The translations under genes and the position numbers were made by a program. The notes under the pieces were generated by a model. The model saw nothing but the letters and a program-made list of their open reading frames with translations. It was not told where the DNA came from and did no database searches. This document shows positions 1-57,795 of a DNA stretch of 57,795 bases, in pieces. How positions within the stretch are numbered: position 1 is the stretch's first letter; each line of letters opens with the position of its first letter. The DNA comes from Propionibacteriaceae bacterium AM104-82 (GTDB taxonomy: Bacteria; Actinomycetota; Actinomycetes; Propionibacteriales; Propionibacteriaceae), in NCBI GenBank assembly GCA_027658995.1, contig JAQDQK010000023.1:1-57795 (forward strand). Reading direction: 5' to 3'.

Positions 1-341
1 CTACCTCTAAACCACCCCCGGAGACCACCACTTACACAAACAACTTGACAAGCTCGGACCTCGATCACGACCCGAGCTTCGCGGGTCAAACACCCCTGCT
101 TGTCGACCCAGTCAGCATCCTCGATCTCACGCTCGATCCGTTGCAGGGGGCGTTTGCGTCGATGTTCCGAGGCGCCTGGGACACCACCTAAACGGCCAAC
201 TTGGAAACTCATACCAGCGAGCTTGGCCCACCTCCGCACGCTCGCGTGACCAATCCCGGTCTCCCGCGCTACCGCGAACCCTGACTCGCCGCCAGCGATC
301 CTGGCTAACACCATCTCCCGAACCACACCCGGATACGACAC
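1..341 (-). CDS. Transposase-like helix-turn-helix protein, N-terminal part (IS30-like)
   Basis: An open frame of about 113 codons begins at a GTG at 341, preceded by GGAGGG five bases upstream, and continues past the window edge. The protein starts [15 protein letters not shown]. It has a helix-turn-helix-like segment ([20 protein letters not shown]), a basic linker, then [13 protein letters not shown], which sits where IS30-family transposases carry their second DNA-binding segment. The residues nearest the edge are less IS30-like, so decay or a frameshift there is possible. Family assignment also rests on the IS30-like end sequence upstream. The DDE catalytic domain is not in view. Confidence 0.45.
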
Positions 342-387
342 AACAACCCTCCAACCAAGGCTTGTTGCACCCACCACCTGAGCCCGC
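1..387 (-). mobile_element. Terminal part of an IS30-like insertion sequence
   Basis: The stretch at about 362-387, read inward on the minus strand, has TCAGGTGGT followed by GCAACA. This resembles the terminal inverted repeat of IS30 as I recall it (TCAATTGGTCAACGCAACA). A transposase-like reading frame starts just inside it at 341 and runs off the window. The outer boundary is an estimate, because the other end and any target duplication lie outside the window. Confidence 0.5.
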
Positions 388-510
388 CGCCCATTTGATC
401 GATCAGATCAGCAACGAGCAACCAAACATGCTCAAGACCCTCCCCTCACCGCGCCCCGGGCCGGACGGTGGACCGCGGCCTCAGCATGTGGTGATTGGCG
501 CGAGATTCAA

Positions 511-516
511 TAGACT
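511..516 (+). promoter_or_regulatory. guaA -10 element, leaderless start
   Basis: TAGACT ends seven bases before the guaA ATG at 524, and no Shine-Dalgarno sequence lies between them. Transcription would therefore begin at or next to the A of the start codon. No good -35 hexamer is visible at the expected distance. Confidence 0.5.
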
Positions 517-523
517 CAGCCGC

Positions 524-2074
<1,551 letters not shown>

Positions 2075-2081
2075 CGAAACG

Positions 2082-2118
2082 ACCCGGCCCCGCAGGAGAT
2101 GTTCCTGCGGGGCCGGGT
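2082..2118. terminator. Bidirectional terminator between guaA and the PspC operon
   Basis: A perfect 16-bp inverted repeat (2082-2097 and 2103-2118) with a five-base loop lies between two convergent genes. There is no strong T-tract, which is common in high-GC actinobacteria. Confidence 0.85.
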
Positions 2119-2133
2119 CGTCTTGTGTGAGGG

Positions 2134-2394
2134 TCAGAGGGTCGAGTCGCCGCCGCCTCGACGGTTGTCGTACCAGTCGCGGGCCTTGTTCATGCCGTCC
2201 TCGGCGAGCGTCTGATCGTCGCCCTCCTTGGGGATCACCGCCCACAGGATCAGGTACAGCAGCACGCCGCCTCCTGCGAACAGCGACACCAGGACGAACG
2301 CGATCCGGATCAGCGTCGGGTCGAGCTTCAGGTAGGTGGCGATGCCGCCGGCAACGCCTCCGATCATCCCGTTGCGGCTACGAGTGAGCTTCAT
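2134..2394 (-). CDS. PspC-domain small membrane protein
   Basis: An 86-aa protein that is almost entirely a PspC domain. The basic N-terminus MKLTRSRNGMIGGVAGGIA is followed by one hydrophobic segment (about residues 30-56) ending WAVIPKE, then a charged tail. PspC domains are linked to envelope stress sensing. The frame is open further upstream, but ATG 2394 has AAGGA before it and overlaps the upstream stop as ATGA. It is the last gene of a three-gene operon whose members overlap by four bases. The partner it binds cannot be told from the sequence. Confidence 0.85.
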   Translation of the reverse strand: MKLTRSRNGMIGGVAGGIATYLKLDPTLIRIAFVLVSLFAGGGVLLYLILWAVIPKEGDDQTLAEDGMNKARDWYDNRRGGGDSTL

Positions 2395-2597
2395 GACAGT
2401 TCCTTTCGGGTCTTCTTCTTGGTGCTTCGGCCACGGGTGAGTAGTAATCCGATCGTGCCTGCTGCGGCCAGAATCAGGGCGAGGATCGGTTGGACGACGG
2501 GGGCTGCCAGTTGCGGAGCCAGGAGCAGGACGATTCCGAACCCGACGGCCGCGAGGCCGAGCGAGATCGCCGCTGCATCGATACGGGGACGGTTCAC
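2391..2597 (-). CDS. Small two-helix membrane protein of unknown function
   Basis: A 68-aa protein from a GTG start with two hydrophobic segments (about residues 9-30 and 34-53) and a strongly basic C-terminal tail (RGRSTKKKTRKELS). I do not recognise a family. It is translationally coupled on both sides: its GTG overlaps the stop of the 366-aa PspC protein (GTGA), and its stop overlaps the next ATG (ATGA). This suggests fixed stoichiometry and a shared role in the membrane stress module. Confidence 0.75.
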   Translation of the reverse strand: MNRPRIDAAAISLGLAAVGFGIVLLLAPQLAAPVVQPILALILAAAGTIGLLLTRGRSTKKKTRKELS

Positions 2598-3694
2598 GGT
2601 GCCTCCACCACCCGCACATCGGAAAGCAGCGCATCAACCCGCATGGAGGCAAGCACGGCCGGGGTGTCGATGTCGCCTGGGGTGTAGGTGACGTTGCTCA
2701 GCCGCTCGGAGATGTCGGCGTGCGGGATGTGGCCGGGCAGCATGACCTCCAGGTCGGAGGCGATGGCGCTGATCTCGAGGCTCGTGTAGGCGGTGAGGTC
2801 GACGTCGCTCAGGTCGATGACGCGGTCCGCGCCGACGACGCTGATCCGCAGCACCGTCGGGTCCTGCGCCGGGGCGGCCGCCGCCTGGGTGCTCAGCCAG
2901 CCGCAGGCGACGACCGGGACGAGCAGCACGGCCAGGAACGGCCGGGGCAGCCGCTTGGTGCGGGAAGCGGCGGCGAACACGATCGCGCCGGCGCCCAGCG
3001 TCAGGGTGCCGATCGCCAGCGCGGTGACGCCCGACAGGCCGAGCACGACGGCGCCCGCCCCGGTCGCCGCCGCAGCCAGCACCAGCAGGAGCGAGGCGGC
3101 CCACGCGGTGCGGGGGCGCACGGCTGGCTCCGGCGCTGCGACGGGGGAGTCCAGGTCGATGACAGGTAGCGGGGCGACCCAGTCGGAGTGCTGCCCGGTC
3201 GCCGCGGACATCCGGCGCCGCCAGTCGTCGATCAACTCGTCCTCGTTGGCGGGCTCGCGGGATGGGCCGCCGTCGAGGCTCGGGAGCGCGGCGCGGTTGC
3301 GGCGCAGGTACCAGCCGATCAGTACGACGGCGAGGATCGCGAGGCCCCAGGGCAGCGATGTCGTCGCGGCGACGGTCGCCACGACACCGATCGATGTGGC
3401 GATCACGAGGGTCAACTGGGCGCCACTCGGCCAGTCGCGGAAGCTGCGGATGGTGCCGTCGACGGGACGCTTACCCTCCGGGCCCGGGGTGAGGAGCGTG
3501 CCCCACGCGTAGAGCGCGAGGCCAAGGCCGGAACAGAACGTCAGGACGACGAACGCGACCCGGACGATGACGACATCGACGCCGATCCGCTGCGCGATGG
3601 CGCGGCTGAGGCCGGATCCGAAGCCCGAGGTGTCGCGACGCTGGACGCTGTGCAGGCTCTCGTCGAGCCAGCTCCGTTCCAGGTCCTTGTGCAT
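2594..3694 (-). CDS. PspC-domain membrane protein with C-terminal LiaF-like region
   Basis: A 366-aa protein. Residues about 10-75 form a PspC domain with one membrane segment (VVIVRVAFVVLTFCSGLGLALYA). Several more hydrophobic segments follow around a central soluble stretch. The last roughly 100 residues (from about LRISVVGADRVIDLSDVD) look like a beta-rich domain of the kind found at the C-terminus of LiaF-type regulators. ATG 3694 is chosen because GGAGGG lies just upstream and the PspC domain begins soon after; the longer open frame lacks coding character. It heads the three-gene operon and is divergent from the PspC-fused kinase. By analogy with LiaF/LiaS it may restrain that kinase (inference). 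Confidence 0.8.
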   Translation of the reverse strand: MHKDLERSWLDESLHSVQRRDTSGFGSGLSRAIAQRIGVDVVIVRVAFVVLTFCSGLGLALYAWGTLLTPGPEGKRPVDGTIRSFRDWPSGAQLTLVIATSIGVVATVAATTSLPWGLAILAVVLIGWYLRRNRAALPSLDGGPSREPANEDELIDDWRRRMSAATGQHSDWVAPLPVIDLDSPVAAPEPAVRPRTAWAASLLLVLAAAATGAGAVVLGLSGVTALAIGTLTLGAGAIVFAAASRTKRLPRPFLAVLLVPVVACGWLSTQAAAAPAQDPTVLRISVVGADRVIDLSDVDLTAYTSLEISAIASDLEVMLPGHIPHADISERLSNVTYTPGDIDTPAVLASMRVDALLSDVRVVEAP

Positions 3695-3796
3695 GCCCTC
3701 CAGTCTGTCGTGATGAGGGCCGCGCTGCCATCGGGAGAGTCCCTGAGCCATCCCTGGTGTTGGCCTCGGTGACTGGCCTGGGGGCGGGGCGCGTGT

Positions 3797-3802
3797 CAGG
3801 CT
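3797..3802 (+). promoter_or_regulatory. -10 element of the sensor kinase gene, leaderless start
   Basis: CAGGCT ends six bases before ATG 3809 with no Shine-Dalgarno sequence. The first base departs from the TANNNT consensus. Confidence 0.35.
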
Positions 3803-3808
3803 GGACGC

Positions 3809-5062
3809 ATGAGCCAGCTGCCCGTGACCCCGGACGCGCCCGCACGCGCGCCTCTGCGGCGTCCGAACCAGGGCCGCATGATCGCGGGAGTGGCCGGCGC
3901 ATTGGGCGCCCACCTGGGGCTGAGCGTCGGGCTGATCCGGTTGGCCTTCGTGATCGCCGCGCTGTTCTCCGGCCTCGGCGTCGTCGCCTACGGCGCGCTG
4001 TGGGTGCTCATCCCACGAGAGTCTGTGCAGGTGCCGGACGCGCCCGGGCTCGAGGCCGCCAGCCGCAAGGGGATGCGTCCGACGCGTGCTGGCATCGTCA
4101 AGCCGGACGACGGGGTGCTGATCTCCGGTGGGCTGCTGGTGGTCGGGCTGCTGTGGCTGTTCGTCTCGGGCGGCACCGTCCCCTCCGGGCTGTTCTGGCC
4201 CGCCGTCATCGGAGGCGCGGGCGTCATCGTCATCTGGCTGCAGGTCGACGAGGGCTCCGAATCGGCCCAGGGCGCCAAGGGCAGCCTGTGGCACCGGCTC
4301 ACACGCGGCGGCGGCATGATGAGCATCATCCGCCTGGTCGGCGGCCTTGTCCTCGTGGTCGCGGGCATCAGCCTCATCGTGGCCACCCAGGTCGGCATCG
4401 CACAGTTGCCCGGCGTGCTCGGCGCCTCCGCGGTCCTGATCGCCGGCCTGCTCGTGGTCGCGGCCCCCTGGCTGTACCAGCAGCGCGCCCGGGTGCGTCG
4501 CGCCGACGCCGACCGGTTGCGCGCGGAGGCCCGCGCCGACATGGCCGCGCACCTGCACGACTCGGTGCTGCAGACCCTCGCCCTGATCCAGCGGCAGGCC
4601 GACGACCCCGTCACCGTCGCTGGCCTGGCGCGCAGGCAGGAGCGCGAACTGCGCACCTGGCTGTATGGCGAGACCACCCGCGCGTCGTCGCTGCGCTCAG
4701 CCCTGCGCGAACTCGCCTCCGACGTCGAGGCGCGCTTCGAGGTCGACGTCGAGATGGTGTGCGTCGGCGACGCGCAGGTCGACGACCGGCTCGAGGCGCT
4801 GATTCTCGCGACGGGGGAGGCCATCACCAATGCAGCAAAGCACTCCGGCGCCTCCCGCGTCGACGTCTACGCCGAGGTCGAGGACGGCCGCGTCGAGGTG
4901 TTCGTCCGGGACCGCGGAAAGGGCTTCGATCCGTCACAGGTTCCCGAAGGGCACATGGGCGTGAGAGAATCGATCACAGCTCGGATGGAGCGGTACGGGG
5001 GGCGTGCAACGATCCGATCCGAGCCCGGCAGTGGTACCGAGGTGAGGTTGGAGATCGGCTGA
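3809..5062 (+). CDS. PspC-fused sensor histidine kinase
   Basis: A 417-aa membrane kinase. Residues about 17-72 are a PspC domain, followed by further hydrophobic segments to about residue 225. Then comes a HisKA_3 dimerisation domain with the motif HLHDSVLQTL; His250 is the predicted phosphate acceptor. The ATPase domain has an N-box (ITNAAKHSGAS) and glycine motifs (DRGKGFDP, GHMGVRESI). Its TGA overlaps the ATG of the response regulator by one base, so the pair is coupled. PspC-fused NarL-type kinases of actinobacteria are thought to sense membrane stress. The divergent PspC operon next door is the obvious candidate target or partner (inference). Confidence 0.92.
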   Translation: MSQLPVTPDAPARAPLRRPNQGRMIAGVAGALGAHLGLSVGLIRLAFVIAALFSGLGVVAYGALWVLIPRESVQVPDAPGLEAASRKGMRPTRAGIVKPDDGVLISGGLLVVGLLWLFVSGGTVPSGLFWPAVIGGAGVIVIWLQVDEGSESAQGAKGSLWHRLTRGGGMMSIIRLVGGLVLVVAGISLIVATQVGIAQLPGVLGASAVLIAGLLVVAAPWLYQQRARVRRADADRLRAEARADMAAHLHDSVLQTLALIQRQADDPVTVAGLARRQERELRTWLYGETTRASSLRSALRELASDVEARFEVDVEMVCVGDAQVDDRLEALILATGEAITNAAKHSGASRVDVYAEVEDGRVEVFVRDRGKGFDPSQVPEGHMGVRESITARMERYGGRATIRSEPGSGTEVRLEIG

Positions 5063-5727
5063 TGAGCGACGAGCAGGCCCCCGGACTTTCAGAGTTGCGC
5101 GTCGTCATCGTTGACGATCACGCCATGTTCCGCGCCGGAGTGCGCCACGAGATCGGCCAGCACTGCGAGGTCGTCGGTGAGGGCGAGGACGTCGCCACCG
5201 CGGTCGCAGCGATCGTCGAGACCGAACCAGATGTCGTCCTGCTGGACGTACACCTGCCCGGCGGCGGCGGCGCCGAGGTCATCAAGCAGGTGCTTCCGCT
5301 GAAGCCCGACGTGAAGTTCCTGGCGCTGTCGGTCTCCGACGCGGCCCAGGACGTGATCGGCGTGATCCGTGCGGGCGCCCGCGGCTACGTCACCAAGTCG
5401 ATCAGCTCCGAGGAATTGGTGGAGGGCATGGTGCGCGTCGCAGGCGGCGACGCGGTCTTCTCGCCCCGGCTCGCAGGCTTCGTCCTCGACGCCTTCTCCG
5501 GCTCGGTGGACGTGTCCTCGATCGACGAGGACCTGGACAAGTTGAGCGCCCGTGAGCGCGAGGTACTGAAGCTGATCGCCCGCGGCTACTCCTACAAGGA
5601 GGTCGCCAAGGAGTTGTTCATCTCGATCAAGACGGTCGAGACGCACGTCTCCAGCGTGCTGCGAAAGCTGCAGTTGTCGAACCGTCACCAGTTGACGAAG
5701 TGGGCGACCGACCGCCACCTGGTGTGA
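5062..5727 (+). CDS. NarL/FixJ-family response regulator
   Basis: A 221-aa DNA-binding regulator. The receiver domain has the acid pair Asp18/Asp19, the phosphorylation site Asp62 (LLDVHLP) and conserved Lys112. The C-terminal LuxR-type helix-turn-helix runs from LSAREREVLKLIARGYSYKEVA through KTVETHVSSVL. It is coupled to the upstream PspC-kinase (TGATG). It ends one base before the convergent ROK gene, and no terminator lies between them. Confidence 0.95.
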   Translation: MSDEQAPGLSELRVVIVDDHAMFRAGVRHEIGQHCEVVGEGEDVATAVAAIVETEPDVVLLDVHLPGGGGAEVIKQVLPLKPDVKFLALSVSDAAQDVIGVIRAGARGYVTKSISSEELVEGMVRVAGGDAVFSPRLAGFVLDAFSGSVDVSSIDEDLDKLSAREREVLKLIARGYSYKEVAKELFISIKTVETHVSSVLRKLQLSNRHQLTKWATDRHLV

Positions 5728-5728
5728 G

Positions 5729-6895
5729 CTATCCGCGGCGGAGGCGATAGGGATCTGACAGGCCGATCTCACGGCCGACGAGCGACGCGCCGATCAAGGC
5801 TGCGTCATCGCCTAGTCCCGTGTGCCGGACGGGCGAGGGGTAACCGAGCCGGGCCTCCACGAGTTGGTCAACCAATCGCGAATAGTCCTCTCCGAGGAAC
5901 AGCGGGTATCCGCCGATCGTGACGGCCTGAAGGCCGTTCAGTTCCACCAGCACCACAACGAGTCGTGACGTCGCGAGCGCGACCTCCTCGATCCCGTGCC
6001 GCGCGTCCACGTCTCCCGCTCGGGCCGCCCGCTCGATGGCCATCGCCAGGCGGCTGATCCGGTTGGGCCCCTCCTCGACCGAGACATGTGGAACGCGTGA
6101 TGAGAGCGCCTCGATGGACAGGTAGGCGTTGCTGCAGCCATCCCGACCGCACGAGCAGCGCCTGTCGTTCAGGCCAAGTGGAATGTGGCCGACGTCGCCC
6201 CAGCGCGGTGGGAGGTCGAGGTCGATTCGTCCCTCGACGGCCAGCGCCATGGTCGCACCAGCGCCGATCTGTAGGTGCGCCATCCGGGACATGCCAGACA
6301 GCTGCGGCTGACGCGAGTTGGCGAGGCATGAGGCCTCGGCCAGATCGAGCACGCCGTAAGGGCTCTCCCCGGCAATCCGTCGGAAGGCGTCCCCCATGGG
6401 AACCCGTTCCCAGCCCCAGATCTCGTGCGTGATGCCGAGATCGGCGCGGCGGGCGGGCATTGCGAACCCGTACCCGAGCAGTTCATGGTCAAGGCTTGAG
6501 CGCAGCGTTGCGAACGTGTCGCCGAGGGACTCGGTGATCTCCCGCGGAGTCGGGTGCGCCGGGACGGAGGATGAGGCCCGGGTCAGTTCGGCCCCGTCGA
6601 GGCCGACGGCGAGCAGTTGGATCCGGTCGATGCGGACGTCGACGCCCAAGGCGGCGTACCTGTCGGGGTCGGCGACGAGGAGCGTGAGCGGACGGCCGCC
6701 CTGCGACGGCTCTGAACCCCCCTCGCGGAGGACTCCGAGCGTGATCAGGTCGCCGACGATTGCGGTCAGGGCCGCCCGGCTGAGCCCGAGCCGTTCCGCA
6801 AGCGCGGCCCGTGAGTGAGCCCCCTCTCGGAGAATCACATCAAGGACACGCACCAGGTTCTGGCGCCGCAGATCGGTTGCGCGCTGTGCCGTCAT
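5729..6895 (-). CDS. ROK-family transcriptional repressor
   Basis: A 388-aa protein. The N-terminal winged helix-turn-helix (SRAALAERLGLSRAALTAIVGDLI, about residues 28-52) is followed by a ROK sugar-kinase-like domain. The ROK zinc motif is present as CSCGRDGC (about residue 245). Repressors of this type (NagC/XylR-like) release DNA on binding a sugar or sugar phosphate. It is divergent from the binding protein, permease and sulfatase operon at 7004, which it probably controls. The effector cannot be read from the sequence. An AGAGGG sequence precedes the start. Confidence 0.9.
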   Translation of the reverse strand: MTAQRATDLRRQNLVRVLDVILREGAHSRAALAERLGLSRAALTAIVGDLITLGVLREGGSEPSQGGRPLTLLVADPDRYAALGVDVRIDRIQLLAVGLDGAELTRASSSVPAHPTPREITESLGDTFATLRSSLDHELLGYGFAMPARRADLGITHEIWGWERVPMGDAFRRIAGESPYGVLDLAEASCLANSRQPQLSGMSRMAHLQIGAGATMALAVEGRIDLDLPPRWGDVGHIPLGLNDRRCSCGRDGCSNAYLSIEALSSRVPHVSVEEGPNRISRLAMAIERAARAGDVDARHGIEEVALATSRLVVVLVELNGLQAVTIGGYPLFLGEDYSRLVDQLVEARLGYPSPVRHTGLGDDAALIGASLVGREIGLSDPYRLRRG

Positions 6896-6923
6896 CTAGC
6901 CCTCTTCCTCATCTACTGGACGC

Positions 6924-6958
6924 AACATGTTGACGTTGGACCATTCACTACCCATAAT
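6924..6958 (+). promoter_or_regulatory. Promoter of sugar locus 1 with palindrome over the -35
   Basis: TTGACG (6930-6935) and CATAAT (6953-6958) are separated by 17 bases, close to the housekeeping sigma consensus. An eight-base palindrome AACATGTT (6924-6931) overlaps the -35 and is a candidate ROK operator. Confidence 0.6.
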
Positions 6959-7003
6959 AAACGACATGAATTAAGCCCCGTTGGGGCCGTTGGAAGGACA
7001 CAG

Positions 7004-8269
7004 ATGTCTCGATTCACCCTCTCTCGTCGCGGTCTTCTCGGACTCGGTGCTGCCGCAACACTAACCACCGGCCTCTCCGCGTGTGGTGGTGGCTCCAAGG
7101 AACAGCAGGGCGCCGACGGAAAGCTCTCGTTCCTGGTCCTGGGGCCCACCCAGGAGCTGACCACGTACCTCACCGACACGGCCATCCCTGCCTTCACCAA
7201 GGCCAGCGGCACCGAGGTGGAGGTCCAGACCTCCGACTGGGGGTCCGCCTTCCAGAAGGTGACCACTGGCGCGGCGTCGAACTCCCTGGCGGATGTCCTG
7301 GTCATCGGCGGCATCTGGACCGCTCCGCTGGTGGACAAGAACGTTCTCCTGGATCTCACCGACAAGATCTCAAGCTGGGACGAGAAGGACCAGATCTACC
7401 CCCGGATGCTGGAGGACGGTGCTTACGACGGCAAGAACTACGCCATGCCGATGGCTGCCGACGTTCGCTCGGGCATCTATCGCAAGGACCTGCTCGAAGC
7501 GGTCGGAATCACTGCCCTCCCCGAGACCTGGGACGACTTCAAGGCGGCGGCCCTCGCAGTCAAGGGGACTGAAGGCATCGTGGCGCCGATCGATTTCGGC
7601 CTCGACAAGTCAATCGGACTGCAGCAGGCCTTCGCGCAACTCTTCCTGCAAGCGGGTGGTCAGTACTGGACCGATGGGAAGGCAAGCTTCAACTCTGAAG
7701 CGGGTAACAAGGCGCTGACCTACTTCGTCTCGCTCTTCCAAGAGGGCCTGGCTGCCCCAAACATGATCTTCTCGGGTAACGGCCCCCGTCCCATCGTGGC
7801 GGGACAGGCCGCCATGAGCCTCGGCGGCGTCGCCATTGTTGGCAACGCGGAGGCCAACAACAAGGAGATCGCTGAACATCTCGTGGTCGGACCGGGGCTC
7901 AAGGCTGACGCCAGCGGTGAGGGCAGGTCCGTCGCCTGGATCAACAAACTGGCCGTGTCGCGGGGGACGAAGAACCCCGAAGGCGCGTGGGAACTGGTCA
8001 AGTACCTGGCCGCTGCGCCCCAGATGTCCGAGGTCTCCAGACTCTACGACGCTCTGCCGCCCCGGCGCGACCTTGCGTCAGCCGAGTGGATCGATGAGCG
8101 GCGCGCCCAGATTCTGGCCACCGCTGAGCAGGCCGTCTCGCAGCCGCCGAATCCGAAGATGCTGGCGCTCGGCCCCGAAGTCAACTCTCTCCTCGAACCC
8201 GCGATCCGCGGAACGGTTTCGGTGGAGGACACCCTCAAGGCGATCGATGCCAAGATCGACACCCTCTGA
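7004..8269 (+). CDS. Sugar-binding lipoprotein of a CUT1 ABC transporter
   Basis: A 421-aa extracellular solute-binding protein (family 1). The leader has a twin-arginine-like start (LSRRGLLGLG) and a lipobox LSAC followed by a Gly/Ser linker, so it is predicted to be exported, possibly by Tat, and lipid-anchored. It would capture an oligosaccharide or sugar for the two downstream permeases. ATG 7004 is preceded by GGAAGGA; the longer open frame upstream covers the promoter. The linked sulfatase suggests a sulfated glycan as substrate (inference). Confidence 0.93.
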   Translation: MSRFTLSRRGLLGLGAAATLTTGLSACGGGSKEQQGADGKLSFLVLGPTQELTTYLTDTAIPAFTKASGTEVEVQTSDWGSAFQKVTTGAASNSLADVLVIGGIWTAPLVDKNVLLDLTDKISSWDEKDQIYPRMLEDGAYDGKNYAMPMAADVRSGIYRKDLLEAVGITALPETWDDFKAAALAVKGTEGIVAPIDFGLDKSIGLQQAFAQLFLQAGGQYWTDGKASFNSEAGNKALTYFVSLFQEGLAAPNMIFSGNGPRPIVAGQAAMSLGGVAIVGNAEANNKEIAEHLVVGPGLKADASGEGRSVAWINKLAVSRGTKNPEGAWELVKYLAAAPQMSEVSRLYDALPPRRDLASAEWIDERRAQILATAEQAVSQPPNPKMLALGPEVNSLLEPAIRGTVSVEDTLKAIDAKIDTL

Positions 8270-9152
8270 TCAGGTGGGGCTCGAGCGCGGACAGCGTCGC
8301 GCGGGCGGTTGGCTGCTGAGCCCCGCCCTCGTCGCGCTCGGAGTCACCACCCTGGTCCCGTTGGCCTTCGCGGCCGTCCTGTCGTTCACCCGCTATGACC
8401 TGCTCAGCGATCCGGAGTTCGCTGGGCTGGACAACTACATCGCGCTGTTCACCGACCCGCGCTTTGCCCAGGCGATCGGCAACACCTTGTACTTCGCGGT
8501 CGGCCAGGTCGTCATCGGAGTGGTCGTGGCACTACTGGTCGCGATGCTGTTCAACCGGCGGCTGTACGGCGGAACGGCGATGCGGACCCTCGTCTACCTG
8601 CCACAGGCGATGAGCTACGTGACGGTGGCACTCCTGTGGTCGTTCCTGTACGACCCCTATGTGGGGCCCATCAACCAACTACTCCGTGCCCTCGGCATCG
8701 GACAGGTCAACTTCCTCACGGATCCGAACCTCGCGATGCCATCGATCATGGCACTGAGCCTGTGGCGCAACCTGGGCTACTTCATGATCATCCTGCTGGC
8801 GGGGCTCAAGGCCATTCCGCCAGAGTTACCCGAGGCCGCGCAGGTCGACGGGGCGAACTGGTTCCAACGGCTGGTTCACGTGACGGTTCCTCAGCTCGCA
8901 TCACCCCTGCTGTTCGTGGCCGTGACCTGGCTGATGGGCGGCCTGCAGATGTTCACGCAGTCGTACGTGATGACTCAGGGCGGGCCCGTTAACTCGACGA
9001 GAACCATCGTCTACGACATGTATGAATCTGCCTTCCTGCGACTCGACATCGGAAAGGCCAGCGCGATCGCCGTGCTGATGTTCCTGGCAGTGCTGCTTCT
9101 CGCGATTCTCCCGAGAGTCGTCGCGGCCATGAGAGAAAGGTCTGCTGCATGA
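8247..9152 (+). CDS. CUT1 sugar ABC transporter permease (MalF-like)
   Basis: About 301 aa with six predicted membrane segments, starting at SPALVALGVTTLVPLAFAAVL. The EAA loop reads LPEAAQVDGANWFQRLVHVTVP, which docks a CUT1 ATPase. The start is uncertain: ATG 8247, with AAGG upstream, overlaps the binding-protein gene by 23 bases; GTG 8274 lies just after it. The stop overlaps the next ATG (ATGA). It forms a heterodimer with the permease at 9149. Confidence 0.9.
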   Translation: MPRSTPSDQVGLERGQRRAGGWLLSPALVALGVTTLVPLAFAAVLSFTRYDLLSDPEFAGLDNYIALFTDPRFAQAIGNTLYFAVGQVVIGVVVALLVAMLFNRRLYGGTAMRTLVYLPQAMSYVTVALLWSFLYDPYVGPINQLLRALGIGQVNFLTDPNLAMPSIMALSLWRNLGYFMIILLAGLKAIPPELPEAAQVDGANWFQRLVHVTVPQLASPLLFVAVTWLMGGLQMFTQSYVMTQGGPVNSTRTIVYDMYESAFLRLDIGKASAIAVLMFLAVLLLAILPRVVAAMRERSAA

Positions 9153-10003
9153 GATGGCGCACGGCACTCAGTTCGGCGACAGCCCATGTCGTCGCGTTGC
9201 TTCTTACCGCCCTGTACCTCGTCCCGCTGCTGTACATGGTCATGGTCTCCCTGGTGCCCACGGGAGAGTCAACGCTGGAGATCCCCAGCAGGCTTGAGTG
9301 GAGCAACTATCCCGCAGCGCTCTCCGCAAGTGACTTCCCCCTCTTCTTCCTCAACTCGGTGATCGTCGCCGTCATCGCCTCCGTCTCGCAGATCGTGCTC
9401 AGTTGCATGGCTGGATACGCCCTGGCGAAGCTTCCCGTCAAGGGCGCGAACACGATCATGATCCTGCTCATCGGGCTGCTCGTCCTCCCGCCAGAGATCG
9501 TGATGGTTCCCCTCTTCGTGATGGCGAACAAGTTCCCGCTTGCCGGCGGGAACGACTTCTTCGGAGCCGGAGGAATGGGCCTTCTGGACACGTATGCGGG
9601 GCTCATCCTTCCGCACCTGGCCTCTGCATTGGCCATCTTCCTGATGCGCCAGTTCTACAAGGATCTGCCCGACGAACTGGGGCAGGCCGCGCGCGTCGAC
9701 GGCGCAAGCGAATGGCGGATTTTCCTGCGCATCTACACACCGCTGACGCTGCCAGCGGTTGCCGTCGTCACCGTCCTCACCTTCCAGTCGACCTGGAACG
9801 ACTTCCTCTGGCCGCTCATTCAGGTCAGAAGCAATGACATGAGAACGCTCCAGTTGGGACTGAGCGTGTTCTACCAGGAGAACTCGACGCAATGGAACCT
9901 GTTGATGGCGGCGGTGATCCTGATGAGCATTCCGGTGATGGTGATCTTCGTCTTCGGGCAGCGCTTCTTCACGGACGGGATCTCGGCGGGGGCGGTGAAG
10001 TGA
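9149..10003 (+). CDS. CUT1 sugar ABC transporter permease (MalG-like)
   Basis: 284 aa with about six membrane segments and the EAA motif (LPDELGQAARVDGASEWRIFL). It is coupled to the upstream permease by a four-base ATGA overlap and to the sulfatase by a four-base GTGA overlap. No ATPase gene follows, so the importer must use an ATPase encoded elsewhere, as MsiK-dependent actinobacterial transporters do. Confidence 0.93.
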   Translation: MRWRTALSSATAHVVALLLTALYLVPLLYMVMVSLVPTGESTLEIPSRLEWSNYPAALSASDFPLFFLNSVIVAVIASVSQIVLSCMAGYALAKLPVKGANTIMILLIGLLVLPPEIVMVPLFVMANKFPLAGGNDFFGAGGMGLLDTYAGLILPHLASALAIFLMRQFYKDLPDELGQAARVDGASEWRIFLRIYTPLTLPAVAVVTVLTFQSTWNDFLWPLIQVRSNDMRTLQLGLSVFYQENSTQWNLLMAAVILMSIPVMVIFVFGQRFFTDGISAGAVK

Positions 10004-11409
10004 GCAGAACGAACTTCGTGCTCGTTCAGACCGATGACCAGGGTCGGTGGGCTGTTCCTTGGCGCATGCCTGAGTTGCCGATGCCACACCTGGCCGCCTT
10101 TGCCGAGTCGGCTCTGGAACTCGACCAGTTCTACTGCGCGTCGCCGGTGTGCTCACCTTCGCGTGCCTCGGTGCTCACGGGACGGCTGCCCTCCGCCCAT
10201 GGCGTGCACGACTGGATCGTCGGCGCGCGACACCCGGAGACCTGGCCCGACCGATACCTCGAGGGCCAGGCCACCACGCCGGAGGTGCTCGCGCGTGCCG
10301 GATATCAGTGCGCCCTGAGCGGCAAATGGCACCTGGGTGATGCGCGGATTCCCGCCCCCGGCTTCGAGTACTGGTATGCGCACAGGTACGGGGGCAGCGG
10401 GTACTTTGAGGCGCCGATCTGGCGTGAGGGAGAGGCAGCAGAGGAGGAGCGGTACTTCACTCACGCGGTGACGGAGCAGGCGCTCGACTTCCTCGCCACG
10501 CGGGACGACGACCGCCCCTTCTATCTACAGGTCAACTACACCGCTCCGCATCACCCATGGGCCGACAGCCATCTGCCGGAGCATCTCGCACAGGTGGAGG
10601 GCTGCGACTTCGACTCGGTGCCACGGGAAGCACCGCATCCGTGGACCAAGGCGCGCCCCGAGTTCCGGGAGGCGTTCGCAGACCCGGTGCCCCAACTCGC
10701 TGGCTACGCGGCCTCCCTCATCGCGGTGGACGAGGGGTTCGGGCGGATCCTTGCGGAGTTGGATCGGCAGGGGATTGCCGACAACACCGTCGTCGCCTGG
10801 TTCTCCGACAACGGGTTCTCGTGTGGGCATCACGGGATCTGGGGAAAGGGCAACGGCACCTACCCGCTGAACTTCTACGACAACTCTGTTCGGGTCCCGT
10901 GCGTGGTGCGGATGCCCGGGGGTGTCACGGGCGTCTCAGACGAGTTGCTCAGCGCCGCATCCTGGCACGCCACGATCTGTGAACTGGCCGGAGTCGCTCC
11001 GCCCCGCGATGCCTACAGCGTCTCGGAGTCGTTCGCTGACGTGCTCGCTGGCACGCGTGAGGTGCCAAATGACGTGGTGGCGGTTGTCAGTGAGTACGGC
11101 GACGGGCGCATGGTCACGGACGGTCGGTACGTGTTGGTGCTGCGGCGAGGAGGACCGGACGAGCTCTACGACAATGCGGAGGACCCCGAACAACGCCGAA
11201 ACCTGGTCGACGACCCCGGCATGGTCGACGTGAGGGGGCGTCTCGCGACCTCGCTCGCCGACTGGTTCGCGAAGGGGGAGCGGCCGGGCCATTCCGGCCA
11301 AGGCCGATCAGTGACCGGTTATGGACAGTTGCAGCCGGTCAGCAGAGGGCTGCCGGACGACGAATCCTACGTCCAGATCCCAAGTGTCGGGCTGGACGGC
11401 GTGCACTGA
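10000..11409 (+). CDS. Type I sulfatase
   Basis: A 469-aa arylsulfatase-family hydrolase that removes sulfate esters. The signature Cys51-Ser-Pro-Ser-Arg (VCSPSRASVLTGR) marks the cysteine that is converted to formylglycine. Metal-binding residues are visible in TDDQG near the N-terminus and in FSDNGF. The product has no signal peptide, so it probably acts in the cytosol on imported sulfated sugar. GTG 10000 overlaps the permease stop, which places it in the import operon under the ROK regulator. The activating enzyme (FGE or anSME) is not in the window. Confidence 0.92.
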   Translation: MSRTNFVLVQTDDQGRWAVPWRMPELPMPHLAAFAESALELDQFYCASPVCSPSRASVLTGRLPSAHGVHDWIVGARHPETWPDRYLEGQATTPEVLARAGYQCALSGKWHLGDARIPAPGFEYWYAHRYGGSGYFEAPIWREGEAAEEERYFTHAVTEQALDFLATRDDDRPFYLQVNYTAPHHPWADSHLPEHLAQVEGCDFDSVPREAPHPWTKARPEFREAFADPVPQLAGYAASLIAVDEGFGRILAELDRQGIADNTVVAWFSDNGFSCGHHGIWGKGNGTYPLNFYDNSVRVPCVVRMPGGVTGVSDELLSAASWHATICELAGVAPPRDAYSVSESFADVLAGTREVPNDVVAVVSEYGDGRMVTDGRYVLVLRRGGPDELYDNAEDPEQRRNLVDDPGMVDVRGRLATSLADWFAKGERPGHSGQGRSVTGYGQLQPVSRGLPDDESYVQIPSVGLDGVH

Positions 11410-11412
11410 AAG

Positions 11413-11450
11413 AAGGAGCGGTGCCGACCGGTAGGTCGGCACCGCTCCTT
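11413..11450. terminator. Terminator after the sulfatase operon
   Basis: A perfect 17-bp stem (11413-11429 and 11434-11450) with loop GGTA follows the sulfatase stop and faces the convergent small membrane gene. Confidence 0.85.
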
Positions 11451-11475
11451 CCTTAGTTGGGGTCGCGGACGGCTG

Positions 11476-11739
11476 TCAGGCCTTCCGCTTGGTGACCAAT
11501 CCGTAGATGAACAGTACGAGCAGGGCGCCCACGACGGAGAAGATCAGACCCTTGATAGAGAAGATCTCTGCGTAGCTGACACCCAGGAGCGCACCACCCA
11601 GGAAGCCGCCGAGGAGTGCCCCGACGATGCCCAGGATCATGGTGGCGAGCCAGCCGCCGCCTTGTTCACCAGGCAGGATGGCCTTGGCGATAGCCCCTCC
11701 GAGGAGGCCGATGACGATGTATCCAATGATCGTTCCCAT
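11476..11739 (-). CDS. GlsB/YeaQ/YmgE-family small membrane protein
   Basis: An 87-aa hydrophobic protein starting MGTIIGYIVIGLLGGAIAKAILPG, with the glycine-rich repeats of the transglycosylase-associated (GlsB/YeaQ/YmgE) family and about three membrane helices. The family is often stress-induced; its biochemical role is unknown. ATG 11739 is where homologous similarity starts; the frame extends upstream without a better start, and the ribosome site is weak. Confidence 0.88.
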   Translation of the reverse strand: MGTIIGYIVIGLLGGAIAKAILPGEQGGGWLATMILGIVGALLGGFLGGALLGVSYAEIFSIKGLIFSVVGALLVLFIYGLVTKRKA

Positions 11740-11826
11740 GTATCCACCATGCCCGGAAAAGGTGCAGTTGTAAACAACATTGGGCAGATTCGGACCCTGG
11801 TTCACACCTGATGAGTCGCCCTCACA

Positions 11827-11841
11827 TACCCCTAAGGGGTA
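11827..11841. promoter_or_regulatory. Perfect palindrome resembling a CsoR-family operator
   Basis: TACCCCTAAGGGGTA is a perfect inverted repeat (7 + 1 + 7) ending 11 bases before the ATG at 11853. CsoR/CstR-family repressors bind C-tract/G-tract palindromes of this kind. No such regulator gene is in the window. Confidence 0.45.
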
Positions 11842-11852
11842 CGGTCAGGAGC

Positions 11853-12194
11853 ATGGATATCGTCCTCAACATCCTCGTGCTCCTCCACCTCGTCGGCTTC
11901 GCGGCAATGTTCGGCGGCGCCTTCACCCAGATGAAGGGACCCAAGCGGGTCATCAACCCGGCCATCCTGCATGGCACCATCACCCAGGTCGTCACCGGGC
12001 TGGCGCTCGTCGGCATCCATGAGGCTACCGACGGCGAACTCAACCACATCAAGATCGCCGTCAAGTCGGTGGTCCTCATCGTGATCCTGGTCCTCGTCCT
12101 GATCAACAGGAAGAAGGACAACGTCCCCGCGGGGATGTTCTTCGGCATCCTCGGCCTGACGCTGCTCAACGCGGCCATCGCCGTCCTCTGGTGA
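11853..12194 (+). CDS. Four-helix integral membrane protein, unknown function
   Basis: 113 aa with four predicted transmembrane helices (about residues 4-24, 39-55, 66-83 and 92-113) and almost no soluble part. Similar small membrane proteins are common in actinobacteria, but I cannot name a function. The ATG at 11853 is preceded by AGGAG. An upstream in-frame ATG at 11811 would place the G/C palindrome inside the gene and is less likely. That palindrome suggests regulation by a metal- or sulfide-responsive repressor (inference). Confidence 0.8.
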   Translation: MDIVLNILVLLHLVGFAAMFGGAFTQMKGPKRVINPAILHGTITQVVTGLALVGIHEATDGELNHIKIAVKSVVLIVILVLVLINRKKDNVPAGMFFGILGLTLLNAAIAVLW

Positions 12195-12212
12195 AACCCC
12201 GCAACAGATAGC

Positions 12213-12242
12213 AGCGGCGCCCGGCTCAAGCCGGGCGCCGCT
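12213..12242. terminator. Terminator between convergent genes
   Basis: An inverted repeat of up to 14 bp (12213-12226 with 12229-12242) with a very short loop lies after the small membrane gene and before the end of the phospholipase D-type gene. Confidence 0.75.
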
Positions 12243-12287
12243 TGCGTCTGCGGGGGACCCCTGCCGCCCCCGTCGTGAGGAGAGCCG

Positions 12288-13520
12288 TCAGAAGAACGGC
12301 CGCCAGGGGGAGAGGAACATCTCGGTGCCCTTCGCGACCCACGAGCGCGACCTCCATCGGTCCTCGTTCAGTTCGATGCAGTTGGACAGGTCGGTGGCGT
12401 AGATCGACTCCATCTGGGCGGCAAAGTCGCTGTCTGTGACCTCGAGGTTGATCTCGTAGTTGCCCCACAGGCTCAGCCGGTCGAGGTTGGCGGTGCCGAT
12501 CGTCGACCAGTGACCGTCGATCGTGCCCGTCTTGGCGTGCACCATCGCGTCCTGGTACAGGAACAGCCGGATGCCCGACCGCAGCAACTGGTCGTAGAAG
12601 CCCCGCGACAGCCAGTCGGCCACCACGTGGTTGGAGCGCTGCGGGATGATGATCCGCACGTCGACGCCGCGGTTGGCAGCCTCGCGCAGCGCGGCCACGA
12701 AGTCCTCGTCGGGCAGCAGGTAGGCGTGCGTCAGCCAGATCCGCTCCTGGGCCCTGTCGATCGCCTCCAGGTACATGTTGCGGATCGGGTAGACCTGGAT
12801 CCGCGGCGTGTTGCGGTGCACGAGGAGGTGGTTGGCCCAGGTGCGCTGCGGGTTGTCGGTGATGGCCTTGCGGCGGCGACCGAGGTTCTGGTTCCAGAAG
12901 TCGATGAACGCGTTGTCGAGTTCCGCCGCCTCGGGGCCCGTGACGCGGGCGTGGGTGTCGCGCCAGCCCGTCGCGTACAGGTCGCCGATGTTGTAGCCCC
13001 CGATGAAGCCGACCTCTCCGTCGACGCACAGAAGCTTGCGGTGGTCGCGGCCCCACGTCTTCGGCCGCCACGGCACCGGAAGCACCGGGTACAGCAGCGT
13101 GTTGACCTTCTTCGAGATGCCCCGGTAGAACTTCGGCGGCACCACCAGGTTCGCGAACCCGTCCCAGATCGCGTAGACGGCGACGCCCCGCTCCGCCGCG
13201 CGGTTCAGGGCGTCGACGAACTGCTGGCCGACGTCGTCGCCCTTCCAGATGTAGGACTCGAAGTAGACGTGCTCACGGGCCGAGTCGATCGCCTCCAGCA
13301 TCGCCTCGTACAGGTACTCGCCGTAGGTGTAGATGGTCACCTCGTCGCGCTGGACCGGCACCGGGGCGTTGTGCGTGATGGGGAAGCGGCGCAGCTTGCG
13401 CTTCTTCTTGCGCAGCGACTCGACAAGCGTCATTGTCACCATGGCAAGGAGTTGGAGGATCAGCACCGACGCAGTGACACGGTTGAGGATCCGGCCTGCC
13501 TTGGCGAGGGTGGAGCGCAT
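12288..13520 (-). CDS. Phospholipase D-family protein (cardiolipin synthase-like)
   Basis: A 410-aa protein with an N-terminal membrane segment (about residues 12-32) and two PLD catalytic motifs: HRKLLCVD and HAKTGTID, each HxKxxxxD. Two HKD motifs in one chain are typical of cardiolipin synthases, which join phosphatidylglycerol units at the membrane; other phosphatidyltransferases remain possible. ATG 13520 follows TAAGCT by seven bases, so the transcript is probably leaderless. It is divergent from pcrA. Confidence 0.9.
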   Translation of the reverse strand: MRSTLAKAGRILNRVTASVLILQLLAMVTMTLVESLRKKKRKLRRFPITHNAPVPVQRDEVTIYTYGEYLYEAMLEAIDSAREHVYFESYIWKGDDVGQQFVDALNRAAERGVAVYAIWDGFANLVVPPKFYRGISKKVNTLLYPVLPVPWRPKTWGRDHRKLLCVDGEVGFIGGYNIGDLYATGWRDTHARVTGPEAAELDNAFIDFWNQNLGRRRKAITDNPQRTWANHLLVHRNTPRIQVYPIRNMYLEAIDRAQERIWLTHAYLLPDEDFVAALREAANRGVDVRIIIPQRSNHVVADWLSRGFYDQLLRSGIRLFLYQDAMVHAKTGTIDGHWSTIGTANLDRLSLWGNYEINLEVTDSDFAAQMESIYATDLSNCIELNEDRWRSRSWVAKGTEMFLSPWRPFF

Positions 13521-13527
13521 GCCCGAC

Positions 13528-13533
13528 AGCTTA
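13528..13533 (-). promoter_or_regulatory. -10 element of the PLD-family gene, leaderless start
   Basis: On the minus strand TAAGCT ends seven bases before the ATG at 13520, with no Shine-Dalgarno sequence between. Confidence 0.45.
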
Positions 13534-13576
13534 CCGACGCACCCGTCCGCGGCGCGGTCCAGGGGGCCAGGGCAGG

Positions 13577-13582
13577 TAGGCT
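13577..13582 (+). promoter_or_regulatory. -10 element of pcrA, near-leaderless start
   Basis: TAGGCT lies 11 bases before ATG 13594, giving a predicted 5' leader of only a few bases. There is no Shine-Dalgarno sequence. Confidence 0.4.
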
Positions 13583-13593
13583 TGGCAACCGAC

Positions 13594-16011
13594 ATGAGCG
13601 ACTCCCTTTTTCCCGATCTCTTCGCCGCGTTCCAGCCCGACGAGGCGGCGCCACCTCCGCGACGCGACCCCGAGGCGCGGGAGCCGAAGGGACCGATGAA
13701 GAAGGTCCCGGTCGAGGAACTGCTCGAGGGGCTGAACCCGCCGCAGCGCGAGGCCGTCGTCCATGAGGGCGGCCCTGTGCTGGTGGTCGCGGGCGCGGGC
13801 TCGGGCAAGACGCGGGTCCTGACCCGACGCATCGCCTACCTGGTCTCGGAGCGGGGCGTGCACCCCGGATCGATCCTGGCGATCACGTTCACCAACAAGG
13901 CAGCGGCCGAGATGCGCCAGCGCGTCATCGACGTGGTCGGCAACCGCGCGAAGCTGATGTGGGTCTCTACGTTCCACTCGGCCTGCGTGCGGATCCTGCG
14001 CAGCGACATCGACCGCTTCGGCATCTCGAAGACCTTCTCCATCTACGACGACGCCGACGCCAAGCGCCTGATGTCGCTCGTGCTTCGCGACATGGAGGTC
14101 GACCCGAAGCGCTTCCCGGTGCGTGCCGTGATGAACGCCGTCAGCAACTTCAAGAACGAGCTGATCGACCACGAGACCGCCTCCTCCGAGGCGGCGGGCC
14201 CTCAGCAGCAGACCTATGCCGAGGCCTACCGCGAGTACCAGCGCCGCCTGGAGGCGGCCAACGCGCTCGACTTCGACGACCTCATCATGACAACCGTCTT
14301 CCTGATGCGAGCCTTCCCCGACGTGCGCGAGAAGTACCGCCGCCGGTTCCGCCAGGTGCTCGTCGACGAGTACCAGGACACCAACCACGCGCAGTACGCC
14401 CTGATCCGCGAACTGTGCGGCGAGGAGGGTGACGGCGTCGTCGAGGGCACGCCGATGGTCGAGCCGGCCGAGCTGATGGTGGTCGGCGACTCCGACCAGT
14501 CGATCTACGCCTTCCGCGGCGCCACGATCCGCAACATCCTCGATTTCGAGAAGGACTTCCCGGGCGCCGAGACCATTGTGCTCGACCAGAACTACCGCTC
14601 GAGCCAGAACGTGCTGACCGCCGCGAACTCCGTCATCTCCCGCAACCAGGGCAGGCGCGAGAAGCGGCTGTGGTCGGACCTCGGCGAGGGCGAACTGATC
14701 GTCGGCTGGGTCGCAGACACCGAACACGACGAGGCCCAGTTCGTCGCGGAGGAGATCGACCGGCTGTCCGACCAGGGCGTCAGCCAGTACGGCGACACTG
14801 CGGTGTTCTACCGCACCAACGCCCAGTCGCGCGCCTTCGAGGAGGTGTTCATCCGCGTCGGCATGCCGTACAAGGTCGTCGGCGGGGTGCGCTTCTACGA
14901 GCGCCGCGAGATCCGCGACGCGATCGCCTACCTGCGCGCCATCGTCAACCCGGCAGACGACGTGTCGGTGCGACGCATCCTGAACGTGCCGAAGCGCGGC
15001 ATCGGGGACCGCGCGGAGGCAGCCGTGTCGTCGCTTGCGGCGGGGGAGCGCAGCACCTTCTTCGACGCGCTGCGGCGCGCCTCCGAGGCGCCCGGGCTTG
15101 CGACCAGGTCGCTCAAACAGATCCAGGGCTTCGTCGACGTGATGAACATGCACCGCGGGATGGTCGCGCAGGGCAAGCCTGCCGACGAGGTGCTCACGTC
15201 GATCCTGAAGGAGTCCGGCTACCTGCCCGAACTCGAGGCCTCCACCGACCCGCAGGACCTCACCCGCATCGAGAACCTGGTCGAACTGGTCTCCGTCGCG
15301 GCCGAGTTCGTGGCCAATGCCAACACCATCGACCTCGACGAGCAGGCCGTCGGCCTCGCGGCCGGAATGCCGGAGCCGGACGACTCGCTCGCCGCGTTCC
15401 TGGAGCGCATCGCGCTCGTCGCCGACTCCGACCAGGTGCCCGAACACGAGGAGGGCAAGGGCGTCGTCACGCTGATGACCCTGCACACCGCAAAGGGCCT
15501 CGAGTTCGACACGGTCTTCCTGACGGGCATGGAGGAGGGCATGTTCCCCCACATGCGCGCCCTGACCGATCCGGACGAACTGGAGGAGGAGCGCCGTCTC
15601 GCCTACGTCGGCATCACCCGCGCGCGCAAGAGGCTCTACCTCAGCCGATCCCAGGTACGCGTCACCTTCGGGGCGCCCACGTACAACCCGTCGTCGCGGT
15701 TCCTCGACGAGATCCCGCACCACGTGCTCGACTGGCGTCGCACCGCGGCCGCCACCACCACGTGGGCCGCGTCGTCGGCGACCAGGAACCGGCAGACGAG
15801 CTCCTCGCTGCATTCGTTCGGCAAGGGCTCCGCGCCCGTCAAGACCGTCACCCAGGTCGACATCGGCGACCGCGTGCTGCACGCCAGTTTCGGGATGGGG
15901 ACGGTGCTCGCCGTCAACGGCGTCGGGGACGCGGCAAAGGCCGACGTCGACTTCGGCTCCGGAGGCACGAAGCGGCTGAGCCTCAAACACGCGCCCATGG
16001 AGAAGCTCTGA
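13594..16011 (+). CDS. pcrA: ATP-dependent 3'-5' DNA helicase PcrA/UvrD
   Basis: An 805-aa superfamily 1A helicase for DNA repair and replication. Walker A is AGAGSGKT (about residue 70). Walker B is LVDEYQDTN, with GDSDQSIYAFRGA (motif III) and the C-terminal motifs TLHTAKGLEFD and EERRLAYVGITRARKRLYL. The C-terminus carries the Tudor-like PcrA domain (VLHASFGMGTVLAVNG), which contacts RNA polymerase in homologues. The start is set at MSDSLFPDLFAAF, right after a -10 element. It is the first gene of the conserved pcrA-sucCD-purNH block (Rv0949 in M. tuberculosis). Confidence 0.96.
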   Translation: MSDSLFPDLFAAFQPDEAAPPPRRDPEAREPKGPMKKVPVEELLEGLNPPQREAVVHEGGPVLVVAGAGSGKTRVLTRRIAYLVSERGVHPGSILAITFTNKAAAEMRQRVIDVVGNRAKLMWVSTFHSACVRILRSDIDRFGISKTFSIYDDADAKRLMSLVLRDMEVDPKRFPVRAVMNAVSNFKNELIDHETASSEAAGPQQQTYAEAYREYQRRLEAANALDFDDLIMTTVFLMRAFPDVREKYRRRFRQVLVDEYQDTNHAQYALIRELCGEEGDGVVEGTPMVEPAELMVVGDSDQSIYAFRGATIRNILDFEKDFPGAETIVLDQNYRSSQNVLTAANSVISRNQGRREKRLWSDLGEGELIVGWVADTEHDEAQFVAEEIDRLSDQGVSQYGDTAVFYRTNAQSRAFEEVFIRVGMPYKVVGGVRFYERREIRDAIAYLRAIVNPADDVSVRRILNVPKRGIGDRAEAAVSSLAAGERSTFFDALRRASEAPGLATRSLKQIQGFVDVMNMHRGMVAQGKPADEVLTSILKESGYLPELEASTDPQDLTRIENLVELVSVAAEFVANANTIDLDEQAVGLAAGMPEPDDSLAAFLERIALVADSDQVPEHEEGKGVVTLMTLHTAKGLEFDTVFLTGMEEGMFPHMRALTDPDELEEERRLAYVGITRARKRLYLSRSQVRVTFGAPTYNPSSRFLDEIPHHVLDWRRTAAATTTWAASSATRNRQTSSSLHSFGKGSAPVKTVTQVDIGDRVLHASFGMGTVLAVNGVGDAAKADVDFGSGGTKRLSLKHAPMEKL

Positions 16012-16197
16012 CGCCGCACTGAGTGGCACCTCTGACCATTGCGGCGTCGGGGTGGCAGGGACGGCAGGGCAGGCGGCTGGACGGGGCGTTGAGCAGCATC
16101 CGCGCCTCGTTGCGGATGCGAGCGCTAACAGGTGGCCGAGTCGCCATCGAACACCGACTACTGCTCAACGCCAGACCCAGCTCGCGCCCCAGGGCAA

Positions 16198-16233
16198 GAG
16201 AATGGCCCGGTGGAGAACCACCGGGCCATTCTC
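16198..16233. terminator. Bidirectional terminator between pcrA and the M23 peptidase gene
   Basis: A perfect 16-bp stem (16198-16213 and 16218-16233) with loop AGAA. The rest of the 16012-16251 gap holds only an 8-bp hairpin (16096-16103 with 16112-16119) and no credible gene. Confidence 0.85.
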
Positions 16234-16251
16234 AACATGAGTGGGCTCAGA

Positions 16252-17319
16252 TCAGCGGACGCCGAGCGAGCGCAGGAACGTCATCGGGTTCGAGGCCTCG
16301 TAGACCTTGCCCGGGGTGACGCCCGGCTTGTAGTACTCCATGTGCAGGTGGGGGCCGAAGGTGCGACCCGACATGCCCACGTAGCCGATCAACTGGCCGG
16401 GCTTGACGGTCTGGCCGGTGCTGACGACCTTGCGGCTCATGTGGGCGTACAGCGTCGAGCCGCCGTTGCCGTGCCGGATCACCACGTTGGTGCCTGCCCA
16501 GCCGCCTGCGGTGGGGCTCAGCACGACGCCCGAGGCGACGGCGTAGATGGGGGTGCCGACCGGGGCCGGGAAGTCCTGGCCGGTGTGGTAGCGCGACCAC
16601 GAGCCGGTCTGGCCGAAGCTGGCGCCGATGCGGTAGCCGCTCTTCAGCGGCATCGAGCCGCCGGTGGAGCTGAGGTTCTCGATGTCCTCGTCGCTGATGT
16701 CGGAGTTGGCGACCTCGCCGGACTTGGAATCGCTCTTCGAACCGCTCTTTGAACCGCTGTTCTTGGCGGCCTCGGCGGCCTTGCGGGCCTCCTCGAGGCG
16801 ACGGGCGGCCTCCTCGGCCTCCTTCTTCAGCTTCGCGCTCTGCGCGTCGACGAGCTTCATGTCCTCGTCCATCAGGCGCTGACGCTCTTCCGCGGTCATC
16901 GCGGTGTAGGCCTTGACGGCGTCCTCGGCGGCGACGCCCATGTTGGCGGCGCGCTCCTTGGCGTTCTCGTCGGCGACGGCCTCGCCAAGGTTCGAGCGGA
17001 CGGAGTTGCGGCTGACCTCTTCGGTGCGATCGGCGAACCCGTCCTCGACGGCGGCCACCGCGGCGGCGGGCACTGCGACGGCCGCTTCCGGGTTCTCCGC
17101 GGAGGTGTCGAGGTTCGTGCCACGGTTCGCGAAGGCGAACGTGAAGAGCGTTGCTGCCGCTACGGCGCCTGCGACGCTGAAGGCGACCAACTTCTTGCTG
17201 AGACCAAATGCAAGGGCTCCACGGCGTGCCCGGCTCGGTGCGCTGACACCGAGTTCGGCAACGTCGTCAAAGTCGACCTCTGCTGCGCGCTTGGCGTTGC
17301 GCTGTGCGGTGTCGTTCAC
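16252..17319 (-). CDS. M23-family peptidoglycan metallopeptidase, membrane-anchored
   Basis: A 355-aa protein with a short cytoplasmic N-terminus, one membrane segment (about residues 43-65), a long charged coiled-coil region (about 110-205) and a Ser/Lys-rich linker. The C-terminal LytM/M23 domain shows zinc ligands in YHTGQDF and PHLHMEYY. It would cleave peptidoglycan cross-bridges, or act as an amidase activator like EnvC/NlpD. It starts at GTG 17319 with AGGAG upstream. It occupies the position of Rv0950c, between pcrA and sucC and divergent from sucC. Confidence 0.92.
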   Translation of the reverse strand: MNDTAQRNAKRAAEVDFDDVAELGVSAPSRARRGALAFGLSKKLVAFSVAGAVAAATLFTFAFANRGTNLDTSAENPEAAVAVPAAAVAAVEDGFADRTEEVSRNSVRSNLGEAVADENAKERAANMGVAAEDAVKAYTAMTAEERQRLMDEDMKLVDAQSAKLKKEAEEAARRLEEARKAAEAAKNSGSKSGSKSDSKSGEVANSDISDEDIENLSSTGGSMPLKSGYRIGASFGQTGSWSRYHTGQDFPAPVGTPIYAVASGVVLSPTAGGWAGTNVVIRHGNGGSTLYAHMSRKVVSTGQTVKPGQLIGYVGMSGRTFGPHLHMEYYKPGVTPGKVYEASNPMTFLRSLGVR

Positions 17320-17367
17320 CTGACTCCTGACGTCACATGGTCATCCCTGCGGGATCTTCCGTTGGGA

Positions 17368-17395
17368 ACCTTAACAGTTCTCAGGATTCTCTCAA
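17368..17395 (-). promoter_or_regulatory. Candidate promoter of the M23 peptidase gene
   Basis: On the minus strand TTGAGA (17395-17390) and TAAGGT (17373-17368) are 16 bases apart, upstream of the GTG at 17319. Confidence 0.4.
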
Positions 17396-17434
17396 AATCG
17401 GGTCAGGTTAAGCGTGCGGTCCCGCTCAAGAAGC

Positions 17435-17465
17435 TTGTCCGGATGCATCAGAGGGCGGGTAGTCT
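17435..17465 (+). promoter_or_regulatory. Candidate promoter of sucCD
   Basis: TTGTCC (17435-17440) and TAGTCT (17460-17465), 19 bases apart. This leaves a leader of about 30 bases containing the AAAGGA ribosome site of sucC. Confidence 0.4.
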
Positions 17466-17501
17466 TGCGGCCGTAGTCACCAACTCACTCAAAGGAACAC
17501 T

Positions 17502-18677
17502 GTGGATCTCTTGGAGTACCAAGCGCGTGACCTGTTCGAGCGGAGCGGGGTTCCCGTGCTGCCCGGAAAGACGGCCACAACGCCCGACGAAGCTGTCGCG
17601 GCCTATCAGGGGCTGGGCGCCGACCTCGCCGTCATCAAGGCACAGGTGCGCACGGGAGGACGTGGAAAGGCGGGCGGCGTCAAGCTTGCCCGCGGCCCGG
17701 AGGCCGTCGCCAAGACGGCTGAGGACATCCTGAACCTCACCATCAAGGACCATCCGGTCGAGGTCGTGATGCTCAGCCCGGGCGCCGACATCGCAGAGGA
17801 GTTCTACTTCTCCATCCTGCTCGACCGCGCAGCGGGCGGATACCTCGCCATGTGCAGCATCGAGGGTGGCGTCGAGATCGAGACCCTCGCCGTCGAACGG
17901 CCCGAGGCGCTCGTCAAGGTGCCGCTCGACCCGGTCGAGGGCATCACCCCCTCCGTGGCGCAGCGCATCGTCGCCGAGGCGGGATTCCTGCCTGAGGACC
18001 ACGAGGCGGTCGGCGCGGTGCTGCAGAAGCTGTGGGAGGTGTTCCGCGACGCGGACGCTACCCTCGTGGAGGTCAACCCGCTGGTCAAGACCGGCGACGG
18101 GCGCATCATCGCCCTCGACGGCAAGATCACCCTCGACGACAACGCCGAGTTCCGCCACCCCGACTGGGAGGCCTACGACGAGAACACCGGAGCGGTCGAC
18201 CTGGAGAAGCAGGCCCGCGAACTCGACCTCAACTACGTCAAGCTCGACGGCACCGTCGGCGTGATCGGCAACGGCGCGGGCCTCGTGATGAGCACCCTCG
18301 ACGTGGTCGCAGCGGCGGGCGCCGACCTGCCCGGCTCCCCGAAGCCGGCCAACTTCCTCGACATCGGCGGCGGCGCGTCAGCGGCCGTGATGGCCAACGG
18401 GCTGCGCATCATCATGAGCGACCCGCAGGTGAAGTCGGTCTTCGTCAACGTGTTCGGCGGCATCACCGCGTGCAGCGACGTCGCCAACGGCATCGTCAAC
18501 GCGCTCGAGATGCTCGGCGACGAGGCGAGGCTTCCGATCGTGGTGCGTCTCGACGGCAACTCGGTCGAGGTCGGCAAGGCGATCCTCGCCGAGGCCAACC
18601 ACCCGCTGATCACCGTCAAGAACACCATGGACGACGCGGCCCGCACCGCCGCCCGCCTCGCCTCCGAAGGGAACTGA
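17502..18677 (+). CDS. sucC: Succinyl-CoA ligase, beta subunit
   Basis: A 391-aa ATP-grasp subunit of the TCA-cycle enzyme that interconverts succinyl-CoA and succinate with formation of ATP or GTP. The N-terminus [19 protein letters not shown] and the loop [14 protein letters not shown] are family-typical, as is [20 protein letters not shown] near the C-terminus. The start codon is GTG 17502 with AAAGGA upstream. It is six bases upstream of sucD and must be co-transcribed with it. It corresponds to Rv0951. Confidence 0.97.
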
Positions 18678-18683
18678 GACAAG

Positions 18684-19577
18684 ATGTCCATCTTCATCAA
18701 CGCGTCCTCCCGCGTCCTCGTGCAGGGCATGACCGGTAAGGAGGGGCGCAAGCACACCCAGCGCATGATCATGTCGGGCACCCGCATCGTCGGCGGCGTC
18801 ACCCCCGGCAAGTCCGGCGAATCGGTCCTGTTCGAGGAGGACCCGGTACCGGTGTTCGGCTCGATGGTCGAGGCTGTCGCTGCGACCAACGCCGACGTGT
18901 CGGTGGTGTTCGTGCCCCCGAAGTTCGCGAAGGCGGCCGTGCTCGAGGCCATCGAGGCCGAGATCGCGCTGTGCGTCGTGATCACCGAGGGCATCCCCGT
19001 ACACGACTCCATCGAGTTCCTCGCCGCGGCCAAGGACTCGGGCACCCGGGTCATCGGCCCCAACTGCCCGGGCCTGATCTCGCCCGGGAAGTCCAACGTC
19101 GGGATCATCCCCGCCCACATCTCCGGGCCGGGCCGGATCGGCCTTGTGTCGAAGTCCGGGACGCTGACCTATCAGATGATGTACGAACTGCGCGACCACG
19201 GCTTCTCGACCGCCGTCGGCATCGGCGGCGACCCCGTCGTCGGCACGACCCACATCGACGTGCTGCAGGCCTTCCAGGATGACCCGGAGACCGACATCAT
19301 CGTGATGATCGGCGAGATCGGCGGAGACGCCGAGGAGCGGGCCGCCGAGTACATCGCGGCCAACATCACCAAGCCGGTGGTCGGCTACGTGGCCGGGTTC
19401 ACCGCCCCGCCCGGCAAGACCATGGGCCACGCGGGCGCGATCATCACCGGCTCCGCAGGCACCGCAGCCGCCAAGAAGGAGGCGCTGGAGGCCGCGGGCG
19501 TGCTGGTGGGGGAGACCCCCTCGCTGACCGCCCAGCTCGCCAGGGACGCGATCGCCCGGCTGCGCGGCAGCCGCTGA
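18684..19577 (+). CDS. sucD: Succinyl-CoA ligase, alpha subunit
   Basis: A 297-aa subunit that binds CoA and carries the phosphohistidine intermediate. The active-site residue is His249 in [14 protein letters not shown]. The N-terminal CoA-binding fold includes VQGMTGKEG and the conserved [11 protein letters not shown]. It forms the alpha/beta complex with SucC. Confidence 0.97.
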
Positions 19578-19591
19578 CGGGTTCAGCAACG

Positions 19592-19625
19592 AAGAACGCC
19601 CCGCGGATCTCCGCGGGGCGTTCTT
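19592..19625. terminator. Terminator after sucCD
   Basis: A 15-bp perfect stem (19592-19606 and 19611-19625) with loop ATCT; the right arm ends TTCTT followed by a further T. It separates sucD from the convergent sensor-domain gene. Confidence 0.85.
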
Positions 19626-19647
19626 TACGTTGCTCAGACGGTCTGGC

Positions 19648-21372
19648 TCAGCCGGCCTGGGTCAGTCGCACGGCGATCCGGTCGGCGACCTGCGCCAACT
19701 GCGCGTCGCTGAACTTGTAGGTCTCGGCGACCGTGACAAGCGAGTAGGAGACCCGGGCACCGGTGATGGTGATCGTGGCCTGCCAGTTGTTCGCCTTGTC
19801 CTCGCTCTGCGCGCGGGTGATCTGGAAGATCCGCGACGACGCGGTCGCGCCGTCCTTGCCGGTCGAGGAGACGGCGGGCAGTTCCTTGATCGTGGAGCCG
19901 AGCAGCCGCGACTTGCAGCTCGCGATGTTCTCGACGAGCTTCTTGTTGAAGGCGCCGGCGGCCTCGGGGCTCTCGAACGTGAACACCGCCTGGTCGAGGC
20001 CGAACAGCGCCGGGGCCTGATCGTCCTGGGCCAACTGGTAGTGCGTGAGCTCACGCTCGGTCGGGCCCGACTCTGTCACGAGCGACATGTTCTCGCAGCC
20101 GGTGCCGAAGGTGCCGCTGAGCGGTTGCTGGCCGCTTGCCGACCACAGGCCCGCGCCGGGACGCACCCGCGGCAGGTCAGAGGGAACCAGCCAGCCTGCC
20201 GGCTCGGCGGGCGGCACGACGCCGGCCGCCACGACGGGCTTGACCTCAGCCTCGACGCCCTGCCCCTTGTTGATGGCCTGCTGCGGGCGCACCAGTGCTG
20301 TCGCAAGCGCCTCGGCGGGCACCGTCTCTCCGAGGCGGCGGACCTCCAGCAGTTGCAGCGCCGAACCCTCCTGGGTCAGCAGCAGCGTGCGGTAGTCGGG
20401 TGTCGCGTCCTCGGTGACCAGGTTGATCTCGAACGTCTGTGTCGCGAGGCCGGTGACGGTGCTCGACCCGACGATGCGCGCGGGCACCAGTTCGCTCGCG
20501 CAGTTCGACAGCGCGCCGATCCTTGCCTGCAGGACGGAGGCGGCGGCGGCCTCGTCGGCGTAGATGTCGATCTGGTGCAGCGCGGCCAGCTTGTCGTCGT
20601 TCTGCGTCGCGAGCGAGCGCTGGAGGCTGTGGGTGGGGTTGACGCCCGTCTGCAGCGACGTGAGGCAAAAGGCGAAGCTCTTGTGCTCGGCCACCGACTG
20701 CGTGGTGGCGACCTCGGACCAGCTCGCGGCCGGCGCGATCGCCGTCAGATCGGCGGGGGTCAGCAGGTCGGCGACCGTGGTCGGCTCCTGCGAGGCGCTC
20801 GCACTGGGGCTCGCGGTGGTGGCCGTGGGGGTGGGCGACGGCGACGGCTCCGTGCCGCGGATGCCGCGGGCGACGAAGAAGGCGATCAGCGCGAGGATCA
20901 GGGCGACGGCCAGGCCGCCGAGGGCCCAACCGATCAACCGCCTGCGGTGCGCATCGAGCCAGTGCGGCTGCTCCGCGGTCTCGGCCTCGACGGGGGTGGT
21001 GCTCGACATCGCGGAGCGGCGCGGAGCGGGGCTGGGGATCGCGGAGGTGGAGGAACGCGGCAGGGTGGGGGCCGGGATCGGCGTGCTCTCCGCGCGGGCC
21101 GCATCCGGCTCAACGGGGGCTGGCTGCTCGGACGCCTCACTGCCCGGCCGGGCGAAGGGGTTGGCGGGGCCTGCGACGACGGACTCGACCGCGTCGGAGC
21201 CGCGCGTGGCCACCGCCGGTTCGTCCCCCAGGCCGGGAACCTCAGCTTCCTTGCCCGACGAGCCGCGTCGCGGACGGGACCCGTCCGCCACTGGGGTATC
21301 GTCGAACGCGTCGGTTTCCGGCTCGTCGGATGCCCAAGCCCGACGAGGGCGCTTAGCCTCACCATCTGACAT
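19648..21372 (-). CDS. Membrane protein with two tandem PknH-like extracellular sensor domains
   Basis: 574 aa. The first 150 or so residues are cytoplasmic, acidic and rich in Pro, Ala and Ser. One membrane segment follows (WALGGLAVALILALIAFF). The remainder is extracellular and appears duplicated: each half starts with a Leu-Thr-Pro-type segment (LLTPADLTAI, WLVPSDLPRV), contains paired cysteines and a QxxxIxxFxxxxxA-like stretch. This resembles the C-terminal sensor domain of the mycobacterial kinase PknH, here with no kinase domain. ATG 21372 is preceded by a strong GGAGGTGAT. Ligand and partner are unknown. Confidence 0.75.
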   Translation of the reverse strand: MSDGEAKRPRRAWASDEPETDAFDDTPVADGSRPRRGSSGKEAEVPGLGDEPAVATRGSDAVESVVAGPANPFARPGSEASEQPAPVEPDAARAESTPIPAPTLPRSSTSAIPSPAPRRSAMSSTTPVEAETAEQPHWLDAHRRRLIGWALGGLAVALILALIAFFVARGIRGTEPSPSPTPTATTASPSASASQEPTTVADLLTPADLTAIAPAASWSEVATTQSVAEHKSFAFCLTSLQTGVNPTHSLQRSLATQNDDKLAALHQIDIYADEAAAASVLQARIGALSNCASELVPARIVGSSTVTGLATQTFEINLVTEDATPDYRTLLLTQEGSALQLLEVRRLGETVPAEALATALVRPQQAINKGQGVEAEVKPVVAAGVVPPAEPAGWLVPSDLPRVRPGAGLWSASGQQPLSGTFGTGCENMSLVTESGPTERELTHYQLAQDDQAPALFGLDQAVFTFESPEAAGAFNKKLVENIASCKSRLLGSTIKELPAVSSTGKDGATASSRIFQITRAQSEDKANNWQATITITGARVSYSLVTVAETYKFSDAQLAQVADRIAVRLTQAG

Positions 21373-21471
21373 GCCATCACCTCCCAAACGACCAGTGAAC
21401 ATGCCGGTGTCGTTGGGCAACACTACCGGGAGAGCAAAACACAATGCGAGAACCTCAAGGGGAGGTAACGG

Positions 21472-22749
21472 GTGGCCAGGACTTCAGCTAAGCCGCGCAC
21501 CATCGCGGTCGATGTCGATGAGGCCCCCCGCAAGCAGCCGCGCGAGTGGCCCTGGCCGTGGTACGTCGCCGCCGTCCTCGGGCCGATCGCGGTGCTTCTC
21601 GCAGGGTGGCTGATTCTCGCCGCGCTCGGCGCGGTCGGCTGGCTCACCTCCCCGGAGGCGGACCTGGGACCAGCCCTCGCGCTCGCCACCCGGTTCCTGG
21701 TGCTCGCGCACGGCGCGCCGCTGGAGATCGGAGGGCTGCCCGTCAGCATCATCCCGCTCGGCATCACCGCGACCCTGATCCTGCTCGCCGTGCCGGTCGC
21801 CGCCTTCGCCGCGCGACACGCCGCGGGTCAGAGCGCCGACCCCGACGACACCGGCAAGTTGTGGGTCGACGGCGAGGCTCTGACGCTGAAGGTCGGCGGC
21901 ACGTTCGCAGGCGTCTATACAGTCGCCGTCGCGATCCTGATGGGGGCGCTCGGCGTGCTGTCGCTGCGCGGCCTGATCGGCGCGCTCGCGGTCGGCGTGG
22001 TGGCGGGGCTCTGGGGTGCCGCGCATGGCGTCGGGTTCGACCCGACCGACGCGTGGCCCGAGTGGCTGCGCAGCGTGCCCCGCGCGATGGGCGCCGCCCT
22101 GCTGCTGGTGCTTGCGGGCGGCGCGGCGGTGCTGGTCGTCGCGCTCTGGGCGGGCCGCGACCGGGTCGGCGAGATCGTCACCAACCTCGACGGCGGCGCG
22201 GGCGGCCTTGTGCTGCTGGTCGCGCTGCACCTGGCATACCTGCCCAACCTGATCCTCGCCTGCGTGTCCTGGATGCTCGGCGCGGGCGTCACCGTCGGCG
22301 ACGGCAGCCTCATCACGTTGACGTCCTCCGAGGCGGGCCTGCTGCCCGCCGTTCCGATCTTCGGGATCGTGCCGCCACCCGACGGCGGATCCGCGGCGCA
22401 CCTGTGGTGGCTCGCGGTGGGCGCCGTGGCGGGCGCCATCGCCGCTCTCGTCGTCACGCTCGCACGGCCGCGGGCCCGCTTCGACGAGACCGCGCTGGTC
22501 GGCGCCCTCGCAGGCGTCCTTGCGGGCGGCTTCGTGGTGGTCGCATGCGCCATCGGATCCGGGTCGCTCGGCTCCGACCGGCTCGCCTTCGTCGGCGCCC
22601 GGCTGCTCGAACTGGCCATCTTCGCGCCGACTCTGCTCGGGCTCTCCGGGATGGCCGTCGGCCTCGTGCTCGGCCTGCTGCGCCGACCGCGCACCGCCCC
22701 GGAGGCCGTAGAGCCAGCCGCCCAGGAGGCCGTAGAGTTGGGCGGGTGA
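21472..22749 (+). CDS. DUF6350 (PerM-like) polytopic membrane protein
   Basis: 425 aa with a basic N-terminus and about ten hydrophobic segments. It lies directly upstream of purN and overlaps it by four bases (GTGA). This is the location of Rv0955 (PerM), a membrane protein linked to cell division and persistence in M. tuberculosis. No catalytic motif is visible. GTG 21472 is supported by GGGGAGG upstream. A direct role in purine synthesis is unlikely; the linkage is a conserved actinobacterial arrangement. Confidence 0.88.
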   Translation: MARTSAKPRTIAVDVDEAPRKQPREWPWPWYVAAVLGPIAVLLAGWLILAALGAVGWLTSPEADLGPALALATRFLVLAHGAPLEIGGLPVSIIPLGITATLILLAVPVAAFAARHAAGQSADPDDTGKLWVDGEALTLKVGGTFAGVYTVAVAILMGALGVLSLRGLIGALAVGVVAGLWGAAHGVGFDPTDAWPEWLRSVPRAMGAALLLVLAGGAAVLVVALWAGRDRVGEIVTNLDGGAGGLVLLVALHLAYLPNLILACVSWMLGAGVTVGDGSLITLTSSEAGLLPAVPIFGIVPPPDGGSAAHLWWLAVGAVAGAIAALVVTLARPRARFDETALVGALAGVLAGGFVVVACAIGSGSLGSDRLAFVGARLLELAIFAPTLLGLSGMAVGLVLGLLRRPRTAPEAVEPAAQEAVELGG

Positions 22750-23317
22750 GCACCCGCGTCGTCGTCCTCCTCTCCGGATCCGGCACCCTCTGTCAGGCGT
22801 TGCTCGACGCCATCGACGAGCGTGCCGTCGACGCCGAGGTCGTCGCCGTCATCTCCGACCAGGCAACCGCACAGGGCCTCGACAGGGCCCGCAGTCACGG
22901 GATCCCCGCCGTCGCGCACCCACTGCCCAAGGGCGCCGACCGCGCCGCCTGGGACGCAGAACTCGCCGACCTCGTCGAGACCTTCTCACCCGACCTGGTC
23001 GCCTCCGCGGGCTTCATGAAGCTGCTGGGGGAGGACTTCCTCGCCCGCTTCGGCGGGCGCACCATCAACACCCACCCCGCGCTGCTGCCCAGCTTCCCCG
23101 GCATGCACGGCCCGCGCGACGCGCTGCGCGCCGGGGTCAAGGTCGCGGGAGCCACCGTCTTCGTGGTCGACGCGGGGATCGACACCGGTAGGATCCTGCT
23201 GCAGGGAGCGGTCGACGTGTTGCCAGGCGACGATGTCGATTCCCTGCACGAACGCATCAAGGTGGTCGAGCGCCGCCTGCTCATCCAGGCCGTCTCCGAA
23301 TGGAAGAAGGAACACCC

Positions 23318-23321
<4 letters not shown>
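22746..23321 (+). CDS. purN: Phosphoribosylglycinamide formyltransferase
   Basis: 191 aa. Transfers a formyl group from 10-formyl-THF to GAR in purine synthesis. It shows the GAR-binding loop (LLSGSGT), the catalytic Asn/His pair in [13 protein letters not shown], and Asp in [14 protein letters not shown] 22746 overlaps the upstream stop, and its own TGA overlaps the GTG of purH, so the genes are coupled. Confidence 0.96.
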
Positions 23322-24877
<1,556 letters not shown>

Positions 24878-24887
24878 GAGGCACACC

Positions 24888-25742
24888 GTGACCGCGCAAC
24901 CACTCGACGGCAAGGCGACCGCAGCCGCGATCAAGACCGAGCTCACGACACGGGTCGCGGCACTGCGTGAGCGCGGCGTCGTGCCCGGCCTCGCGACCGT
25001 CCTTGTCGGCAGCGACCCGGCAAGCCAGAACTACGTGCGGATGAAGCACCGCGACTGCGAGCAGGTCGGCATCGAGTCGATCCGGGTCGAACTGCCCGCC
25101 GACGCCACCGCGGAACAACTCCGGGAAGCCATCGAAGGCCTCAACGCCGACCCGGCGTGCACCGGCTACATCGTGCAACTGCCGATCCCGCGGCACCTGG
25201 ACGAGAACTGGGCGCTCAGCCTGATCGACCCCGACAAGGACGCCGACGGCCTGCACCCCATCAACCTGGGCCGCCTCGTCCTCAACGAGCCAGCCACCCT
25301 GCCGTGCACCCCGCGCGGCATCGTCGAACTGCTGCGCCGCCACGACGTGCCCATCAAGGGCGCGGAGGTGGTCGTGGTGGGTCGCGGCATCACCGTCGGT
25401 CGCCCGCTCGGGCTGATCCTGACCCGCCGCAGCGAGAACGCAACCGTCACGCTGTGCCACACCGGCACCCGCGACCTCGCCTCCCACACCCGAACCGCGG
25501 ACATCGTGGTGGCCGCCGCAGGCGTGCCGCACATGATCACCGCGGACATGATCCGCGAGGGCGCCGCCCTCGTCGACGTCGGGGTGAGCCGCGTCGACGG
25601 CGTCACCACGGGTGATCTCGCCCCCGACGTGTGGGACAGGGCCGGCTGGGTCACGCCCAACCCGGGCGGCGTCGGGCCCATGACCCGCGCCATGCTGCTG
25701 AGCAACGTGGTGGACCGCGCGGAAGCGCTGCATGGCCGATAA
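24888..25742 (+). CDS. folD: Methylenetetrahydrofolate dehydrogenase / cyclohydrolase
   Basis: 284 aa, the standard length. Makes 10-formyl-THF, the one-carbon donor used by PurN and PurH just upstream. Catalytic Tyr and Lys lie in [12 protein letters not shown]; the signatures [30 protein letters not shown] and the NADP-loop [11 protein letters not shown] are present. GTG 24888 with GAGAGG upstream follows purH by ten bases. Confidence 0.97.
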
Positions 25743-26022
25743 GCCGGACAAGCCGGCGGAGTCCTACCCGAGCAACCCGTGGCCGCTGCTGCTGGTCGCG
25801 GCCGTGCTGTCGGCGGGCACCGTCTACGCGGCGCTCGGCCACTGGAAGCGCGGGGCACTCCTGATCGCAGGGTCGCTGTGCCTCGGCGCCGCGCTGCGAC
25901 TGGTGCTTCCCCGCACCACCGCCGGCCTGCTGGTAATCCGCCGCCGCTGGATCGACGTCACCGTGATGGCGGGCATCGGGCTCGCGCTCGCCGCGGTCGC
26001 GCTGATCGTCCCCCCGAGCTGA
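25732..26022 (+). CDS. DUF3017 membrane protein
   Basis: 96 aa with three hydrophobic segments and a short charged N-terminus ([10 protein letters not shown]). DUF3017 proteins regularly follow folD in actinobacteria; the function is unknown. The ATG lies inside the end of folD (11-base overlap). In several actinobacteria mdh follows directly, but here mdh is 12 kb further on. Confidence 0.85.
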
Positions 26023-26045
26023 GCAAAGAGAAGCACAAGAGAAAT

Positions 26046-26086
26046 AGGAAGGGCCCCCGACGCATTGCGCGCCGGGGGCCCCTTCC
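26046..26086. terminator. Terminator between the purine operon and the PIG-L gene
   Basis: A GC-rich inverted repeat around GGGCCCCCG and CGGGGGCCC, extended by AGGAA/TTCCT with one bulge, between two convergent genes. Confidence 0.75.
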
Positions 26087-26098
26087 TGCTGTGGGCGC

Positions 26099-29098
26099 CT
26101 ACTTCACGGGGAAGTACCACGCGTTGACGCCGTCGCTCGCGCTCTGCCACGAGATCACGAGCGAGCCGCCGTCGGCCAGCGCGGAGCTGACCTGCTTCGA
26201 CATCTTGAAGTGGACCTTGTCCTTGCCCGGCTTCACCTGGTAGGTGAGGCTGTCGAGCAGGTGCCCGCCCATGTCGGTGCCCCACGGAGCTGCCGTGATG
26301 TCGTCGGGCGAGCAGGTGGAGAACCCGAGGGTGTCACCCTTGCAGCTCGACTTCCACACCGGAACCATCCCGTAGTCGCCCTTCCAGGCGTAGACCCGAA
26401 GGGTGCCCGCCTCGCTGGAGGTCAGGTCGATCATGGCCTGCGCCGGGTTGGTCTTGACGCCAGTGATCTTCAGCGCCCTGCTCGGCTGGAGGCCCGAGAT
26501 CGACACGCCGCGCGTGGCGGACTGGTAGATCGTCTGCGGCGACTCCACGCCCATCAGCGCGGTGTCCGGGATGATCGGCTTCGCCGGGCTCGTGGACCGG
26601 TCGGCGGGAGCCTGGTAGCCGTCGAGGTAGGCGTGACCCCAACGGTAGGGCTCGGACTGCTGGCTACCGAACGGCGACCACGCGGTGCGCGTCTTGCCGA
26701 TATAGGTGGTCACGTCCGAGTCGTACGGCGTCACGTTGAGCCCCAGGTACTTGGGGTCGACGTCGTTGCTCGCCTGGGCGCCCGTCGGGGCCTTGCCCGT
26801 CACGACCGCGGCGGGCAGGTTCTTCAGCGGGATCTTCGTCTCGACGGTGTAGCTGCCGCCGGCGTAGGTGCCGTCGGCGTTGCGCGTCACCTTGACCGCG
26901 ACCTGCTGGCCGGGGGAGTTCGGCGCACCCTCGATCGTCGAGGCGAGCGGCCCCGAGGAGAAGCCCTGGTGGTTGTCCGCGTCGCGGCTCCAGCACGGTC
27001 CGTCGGCCCCGTTGCCCGCCGACCCGCTCGGGTCGTCGGTGTAGGGCAGGATGCCCGACTTGAACGTGGTGGACGTGTCGCGCGACCCGCCGACCGGGTC
27101 GAGCAGGACCTCGACCGAGTCGACAAGCCAGTGACCGAAGCAGCGCTCCGGCGGGGCTGCCGCGCTCACCTTGTCGTCGACGACGGTGGCGACCACGTAC
27201 AGGTCGTCGCCGTTCCAGCTCAGCCGCATGGTCGAGCCGTTGCCGCAGTCGACGCCGTTGGGTGCGCAGTCGGCACCCTCCCACTTGCGGCCGATGTCGA
27301 GCGCAGGCCCGTACCCGTCGTCGGCGACGCCGTCGATGGTCGGGGCCGTCGCGGCCTGCGGGATGACGGTGGTCGGCACGACGTAGAGCTTCAGCGTCTC
27401 CGTGCTCGTCGAGGCCGCCTGGGTCGCCGTCGTGGTGATGGTGACGTTGGCGTTGGCGCCCGCGGGCGAGGCCGGGTTGGTGTGTGTGACGACGAAGTTG
27501 ACCGTCGTGTCCGCGCCTGCGGCCAGGCCGGAGTACGGCTTGGACGCCGCGTCGGCCGTCATGCCATCGGGCAGGGTCAGCGCGACCGTTCCCGACTGGG
27601 CGGTGGTGGTGCGGTTGCTGACGACGACAGGCACCGTGATGGACTCTCCAGCCCCGATCTGCCGCTCCGCATTGGAACGGCCGCCAACGTGGCTGAACTC
27701 GTCAGCCCACTGGTCGTACTCGGAGTAGTTCCCCCAACGCTGGAAGCGTCCCTCGACGCCCGCGACCAATTCGATGCGGGTGTCGTTGTACGCGGTGACC
27801 GAGCCGTTGTCGAAGGTGGCCGAGATCGGGTAGCGCTTGAGTTGCGCGTCCGCGGCCGGGGTGACGGTGAGCGTGACGCTCGCCGTCGCGCCGTCGGTGA
27901 CGGGACCGAGGGCGGTGGAGCCGCTGACCTGCCAGCCGGCGGGGACCTTCAGCGCCACGTTGCCAGCGGCGAGCGTTCCCTTGCCGGACTTGGCGGAGAC
28001 CTTCACGGTGAATGGCACGCCAGGGGCCTGGAAGTAGTCGCTGGTCTCGATGGCGTAGGTCGAGCCGAGCGGCATGCCGCCGGGATCGGGGAGCACCGAG
28101 CCGTACAGGATCGCCTCGTCCTTCGCGTTGCCCGCCGAGCCGTTGGGCTGGAACGGGACGACGGACTGGGCGATGCCGTAGCGCAGGCACTGCGGGGCGT
28201 AGACGCCCGTGAACTTGGGTCGCGCCTGGGTCGCGTGGACCATGAAGCCCTCGCGCCCCGTCTGCGCCCACGTCATCTTGGTGCCTGCGGGCTGGCCCTG
28301 CACGTTGCCCTCGAGCCACGTGTACGGCGAGTCGTAGCCGCTCCAGGTGCCGACCACCGTGAACGGGTTGTCCGCGGCGGGCACGAAGCCGGCGTTGCAG
28401 TTGGCAGCCGTCGTGGTGCCGCCCGTGCCGGTCGTCTGGCCGCCTGAGGTGATCGTCTTGACCTGCCACGGCTGCACCGCGTCCGGCCCGACGAGTTGCT
28501 CGGGGAATTTGGTCGGATCGGCGGCCATCGCGGCCGCCTCCCACACCACGCGCCCTGCGTACTGGTGGTTGCCGTGGCCCACGGCCATCGACGGCGAGAA
28601 GCCGACCAGCACGTCAGGCCGTGTCTGCCGGATCACCCGGACGACCTGGCGCTGGATGCGCTCGGAGCCCCACACCTCCTCGGTGAGCGGTGCGGAGGTG
28701 TTGTAGAAGAAGTCGACAGCGTCGATGTTGTAGATGTCGAGCGTTCCCGAGCGGTAGTGCGAGGCACGGTCCTCGTTCTCGCGCCGCAGGCCGAGGTCGG
28801 GACCGGCCTCGCTGCCGACGGAGTTCGAGCCGCCCTCACCGCGGGTCAGCATGATGATGCCGCACTGGACGTCGTAGCGCTCGTGCCAGACGCCGCACGG
28901 GGTGATGAACGAAGCGTCATCGTCGGGATGGGCCCACAGCCCCATCACGTTGATCTTGCTCGCCGTGGCCTCGGTGCTGACCGAGGACGCCGGAGCCGGT
29001 TTGTTCTCCTTCGCCGAGGCTGGCACGACCATCGAGAAGCCGATGGTCAGAGCTCCAGCCAGGGCCAGGAGTCTCCCGACGGTTGATCGTTTCTGCAT
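26099..29098 (-). CDS. Secreted PIG-L-family deacetylase with carbohydrate-binding modules
   Basis: 999 aa with a Sec signal peptide (basic start, hydrophobic core, ending near PASAKE). Residues about 50-200 form a PIG-L/LmbE zinc deacetylase domain: the motif AHPDDD and the later HGNHQYAGR supply the metal ligands. Such enzymes remove N-acetyl groups from GlcNAc-type sugars. Beyond it are a NEW3-like beta domain (about 359-436), another beta domain (about 480-566), a CBM9-like sugar-binding domain (about 584-761) and an unassigned C-terminal region. ATG 29098 is chosen with GGAAGGTGG upstream; GTG 29110 is the alternative. It probably acts on a glycan outside the cell and feeds the adjacent import locus (inference). 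Confidence 0.88.
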   Translation of the reverse strand: MQKRSTVGRLLALAGALTIGFSMVVPASAKENKPAPASSVSTEATASKINVMGLWAHPDDDASFITPCGVWHERYDVQCGIIMLTRGEGGSNSVGSEAGPDLGLRRENEDRASHYRSGTLDIYNIDAVDFFYNTSAPLTEEVWGSERIQRQVVRVIRQTRPDVLVGFSPSMAVGHGNHQYAGRVVWEAAAMAADPTKFPEQLVGPDAVQPWQVKTITSGGQTTGTGGTTTAANCNAGFVPAADNPFTVVGTWSGYDSPYTWLEGNVQGQPAGTKMTWAQTGREGFMVHATQARPKFTGVYAPQCLRYGIAQSVVPFQPNGSAGNAKDEAILYGSVLPDPGGMPLGSTYAIETSDYFQAPGVPFTVKVSAKSGKGTLAAGNVALKVPAGWQVSGSTALGPVTDGATASVTLTVTPAADAQLKRYPISATFDNGSVTAYNDTRIELVAGVEGRFQRWGNYSEYDQWADEFSHVGGRSNAERQIGAGESITVPVVVSNRTTTAQSGTVALTLPDGMTADAASKPYSGLAAGADTTVNFVVTHTNPASPAGANANVTITTTATQAASTSTETLKLYVVPTTVIPQAATAPTIDGVADDGYGPALDIGRKWEGADCAPNGVDCGNGSTMRLSWNGDDLYVVATVVDDKVSAAAPPERCFGHWLVDSVEVLLDPVGGSRDTSTTFKSGILPYTDDPSGSAGNGADGPCWSRDADNHQGFSSGPLASTIEGAPNSPGQQVAVKVTRNADGTYAGGSYTVETKIPLKNLPAAVVTGKAPTGAQASNDVDPKYLGLNVTPYDSDVTTYIGKTRTAWSPFGSQQSEPYRWGHAYLDGYQAPADRSTSPAKPIIPDTALMGVESPQTIYQSATRGVSISGLQPSRALKITGVKTNPAQAMIDLTSSEAGTLRVYAWKGDYGMVPVWKSSCKGDTLGFSTCSPDDITAAPWGTDMGGHLLDSLTYQVKPGKDKVHFKMSKQVSSALADGGSLVISWQSASDGVNAWYFPVK

Positions 29099-29160
29099 GT
29101 GAAAATCCACCTTCCGAATGCGGACGACGCCGTCCGACCCAGTTGTGTCCCCTTGGACGC

Positions 29161-29245
29161 GTTCACTTTAGGCTGAATTTGCAGGAGATAGCAATGGTTT
29201 GCACGATAATGATTGAATTAGCGTAATGCCTTGTCAGCGGAATTT
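29161..29245 (-). promoter_or_regulatory. AT-rich upstream region of the PIG-L gene
   Basis: About 85 bases much richer in A and T than the surroundings, lying 65-150 bases upstream of the PIG-L start. On the minus strand it contains CTGACA followed by several weak -10-like hexamers, and two copies of TGCAAA. It probably holds the promoter and an operator, but I cannot assign exact boxes. Confidence 0.35.
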
Positions 29246-29290
29246 CGTCGCTCACGGGAGGGCCGGTTTTGGGCGCGCTCGATCCACCGT

Positions 29291-29314
29291 CGACCGGCCG
29301 GGAATGGCCGGTCG
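29291..29314 (-). terminator. Hairpin after the pfkB-type gene
   Basis: A 9-bp perfect inverted repeat (29291-29299 and 29306-29314) just downstream of the kinase stop on the minus strand. It has no T-tract. Confidence 0.5.
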
Positions 29315-29331
29315 GGCCTCCGCTCGAGGGG

Positions 29332-30516
29332 TCAGCTCGCGGGCGGGGGAGTGAGGCCCTCGACGCGGCCGGGGCGGTAACCCAGGTGCGATGCGAGCGC
29401 GAAGGTCCCCTCGGCGCGGCGGACGCCATGTACCTCGTGCGTCGGGATCAGGTCGCCCAGGAAGCCGTAGTCGCGCGCCACGTAGGCGGCGCGCAGGTCG
29501 CCGTCGGCGGCCTGCTTCGACACGGTGCGCCACCAGTCGGCGATGTCGCCCCAGCCGGGGGCCGCGAGCGAGCCACCGAAGCGACGCACCGCCATCGACG
29601 CGCACAGCGTCGCGAACCGCAGCCGGACCTCCAGCGGCCACCCCGCGAGGGTGCCGAGCACGATGGACGCCGCGAAGACGTCTCCCGCGCCCGTCGGGTC
29701 GATCGCGTCGACCGGGACGGAGGGGCAGAACGCCTCCTCGCCCGTCGACCCGTCGATCGCGAAGCTGCCGCCGACGCCGTCGGTGACGACCGCGAGCGGA
29801 ACCAGGTCGGCCAGTTTGCGGACCGCCTCGGTCGGGCGCTCGGTGCGCGTGTAGGCCATCGCCTCGACCGCGTTGGGCGTGAAGGCGTGGCAGAACTCGA
29901 GCGGCGCGAGCGTCGCCTGGTCCCACTTGCCCGTCTCGTCGAAGCCGATGTCGGCGAACAGCAGCGTGCCGCGCTCCTGCAACGTCTTCCAGTAGGGCCC
30001 GACTGAGTTGAGGTCGATCGCGGCGGCCCTGGCTGCGGGCGCCTCGAGCAGCGCGGCGTCCATCGGTTCGGGCAGGTCGTGCGCGTGGCTGACCATGCCC
30101 CGGTCGCCGCTGAAGGCCATCGAGACCGTGATCGCCGAATGGAAGTTGGGGAAGCGGCGCGAGGCCGACAGGTCGATGTGCTCGTCGTTGGAGAGCACGT
30201 CCCACATCCAGTCGGCGTACGCGTCGTCGCCGAAGCCCGTGACGAGGCCGGTGCGCAGCCCCAGCCTCGCGGTCGCCGTCGCCAGGTTCGCGATCCCGCC
30301 GGGGCAGGACCCCATGCCGGTGGAGTACAACTCCTCGCCCGGGTCTGGGAGCCGCGGCAGCCCGGAGAAGATCAGGTCGAAGAACAGCGGGCCAGTCGTG
30401 AGGACGTCGAGCGGCGGCTCGCCCTCATTCCTGGACGAGGCGAGCGGGTCCCAGGACCAGCAACTCTCGCACTGGGTCTCGTCGTGGTCGTGCCCGTCGT
30501 GGACTTGATCGGTCAT
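29332..30516 (-). CDS. PfkB-family carbohydrate kinase with His/Cys-rich N-terminal extension
   Basis: 394 aa. The ribokinase fold begins at about residue 37 (LDVLTTGPLFFDLIF). It contains the sugar-binding GGIANLA and the catalytic signature DPTGAGDVFAASIVLG. It should phosphorylate the imported sugar or nucleoside. The first 35 residues are unusual: HDGHDHDETQCESC could bind metal. The ATG overlaps the permease stop (ATGA), so it is the last gene of the operon from 33600. The substrate is not predictable from the sequence. Confidence 0.9.
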   Translation of the reverse strand: MTDQVHDGHDHDETQCESCWSWDPLASSRNEGEPPLDVLTTGPLFFDLIFSGLPRLPDPGEELYSTGMGSCPGGIANLATATARLGLRTGLVTGFGDDAYADWMWDVLSNDEHIDLSASRRFPNFHSAITVSMAFSGDRGMVSHAHDLPEPMDAALLEAPAARAAAIDLNSVGPYWKTLQERGTLLFADIGFDETGKWDQATLAPLEFCHAFTPNAVEAMAYTRTERPTEAVRKLADLVPLAVVTDGVGGSFAIDGSTGEEAFCPSVPVDAIDPTGAGDVFAASIVLGTLAGWPLEVRLRFATLCASMAVRRFGGSLAAPGWGDIADWWRTVSKQAADGDLRAAYVARDYGFLGDLIPTHEVHGVRRAEGTFALASHLGYRPGRVEGLTPPPAS

Positions 30517-31322
30517 TCCTTTGCAGCCCCCTCGAGCATGCCGTTGATGAAATAGCGTTGCAGGAACAGGAACGCGACGACGATGGGCGCCGCGATGATG
30601 ACGCCGGCAGCCGAGAGCAGCGCATGGTCGGCCGTGTACTGGCCCTTGAAGATGGACAGGCCGAGCGGCGCGGTGCGCCAGACGCCGGCCGGGCTCATCA
30701 CCAGCGGGATCAGGAACTCGTTCCAGGTCCACATGAACATCAGGACCGCGACCGTCGCGATCGACGGGAGCGCGGGCGGAATCATGATCCGCACCAGCGC
30801 CTTCATGCCGCCCGCTCCGTCGATCGAGGCGGCCTCGATCAGGTTGGGCGGCATCGCCCGGAACTGGCTGCGCATCCAGAAGGTGCCGAAGGCGACCGAC
30901 TGTGCGATCTGCGGGAGCGCGACCGCCCAGATGGTGTCGGTCAGGCCGAGGGTGCGCAGGTCGAAGAACAGCGGGATGACGATGGCCTCTGCCGGGACCA
31001 TCAGGCCGAGCAGGAAGAGGTAGAACAGGAAGGTGGAGCCCCGGAAGCGCATGGTGCCGAACGCGTAGCCCGCAAGCACGGAGAGCGTCAGCGCGACGCT
31101 GACCACGAGCAGGGCCACCAGCACGGAGTTGGTCAGCGCCGAGCCGAACTGGCCCAACTCCCACGCCTCCGCGAAGTTCTCGATGTGCAGGCCGGGGTCG
31201 GTCACGCCGATCTTGGGGCGCAGCGCCGTCACCACGATGGTGAGGATGGGGAAGATCGCGTACAGCGCGAACAGCGTCAGGATGACGTAGTTGGCGGTCT
31301 TCTCGACTGCTGAGACCCTCAT
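30513..31322 (-). CDS. CUT1 sugar ABC transporter permease (MalG-like), locus 2
   Basis: 269 aa with six predicted membrane segments and the EAA loop MPPNLIEAASIDGAGGMKALVRIMIP. It overlaps both neighbours by four bases and pairs with the permease at 31319. Confidence 0.93.
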   Translation of the reverse strand: MRVSAVEKTANYVILTLFALYAIFPILTIVVTALRPKIGVTDPGLHIENFAEAWELGQFGSALTNSVLVALLVVSVALTLSVLAGYAFGTMRFRGSTFLFYLFLLGLMVPAEAIVIPLFFDLRTLGLTDTIWAVALPQIAQSVAFGTFWMRSQFRAMPPNLIEAASIDGAGGMKALVRIMIPPALPSIATVAVLMFMWTWNEFLIPLVMSPAGVWRTAPLGLSIFKGQYTADHALLSAAGVIIAAPIVVAFLFLQRYFINGMLEGAAKE

Positions 31323-32224
31323 CGCTTCTCCTCCCCGATGCGCGAGACGACCACGTTGATGAGGAACACCAGGATCGTCAGGACGACGGCAACCGCCGAC
31401 GCGGAGCCGACCTCCTTGAGGTTGAACGCCCGGTTGTAGACCTCGTAGCTCGGCACTGTCGTCGCGGTGCCTGGGCCGCCACCCGTGGTGACGTAGACGA
31501 GGTCGAAGGTTTTGAGCGCCGCGATGATCGTCAGCACCAGGGCCGTGGTGATCTCGGCCTTGACCGCGGGAAGCGTGATCGCGAAGAACTCGCTGATCGG
31601 GCCAGCGCCGTCGAGGCGGGCCGCCTCGTACTGGTCGTTGGGGATGCGTCCCATGCCGGCGAGCAGCAGCAGCATCACCAGGCCGGTCTGCAGCCAGAAG
31701 CCGACCATGCCGACGGCGGGCAGCGCGAACGTTGCGTCGCCGAGCCAGCCGCGGGTGAGACCCTCCAGGCCGATCGCGGAGAGCATCGCGTTGAGGTAAC
31801 CGTTAGGGGCGTAGATCTGGTACCAGGCGACGGCGACCACGACGAGCGCGATCACCTGGGGCATGAAGATCAGGACGCGGAAGATGCCGAGCCCCTTGAC
31901 CCTGCCCCTGCGCAGGATCGCGGCGAGCACGAGGCCCACCACCAGCGGAAGGATCGAGTAGAAGAGGATCAGTGTCAGCGCGTGGGTGACGGCGGCGAGG
32001 AAGCGGCGGTCGCTCAGCAGGTCGACGTAGTTGCCGAGCCCCACGAACGTGGACGGGCCGAAGCCCGGCCAATCGTAGAGCGAGAACTGAGCGGCCCTGA
32101 GCAGCGGGTACAGCAGGAAACCCGCGTAGACCAGGAACGCCGGGAGGAGATACAGGTAGGGCGTGAACCTCCCTCGGACGACCGCCGAGGGAGACTCCCG
32201 CCGCTTCCGCGCCGCCGAACTCAC
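31319..32224 (-). CDS. CUT1 sugar ABC transporter permease (MalF-like), locus 2
   Basis: 301 aa. A basic cytoplasmic start (SSAARKRRESP) precedes six membrane segments, and the EAA loop reads YEAARLDGAGPISEFFAITLP. GTG 32224 shares one base with the stop of the binding-protein gene (TAGTG). No ATPase gene is present in the locus. Confidence 0.93.
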   Translation of the reverse strand: MSSAARKRRESPSAVVRGRFTPYLYLLPAFLVYAGFLLYPLLRAAQFSLYDWPGFGPSTFVGLGNYVDLLSDRRFLAAVTHALTLILFYSILPLVVGLVLAAILRRGRVKGLGIFRVLIFMPQVIALVVVAVAWYQIYAPNGYLNAMLSAIGLEGLTRGWLGDATFALPAVGMVGFWLQTGLVMLLLLAGMGRIPNDQYEAARLDGAGPISEFFAITLPAVKAEITTALVLTIIAALKTFDLVYVTTGGGPGTATTVPSYEVYNRAFNLKEVGSASAVAVVLTILVFLINVVVSRIGEEKR

Positions 32225-33600
32225 TATCCCGTGAACTTGCTGTAGTCGGCCTCGAAGTCGGCGAGCACCTCATCAGGGGTGCGCTGCGCGCCGAGGACCT
32301 CCTGCAGGCCCTGGCCTGCAGTGTCGGAGAAGGACGGCGTCGCGTAGTCGAGGTACGGCAGCAGCGTGCCCTCCTGCGAGACCTTGTCGAAGGCCTCGAA
32401 GATCTCCTTCTGGACGCCCTTCTCCGGCGCGAGCGCCGCGGTGTCGAGCACCGGGAAGCCGCCGTTCTCGGCGATCAGCTTCATGGCGTCGGGGGTGGTG
32501 ATGAAGTCGATGTAGGCGGCGGCCGCCTCGACCTGCTTGGCCTTCGCCGGGATCGAGAACGGGATGCCGGTGCCTCCGGTGGTGGCCAGCTTGCCGTCGA
32601 CGGCGGGCGGGGGAGCGATGAAGTGCAGGTCCTCGCCCATCACGGCCTCCATATCGGTGCCGAGCCACGAGCCGCCGGGCAGGAACACGCCCGTGCCCTT
32701 CGTGAAGTCGTTCCACGCCGCGTCGTAGTCGGTGCCGTTGGGGGAGCCGCCGAAGTACTTCTTGGCGCCCCAGTCGGCGAACTGCTGCATCGCCGCCTTG
32801 TTCGGCTCATCGGTCCACGAGGCGCCCGCGTTGCCCATGCCGAGCTTGACGACCTCCTCGGGGGCGACGTACTTGGCCTGCAGCGGTCCGAAGACGTGCA
32901 GCGCGGGCCACTTGTCGACGTTGCCGAGCACCATGGGCTGCTCGCCCTTTGCCAGCGCCGCGTCGAGAGTCGAGAAGTACTCGTCCCACGTCGTGGGGGC
33001 CTTGATGCCGAGCGCGTCCAGCTTCTTCTGCGAGTAGAAGATGCCGACGATCTCACCCGTCTGGGGCAGGCCGTACAGGTTGCCCTCGCCGAAGGTCTTG
33101 GCGTCGGCGCTGTAGCGAACCTTCGACAGCACCGAGGCGGGGAAGCGGTCCTCCCAGCCGTAGGCGGCGGCGAACGGCGACATGTCGGTCAACTGGCCGG
33201 CCTTGACGAACTGGCCCATGTCGGCGCGCGCGTTGTTGACCTGCATGACGTCGGGGACGTCGTTGCCGCTGAGCGCGAGCGAGGCCTGCGCCTTCAGGTC
33301 GTCGAACGACTGCGACTTACGGTCGATCTTGATGTTGGGGTACTTCTCCTGGAAGGCCTTGTTCAGGGCGACCAGGGCATCGTTCTGGCTGCCCCGCACC
33401 TCCTGGTCCCACACCACGAGCGTGATGTCACCGAGCTGGCTCGGATCCTTCGACGCTGCTGCGCTGGGGCTGGTGCCGCCAGGCTTCTGGGTCTGGGTGG
33501 GCGCGTTTTCGCCGGGCGCGCACGCCGACAGCACGCCGGCACCGGCCACACCGGCCGCACCCAGCACGAAGCTGCGGCGGGTAAACGGGCGAAACGACAT
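32224..33600 (-). CDS. Sugar-binding lipoprotein of CUT1 transporter, locus 2
   Basis: 458 aa, solute-binding protein family 1. The leader carries a twin-arginine-like motif (FTRRSFVLG) and a lipobox LSAC at about residues 24-27, followed by a Thr/Pro/Ser linker. ATG 33600 has a near-perfect AAGGAGG upstream; the longer frame runs into the regulatory region. It heads an operon of binding protein, two permeases and PfkB kinase, divergent from the DeoR repressor. Confidence 0.93.
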   Translation of the reverse strand: MSFRPFTRRSFVLGAAGVAGAGVLSACAPGENAPTQTQKPGGTSPSAAASKDPSQLGDITLVVWDQEVRGSQNDALVALNKAFQEKYPNIKIDRKSQSFDDLKAQASLALSGNDVPDVMQVNNARADMGQFVKAGQLTDMSPFAAAYGWEDRFPASVLSKVRYSADAKTFGEGNLYGLPQTGEIVGIFYSQKKLDALGIKAPTTWDEYFSTLDAALAKGEQPMVLGNVDKWPALHVFGPLQAKYVAPEEVVKLGMGNAGASWTDEPNKAAMQQFADWGAKKYFGGSPNGTDYDAAWNDFTKGTGVFLPGGSWLGTDMEAVMGEDLHFIAPPPAVDGKLATTGGTGIPFSIPAKAKQVEAAAAYIDFITTPDAMKLIAENGGFPVLDTAALAPEKGVQKEIFEAFDKVSQEGTLLPYLDYATPSFSDTAGQGLQEVLGAQRTPDEVLADFEADYSKFTG

Positions 33601-33626
33601 GGTTGGTCCTCCTTGACTAGCTCGTG

Positions 33627-33686
33627 GCTCGATAATGCCATGAATTGCGTGGGTTTGCTCGAATCTTTTCCATCCTGCTCTAAATT
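33627..33686. promoter_or_regulatory. Direct-repeat operator array between binding protein and deoR genes
   Basis: Three related elements, GCTCGATAAT (33627), GCTCGAATCT (33657) and GCTCTAAATT (33677), start 30 and 20 bases apart. Whole helical-turn spacing suggests a repressor bound on one DNA face. They lie between the divergent genes, and DeoR-type repressors often bind such repeats. Confidence 0.45.
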
Positions 33687-33692
33687 CGCTGC

Positions 33693-33698
33693 TAGGGT
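33693..33698 (+). promoter_or_regulatory. deoR-type gene -10 element, leaderless start
   Basis: TAGGGT ends six bases before ATG 33705 with no Shine-Dalgarno sequence. The repeat array ends immediately upstream, consistent with autoregulation. Confidence 0.45.
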
Positions 33699-33704
33699 CG
33701 AGCC

Positions 33705-34472
33705 ATGCTGACCGATGTTCGTCAGCGACGGACGGTCGAACTCGTGTACCAGCAGGGGTCGGCATCCGTTCCGGAGCTGGCAAAGACGCTTGGGGTGTCC
33801 GAGGCGACCGTTCGCCGCGACCTCGACCACCTGGCCGACAGCGGACTCCTCGACCGGGTCCGCGGCGGAGCGTGCCGTCCGCGCAGCGTCAGACCAGAGG
33901 CCGACGCCTCGGCCTTCGACGTGGTGGCGACGCAGGAGCCCGCCGAGAAGCAGGCGATCGCCCGCGCGGCCGCCCGCCTCGTCGAGGACGGCGACGTGGT
34001 CGCGCTCGACATCGGCACCACCGTGTTTTCGATGTGCCCGTACCTGCGCAACAAGGACATCACCGTCGTGACGGCCTCGCTCGCGGTGGTCCGCTCGCTC
34101 GCCGACGCGCCCAACATCGACCTTGTCGTGATGGGCGGGGTGCTGCGCCCCAACTACGAGTCGATGGTCGGCGTGCTGACCGAGTCGTGCCTGCGCCAGG
34201 TCCGCGTCGACGTCGCCTTCCTCGGCGCCGCGGGCGTTCGACCCGACGGCGCCGTCGTCGACTCCACGCCGAGCGAGGTGCCCGTCAAGCGCGCCATGAT
34301 GGACATCGCGACCAGGAGTTGGCTGCTCGTCGACCATGCCAAGTTCCCCGGGGTGGGATTCCTCGAGATCAACCCCGTCACCCGCTTCACCGGACTCATC
34401 ACCGACCGCCAACCGACGGCCGATCAGCTCACCGTTCCGCCCGATTCCAGCCTGGAGGTCCTCGTCCCATGA
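33705..34472 (+). CDS. DeoR/GlpR-family transcriptional repressor
   Basis: 255 aa. The N-terminal helix-turn-helix reads SVPELAKTLGVSEATVRRDLDHLADSGLL. The C-terminal DeoR sensor domain has the typical VALDIGTTVF, VVTASLAVV, FLGAAGV and VDHAKF stretches, which bind a phosphorylated sugar in this family. It is coupled by ATGA to the GH4 glycosidase gene and divergent from the import operon, so it likely regulates both. Confidence 0.95.
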   Translation: MLTDVRQRRTVELVYQQGSASVPELAKTLGVSEATVRRDLDHLADSGLLDRVRGGACRPRSVRPEADASAFDVVATQEPAEKQAIARAAARLVEDGDVVALDIGTTVFSMCPYLRNKDITVVTASLAVVRSLADAPNIDLVVMGGVLRPNYESMVGVLTESCLRQVRVDVAFLGAAGVRPDGAVVDSTPSEVPVKRAMMDIATRSWLLVDHAKFPGVGFLEINPVTRFTGLITDRQPTADQLTVPPDSSLEVLVP

Positions 34473-35845
34473 AACTTGTCATCCTCGGCGGTGGTGGTTT
34501 CCGTGTCCCGCTCGTCTACGACGCAGTCGCCAGTTCTGCGCTCGGCCCCGACGCCGTCACGATCGACGAGATCGTCCTGCACGACTCATCGCACGACCGC
34601 CTCGACGCGATCCGTCGGGTCATCGACAAGCACGCGGCCGACTTCGAGGACCCGCCGCGGGTCGGCTACACCACCGACCTGCGCGAGGCGCTCGTCGACG
34701 CGGACTTCGTCTTCTCCGCGATCCGGGTCGGTGGCACGGAGGGGCGCATCAAGGACGAGCGGGTGGCGCTCGATCTCGGGCTGCTCGGCCAGGAGACCAT
34801 CGGCCCCGGAGGCCTCTCCTACGCGCTGCGCACCATCCCCGTGATGCGTGAGGTCGCGCAGACCATCGCCGAGGTCGCACCGAAGGCATGGACGATCAAC
34901 TTCACCAACCCGGCGGGCATCGTCACGCAGGCGATGCGCGAGTTCCTCGGCGACCGGGTCGTCGGGATCTGCGACACCCCCATCGGGCTGGTGCGCCGCG
35001 TCTCCCGCGTGCTCGGCGCCTCGCTCGAGAACGACCAGGACCGGATCGCCTACGACTACATCGGCCTGAACCACCTCGGCTGGCTGCGCTCGGTCACCAT
35101 CGACGGCGTCGACCGGCTGCCAGAGGTGATCGGTTCCGACGAACTGCTCGACCAGATCGAGGAGGCGCGCGTGGTCGGCAAGGACTTCGTGCGCGCCATC
35201 GGCTCGCTGCCCAACGAGTACCTCTACTACTACTGGAAGACGGAGGAGGCGATCCACAACATCGTCGCCGCCGACGAGACCCGCGGCCAGTACCTGGCCC
35301 GCCAGCAGGCCGACTTCTACAAGCGGATCGAGGAGGCCGACTCGCCGCTCGACGCGTGGAAGGACGCGCTGCACGAGCGCGAGTCGACCTATATGGCCGA
35401 GAGCCGCGACGCAGATGAGGAGCGCCGCGAGGAGGACGTCGCGGGCGGCGGCTACCAGGAGGTGGCGCTGCGGCTGATGAACGCGCTCGCCACCGGGCGG
35501 CCGGAGCGGATGATCCTCGACGTCGGCAACGGGGGATCGCACCCGCGCGTCGTGCCCGAGCTACCCGACGAGGTCGTCGTCGAGGTCGGCTGCGTCGTGG
35601 ACGCCGACGGGGTGCACCCGCAGCCGGTCGCGCCGCTGGGCCTCAGCGAACTCGGGATCATGGCCCGGCTCCGCGCGTCGGAGCAGGCGATCGCGGAGGC
35701 GGCCGCAACCGGCGACGCCGAGCGCGCCTGGGTCGGCTTCTCGCTGCACCCGCTGGTCAACTCGCCCCGGCTGGGGAGGCAACTGCTCGACGGCTACGTC
35801 GCGGCCCACCCGCAGCTTCAGGAGTTGTTCGCTCAGCCCCGGTAG
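34469..35845 (+). CDS. Glycoside hydrolase family 4 (6-phospho-beta-glucosidase-like)
   Basis: 458 aa. GH4 enzymes use NAD+ and a divalent metal, usually on 6-phospho-glycosides, by an oxidation-elimination route. The NAD-binding start is MKLVILGGGGFRVPLV; the metal ligands are Cys168 (GICDTPIG) and His202 (GLNHLGW); NFTNPAG is family-typical. Whether the substrate is a phospho-glucoside or another glycoside is not certain, since no PTS is encoded here and the linked kinase is PfkB-type. The last 13 bases overlap the convergent PrsW gene. Confidence 0.9.
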   Translation: MKLVILGGGGFRVPLVYDAVASSALGPDAVTIDEIVLHDSSHDRLDAIRRVIDKHAADFEDPPRVGYTTDLREALVDADFVFSAIRVGGTEGRIKDERVALDLGLLGQETIGPGGLSYALRTIPVMREVAQTIAEVAPKAWTINFTNPAGIVTQAMREFLGDRVVGICDTPIGLVRRVSRVLGASLENDQDRIAYDYIGLNHLGWLRSVTIDGVDRLPEVIGSDELLDQIEEARVVGKDFVRAIGSLPNEYLYYYWKTEEAIHNIVAADETRGQYLARQQADFYKRIEEADSPLDAWKDALHERESTYMAESRDADEERREEDVAGGGYQEVALRLMNALATGRPERMILDVGNGGSHPRVVPELPDEVVVEVGCVVDADGVHPQPVAPLGLSELGIMARLRASEQAIAEAAATGDAERAWVGFSLHPLVNSPRLGRQLLDGYVAAHPQLQELFAQPR

Positions 35846-37218
35846 GCGAAGGATCCCCAGTTGTCGCCGGGGCGCGACTGCATGGGCTGCCAGGTGGTCT
35901 CGCCGAGCGCCCGCTCAACCTGCGGGCGCTGCTCGAGCAGCAGGTCGACCAGTTCGCGGTGCGCGCCGAGCCAGCCCGCGGGCGGCTCGCCCGTGGTGAG
36001 CCTGTCGAGCCGGCCGCGCAGCAGCGCGAGTTCCGTCACGTTCTGGACGAAGTCCCTCAGCAGGGCCTTGTCCTGACCCTGCGCGTTGCCGATCGTGGTC
36101 TTGCGCCTGCCGAGGTCGGCCAGCCAGCCCGCCTGGCTGGCCGTGATCCAGCCGAAGTGCACCAGCACCGGGAGTTGGGCCAGCACGGTCGCCTTCTCGC
36201 GGCTGCGGGACATCACGCCCAGCACGATCAGCAGGGTGAACACGACGATCTCGATGCCCGCCGTGATGAACAGGCCGTTGGGGCCGAAGATCGCCGACGA
36301 TGTGTTGTGCACGAAGTGCAGCAGTACCGCAGCGCACCAGCCGAGGAACGGGAACAGCAGTTTCATGGCGCCGCGGGCGTTGAAGCCGAGCCAGATGCCG
36401 ATCGAGACGATGATCGTCAGCATCGGGTGCAGGAACGCCACCAGGATCAGCCGCACCAGCATCATCTGGATGCCCTCGCCGACGGTCTCGGGCTGCAGCG
36501 CGTAGCCGATGTTCTCGATCCAGGAGAAGCCGAGCCCCACCATGCCGCCGTAGATGATGGCGTCGGTCAGCGAGTTGAACTCCGCGCGGGCGCGCTTCGA
36601 CGTGAGCAGCACCACTACCAGGAAGGCCGCCTTCGTCGACTCCTCGATCAGCGGTGCCGAGTAGCTTGCCGTCAGCGCCCAGTCCTCCGTGGTGAGCAGC
36701 ACGACGGTGTTGACGATGCCGCTGATGAAGGCCGAGATGCCTGCTCCCCACAGGAACGCCCCGATCACGAACAGCGGCGGCTCCGGCTCCCACTTGTCGA
36801 GCGACTTCAGGAACAGCACCCCGAGACCTGCCACGACCGAGAAGACGCCGACGGCGAGCAGCGACATGACCGGCGGCCGGTCGAGCACCACAAGCATGCC
36901 GAGCAGCGTGCCGATCGCCCCGAAGATCACGATCAACAGCGGAAGCACGAAGGCCTGGGTCTTGCGCTGCTGCCGCGGGGGCTGGGAGATCAGGAACTGC
37001 TGCCCGGGAGGCCCGGGGAACGGGCCCTGGATCGGGTATCCGGGCTGCGGCTGGCCGGGGGCCGGGAACTGTCCGGGGAAGGCGGGCGGCGGGTACTGAC
37101 CGACAGGGGCGCCCGTCGCGGGCCCGCCGATCGGGGCGCCGGCCTGGTTGGGGGCGCCGGGCTGGTTGGGGGCGCCGACGGAGCGACGGGGGAACTCGTT
37201 CTGGGGTGGAAGGCTCAC
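35833..37218 (-). CDS. PrsW-family intramembrane metalloprotease with Pro/Gly-rich N-terminus
   Basis: 461 aa. The first 100 or so residues are a Pro/Gly/Gln-rich cytoplasmic tail. About nine membrane segments follow, with PrsW motifs EESTKAAFL, SWIENIGYAL, HPMLTI and HFVHNTS providing the predicted metal-binding Glu and His. The C-terminal 110 residues are soluble. PrsW family members cleave anti-sigma factors (site-1 protease RsiW in Bacillus); the target here is unknown. GTG 37218 follows TACGCT by six bases, a leaderless arrangement. The long frame upstream of this GTG is a shadow. Confidence 0.88.
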   Translation of the reverse strand: MSLPPQNEFPRRSVGAPNQPGAPNQAGAPIGGPATGAPVGQYPPPAFPGQFPAPGQPQPGYPIQGPFPGPPGQQFLISQPPRQQRKTQAFVLPLLIVIFGAIGTLLGMLVVLDRPPVMSLLAVGVFSVVAGLGVLFLKSLDKWEPEPPLFVIGAFLWGAGISAFISGIVNTVVLLTTEDWALTASYSAPLIEESTKAAFLVVVLLTSKRARAEFNSLTDAIIYGGMVGLGFSWIENIGYALQPETVGEGIQMMLVRLILVAFLHPMLTIIVSIGIWLGFNARGAMKLLFPFLGWCAAVLLHFVHNTSSAIFGPNGLFITAGIEIVVFTLLIVLGVMSRSREKATVLAQLPVLVHFGWITASQAGWLADLGRRKTTIGNAQGQDKALLRDFVQNVTELALLRGRLDRLTTGEPPAGWLGAHRELVDLLLEQRPQVERALGETTWQPMQSRPGDNWGSFAYRG

Positions 37219-37224
37219 CGCCTC

Positions 37225-37230
37225 AGCGTA
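37225..37230 (-). promoter_or_regulatory. -10 element of the PrsW gene, leaderless start
   Basis: On the minus strand TACGCT ends six bases before GTG 37218. Confidence 0.4.
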
Positions 37231-37277
37231 GGGCGAGCATGGTCCGGTGGGTGGAAAGAGTGGTTGCGGAGCCTGAT

Positions 37278-37283
37278 TAGGAT
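37278..37283 (+). promoter_or_regulatory. -10 element of the VKOR gene, leaderless start
   Basis: TAGGAT ends seven bases before ATG 37291. It is divergent from the PrsW promoter 48 bases away. Confidence 0.4.
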
Positions 37284-37290
37284 GTGGGTT

Positions 37291-37947
37291 ATGCCTAACG
37301 AAGCGCCGGGTGCCGCCACCCAGGCCGACGCACGCCCCGTCGACCCGCGAGAGATGCCCTCCGACCGCAGCCGCTACTTCCTGTTCGGCGAGATGCTGCT
37401 GTTCGCGACGCTCAGCCTCGTGGCGTCGTTCGTGCTCAGCTACGACGCGATCCTGCTCGCCAAGGACCCCGACACGGTGCTCGCGTGTTCCATCAACGCG
37501 ATCTTCGACTGCGCGAAGGTGGGGCTGACGCCGCAGGCCAACGTGTTCGGCTTCCCGAACGCCTTCCTCGGCCTGATCTCTGAGCCGGTGGTGATGACCA
37601 TCGCCGTCGCGTCGCTGTTCCGCACCCGGTTCCCCAAGTGGTTCATGTTCACGGCAAACGTCGTGTACCTGCTCGGCGTGATCTTCGCCTACTGGCTGCT
37701 GTTCCAGTCGACGTTCGTGATCAACGCGCTGTGCCCGTGGTGCGTGCTCGTGACCATCTCGACGACGTTCGTGTTCTGGTCCATGACCCACTGGAACATC
37801 CTCGAGGGCAATCTCTACGTCTCCCCGGGCCTGCTCGAGAAGCTCAGGAAGTTCGCCAGAGACGGTTGGATGACCATCACGCTGATGGCCTGGCTCGCCG
37901 TCGTCATCGTCATCGAGGTCCTGAAGTGGGGCTTCCGCGTCTTCTGA
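37291..37947 (+). CDS. Vitamin K epoxide reductase family protein
   Basis: 218 aa with a short cytoplasmic start and five hydrophobic segments. The redox centre CPWC lies in a membrane segment, and the loop cysteine pair in ACSINAIFDCAKV relays electrons from a periplasm-facing thioredoxin-like partner. In actinobacteria VKOR reoxidises DsbA-type proteins for disulfide formation, with menaquinone as acceptor. No DsbA is adjacent. ATG 37291 is chosen over 37282 because of the -10 placement. Confidence 0.93.
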   Translation: MPNEAPGAATQADARPVDPREMPSDRSRYFLFGEMLLFATLSLVASFVLSYDAILLAKDPDTVLACSINAIFDCAKVGLTPQANVFGFPNAFLGLISEPVVMTIAVASLFRTRFPKWFMFTANVVYLLGVIFAYWLLFQSTFVINALCPWCVLVTISTTFVFWSMTHWNILEGNLYVSPGLLEKLRKFARDGWMTITLMAWLAVVIVIEVLKWGFRVF

Positions 37948-37980
37948 CAGGGCGCTGGCGTCGCACCCCGTCGGGGGCGG

Positions 37981-37986
37981 TAAAGT
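37981..37986 (+). promoter_or_regulatory. Candidate -10 element of mdh
   Basis: TAAAGT lies about 33 bases before GTG 38020, leaving a short leader that carries GAGAGGAAA. No good -35 is visible. Confidence 0.35.
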
Positions 37987-38019
37987 CGTGGCCACAGGAC
38001 CTATGAGAGGAAATGAGAA

Positions 38020-39009
38020 GTGAGCACTGAGGCTCCCGTCAAGATCGCCGTAACCGGCGCCGCAGGCCAGATCTGCTACAGCCTTCTGTTCCGCATCGCC
38101 AGCGGTGCGCTGCTGGGCGATCGCCCCATCGAACTGCGCCTGCTGGAGATCACGCCAGCCCTGAAGGCGCTCGAGGGCGTCGTGATGGAACTGGACGACT
38201 GCGCGTTCGGCAATGTCGTCAACATCGAGATCGGCGACGACCCCAAGAAGGTCTTCGACGGCGTCAACCTGGCCATGCTGGTCGGCGCCATGCCCCGCAA
38301 GGCGGGCATGGAGCGCGGCGACCTGCTCTCCGCCAACGGCGCGATCTTCACCGCGCAGGGCAAGGCCCTCAACGAGGTGGCCGCCGACGACATCAAGGTG
38401 CTCGTCACCGGTAACCCGGCCAACACCAACGCGCTGATCGCCTCGAAGAACGCCCCCGACATCCCGGCCGAGCGCTTCAACGCGCTGACCCGCCTGGACC
38501 ACAACCGCGCGCTCACCCAGCTCGCGCAGAAGCTGGGCGTCTCCGTCAACGACATCAGCCACATGACCATCTGGGGCAACCACTCCGCGACGCAGTACCC
38601 CGACCTGTTCAACGCGCTGGTCGGCGGCAAGAACGCCGCTGAGCTGGTCAACGACCAGGCCTGGATCGAGGAGACCTTCATCCCGACCGTCGCCAAGCGC
38701 GGCGCGGCGATCATCGAGGCCCGCGGGCTCTCGTCGGCCGCCTCCGCGGCCAACGCCACGGTCGAGCACATGCGCGACTGGGTGCTCGGAACCCCCGAGG
38801 GTGACTGGATCTCGATGGCCGTGCCGTCCGACGGCTCCTACGGGGTGCCCGAGGGTCTCATCTCGTCGTTCCCCGTCACCGTCAAGGACGGCGAGTACTC
38901 CATCGTCCAGGGCCTCGAGCTGAACGACTTCTCCCGCGCGAAGATCGACGCATCGGTGGCCGAACTGGTCGACGAGCGCAACGCCGTCACCGAGCTCGGC
39001 CTGATCTGA
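38020..39009 (+). CDS. mdh: Malate dehydrogenase
   Basis: 329 aa, the long type found in actinobacteria. Interconverts malate and oxaloacetate with NAD. Signatures are the nucleotide loop [14 protein letters not shown], the substrate loop [36 protein letters not shown] with catalytic Asp, and the catalytic His in [12 protein letters not shown]. The start is GTG 38020 with GAGAGGAAA upstream. Confidence 0.97.
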
Positions 39010-39026
39010 GCATCGCCCGAACGCCG

Positions 39027-39055
39027 AGCGGCCCGCCCCATCGGGGCGGGCCGCT
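39027..39055. terminator. Bidirectional terminator between mdh and actP
   Basis: A 13-bp perfect stem (39027-39039 and 39043-39055) with a three-base loop, between convergent genes. Confidence 0.85.
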
Positions 39056-39070
39056 TCGCGTCTGCGGGGC

Positions 39071-40678
39071 TCAGTGGTCCAGGGCGCCGGCCGCTCCTGC
39101 GCCGGTCATGGACCTGACCTCCATCTCGGCGGACTGGTCGGCGTAGGCGGCGCCGTCCGGCTTGATGATCGAGACGAACCAGCCGAGGAAGAATCCGACG
39201 GGCACCGACACGATGGCGGGGGAGTCGATCGGGAACCAGGCGAAGTCCAGGTTCGGGAACATCGAGTCCTTGGTGCCGGAGACGGCGGGGGAGAAGATGA
39301 TCAGCACCACTGCGGTGATCAGGCCCCCGAAGATCGACCAGACGGCGCCTGCGGTGGAGAACCTCTTCCAGTACAGCGAGTAGAGGATCGACGGCAGGTT
39401 CGCCGATGCCGCCACGGCGAAGGCGAGCGCGACCAGGAACGCGATGTTCTGCCCGTTGGCCGCGATGCCACCGATGATGGCGATCACGCCGATCGTGATC
39501 GACGTTCCCCTGGCGACCTTGACCTCCTTGGCCGGGTCGGCCTTTCCGTCCTTCAGCACCGAGTTGTAGATGTCGTGGGCGAACGAGGCGGACGCCGTGA
39601 TCGTGAGGCCGGCGACCACCGCAAGGATGGTCGCGAACGCGACGCCCGCGATGACGGCCATCAGGATGGTGCCGCCCAGTTCGTAGGCAAGCGCGGGGGC
39701 CGCGGCGTTGGCGCCGCCGGGCATCTCGGCGATCATCTTCGGGCCGACCAGCCACGCGGCGCCGTAGCCGAGCACCATGGTGAACAGGTAGAAGGCGCCG
39801 ATCAGGCCGATCGCCCAGGTCACCGAGCGGCGCGCCTCCTTGGCGGTCGGGACGGTGTAGAAGCGCATCAGGACGTGCGGCAGGCCGGAGGCGCCGAGCA
39901 CGAGCGCCATGCCCATCGAGATCAGTCCGACCGGGTTGGTGTACTTCTCCATCGGGGCGAGCAGGTCGTAGGTCGAGCCGTCGCCTGCCGACTTCGCGAT
40001 GGCCTCGCCCAGCAGCGTGGACATGTTGAAGCCGACCTTGGCAAGCACCCACACCGTCATGGCGAGGGCGCCAGCGATCAGCAGCACGGCCTTGATCATC
40101 TGCACCCAGGTGGTGCCCTTCATGCCGCCGATCAGCACGTAGCCGACCATCAGCAGGCCGACGATCGCGATGACGATGTTCTGGCCGACGAGCGACTGGA
40201 TGCCGAGCAGCAGCGACACAAGGGCGCCTGCGCCTGCCATCTGGGCGAGCAGGTAGAAGAAGCTGACGGCCAGCGTCGACGTGGCCGCGGCGAGCCGGAC
40301 GGGCTTCTGCCGCATCCGGAAGCTCAGCACGTCGGCCATCGTGTACTTGCCGGTGTTGCGCAGGGGTTCGGCGACAAGCAGCAGCGCCACGAGCCACGCG
40401 ACCAGGAAGCCGACGGAGTAGAGCAGGCCGTCGTAGCCGTACAGCGCCACGGCGCCGACGATGCCGAGGAATGACGCCGCCGAGAGGTAGTCGCCCGCGA
40501 TCGCGAAGCCGTTCTGGCGTCCGTCGAACTGGGCGCCTCCGGTGTAGAAGTCGCCCGCCTTCTTCTTCCCGCCGCGCGTGACGCGGATCACGACGAAGAG
40601 GGTCACGACCACGAAGGCGGCGAAGATCGCGATGTTGATGATCGGATTGCCCAGCTGGGTCTCGAGTAGCCACATCAT
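39071..40678 (-). CDS. actP: Cation/acetate symporter (sodium:solute symporter family)
   Basis: 535 aa with about 13 membrane segments. The family signature region is seen in GDYLSAASFLGIVGAVALYGYDG and GGMKGTTWVQMIKAVLL. It imports acetate or a related short carboxylate such as pyruvate or propionate with a cation. The DUF485 gene directly upstream, overlapping by four bases (ATGA), is the usual partner of ActP. Confidence 0.93.
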   Translation of the reverse strand: MMWLLETQLGNPIINIAIFAAFVVVTLFVVIRVTRGGKKKAGDFYTGGAQFDGRQNGFAIAGDYLSAASFLGIVGAVALYGYDGLLYSVGFLVAWLVALLLVAEPLRNTGKYTMADVLSFRMRQKPVRLAAATSTLAVSFFYLLAQMAGAGALVSLLLGIQSLVGQNIVIAIVGLLMVGYVLIGGMKGTTWVQMIKAVLLIAGALAMTVWVLAKVGFNMSTLLGEAIAKSAGDGSTYDLLAPMEKYTNPVGLISMGMALVLGASGLPHVLMRFYTVPTAKEARRSVTWAIGLIGAFYLFTMVLGYGAAWLVGPKMIAEMPGGANAAAPALAYELGGTILMAVIAGVAFATILAVVAGLTITASASFAHDIYNSVLKDGKADPAKEVKVARGTSITIGVIAIIGGIAANGQNIAFLVALAFAVAASANLPSILYSLYWKRFSTAGAVWSIFGGLITAVVLIIFSPAVSGTKDSMFPNLDFAWFPIDSPAIVSVPVGFFLGWFVSIIKPDGAAYADQSAEMEVRSMTGAGAAGALDH

Positions 40679-41025
40679 CGTGCGCTCGCCTCCAGTTCGT
40701 CGCGCAGTTTCTCTGCGATGGGGTCGACCTTCTTCGTCGAGTACCAGATGTAGAGCCCCGTGATCAGGAAGGTGCTCGCGAACTGCGCGATGCCGAACAG
40801 CAGGCCGACGGTCATGTTGCCCGCCACCTTCGTCATCATCAGGTCCTTGGCGAAGATCGAGGCAAGGACGTAGGCGAAGTACCAGGCCAGGAAGACCGCG
40901 GTCATCGGGAAGGCGAAGGACCGGAACGTCCTGCGTAGCCGTGAGAATTCGGGCGATTGTTGGACTCGATGGAACTCTTCGGCCGAGATGGTTCCCGGGG
41001 TCGAAGGCTGGTGGGGGTCGGTCAT
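40675..41025 (-). CDS. DUF485 membrane protein, ActP partner
   Basis: 116 aa with two membrane segments in the C-terminal half (MTAVFLAWYFAYVLASIFA and FGIAQFASTFLITGLYIWY). DUF485 proteins (YjcH type) are co-transcribed with acetate symporters. ATG 41025 with GGAGGAAAG upstream is preferred over the ATG at 41142, because the added segment lacks family similarity. The region 41026-41236 upstream is the shared divergent regulatory region with purU. Confidence 0.9.
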   Translation of the reverse strand: MTDPHQPSTPGTISAEEFHRVQQSPEFSRLRRTFRSFAFPMTAVFLAWYFAYVLASIFAKDLMMTKVAGNMTVGLLFGIAQFASTFLITGLYIWYSTKKVDPIAEKLRDELEASAR

Positions 41026-41223
41026 GGCGTTGAGCTTTCCTCCGAATGGGTGCGCCTCATTGCGCGAACGCGACACTAGCAACCCGCGCAGGGCAAGTGC
41101 GCAATATCGACGAAATGATTGCCTTTGGTTGACTCCGGCCATTTGTCACCTCTTGTTTGGCGCAATGGGTCGCGTGCAGGCGACGCCGCGTCGTCACGCG
41201 TGGGGGCCGTGCGCTGGGGGCGC

Positions 41224-41229
41224 TAGCAT
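41224..41229 (+). promoter_or_regulatory. purU -10 element, leaderless start
   Basis: TAGCAT ends seven bases before ATG 41237. There is no Shine-Dalgarno sequence. Confidence 0.45.
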
Positions 41230-41236
41230 TGCGCCC

Positions 41237-42076
41237 ATGGATCAGCTCGTCGTCACGCTCGACTGCCCCGACCGTCCCGGCATCGTCCACGCGATCACCG
41301 GCGCGATCGTCGCCGTCGGAGGCAACATCACCGAGCTGCAGCAGTTCTCCTCGCCTGACACGGGCCACTTCTTCACCCGCGTCGCGGTCGACGCCGAGGA
41401 CCGCGATGCGCTCGAGCGGGCCGTCCTCGAGGCGACCGCAGGCTTCGACGCGCACCTGCGGGTCGACGACGCCAACCGCCCCGTCCGCACGCTGCTGCTG
41501 GCATCCAAGGCGGGCCACGCCATGAACGACCTGCTGTTCAGGAGGCAGGGCGGCGAACTGCCGATCGACGTGGTGCGGATCATGGCCAACCACGAGGTGC
41601 TCTCCCCGATGGCGGCCTTCTACGGCGTCGACTTCGAGGCCCACGCCGTCACCCCCGAGACCAAGCCCGACTTCGAGGCACGTGTGCGCCAGGTCGTCGA
41701 GGAGGAGAACATCGAGCTGGTGGTGCTCGCCCGCTACATGCAGATCCTCAGCCCCGAGCTGTGCGACTTCCTCGCCTGGCGCGCAATCAACATCCACCAC
41801 TCGTTCCTGCCCGGGTTCAAGGGCGCCAACCCGTACCGCCAGGCGCACACCCGCGGCGTGAAGCTGATCGGCGCGACGGCCCACTTCGTGACGAGCGACC
41901 TGGACGAGGGCCCCATCATCGAGCAGAACGTGGTGCGGGTCGACCACACCATGAACGTGGCGAAGCTGATGCGCAAGGGCCAGGCGCAGGAGTCGCAGAC
42001 CCTCGCGGAGGCGGTCCGCCTGTTCGCCGAGCATCGCGTCCTGGCAGACGGTGACCGCACCGTCATCTTCCGGTAA
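41237..42076 (+). CDS. purU: Formyltetrahydrofolate deformylase
   Basis: 279 aa. Hydrolyses 10-formyl-THF to THF and formate. The N-terminal ACT domain (LVVTLDCPDRPGIVHAITG, about residues 3-75) is followed by a formyltransferase fold with the catalytic Asn/His in INIHHSFLPGFKG and Asp in SDLDEGPIIEQ. It balances the one-carbon pool fed by folD. The 18-base gap to the next gene suggests co-transcription. Confidence 0.96.
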   Translation: MDQLVVTLDCPDRPGIVHAITGAIVAVGGNITELQQFSSPDTGHFFTRVAVDAEDRDALERAVLEATAGFDAHLRVDDANRPVRTLLLASKAGHAMNDLLFRRQGGELPIDVVRIMANHEVLSPMAAFYGVDFEAHAVTPETKPDFEARVRQVVEEENIELVVLARYMQILSPELCDFLAWRAINIHHSFLPGFKGANPYRQAHTRGVKLIGATAHFVTSDLDEGPIIEQNVVRVDHTMNVAKLMRKGQAQESQTLAEAVRLFAEHRVLADGDRTVIFR

Positions 42077-42094
42077 CGGGGGAGAGAGCCTCCC

Positions 42095-43414
42095 GTGTTG
42101 GCCGACATCTCCCTGATCTTCGTCTTCATCCTGATCGGCGGCACCTTCGCTGCCGCCGAGATGGCGATGGTCACGCTGCGCGAGAGCCAGGTGAAGCAGC
42201 TCGCCACCAAGGGCAAGCGCGGCCGGGCCATCGAGCGGCTCACCAGCAACCCGAACCTGTTCCTGTCCGCCGTCCAGATCGGCGTCACCGTCTCCGGCAT
42301 GCTGTCTGCGGCCTTCGGTGGCGCCACCATCGCGGAGGCGATCGCGCCGGTGCTTGTCTCGTGGGGCATCCCGCAGTCGGTGGCGTCCCCCGCTGCGCTG
42401 GTGCTCGTGACGGTGGTCATCTCCTACTTCTCCATCGTGATCGGCGAGCTGACGGCCAAGCGGCTCGCGATGCAGCGCGCCGAGTCCTTCGCACTCGGTC
42501 TCGCCCCGCTGGTGTCAGGGATCGCGACGCTGGCCCGCCCCCTGATCTGGTTCCTGGACGTGTCCACGAACTTCCTGGTCCGGCTGCTCGGTGGCGACCC
42601 CGACCTGGCGAAGGATCAGGTCAGCGACGAGGAACTGCGTGCCATGGTCTCCAGTTCCGCGACGCTCGGCGACGTCGAGCGCTCCATCGTGGACGAGGTC
42701 TTCGACGCGGGGGAGAGGTCGCTGCGCGAGGTGATGGTGCCGCGCACCGAGGTCGACTTCCTGCCGGCGGACATGCCGATCGGGATGGCCTACCGGGAGG
42801 TCCGCGGGGCGCCCCGCTCCCGCTATCCCGTCACCGACGGGTCCAACGACCGGATCCTTGGCTTCATCCACGTGCGCGACCTGATGGACGTGGAGGGCTC
42901 GGCCCGCGACGGCGACGTCCGCACGCTGGTGCGCGACGTCCTGTCCCTTCCCGAGACCGTCAAGATCCTGCGCGCCCTGAGCGTGATGCGCGCGGCCCGC
43001 TCCCACATGGCCATCGTGCGCGACGAGTACGGCGGCACCGCGGGCATCGTCACGATCGAGGACCTCGTCGAGGAACTGATCGGCGACATCACAGACGAGT
43101 ACGACGTGCCCGACGACGCCGAGCGCCGCGAGGTCGACGAACTGGACGGCCTCACCACCATCGAGGAGTTCGCCGAGCTGACCGGCTACACCATGCCGGA
43201 GGGCCCCTACGACACGGTCGCGGGCTTCTTCATGGCCGAGTCCGGGCAGGTCCCGCAACTAGGTGCCACCGTCGAGTTCAGCCTTCCTCCGGAACACGAC
43301 GAGGAGGGGCCGCACGCCAGGTTCACGCTGGAGGTGACGGCCGTCGACGGTCGCCGCGCCTCCTGGTTCGCCGTGCGTCGCGGCGCCGTGCTCGAGGTGG
43401 ACGACGATGCCTGA
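42095..43414 (+). CDS. CNNM/CorC-type membrane protein with CBS domains (UPF0053)
   Basis: 439 aa. The N-terminal DUF21 membrane domain (about residues 1-195) has four hydrophobic segments. A CBS pair follows (about 210-335; MVPRTEVDFLP, GFIHVRDLMD, AIVRDEYGGTAGIVTIEDLVEELIGDI). The C-terminal CorC_HlyC domain is at about 350-435. The family is linked to magnesium or cobalt export; hemolysin is an old label. GTG 42095 is preceded by GGGGGAGAG. The stop overlaps the next gene by eight bases. Confidence 0.93.
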   Translation: MLADISLIFVFILIGGTFAAAEMAMVTLRESQVKQLATKGKRGRAIERLTSNPNLFLSAVQIGVTVSGMLSAAFGGATIAEAIAPVLVSWGIPQSVASPAALVLVTVVISYFSIVIGELTAKRLAMQRAESFALGLAPLVSGIATLARPLIWFLDVSTNFLVRLLGGDPDLAKDQVSDEELRAMVSSSATLGDVERSIVDEVFDAGERSLREVMVPRTEVDFLPADMPIGMAYREVRGAPRSRYPVTDGSNDRILGFIHVRDLMDVEGSARDGDVRTLVRDVLSLPETVKILRALSVMRAARSHMAIVRDEYGGTAGIVTIEDLVEELIGDITDEYDVPDDAERREVDELDGLTTIEEFAELTGYTMPEGPYDTVAGFFMAESGQVPQLGATVEFSLPPEHDEEGPHARFTLEVTAVDGRRASWFAVRRGAVLEVDDDA

Positions 43415-44627
43415 CGACGGCGCACGCCTCCTGACGGGCCCCAGGGTCGAGCCGCTGCTGCGCGCGGCGGTGGAGCATCAGGGCGGCCAACTGCTCACCT
43501 GGTCGCTCGACCACGTCGACGCGGCACCCGAGCAGTCCACGACCGCCACCTATGTCGCGCAGGTCGCCTGGCCGCACGGGGAGCGCACCGAACTGCTCGG
43601 CGTCAGCGCCCGCACCGGGGACCTCTCCCCGAGCGACGCCAGGGCCGACATCTTCGAGGACGGCCACCGCAAGGTCGCCGTCTGGCTCTACCCGAACGAC
43701 CCGGACCTGCTTGGCCTGCCGAGGGCGGCGTTCCCCGACCGGATGGCCGAGACCCTCAACGCGGGGACGGTGCTGGCGCGCCCGGTGACCGCAGAGCAGT
43801 TGTCGCTGTCGATGATCGCCTACCGCCCCCGGCGCCGGGCGGTGGTGAAGGTCGTGGTCAACGACCCCCGCGAGGTGTTCTACGTCAAGGTGCTGCGCGA
43901 GAAGGTCTTCGCCGACATCCACCAGAAGCACCAACTGCTCCGGCAGGCTGGGTTGCCCGCGCCCGAGGTGGCGCTGACGACGGCAGACCACCTGCTCGTC
44001 ACGCGCGAACTGCCTGGCATGGCGATGGCGCGGGCGCTGTTCGAGCCGGGCGACCCGTGCAGCCCCGAGGAACTGATCAGCCTGCTCGACGCGATGCCTG
44101 CCTCGGTGGCGGCGTTGGAGCGGCGCCCACCCTGGTCGGACGCCGTGGGCCACTACGCCCGGATGGTTTCGGCGACGCTGCCGGAACTGGGTGAGGAACT
44201 CGGCTGGCTGTCCAACCAGATCTCGACGGGGCTCGCCCGCTTCCCGCTCGGCAACGAGCCGACCCACGGCGACTTCCACGAGGGGCAGTTGCGGGTCGCC
44301 GGCGGCCGCGTGGTGGGAATGCTCGACGTCGACACCATCGGCCCGGGCCGACGTGCCGACGACCTGGCCTGCCTGATCGGGCACCTGTCGACCATCCAGC
44401 GGATGAACCAGCAGCAGGAGGCGAAGGTGCGCGACCTGCTGGCCCGCTGGGTGCCGGTCTTTGACCGCCGCGTCGACCCCGTCGAGCTGCGGCTGAGGGC
44501 GGCCGCAGTGGTGATCTCCCTTGCCACCGGTCCCTACCGGGGCCAGGAGATCGACTGGCGGGAGCAGACCATCGGCATGGTCCGCTCCGCGGGGGCGCTC
44601 GTCAGGCAGGTTACCCCCGGCGGGTGA
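43407..44627 (+). CDS. Kinase-fold (aminoglycoside phosphotransferase-like) protein
   Basis: 406 aa. Residues about 1-130 are of unknown type. From about 145 the protein has an APH-like kinase fold: a possible ATP-binding lysine in RRRAVVKVVV, the catalytic loop THGDFHEGQL and the metal-binding VVGMLDVDTIGPGRRADDLA. The small-molecule substrate is not predictable. Antibiotic resistance should not be assumed, since the gene sits in an operon with a CNNM-type gene (eight-base overlap). A weak hairpin (44641-44660) follows. Confidence 0.75.
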   Translation: MPDDGARLLTGPRVEPLLRAAVEHQGGQLLTWSLDHVDAAPEQSTTATYVAQVAWPHGERTELLGVSARTGDLSPSDARADIFEDGHRKVAVWLYPNDPDLLGLPRAAFPDRMAETLNAGTVLARPVTAEQLSLSMIAYRPRRRAVVKVVVNDPREVFYVKVLREKVFADIHQKHQLLRQAGLPAPEVALTTADHLLVTRELPGMAMARALFEPGDPCSPEELISLLDAMPASVAALERRPPWSDAVGHYARMVSATLPELGEELGWLSNQISTGLARFPLGNEPTHGDFHEGQLRVAGGRVVGMLDVDTIGPGRRADDLACLIGHLSTIQRMNQQQEAKVRDLLARWVPVFDRRVDPVELRLRAAAVVISLATGPYRGQEIDWREQTIGMVRSAGALVRQVTPGG

Positions 44628-44772
44628 GTCCACACTGCGGTCACCCATCCCACAGGGTGAAGCCGGGCCTATTGTTGCGGGTCTATAACTTTCCCTCCTC
44701 CGAGGACCACTTCCGCGGTGCGCGGCGGTATGGTCGACTCTGCCCAAAGTCATCTCCTAGGAGGATCCCTTC

Positions 44773-45915
44773 GTGAAGAAGTCCCTGCTGAGCGTCCTGG
44801 CAATCGCCGGCGCCTCTGCCCTCGCTCTCGCCGGTTGCGCCGCGCCGCCGGCCGAAAACTCCGCTGCTCCCACCGACAAGGCGAGCACCCCCGCTGACAC
44901 CTCGTCGCCCGCGGCCACCGACAACGGTGGTGGCGACGCCGCCAACTTCCTCGCCTGCATGGTCTCCGACGCCGGCGGCTTCGACGACAAGTCCTTCAAT
45001 GAGACGGCCTACAAGGGCATGATGGACGCCAAGGACAAGCTCGGCATCCAGACCAAGGAGATCGAGTCCAACGCCGAGTCCGAGTACGCGGGCAACGTGC
45101 AGTCGATGATCGACGCCAAGTGCAACATCATCGTCACCGTCGGCTTCGCCCTGGCCAGCGCCACCGAGGCGGCAGCCAAGCAGCACCCCGATGTGAACTT
45201 CGCGATCGTCGACAACTCCTCCTTCGAGGGCGTCACCAACGCCAAGGGCCTGATCTTCAACACCGCTCAGCCCGCGTTCCTGGCCGGCTACACCGCCGCC
45301 GCCATGAGCAAGACCGGCACCGTCGGCACCTTCGGCGGCGCCAACTACCCGACCGTCTCGATCTTCATGGACGGCTTCGCCGAGGGCGTGGCCTACCACA
45401 ACGAGTCGAAGGGCACCAGCGTCAAGGTCCTCGGCTGGGACGAGGCCAAGCAGGACGGCCAGTTCATCGGCGGACAGAACCCCTTCGGTGACATCCCCGG
45501 TGGCAAGAACACCGCCAACACCCTGATCGCCCAGGGCGCCGACATCATCATGCCGGTCGCCGGCCCCGCCGGCATCGGCGCGCTGCAGGCAGCCCAGGAG
45601 TCCGGTGGCAAGGTCAACGCCATCTGGGTCGACACCGACGGCTTCGTCTCGGCCCCCGAGTACGGCCCGCAGATCGTCACCTCGGTCGAGAAGGCCATGG
45701 ATGTGGCCGTGTTCGAGGCCATCTCGGCGGCCAAGGACGGCAAGTTCAGCTCCGACCCGTACGTCGGCACCCTGGAGAACGACGGCGTCTCGCTCGCGGA
45801 CTTCCACGACTTCGCCGACAAGCTGCCCGAGGGCCTGCAGGCCGAGCTCGACCAGGTCAAGGCTGACATCATCAGCGGCAAGATCACGATCAAGTCCCCG
45901 AGCCAGCCCAAGTGA
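44773..45915 (+). CDS. BMP-family nucleoside-binding lipoprotein
   Basis: 380 aa. The signal peptide ends in the lipobox LAGC (about residue 22), followed by a Ser/Thr/Pro/Ala linker to residue 57. The rest is the basic membrane protein (PnrA-like) fold: FDDKSFNE, FLAGYTAAAMSKTG and QGADIIMPVAGPAG are typical and form the purine-nucleoside pocket. GTG 44773 has AGGAGG upstream. A terminator-like hairpin follows, so the binding protein may be made in excess over the transporter encoded downstream. Confidence 0.94.
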   Translation: MKKSLLSVLAIAGASALALAGCAAPPAENSAAPTDKASTPADTSSPAATDNGGGDAANFLACMVSDAGGFDDKSFNETAYKGMMDAKDKLGIQTKEIESNAESEYAGNVQSMIDAKCNIIVTVGFALASATEAAAKQHPDVNFAIVDNSSFEGVTNAKGLIFNTAQPAFLAGYTAAAMSKTGTVGTFGGANYPTVSIFMDGFAEGVAYHNESKGTSVKVLGWDEAKQDGQFIGGQNPFGDIPGGKNTANTLIAQGADIIMPVAGPAGIGALQAAQESGGKVNAIWVDTDGFVSAPEYGPQIVTSVEKAMDVAVFEAISAAKDGKFSSDPYVGTLENDGVSLADFHDFADKLPEGLQAELDQVKADIISGKITIKSPSQPK

Positions 45916-45940
45916 GCTGATCACGACTGATCACTAGGGG

Positions 45941-45964
45941 GAGGGGCGCTGGAAAGCGCCCCTC
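45941..45964 (+). terminator. Hairpin between binding protein and ABC ATPase genes
   Basis: A 10-bp perfect stem (45941-45950 and 45955-45964) with loop GGAA, followed by a pyrimidine-rich run. It may attenuate read-through into the transporter genes. Confidence 0.7.
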
Positions 45965-46049
45965 CTCCCTTCTGCCCCTACACACGCGGGCAGGTTCCCA
46001 ACCGCTACGCTAACCCCACGCCACCGTCGGCGAAGGAGGATGTTTCGAC

Positions 46050-47624
46050 GTGACCGAGACACAGGAAGTGGCCGTGACCGAGGGCAGGGCACCCGTGCTG
46101 TCGCTCCATGGCATCACGAAGAGATTCGGGTCCCTGACCGCCAACGACTCCATCACCATCGATGTGGTGCCAGGCAGAATCCATTGCCTGCTCGGCGAGA
46201 ACGGCGCAGGCAAGTCGACCCTCATGAACATCGTCTTCGGGCTCCTCGAACCCGACGAGGGCGAGATCCGGCTCGGCGACGAGCCGCTCCACCTGACCAA
46301 CCCGAAGCAGGCCATGGCGGCAGGCATCGGCATGGTCCACCAGCACTTCATGCTGATCCCCGTCTTCACCGTCGCGGAGAACATGGTGCTCGGCCACGAG
46401 CCCGGCTCCGGCGGCATGCTCGACCTGAACTCGGCCCGCAAACTGGTGCGCGAGCTCAGCGACCGCTACAAGCTCGACGTCGACCCCGACGCGCTCGTCG
46501 AGGACCTGCCCGTCGGCATCCAGCAGCGCGTCGAGATCCTCAAGGCGCTCGCCAAGGGCGCCACCTACCTCATCTTCGACGAGCCGACCGCCGTGCTCAC
46601 CCCGCAGGAGATCGACGAACTGATGGTCGTCATGCAGTCCCTGCGCGACGAGGGCAAGGCGATCGTGTTCATCACCCACAAGCTCCGCGAGGTCCGCGCC
46701 GTCGCCGATGACATCACCGTGATCCGCCGCGGCAAGGTCGTGGGAGAGGCCGACCCCTCCGCGCCCGAGGTCGAACTGGCCTCCATGATGGTGGGCCGCA
46801 ACGTTTCGCTGCAGGTCGCAAAGGACGTCTCCGAGCCGGGCGCCGACCGCCTGGTGATCGAGAACCTCACGGTCGCCGACCCGTCCGGCGCCGTCGCCGT
46901 CGACGACCTGAGCCTCACCGTCCGCGGCGGCGAGATCGTCTGCATCGCGGGCGTCCAGGGCAACGGGCAGACCGAACTTGCCGAGACCATCCTCGGCACC
47001 ATGGTCCCGCTGAGGGGCACCATCGACCTCGACGGCGTCGACATCACCCGCGCCAAGCCGGCCAAGACGCTCAAGGCTGGCCTCGGGTTCGTCCCCGAGG
47101 ACAGGCACCGCGACGGCTTCGTCGGCGAGTTCTCCATCGCGGAGAACCTGGTGCTCGACAACCTCGACGAGTACTCCCGGCTCGGCGCCCTGAACCTCAA
47201 GGCGATCGCCGCGAACGCGGAGGAGCGGGTCACCGAGTTCGACATCCGCTGCACCTCCTACACCCAACCCGTCCGCGCACTGTCGGGCGGCAACCAGCAG
47301 AAGGTGGTGCTCGCCCGCGAGTTGTCCCGCCCGCTGTCGCTGCTGCTCGCCAGCCAGCCCACCCGCGGCGTCGACGTCGGCGCCATCGAGTTCCTGCACA
47401 GCCGGATCGTCCGGGAGCGCGACCAGGGAACCGCCGTGCTGATCATCTCCACCGAACTGGAGGAGGTCGAATCCCTCGCCGACCGGATCGCGGTGATGTA
47501 CCGCGGCAAGATCGTCGGCCTCGTCGCCCCCGACACGCCTCGCGATGTGCTCGGCCTGATGATGGCGGGCATCGACTATGAAGACGCAGTCGCTACGGTC
47601 CAGGAGGTCCAGAGCAATGAGTGA
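46050..47624 (+). CDS. Nucleoside ABC transporter, ATP-binding protein (two domains)
   Basis: 524 aa with two fused nucleotide-binding domains. Domain 1 has Walker A GENGAGKST and Walker B LIFDEPTAVLTP. Domain 2 (from about residue 265) has a degenerate Walker A (GVQGNGQTE) and the signature LSGGNQQK; this asymmetry is normal for the YufO/NupO type. GTG 46050 has AAGGAGG upstream. It energises the two permeases that follow and overlaps the first by eight bases. Confidence 0.94.
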   Translation: MTETQEVAVTEGRAPVLSLHGITKRFGSLTANDSITIDVVPGRIHCLLGENGAGKSTLMNIVFGLLEPDEGEIRLGDEPLHLTNPKQAMAAGIGMVHQHFMLIPVFTVAENMVLGHEPGSGGMLDLNSARKLVRELSDRYKLDVDPDALVEDLPVGIQQRVEILKALAKGATYLIFDEPTAVLTPQEIDELMVVMQSLRDEGKAIVFITHKLREVRAVADDITVIRRGKVVGEADPSAPEVELASMMVGRNVSLQVAKDVSEPGADRLVIENLTVADPSGAVAVDDLSLTVRGGEIVCIAGVQGNGQTELAETILGTMVPLRGTIDLDGVDITRAKPAKTLKAGLGFVPEDRHRDGFVGEFSIAENLVLDNLDEYSRLGALNLKAIAANAEERVTEFDIRCTSYTQPVRALSGGNQQKVVLARELSRPLSLLLASQPTRGVDVGAIEFLHSRIVRERDQGTAVLIISTELEEVESLADRIAVMYRGKIVGLVAPDTPRDVLGLMMAGIDYEDAVATVQEVQSNE

Positions 47625-48801
47625 GAAGGTCTCCGCACCGCGACCGGCGTGGATCCAGTCGACCATCATCACGGTGGCGGCGCTTGTCCTCGCCTTCGCG
47701 CTCGGCGCGATCGTGATGGTCTTCGCCGACGCAGATGTAGCCTCCAAGTGGGCCTACTTCTTCTCCCGCCCCGGTGACGCGCTCGGCGCCTCCTGGGAGA
47801 AGATCTCGTCGACGTTCTACGCGATGTGGGTCGGCTCGATGGGATCCTGGGTCGCGATCACCGACACCACGGCCGCCGCTGCCCCGCTGATCTGCGCGGG
47901 CCTCGCCGTCGCGATCGCGTTCCGCGCGGGCCTGTTCAACATCGGCGCGCAGGGCCAGTCGATGGTCGGCGCCATGACCGCCGCCTACGCGGGCTTCACC
48001 TTCACGGGCCTGCCGATCTTCATCCACCTCCCGCTCGTCATCATCATCGGCATGCTGGCAGGCGCGGTGTGGGGCGGCATCGTCGGCGTCCTGAAGGCAC
48101 GCACCGGCGCCCACGAGGTCATCCTCACCATCATGATGAACTACATCGCGGTGAACCTGCTCGCCTACCTGATGAAGCAGAAGTGGATGAAGGACCCGGA
48201 CCGCTCCGACCCGATCTCGCCCGTGCTTGAGTGGACGGCGACCATGCCACGCCTCGACGGCACCCGCCTGCACCTCGGATTCTTCATCGCGATCGCCGCG
48301 GCGATCGTGGTGTGGTGGCTGCTGGAGCGCACCAAGTTCGGCGTCCACCTCAAGGCGATCGGCCTGAACCCGAACGCCGCGGCCACCGCAGGCGCAAGCG
48401 TCCCGAACGTGACCATGACGACCATGGCCATCGCAGGCTCCCTCGGCGGCCTCGCCGGCGTCATGATGGTGACCGCCCCCGAGCGCCTCACCGGATTCCC
48501 GCCCCAGATGACCGACAACGTGATCGGAACGCTCGGCTTCGACGCCATCACCGTCGCGCTGCTCGGCCGCTCCAAGCCCATCGGCGTGATCTTCGCAGGC
48601 CTGCTGTTCGGCGCCCTCAAGGCGTCGCGCCGCACCATGATCACGATGGCCGACACCCCAGACAAACTGACCGACCTGATCCAGGCGCTCATCGTGCTGT
48701 TCGTCGCCGCGCCCGCCTTCGTGGCATGGCTGCTGCCGTTCCTCAAGGAACGCAAGGTCCGCAACGAGAACGTCCCGTCCGCGAAGGTGGCCGAAGCATG
48801 A
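47617..48801 (+). CDS. Nucleoside ABC transporter permease 1
   Basis: 394 aa with about ten membrane segments (branched-chain-type permease fold). The conserved GLFNIGAQGQSMVGAM and AGAVWGGIVGVLKARTGAHE mark the YufP/NupP type. ATG 47617, with CAGGAGG upstream, lies inside the ATPase gene. The stop overlaps the next ATG (ATGA). Confidence 0.93.
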   Translation: MSEKVSAPRPAWIQSTIITVAALVLAFALGAIVMVFADADVASKWAYFFSRPGDALGASWEKISSTFYAMWVGSMGSWVAITDTTAAAAPLICAGLAVAIAFRAGLFNIGAQGQSMVGAMTAAYAGFTFTGLPIFIHLPLVIIIGMLAGAVWGGIVGVLKARTGAHEVILTIMMNYIAVNLLAYLMKQKWMKDPDRSDPISPVLEWTATMPRLDGTRLHLGFFIAIAAAIVVWWLLERTKFGVHLKAIGLNPNAAATAGASVPNVTMTTMAIAGSLGGLAGVMMVTAPERLTGFPPQMTDNVIGTLGFDAITVALLGRSKPIGVIFAGLLFGALKASRRTMITMADTPDKLTDLIQALIVLFVAAPAFVAWLLPFLKERKVRNENVPSAKVAEA

Positions 48802-50093
48802 GCACCGAAACGACCGTCATCGACCTGCCAGAGGTGCGCAGGGTCGAGTCGCCACAGGCCCGCAACCAGCGCATCTCGACGGGCGTGCTCGTCACCGTGC
48901 TCGGCATCGCGCTGCTGATCATGGCCTTCACCGTCCACAAGGACGCCGCCATCGCGCTGTCCAACCTGCTCGACGACGTGCAACTGCCGACGCTGCAACT
49001 GCCGGGCACCGCGACCGTGCTCGGCTGCGCCGTGCTGGTGATCGCCGCGGGAGTCGGCTACCTCAGCGGGCGGCTCAGCAAGAACCTGCGCACCGTCGCG
49101 GCCATCGTCGCGGGCATCGGCATTCTCGTCGGCTTCATCGCTTGGGCCGGCGCCAGCTCGGACAGCCCGTTCACGCTGTCGATGCAGTTGCAGCTCACCC
49201 TCGAGTACGCCACGCCGCTGGTGTTCGGCGTGCTTGCCGGCGTCCTCGCAGAGCGCGCGGGCGTGGTCAACATCGCCATCGAGGGCATGTTCCTGACCGC
49301 CGCCTTTGCGGCGGCGCTGACCTACTCGCTGACCAAGAGCACCTTCGCGGCCCTGATCGGCGCTGCGCTCGCCGGCCTCATGATGGCGGGCGTGCTGGCC
49401 CTGTTCACGCTGCGCTACCTGGTTGAGCACGTCATCATCGGCGTCGTGATCAACGTGCTGGCAGCCGGCCTGACCGGCTACATCTACCAGCAGTTGGTCG
49501 CGAAGGACCAGGCCACCTACAACAGCGTCAAGGCCATGCAGCCCATCAAGATCCCGGTGCTGAGCGAGATCCCGTTCTTCGGGCCGCTGCTGTTCCAGCA
49601 GCGCCTGCTGACGTACCTTGCGTTCATCTCGATCTTCATCGTGTGGTTCCTGCTGTTCCGCACCAAGTGGGGACTCAGGGTCCGCGCGGTCGGCGAGCAC
49701 CCGCACGCGGCAGACACCGTCGGCATCAACGTGATCTGGACCAAGGCCTCCGCGGTGCTGCTCGGCGGCATCTTCGCGGGCCTCGGCGGCGCCTACTTCA
49801 CGCTCGGCTCGGTCGGCGCGTATCAGGACAACAACCCGACGGCGGGCAACGGCTTCATCGCGCTCGCCGCGGTCATCATGGGCCGCTGGCATCCGCTGCT
49901 CGGCGCCGCGACCGCCCTGTTCTTCGGCTTCGCCCGGGCGCTGGCCCAGACGACCAAGGGCATGGCCCTGCCGATCCCCAGCGACTTCATCGAGATGCTG
50001 CCCTACCTGGCAACCATCGTCGCCGTCGCGGGCCTCGTCGGCCGGGTGCGGGCACCCGCCGCCGACGGTGCCCACTTCGTGAAGAGCCACTGA
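48798..50093 (+). CDS. Nucleoside ABC transporter permease 2
   Basis: 431 aa. An N-terminal cytoplasmic stretch and extra hydrophobic segments precede the NupQ-type fold with ERAGVVNIAIEGMFLTAAF. It forms the channel with permease 1. Its TGA overlaps the ATG of cdd by one base, tying uptake directly to cytidine deamination. Confidence 0.93.
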   Translation: MSTETTVIDLPEVRRVESPQARNQRISTGVLVTVLGIALLIMAFTVHKDAAIALSNLLDDVQLPTLQLPGTATVLGCAVLVIAAGVGYLSGRLSKNLRTVAAIVAGIGILVGFIAWAGASSDSPFTLSMQLQLTLEYATPLVFGVLAGVLAERAGVVNIAIEGMFLTAAFAAALTYSLTKSTFAALIGAALAGLMMAGVLALFTLRYLVEHVIIGVVINVLAAGLTGYIYQQLVAKDQATYNSVKAMQPIKIPVLSEIPFFGPLLFQQRLLTYLAFISIFIVWFLLFRTKWGLRVRAVGEHPHAADTVGINVIWTKASAVLLGGIFAGLGGAYFTLGSVGAYQDNNPTAGNGFIALAAVIMGRWHPLLGAATALFFGFARALAQTTKGMALPIPSDFIEMLPYLATIVAVAGLVGRVRAPAADGAHFVKSH

Positions 50094-50479
50094 TGGTCAT
50101 CGACTGGGAGGCTCTGAAGGCCGAGGCGGACGCCGTCGCGGGGCGCGCCTACGCCCCGTACTCCAACTACCAGGTCGGCGCGGCGGCGCTCGTCGACGAC
50201 GGCCGGGTCGTGGTGGGCTGCAACGTGGAGAACGCCGGCTACGGCGTCACGCTGTGCGCCGAATGCGGGCTGGTCTCGACGCTGATCGCCACCGGCGGAG
50301 GCCGGCTCGTGGCGTTCACCTGCGTCAACGGGAAGGGCGAGATCATCACGCCATGCGGGCGGTGCCGCCAACTGCTCTTCGAGCACGGCGGGCGCGAGTT
50401 GGTGCTGCAGACCCCCGACGGGCTGCGCACCATGGACGAGATGCTGCCGCAGGCCTTCGGGCCGGACGACCTGGCCTGA
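50093..50479 (+). CDS. cdd: Cytidine deaminase
   Basis: 128 aa. Converts cytidine and deoxycytidine to uridine forms. Zinc ligands are Cys55 (in CAEC, with catalytic Glu57), Cys88 and Cys91 (PCGRC); the substrate motif is NVENAGYG. It is coupled to the permease gene by a TGATG overlap. Confidence 0.96.
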   Translation: MVIDWEALKAEADAVAGRAYAPYSNYQVGAAALVDDGRVVVGCNVENAGYGVTLCAECGLVSTLIATGGGRLVAFTCVNGKGEIITPCGRCRQLLFEHGGRELVLQTPDGLRTMDEMLPQAFGPDDLA

Positions 50480-50512
50480 TACCGGCGACCTGACAGCCCT
50501 CGGCACGCCCAC

Positions 50513-50518
50513 TAGATT
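50513..50518 (+). promoter_or_regulatory. -10 element of the adenosine deaminase gene, leaderless start
   Basis: TAGATT ends six bases before ATG 50525, so this gene can be transcribed separately from cdd. Confidence 0.45.
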
Positions 50519-50524
50519 GTCCCC

Positions 50525-51601
50525 ATGCTGACTGCCGACGTGATCCGTAAGCTCCCGAAGGTCGCGCTGCACGACCACCTCGACGGCGGGCTGCGCCCCT
50601 CCACCGTGATCGAGCACTGCGCGGAGGTCGGGCACGAACTGCCCTCCACCGACCCGGAGCGGCTCGGCGCCTGGTTCTACGAGGCGGCCGACTCCGGCTC
50701 GCTGGTGCGCTACCTGGAGACCTTCGAGCACACGGTCGCCGCGATGCAGACGGCAGAGCACCTGCGAAGGGTCGCCCGCGAGTTCGTCGTCGACCAGGCA
50801 GCCGACGGCGTCGTCTACGCGGAGGCGCGCTGGGCGCCCGAGCAGCACCTGCGCCTCGGCCTGACCCCGGAGGCCGCCGTCGAGGCGGTCCGCGACGGGC
50901 TCGCAGAGGGAATGCGCGAGGCGGCGGGGCAGGGCAACAAGATCGTGGCCAGGCAGATCGTCACGTCGATGCGGCACGCGGAGCCGACGCTGCAGATCGC
51001 CGAACTGGCGCTCGCCTACCGCGACGACTCGGTGTGCGGGTTCGACATCGCCGGCGCCGAGGACGGCTTCCCGCCGTCGCGCTTCGAGCCCGCATTCGAC
51101 TTCCTCAAGCGCAACAACATGTTCTTCACCATCCACGCGGGGGAGGCCTTCGGGCTGCCGTCGATCTGGGAGGCCGTGCAGGTGTGCGGCGCGAACCGGC
51201 TCGGGCACGGCGTGCGGATCGTGGAGGACATCGAGATCCAGGACGGCTCGGCCCGGCTCGGGCGGCTGGCGGGCTACGTGCGCGACGCGCGGATCGCGCT
51301 GGAGGTCGCGCCGTCGTCGAACCTGCAGACCGGGATCGCCACCGAGATGAAGGATCATCCGGTCGAACTGCTCAAGGACCTCGGCTTCAACGTCACCATC
51401 AACTGCGACAACCGGTTGATGAGCGCCACCACCATGACGCGCGAGTACGAGCGCCTCGTGGAGACCTTCAACTGGGACCTGGACGACATCGAGTTGACCA
51501 CCATCAACGCGATGCGCGCGGCCTTCCTGCCGCACGACCAGCGCGAGTCGATCGTGCGCGAGGTGATCCGCCCCGCCTACGACGCGGCCCGTGCGCTCTG
51601 A
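50525..51601 (+). CDS. add: Adenosine deaminase
   Basis: 358 aa. Converts adenosine to inosine in the cytosol. Zinc and catalytic residues are visible in LHDHLDGGLRP (two His), FTIHAGE (His and Glu) and NRLGHGVR; the usual Asp-Asp region reads INCDNRLMS, as in the actinobacterial subgroup. It follows cdd by 45 bases with its own -10 element and completes a nucleoside salvage cluster. Confidence 0.94.
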   Translation: MLTADVIRKLPKVALHDHLDGGLRPSTVIEHCAEVGHELPSTDPERLGAWFYEAADSGSLVRYLETFEHTVAAMQTAEHLRRVAREFVVDQAADGVVYAEARWAPEQHLRLGLTPEAAVEAVRDGLAEGMREAAGQGNKIVARQIVTSMRHAEPTLQIAELALAYRDDSVCGFDIAGAEDGFPPSRFEPAFDFLKRNNMFFTIHAGEAFGLPSIWEAVQVCGANRLGHGVRIVEDIEIQDGSARLGRLAGYVRDARIALEVAPSSNLQTGIATEMKDHPVELLKDLGFNVTINCDNRLMSATTMTREYERLVETFNWDLDDIELTTINAMRAAFLPHDQRESIVREVIRPAYDAARAL

Positions 51602-51602
51602 G

Positions 51603-52496
51603 ATGCGCCCGATCGTCCCCGCCCCGGACGCCTCGTCGCGGCGGATCAGCCTGCGCCGCAGGCAGCCGGGCGGCGCGCTGAGCGACGTCGTCGGGCACCT
51701 GGTGGCCGCCAACCACGAGTGGCTTGTGGTGCTCCCGGAGGACCGCGGCGCGGTGTGGGTGCCGCGCGCCGAGGTCGAGACGATCAGGGAGGTGCCCGAG
51801 CGGGTCGTGCTGCCCGCCTCCAGCGCCGAGCCCCTCGAGCGGGCCCTCGACCCCACCTGGCCGGGGCTGCGGCGTGCCCGCCTCGGTGGCTGGCTGCTGC
51901 GGCAGGGCAGGGGCGTCACGGGTCGCGCCAACTCGGTGCTCGCCGTCGGCGACCCCGAGGTGCCGTTCGAGGAGGCCCTTTCGCTGGCGCGGGAGTGGTA
52001 CGAGGGCCCCGTGACCCTGCAGGCGGTCGTCGGAGGCAGGCGGGCCGCCGAGGCGCTGGCCGCCGGTTTCGTGGCAGCCAAGCCCACCATCGTGATGACC
52101 CGCCCCGCGGCGGACCCGCCGGCGGTCGACGAAGAGGTCGTCGGGGATGGCTCCCCGGATGAGGCGTGGCGCTCAATCTGTGGCGTCTCGGGAGACCGGC
52201 TCGCGGAGGTGACGGTTGCGCCCGCCAGGTACCTGCGCCTGGGTGATCGGGCCGCGGGCCGCGTCGCGCTGGCGGGGCAGTGGGCCGTCCTGACGTGCGT
52301 CGAGGTCGTCGAGGGGGAGCGGGGCCGTGGCCTCGGCCGTCGGATCACGCGGGCGCTGCTGGCAGAGGCCGCGCGGCTGGGCGCCAAGCATGTGGCGCTG
52401 CAGGTCGAGGAGAGCAACGCGGTCGCGATCGCCCTGTACGACTCCGAAGGCTTCGAGGAGCACCACCGCTACTGCTACCTGACGCGGGCCGACTGA
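51603..52496 (+). CDS. GNAT-family acetyltransferase
   Basis: About 297 aa. The N-terminal 60 residues form a small beta domain (RRISLRRRQPGGALSDVVGHL), often found ahead of actinobacterial GNAT domains. The C-terminal GNAT domain has the acetyl-CoA loop VVEGERGRGLGRRITRALL and ends EESNAVAIALYDSEGFEEHHRYCYL. The substrate is unknown. The start is uncertain: ATG 51603 is one base after the add stop, and GTG 51591 lies inside add; neither has a ribosome site. Confidence 0.85.
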   Translation: MRPIVPAPDASSRRISLRRRQPGGALSDVVGHLVAANHEWLVVLPEDRGAVWVPRAEVETIREVPERVVLPASSAEPLERALDPTWPGLRRARLGGWLLRQGRGVTGRANSVLAVGDPEVPFEEALSLAREWYEGPVTLQAVVGGRRAAEALAAGFVAAKPTIVMTRPAADPPAVDEEVVGDGSPDEAWRSICGVSGDRLAEVTVAPARYLRLGDRAAGRVALAGQWAVLTCVEVVEGERGRGLGRRITRALLAEAARLGAKHVALQVEESNAVAIALYDSEGFEEHHRYCYLTRAD

Positions 52497-52498
52497 CG

Positions 52499-52540
52499 CT
52501 GGTTGAGCCGGGCGCAGCCGCAGCGCGCGTCGAAACCCGG
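52499..52540. repeat. REP-like element (GGTTGAGC...GTCGAAACC)
   Basis: The stretch begins TGGTTGAGCC and ends GTCGAAACCC, with a GC-rich core. Sequences of this form recur between convergent genes in many actinobacterial genomes. Only one copy was seen in the window. Confidence 0.5.
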
Positions 52541-52544
52541 GCGC

Positions 52545-53192
52545 TCAGACGCGTTCGGCGAAGACGACCAGGTTCGGCTGGTCGGCGAGCGGGACGCGCG
52601 GGTCGATCAGGCAGGTCAGGACCACCAGGTCCGAGGAACCCTCCGACCAGATCCTGGCGTCGTCCGAGGTGGCCGCCCGTGCCTGGACCTCGACGGCAGT
52701 GACGACGTAGCGCACCGCGCCGAGCAGCACCGGGTCGCCGGGGGAGATCCGCACCGACGGGGCCTCCGCGGAGCCCTCCCGGTCAGCAAGCGCGTTGCCC
52801 GGCCCGTTGCCGCCGCGCACCGAGTGCATCGCGGCGACCACGGTGCCGGAGGCGGGGTCGTCCGGGTCGCCGAAGTCCCGGTAGAGGTAGGCGTCGGTCA
52901 GGCTCGGGGGATTGATCACCCCGCCGACCGTCACGGCGGAGCGCAGCGGCACGCGTAGCCCCTGCGCGGGGGCCTCGAAGACGCCTCCGGTGTCGCGGGC
53001 CGACACCTCCTCGTCGCTCGGCAGGTCGACGGGGATCTGGCGCCCCGCGAGGTCGACGGGCGCGTCGGGCGACACCAAGGGGGACCAGGTCAGCCAGCGC
53101 AGTCCGAGCAGGACCGCGACCGTGGCGGCCGCGACCGAGAACAGCGTCCATCCGACGCCGATCCCGGAGCGGCCGCCCCGGCGGATGGTCAC
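52545..53192 (-). CDS. Class F-like sortase
   Basis: 215 aa. One N-terminal membrane segment (about residues 13-35) anchors an extracellular sortase domain. The catalytic His123 is in MHSVRGG, Cys194 in VVLTCLID and the probable Arg199 just after it. Sortases of this class join surface proteins to the cell wall or to other targets. GTG 53192 overlaps the stop of the DUF5979-repeat gene (GTGA), so the two were co-transcribed and the repeat protein is the natural substrate. Confidence 0.88.
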   Translation of the reverse strand: MTIRRGGRSGIGVGWTLFSVAAATVAVLLGLRWLTWSPLVSPDAPVDLAGRQIPVDLPSDEEVSARDTGGVFEAPAQGLRVPLRSAVTVGGVINPPSLTDAYLYRDFGDPDDPASGTVVAAMHSVRGGNGPGNALADREGSAEAPSVRISPGDPVLLGAVRYVVTAVEVQARAATSDDARIWSEGSSDLVVLTCLIDPRVPLADQPNLVVFAERV

Positions 53193-54859
53193 GCGCCGCG
53201 GCGGCGGCGCGCCATCATGAGACCGGCGACCGCTGCGGAGGCTGCGACGGCTGCTCCGATCAGCGGTCCAAAGGGACGGTCTCCGCCCACCCCAGCGCCC
53301 GTCTGCGCGTCCGGCCCCTGGGGGGTGGGGGCGGGCGTGGGCGTTGAGGGTGAGGTCTTGAAGGTGTTGATCACCGTGAAGCCGGCGTCGTCTCCGACCA
53401 CGACCCGCTCCGGGCTGATCCGGCTCTCGTCGGCCCCGCCCGTCTCGGTCTCGGTCGCGGTGCAGGTGGCGCCCCGCGGCAGGTCGGAGATCACGGCGTC
53501 GAGCCCGCCCGCGCGCGACAGGGTGACCCGCCCGCCGTCCGGAAGGTCGATGGCCTTCGGCTCACCGTCGACGTCGACGCTGCACTCGAGGCTCACCACG
53601 AAGGTCGCGTCGCCGGGGACGGACGCGGCGCCCGGCCCCTCGAGGAGCTTGTGGATCGCCACCTCGCCCAGGTCGAAGTGGTTGACGACCTCGATGCGGG
53701 CGGCCGCCTCGGGGCTCAGCTCCACCGTGTCTGCGGGCGAGAACTCGACGCTGGTGGCGCCGCCGCTGACCGGCTCGGCCAGCGAGCAGGTCGCGTCGGC
53801 CCACAGGTCGGTGATCCGCGCCTCGTAGCCGTGCTCGCCGCCGAAGGGCAGCGAGTCGTGCCACACCTCACGGCCCGAGTCGTCGACGCAGGTCACGTCG
53901 ACCAGGAAGGCGTCGGTGCTGTAGGTCTCGGCGCCGGGGCCGGTGACGACCTTCCCGATGGCCAACTCGGAGGTGCGGAACGCGTTGCGGAACACGACCG
54001 CGTTGGTCGCGGCGCCCTCCACGTCTGCGATCAGCACGCCCTCGGCGGTGGTGCCGTCGGCCTCCACCTCCGCGTCCTGCGCCCGCCAGGTGCTCTCGAC
54101 GGAGGCTTGGTTGGCGGCAGCGTCCTCGGTGATCTCGCACGCGGTGCCGGCGACGAGCCCGGTGAGGGTGCGCAACTCCCCGTCAGACAGGAAGACGCGC
54201 ATCGGCTCACCCGCGGTGAAGCCCTCCGCCACGACCGGAGCGTCGAGGTAATGGCAGGCCACCGTGAAGCCGAACGGCCCGTGGTCGACCGGCTCGCCCG
54301 CGGCGTCCAGCGCGGAGGTCGTGACGACCTTGCTCACCTCGAGGGAGGCAGCGTCGAACGTGTTGGTCACGGTGATCCGGGCGGCCTCGTCACCGACGGT
54401 GATCCGCTCGGGGGCGATCGTGGTGGCGGCCGCCCCGCCGTTGTCCGGCTCCGTGAGGGTGCACTCGGCGCCGACGGGCAGTTCGTCGAACGTGGCCGAC
54501 AGCCCGGTGGCGGGGGAGATGGTGCGCAGCCCGTCGTCGTCGAGGGCGACGGGGAGCCGTTCGCCGTCGACGTCGGCCTCGCACGCCAACTGCAGCGTGA
54601 ACTGCGTGTCGGGGTGCAGGAACTCCGCGCCGGTGCCGTCGATCACCTTGGTCACCTCGACCGAGCCGACCTCGAACGTGTTGGTCACCGTGACGGTGGC
54701 AGGCGTCTCGGGGTCGAGCGTGACGGGCCCCTCGGGGGAGAAGCCCACGCGGGTGGCGCCTCCGGTGATCGGCTCCGTGACGGTGCAGGTCGCGTCGGCC
54801 CACAGCCGCTCGATCGTCGCGCTCATGCCGTGCTCGCCGCCGAAGGGCAGCTCGCCGTC
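53189..54859 (-). pseudogene. DUF5979-repeat surface protein, C-terminal fragment
   Basis: The continuation, in the same frame, of the next fragment after a TAG at 54860-54862. It could be translated alone from ATG 54826 (545 aa). It contains the rest of one C-type domain, then B, A, C and B domains of about 100 residues, each with cysteine pairs and a VTNTF- or VVNHF-like end. The tail is a Pro/Thr linker, the sequence DAQTG, a hydrophobic segment (FGPLIGAAVAASAAVAGLMM) and ARRRRGA. This is a cell-wall sorting signal layout, but the LPXTG/LAXTG motif has lost its first residue. Confidence 0.75.
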
Positions 54860-57178
54860 CTACACGACGCGGTCCTCGGCATCGACGCAGGCGACGGCGA
54901 CGGTGAAGGCGTCGGGGGAGTAGCGCTCGGCGCCGGGACCGGTGACGACCTTGTCGATCGTCAGCTCGGACGTGAGCATCTCGTTGCGGTAGGCCACCGA
55001 GTTGGCGCTCTGGCCATCGATGTCCGCCGCCAGCGTCCCTTCGGTGGTATGTCCATCCACCACGCTGGCGACGGACCCGGTGGTCCACGTCGCGCTGACG
55101 GAGGCGACGTGCGGCGCCTCCTGCTCGCTCACCCGGCACGAGGTGCCGGTCGCAAGGCCCGTGAGGGTCGTGCTCTGCCCGTGGCCGAGGCTCACGCGCA
55201 TCTCCTCGCCCGCGGTGAACCCGGCCGCGACGACGTCGCGCCCCTGGAACGTGCAGGCGACGGAGAAGTCGAAGGTGCCGTGGTCGATGGGCTCGCCGTT
55301 GGCGTCGAGCGCCGGGGAGGCGACCGACTTGGTCAGCGTCAGCGACGCCGCCGTGAAGGTGTTGACCACCGAGATGTCGACGGGCTCGGCGCCCACCGTC
55401 ACCGTGGCGGGCTCGATGCTCGTCGCGACAGCGCCCCCGGCGTCAGGCTCGGTGAGCGTGCATCGGGCGCCGATCGGGAGGTTGTCGAAGCTGTGCTCGA
55501 GCATGGTGGCCTTCGACAGCGTGACGCGGCCGTCGTCGGGCAGCGGCACGTCGACCTCGGTGCCGTCGACGTCCGCGACGCAGGCGAGCTGCACCTCGAA
55601 CTCGTTGACGGCGTCGATCAGGTCCGCGCCGTCGCCGTCGAGGGTCTTGGCGACCCGCACGGAACCGACGTCGAAGGAGTTGCTGACGGTGACCGTCGAG
55701 GTCTCGCCGGGAACCAGGGTGAGCGTGCCGTCGCCGGGGGCGAAGGTCGTCGCGGTGGCTCCGCCGGTGCGGGGCTCCGTGACGGTGCACGTCGCGTCGG
55801 CCCAGAGGCCTTCGATGGTGTGGGTCAGGCCGTGCTCGCCGCCCAGCGTGATGTCGTCGTTCCAGACCTCGCGGCCGGATGGGTCGACGCATGCGACGTT
55901 GAGGCTGAACTCGCCGCCGCCGTACAGCTCGGCGCCGTCCCCGATGACCAGCTTGGTCAGGGCCAGCTTGGAGGTGAGGAACGCGTTGGCGAAGTCGAGG
56001 CTGTTCTCGCCGCTGGCGAGCTGCCCGTTCGCCGCCCCGGTGCCGGAGGCGATCTCGTCCTCGCCCGCGGTCCACTGGTAGCTGACCGTCTCCAGGTTGT
56101 CGGGGGTGGCCTCGGTGACGGTGCACGCGGCGCCCGCGGGCAGGCCCGTGAGGGTGCGGTTTTCGGCGTTGCCGAGCGTGAACTTCATGGGCTTACCCGC
56201 CTCGAAGCCCTCCGCGGTGACGGGGGAGCCGAGGAAGGTGCAGGTGGCGGTGAAGTCGAAGGTGCCGTGGTCGAGCGCGGTGCCTTCCTGATCCTTGGCG
56301 CTCTGCGTGACGCGCTTGGCCACCTTGAGGGACGCCAGGTCGTAGCGGTTGGTTGCCGTGATGGTCGCGGCCGTAGCGGCGTCGCGCTTGTTGACGATCA
56401 CCGTGGTCGCCTGGAAGCCGGAGGCCCCGGAGGCGGAGGTGTCCTCGCCGACAGTGCAGCTTGAGCCCCACGGGATGTCGCCGACGGTGACGGGCTCGCC
56501 CGCCCCGAGCGACACCTTGGCGCGCTCGCCGAGGGTGACGGCCTCGCCGACCGAGGTGCAGGCGAGCGTCAGATCGAAGCGGTCGGGGGCGAAGGCGCTG
56601 CCCTCACCGGTGACCAGCTTCTCGATCGTGACGGGCGCGACCGCCAGCGCGACGCCCACCTTGTTCGCCTCGTTGCGGCGCACGTGTTCGGCCTTGTCGC
56701 CGTTGCGGGCTGTCGCCGACTGGGCGATGTTGTTCCAGGCGATGGTGTCGCCGTCGACCGTCGGGGACTGCGCCGGGGTCGTGGTGGTGATGTCGGCGAC
56801 GATGGTGCCGAGCGGCCTGAGCGGCTGGTCGGCGAGGTGGAAGGTGAACCTCAGGCCCTGTGCCTCCTCGGGGAGCGGCACGGTCCAGCCGTTTTCCGGG
56901 TTGGCCTTCTGGCCGACCGACTTCCAGTTGTTGGTGGTGCAGGTGGGGGTGGCGTTGAGGTCGTCGCCGCACAGGTCGGGGTTGCTGCTCCAGTCGACGG
57001 AGATGGAGCTGACGGTGCCCTCGACGCTGCCGACGAAGGTGACCTGCTTGGGGATCGGGCGCCACTTGGAGCCGCGCGGGCTGCCGGTGATGACGCCCGC
57101 GTCGCCGATCGCGGGGAGCTGATCGAGCGCGGTGACCTTCTCGAGCGGCAGGTTGCCGATGTTGGTCCAGCGCAGGCG
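54860..57178 (-). pseudogene. DUF5979-repeat surface protein, middle fragment
   Basis: Open in one frame from just after a TGA at 57179-57181 to a TAG at 54860-54862. The first part (RLRWTNIGNLPLEKVTAL onward) is a beta-sandwich region with its own cysteine pair. From VTIEKLVTGEG the DUF5979 domains begin: B, then A-C-B, then A and most of C. The frame has no obvious start of its own; a GTG at 56881 exists but sits in mid-domain. This supports one original gene rather than two. Confidence 0.75.
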
Positions 57179-57795
57179 TCAGATCTCGTCGCCGCCGGGC
57201 TTGGTGACGGGGACGCAGCCGCCGCGGTAGAAGAGGTCGGCGTCGGGCGTGCAGCCGGTGGCGCGGGTGTCGAGGACGCCCAGTTCGGTGTCGACCGCGC
57301 GGACGAACTTCGTCCCCTGCAGCGCGCCGGAGCGCAGCACCGTCACCTTGGCGGTGGTGGTGCACTCGTTGCCGACCAGGGTGCCGGAGCAGGAGTCCCA
57401 CGGCCGCTCGCCCGAGATGCCTGTGGTGTTGACGACCTCGGTGGCCGCGTCCAGGCCGGGCCTGAAGGAGAGGTTGACACGGATCGTGTAGGTCTGGCCG
57501 ACCTCAAGCACCGAGCCCTCGGCGAAGCGGAAGGTCAGGCCCTGTGGGGTGGCGTCGATCTGGACGTCCTCCAGCGCGGTGGGCAGCGGCGTTCCGTTGG
57601 CGGGGAGCGGCGCGGCCCCGGTCAGCGCGAGCGTGTAGACCGACGCCGGATCGGCCTCGGGATCGATGAGCAACTGCGGGCCCTTGGGATCGGAGGGGAA
57701 CACGTCGGTGATCACCGGGTCGACGATGGGCACGCTGGGGTCCGCTGAAGGTTTGGTTGACCTCCGGGTTTATGCCGCCAGTGTAGCGGCTGGGT
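57179..57795 (-). pseudogene. DUF5979-repeat surface protein, N-terminal fragment (runs off window)
   Basis: Residues from a GTG at 57733 (VPIVDPVITDVFPSDP) to GGDEI and then TGA form an isopeptide- or adhesin-like beta domain with several cysteines. Upstream of 57733 this frame meets a TAA at 57770-57772. The neighbouring frame is open to the window edge and reads protein-like (YTGGINPEVNQTF), so a one-base insertion near 57743 is likely. The true N-terminus and signal peptide are outside the window. Confidence 0.65.

Follow-up and report, generated by a model that had tools for sequence, protein, structure and literature searches.

A conserved actinobacterial gene set joining a secreted PIG-L protein to a CUT1 importer, a PfkB kinase and a GH4 glycosidase: possible catabolism of glucosaminyl-inositols

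Introduction

The GH4 6-phospho-alpha- and 6-phospho-beta-glucosidases (PDB 1u8x, 6dux, 6vc6; 1s6y, 5c3m) act after phosphorylation by a PTS. A stretch of 57,795 nucleotides from Propionibacteriaceae bacterium AM104-82 (contig JAQDQK010000023.1; hereafter the window) contains a GH4 gene in an operon whose sole kinase is of the PfkB family, together with genes for an ABC importer, a DeoR-family regulator and a secreted PIG-L protein. What does such an operon break down? On the sequence evidence, we consider the case evenly balanced that it catabolizes an N-acylated glucosaminyl-inositol of the mycothiol or GlcNAc-alpha-inositol type. If true, these genes would provide a route for the breakdown of glucosaminyl-inositols (mycothiol, GlcNAc-inositol, perhaps GPI or GIPC heads), the natural substrates of GH4 would be extended by a new type, and PfkB together with ABC import would substitute for a PTS in the steps before GH4. 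In the open-access full-text literature, a scope outside which most subscription journals lie, we found no description of this operon or of mycothiol feeding.

Results and Discussion

By open reading frames, translations and Pfam, with all named domains scoring above the curated cut-offs, the locus at 26099-35845 consists of exactly the seven genes that a preliminary description had named:

26049..26083, minus strand: terminator-like hairpin of 16 pairs directly after the PIG-L gene
26099..29098, minus strand: N-deacylase of the PIG-L (LmbE) type, 999 aa, secreted and carrying NEW3 and CBM9 modules, as predicted from Pfam, alignment and fold matches to MshB and CBM9
29209..29237, minus strand: promoter-like site upstream of the PIG-L gene (9/12 matches, consensus match only)
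29332..30516, minus strand: PfkB-family sugar kinase, 394 aa (Pfam, TGAGD motif)
30513..31322, minus strand: CUT1 permease PermG (BPD_transp_1, Pfam)
31319..32224, minus strand: CUT1 permease PermF (BPD_transp_1, Pfam)
32224..33600, minus strand: solute-binding protein, SBP (SBP_bac_1, Pfam)
33601..33704, no strand: divergent intergenic region between SBP and DeoR genes, sharing CGATAATG..TGAATT with the region upstream of PIG-L
33705..34472, plus strand: DeoR-family regulator (Pfam)
34469..35845, plus strand: GH4 NAD-dependent glycosidase with C168-D169-T-P and N201-H202 (both GH4 domains in Pfam, motif)

SBP_bac_1 and the two BPD_transp_1 permeases (Pfam) identify a CUT1 importer. The solved chains nearest to the SBP are the chitin-oligosaccharide binders NagB1 and NagB2 (66 and 65 bits). 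Neither a PTS gene nor an ABC ATPase is found among the seven genes, and the earlier proposal that an ABC importer and a PfkB kinase take the place of a PTS agrees with this gene content. The lack of an ATPase, which the preliminary description had noted, is correct for the seven genes but not remarkable. Actinobacterial CUT1 importers often share one ATPase (MsiK), and in Solirubrobacter and Conexibacter (L024, L025, L055, L057) a common ORF family lies beside the permease; its scanned representative, from L055, is an ABC ATPase that contains a TOBE domain. The missing ATPase is therefore ordinary for an importer of this type.

The start of the GH4 gene overlaps the end of the DeoR gene by 4 bp, and 233 bp separate PfkB from PIG-L. 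Since this gap contains a promoter-like site (1 found in 25900-36000 vs 0.4 expected) and the 16-pair hairpin follows PIG-L (5 terminator-like sites found vs 2.8 expected), PIG-L may be transcribed separately from the other genes. Just two copies of CGATAATG exist in the window, one at 29204 upstream of PIG-L and one at 33630 between SBP and DeoR. As a shared operator the match CGATAATG..TGAATT did not hold up: its score is reached in 60 of 2000 shuffles, and a 6-mer search of 53 divergent regions returned AT-rich, promoter-like words at the top. Co-regulation of PIG-L and the operon is therefore a candidate only.

How general is this arrangement? By its relatives among named proteins, the window belongs near Tessaracoccus and Arachnia. 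A profile of 16 PIG-L proteins led to 57 distinct loci in named genomes, at which we counted the six partners besides PIG-L by tblastn with the seven window proteins. At least four of the six are present at 38 of these loci. Of the partners, two short contigs contain just a piece of GH4 and a contig of 5.6 kb contains none, and at 16 loci (14 Kribbella, Tessaracoccus oleiagri and one Streptomyces) PIG-L occurs without the operon nearby. In a sample of the class, 31 of 394 genomes (about 8% of the sampled Actinomycetes species) carry a PIG-L relative, which in three genomes is of the type found in the window (61-62%) and in 28 is more distant (35-42%). At least four partners adjoin it in 29 of the 31, two of which are also among the 57 named loci; the exceptions are one genome with the set split by contig ends (G367) and one with PIG-L alone (G144). 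Conversely, PIG-L is present in 30 of the 33 genomes whose binding protein reaches an identity of 44% or more. In a sample of the order, PIG-L was found in 39 of 396 genomes, ten of them already covered; beside it lie at least four partners in 26 of the 29 further genomes, the other three being G613, where PIG-L lies on a 5.6-kb contig, and two without the operon. A census of 92 loci, which takes in second PIG-L copies and short contigs, shows six partners at 51, some at 16 and none at 25, with six gene orders among the 51 complete loci. Given six gene orders and recurrence in dozens of genomes, the gene set itself, and not one neighbourhood alone, is conserved beyond chance, and the linkage is strong. 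The preliminary description had regarded the combination as a system and had chosen linkage of PIG-L in related genomes as its own refuting test; the set recurs, the linkage is conserved, and the refutation failed. At one locus, that of Tessaracoccus coleopterorum (L043), PIG-L, GH4 and SBP are each in several pieces. Since the PF04962 and galK matches of that genome are fragmented as well, this suggests sequencing errors rather than decay of the operon.

These counts also bear on a simpler reading, in which the substrate imported by the six-gene operon is a common alpha- or beta-glucoside, PIG-L is a polysaccharide deacetylase with loose ties to it, and the iol and NagB genes described below are chance neighbours in sugar-gene islands. 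The 233-bp gap in the window and the 16 loci with unlinked PIG-L would fit this reading, and so would the order-sample genomes in which PIG-L drops to 30-34% identity while SBP, permeases and PfkB keep ~60-75%. The same is true of six genomes that carry the operon and no PIG-L match (three with SBP at >=44%, three at 38-40%) and of 11 Kribbella genomes that combine GH4-DeoR-PfkB with another ABC importer (a paralogous set in L135-L145 and L150, with an importer at ~28-33% to the window's). However, the linkage is kept in six gene orders, the controls galK, nagA and GH20 are almost never near, and GH4 occurs elsewhere in 12 of 12 genomes checked for the 16 unlinked loci; in Tessaracoccus oleiagri, where the PIG-L locus has a distant ABC pair nearby, the six operon genes stand together away from PIG-L. 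We therefore judge the simpler reading improbable.

The PIG-L protein combines a Sec-type signal peptide, judged by eye, with PIG-L (residues 55-188), NPCBM_assoc/NEW3 (359-428) and CBM9_1 (588-826) domains (Pfam). Its metal motif, H57-P58-D59-D60 and H178, is invariant in 16 of 16 aligned rows. With this motif, a PF02585 score above cut-off and a PIG-L fold, it belongs to the LmbE/PIG-L superfamily, for which PMC4101496 gives HXDD + H as the metal/base motif. The Foldseek E-value ranking for the whole model is filled by beta-sandwich rows; a second look yielded MshB and CBM9 matches, the best structural match being MshB, a GlcNAc-inositol deacetylase, tied with other LmbE folds. MshB and Mca of mycothiol metabolism share the PIG-L fold and the HPDD...H metal motif, but they are cytoplasmic, single-domain and biosynthetic or detoxifying, whereas the present protein is secreted, multidomain and coded beside a catabolic-looking operon. 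Its sequence scores fall far below the NCBIfam cut-offs (27.4 vs 224.35 and 25.2 vs 277.15 bits), and it is not an MshB or Mca equivalog.

One could also imagine that the food, instead of mycothiol, is a glucosaminyl-inositol derived from lipids of eukaryotes (GPI anchors, or glycosyl-inositol-phosphoceramides of plants or fungi), with CBM9 and NEW3 holding the enzyme on plant or fungal surfaces. Yet the glucosamine of GPI is not N-acetylated, and a deacetylase would therefore be unneeded. Phospholipase and ceramidase are absent among the 17 recurrent-neighbour representatives scanned. We consider this origin very unlikely, despite the CBM9 fold match, the PF00395 (SLH) domains in some relatives, one of which is named LPXTG-anchored, and the action of the family's name-giver on GlcNAc-PI (PMC4101496).

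The catalytic motifs of the intracellular enzymes are kept as well. T275-G-A-G-D279 of the kinase is invariant in 23 of 23 aligned rows, and this GAGD motif with the catalytic Asp assigns it to the PfkB family; a profile search against the PDB describes it as ribokinase-like and nothing narrower. Acarbose 7(IV)-phosphotransferase (PDB 6wb7) is a PfkB kinase that acts, by its name, on a cyclitol-containing oligosaccharide, but the similarity is weak (45.5 bits with the profile) and many PfkB kinases score higher. The glycosidase has both Pfam GH4 domains (139.3 and 142 bits) and the motif residues C168 and H202, to which we ascribe a metal role; it shares these domains and the Cys/His motif with the PDB set cited above. 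All 36 aligned GH4 proteins (36 loci, two shorter pieces left out) contain the Cys-Asp motif (CD, not CN) of 6-phospho-alpha-glucosidases. We take CD versus CN after the motif Cys to be the sign of the alpha-glucosidase subgroup. The GH4 protein carries the alpha-type motif and is predicted to fall into the 6-phospho-alpha-glucosidase subgroup.

For clues to the substrate, we clustered the ORFs around the 57 loci and scanned part of the clusters by way of the 17 representatives. Besides clusters confined to close kin, these were the seven core families and inositol genes, which make up the recurrent catabolic neighbours identified. IolB and IolD (L046), IolD (L152) and IolC (L002) score above NCBIfam equivalog cut-offs, an IolA-type aldehyde dehydrogenase (L014) scores above its subfamily cut-off, and the IolE-like protein of L153 is below its cut-off. 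In Agromyces (L004, L012, L046) GH4 is followed by IolB and then IolD on the same strand within ~120 bp, and iol genes adjoin the operon in Georgenia/Oceanitalea, Microbacterium, Paraoerskovia, Humibacillus and Conexibacter. Distances were compared in 45 operon genomes, 37 from the named loci (iolB model PF04962) and 8 picked from the class sample (TIGR04378); G037 and G038 are probably one species. Of the 42 genomes that encode iolB (it is missing from G003, G031 and G077), 13 have it within 16 kb of PIG-L, against 1 of 43 for the control galK, with a second at 17 kb (Fisher 3e-4, kinship ignored). Full-length nagA within 20 kb of PIG-L occurs in 0 of 45 genomes, GH20 in 0 of 32, and a xylA-like gene near PIG-L in 0 of 34 (no xylA-like match over the family cut-off). 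The stretches examined in the 29 order-sample genomes extend ~17-20 kb to either side or stop where the contig ends. Five of them (G783, G666, G749, G766, G558) contain iolB at a distance of up to 16 kb, and none gave a match to the galK, nagA, GH20 and xylA-like queries taken from one Agromyces. Across the class sample, iolB is present in 29 of 31 PIG-L genomes vs 147 of 363 others, a comparison in which kinship and genome size are confounders.

At six loci, the operon includes or ends with a gene for a NagB-like glucosamine-6-phosphate deaminase, in three positions: between permease and PIG-L, with tblastn boundaries that leave 2-11 bp to the permease (L004, L012, L050), after GH4 (L008) and after PIG-L (L113, L114). 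Deaminase models were the best for all four proteins scanned, with only that of L008 above the curated cut-off; none was found near the operon in the 29 order-sample genomes. These genes favour an amino sugar as the likely product, and GlcN-6-P rather than GlcNAc-6-P fits N-deacylation before import. The amino-sugar part of the model is firmer than the inositol part. Both iol and NagB-like genes neighbour a minority of operons and are absent from this window; because iol genes adjoin no more than this minority, and none lies here, the aglycone is the weakest link.

Comparison with the chb system of E. coli is instructive here. It relies on PTS import and an AraC-type regulator, and its glycosidase ChbF is a GH4 member. 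In PMC9402603, ChbF acts on a 6-phosphorylated amino-sugar disaccharide that a YdjC-type deacetylase has produced. By analogy, we propose the same deacetylase-before-glycosidase logic, with a deacetylase family present and the order predicted; the present locus differs in its secreted PIG-L protein with CBM9, its CUT1 genes instead of PTS components, its PfkB kinase and its DeoR regulator. The operon could then be a chb variant in which ABC import and PfkB replace the PTS, PIG-L deacetylates GlcNAc-beta-glycosides outside, and GH4 cleaves the 6-phosphate inside. This is unlikely, given the counts for nagA and GH20, which we had considered as chitin markers, the alpha-type GH4 motif, and the iol genes after GH4 that it leaves unexplained. 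The amino-sugar half of the preliminary model gains ground from the NagB-like genes, and the suggested substrates (chitobiose, GlcNAc-glycans or beta-glucosides) find no support in these data.

From the gene content, the conserved linkage, the kept catalytic motifs and the NagB and iol neighbours of some relatives, we infer the reactions, their order and the substrate of a glucosaminyl-inositol pathway. Outside the cell, the secreted PIG-L protein, which its CBM9 and NEW3 modules perhaps keep close to glycans, would strip off the N-acyl group. With energy from an ATPase encoded elsewhere, the SBP and the CUT1 permeases would import the free-amine glucosaminyl-inositol, and PfkB would phosphorylate O6 of its glucosamine. 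By its NAD redox mechanism, GH4 would cleave the alpha bond to give glucosamine-6-phosphate and myo-inositol. The two halves would then be degraded by NagB and by the iol pathway, with most of these genes located elsewhere in the genome, and DeoR would repress the genes until a phosphorylated intermediate appears. The boldest version takes mycothiol as the food, the thiol or a precursor being released by neighbouring actinobacteria: as an amidase, PIG-L would remove the acyl-cysteine or acetyl group, and the alpha-specific GH4 would furnish GlcN-6-P and inositol. We regard this version as possible but doubtful; GlcNAc-inositol, GPI or GIPC heads are the alternatives.

In an ORF scan at the PIG-L-less operons (20 proteins in all), the ORFs covered in L155, L156, L157 and L160 included no deacetylase that could take the place of PIG-L. 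A penicillin-amidase-like gene lies near two others (L158, L159). We rejected it as a PIG-L substitute: it is outside the operon, inspection by eye shows no signal peptide, and both loci seem to come from close kin. Kribbella PIG-L loci without the operon lie near genes for a GH67 alpha-glucuronidase (scanned in L029) and a LacI-type regulator (scanned in L030). Finally, six genomes of 5.6-7.7 Mb (L116-L120, L122) contain a further copy of PIG-L/CBM9 (33-34%) at a site apart from the operon.
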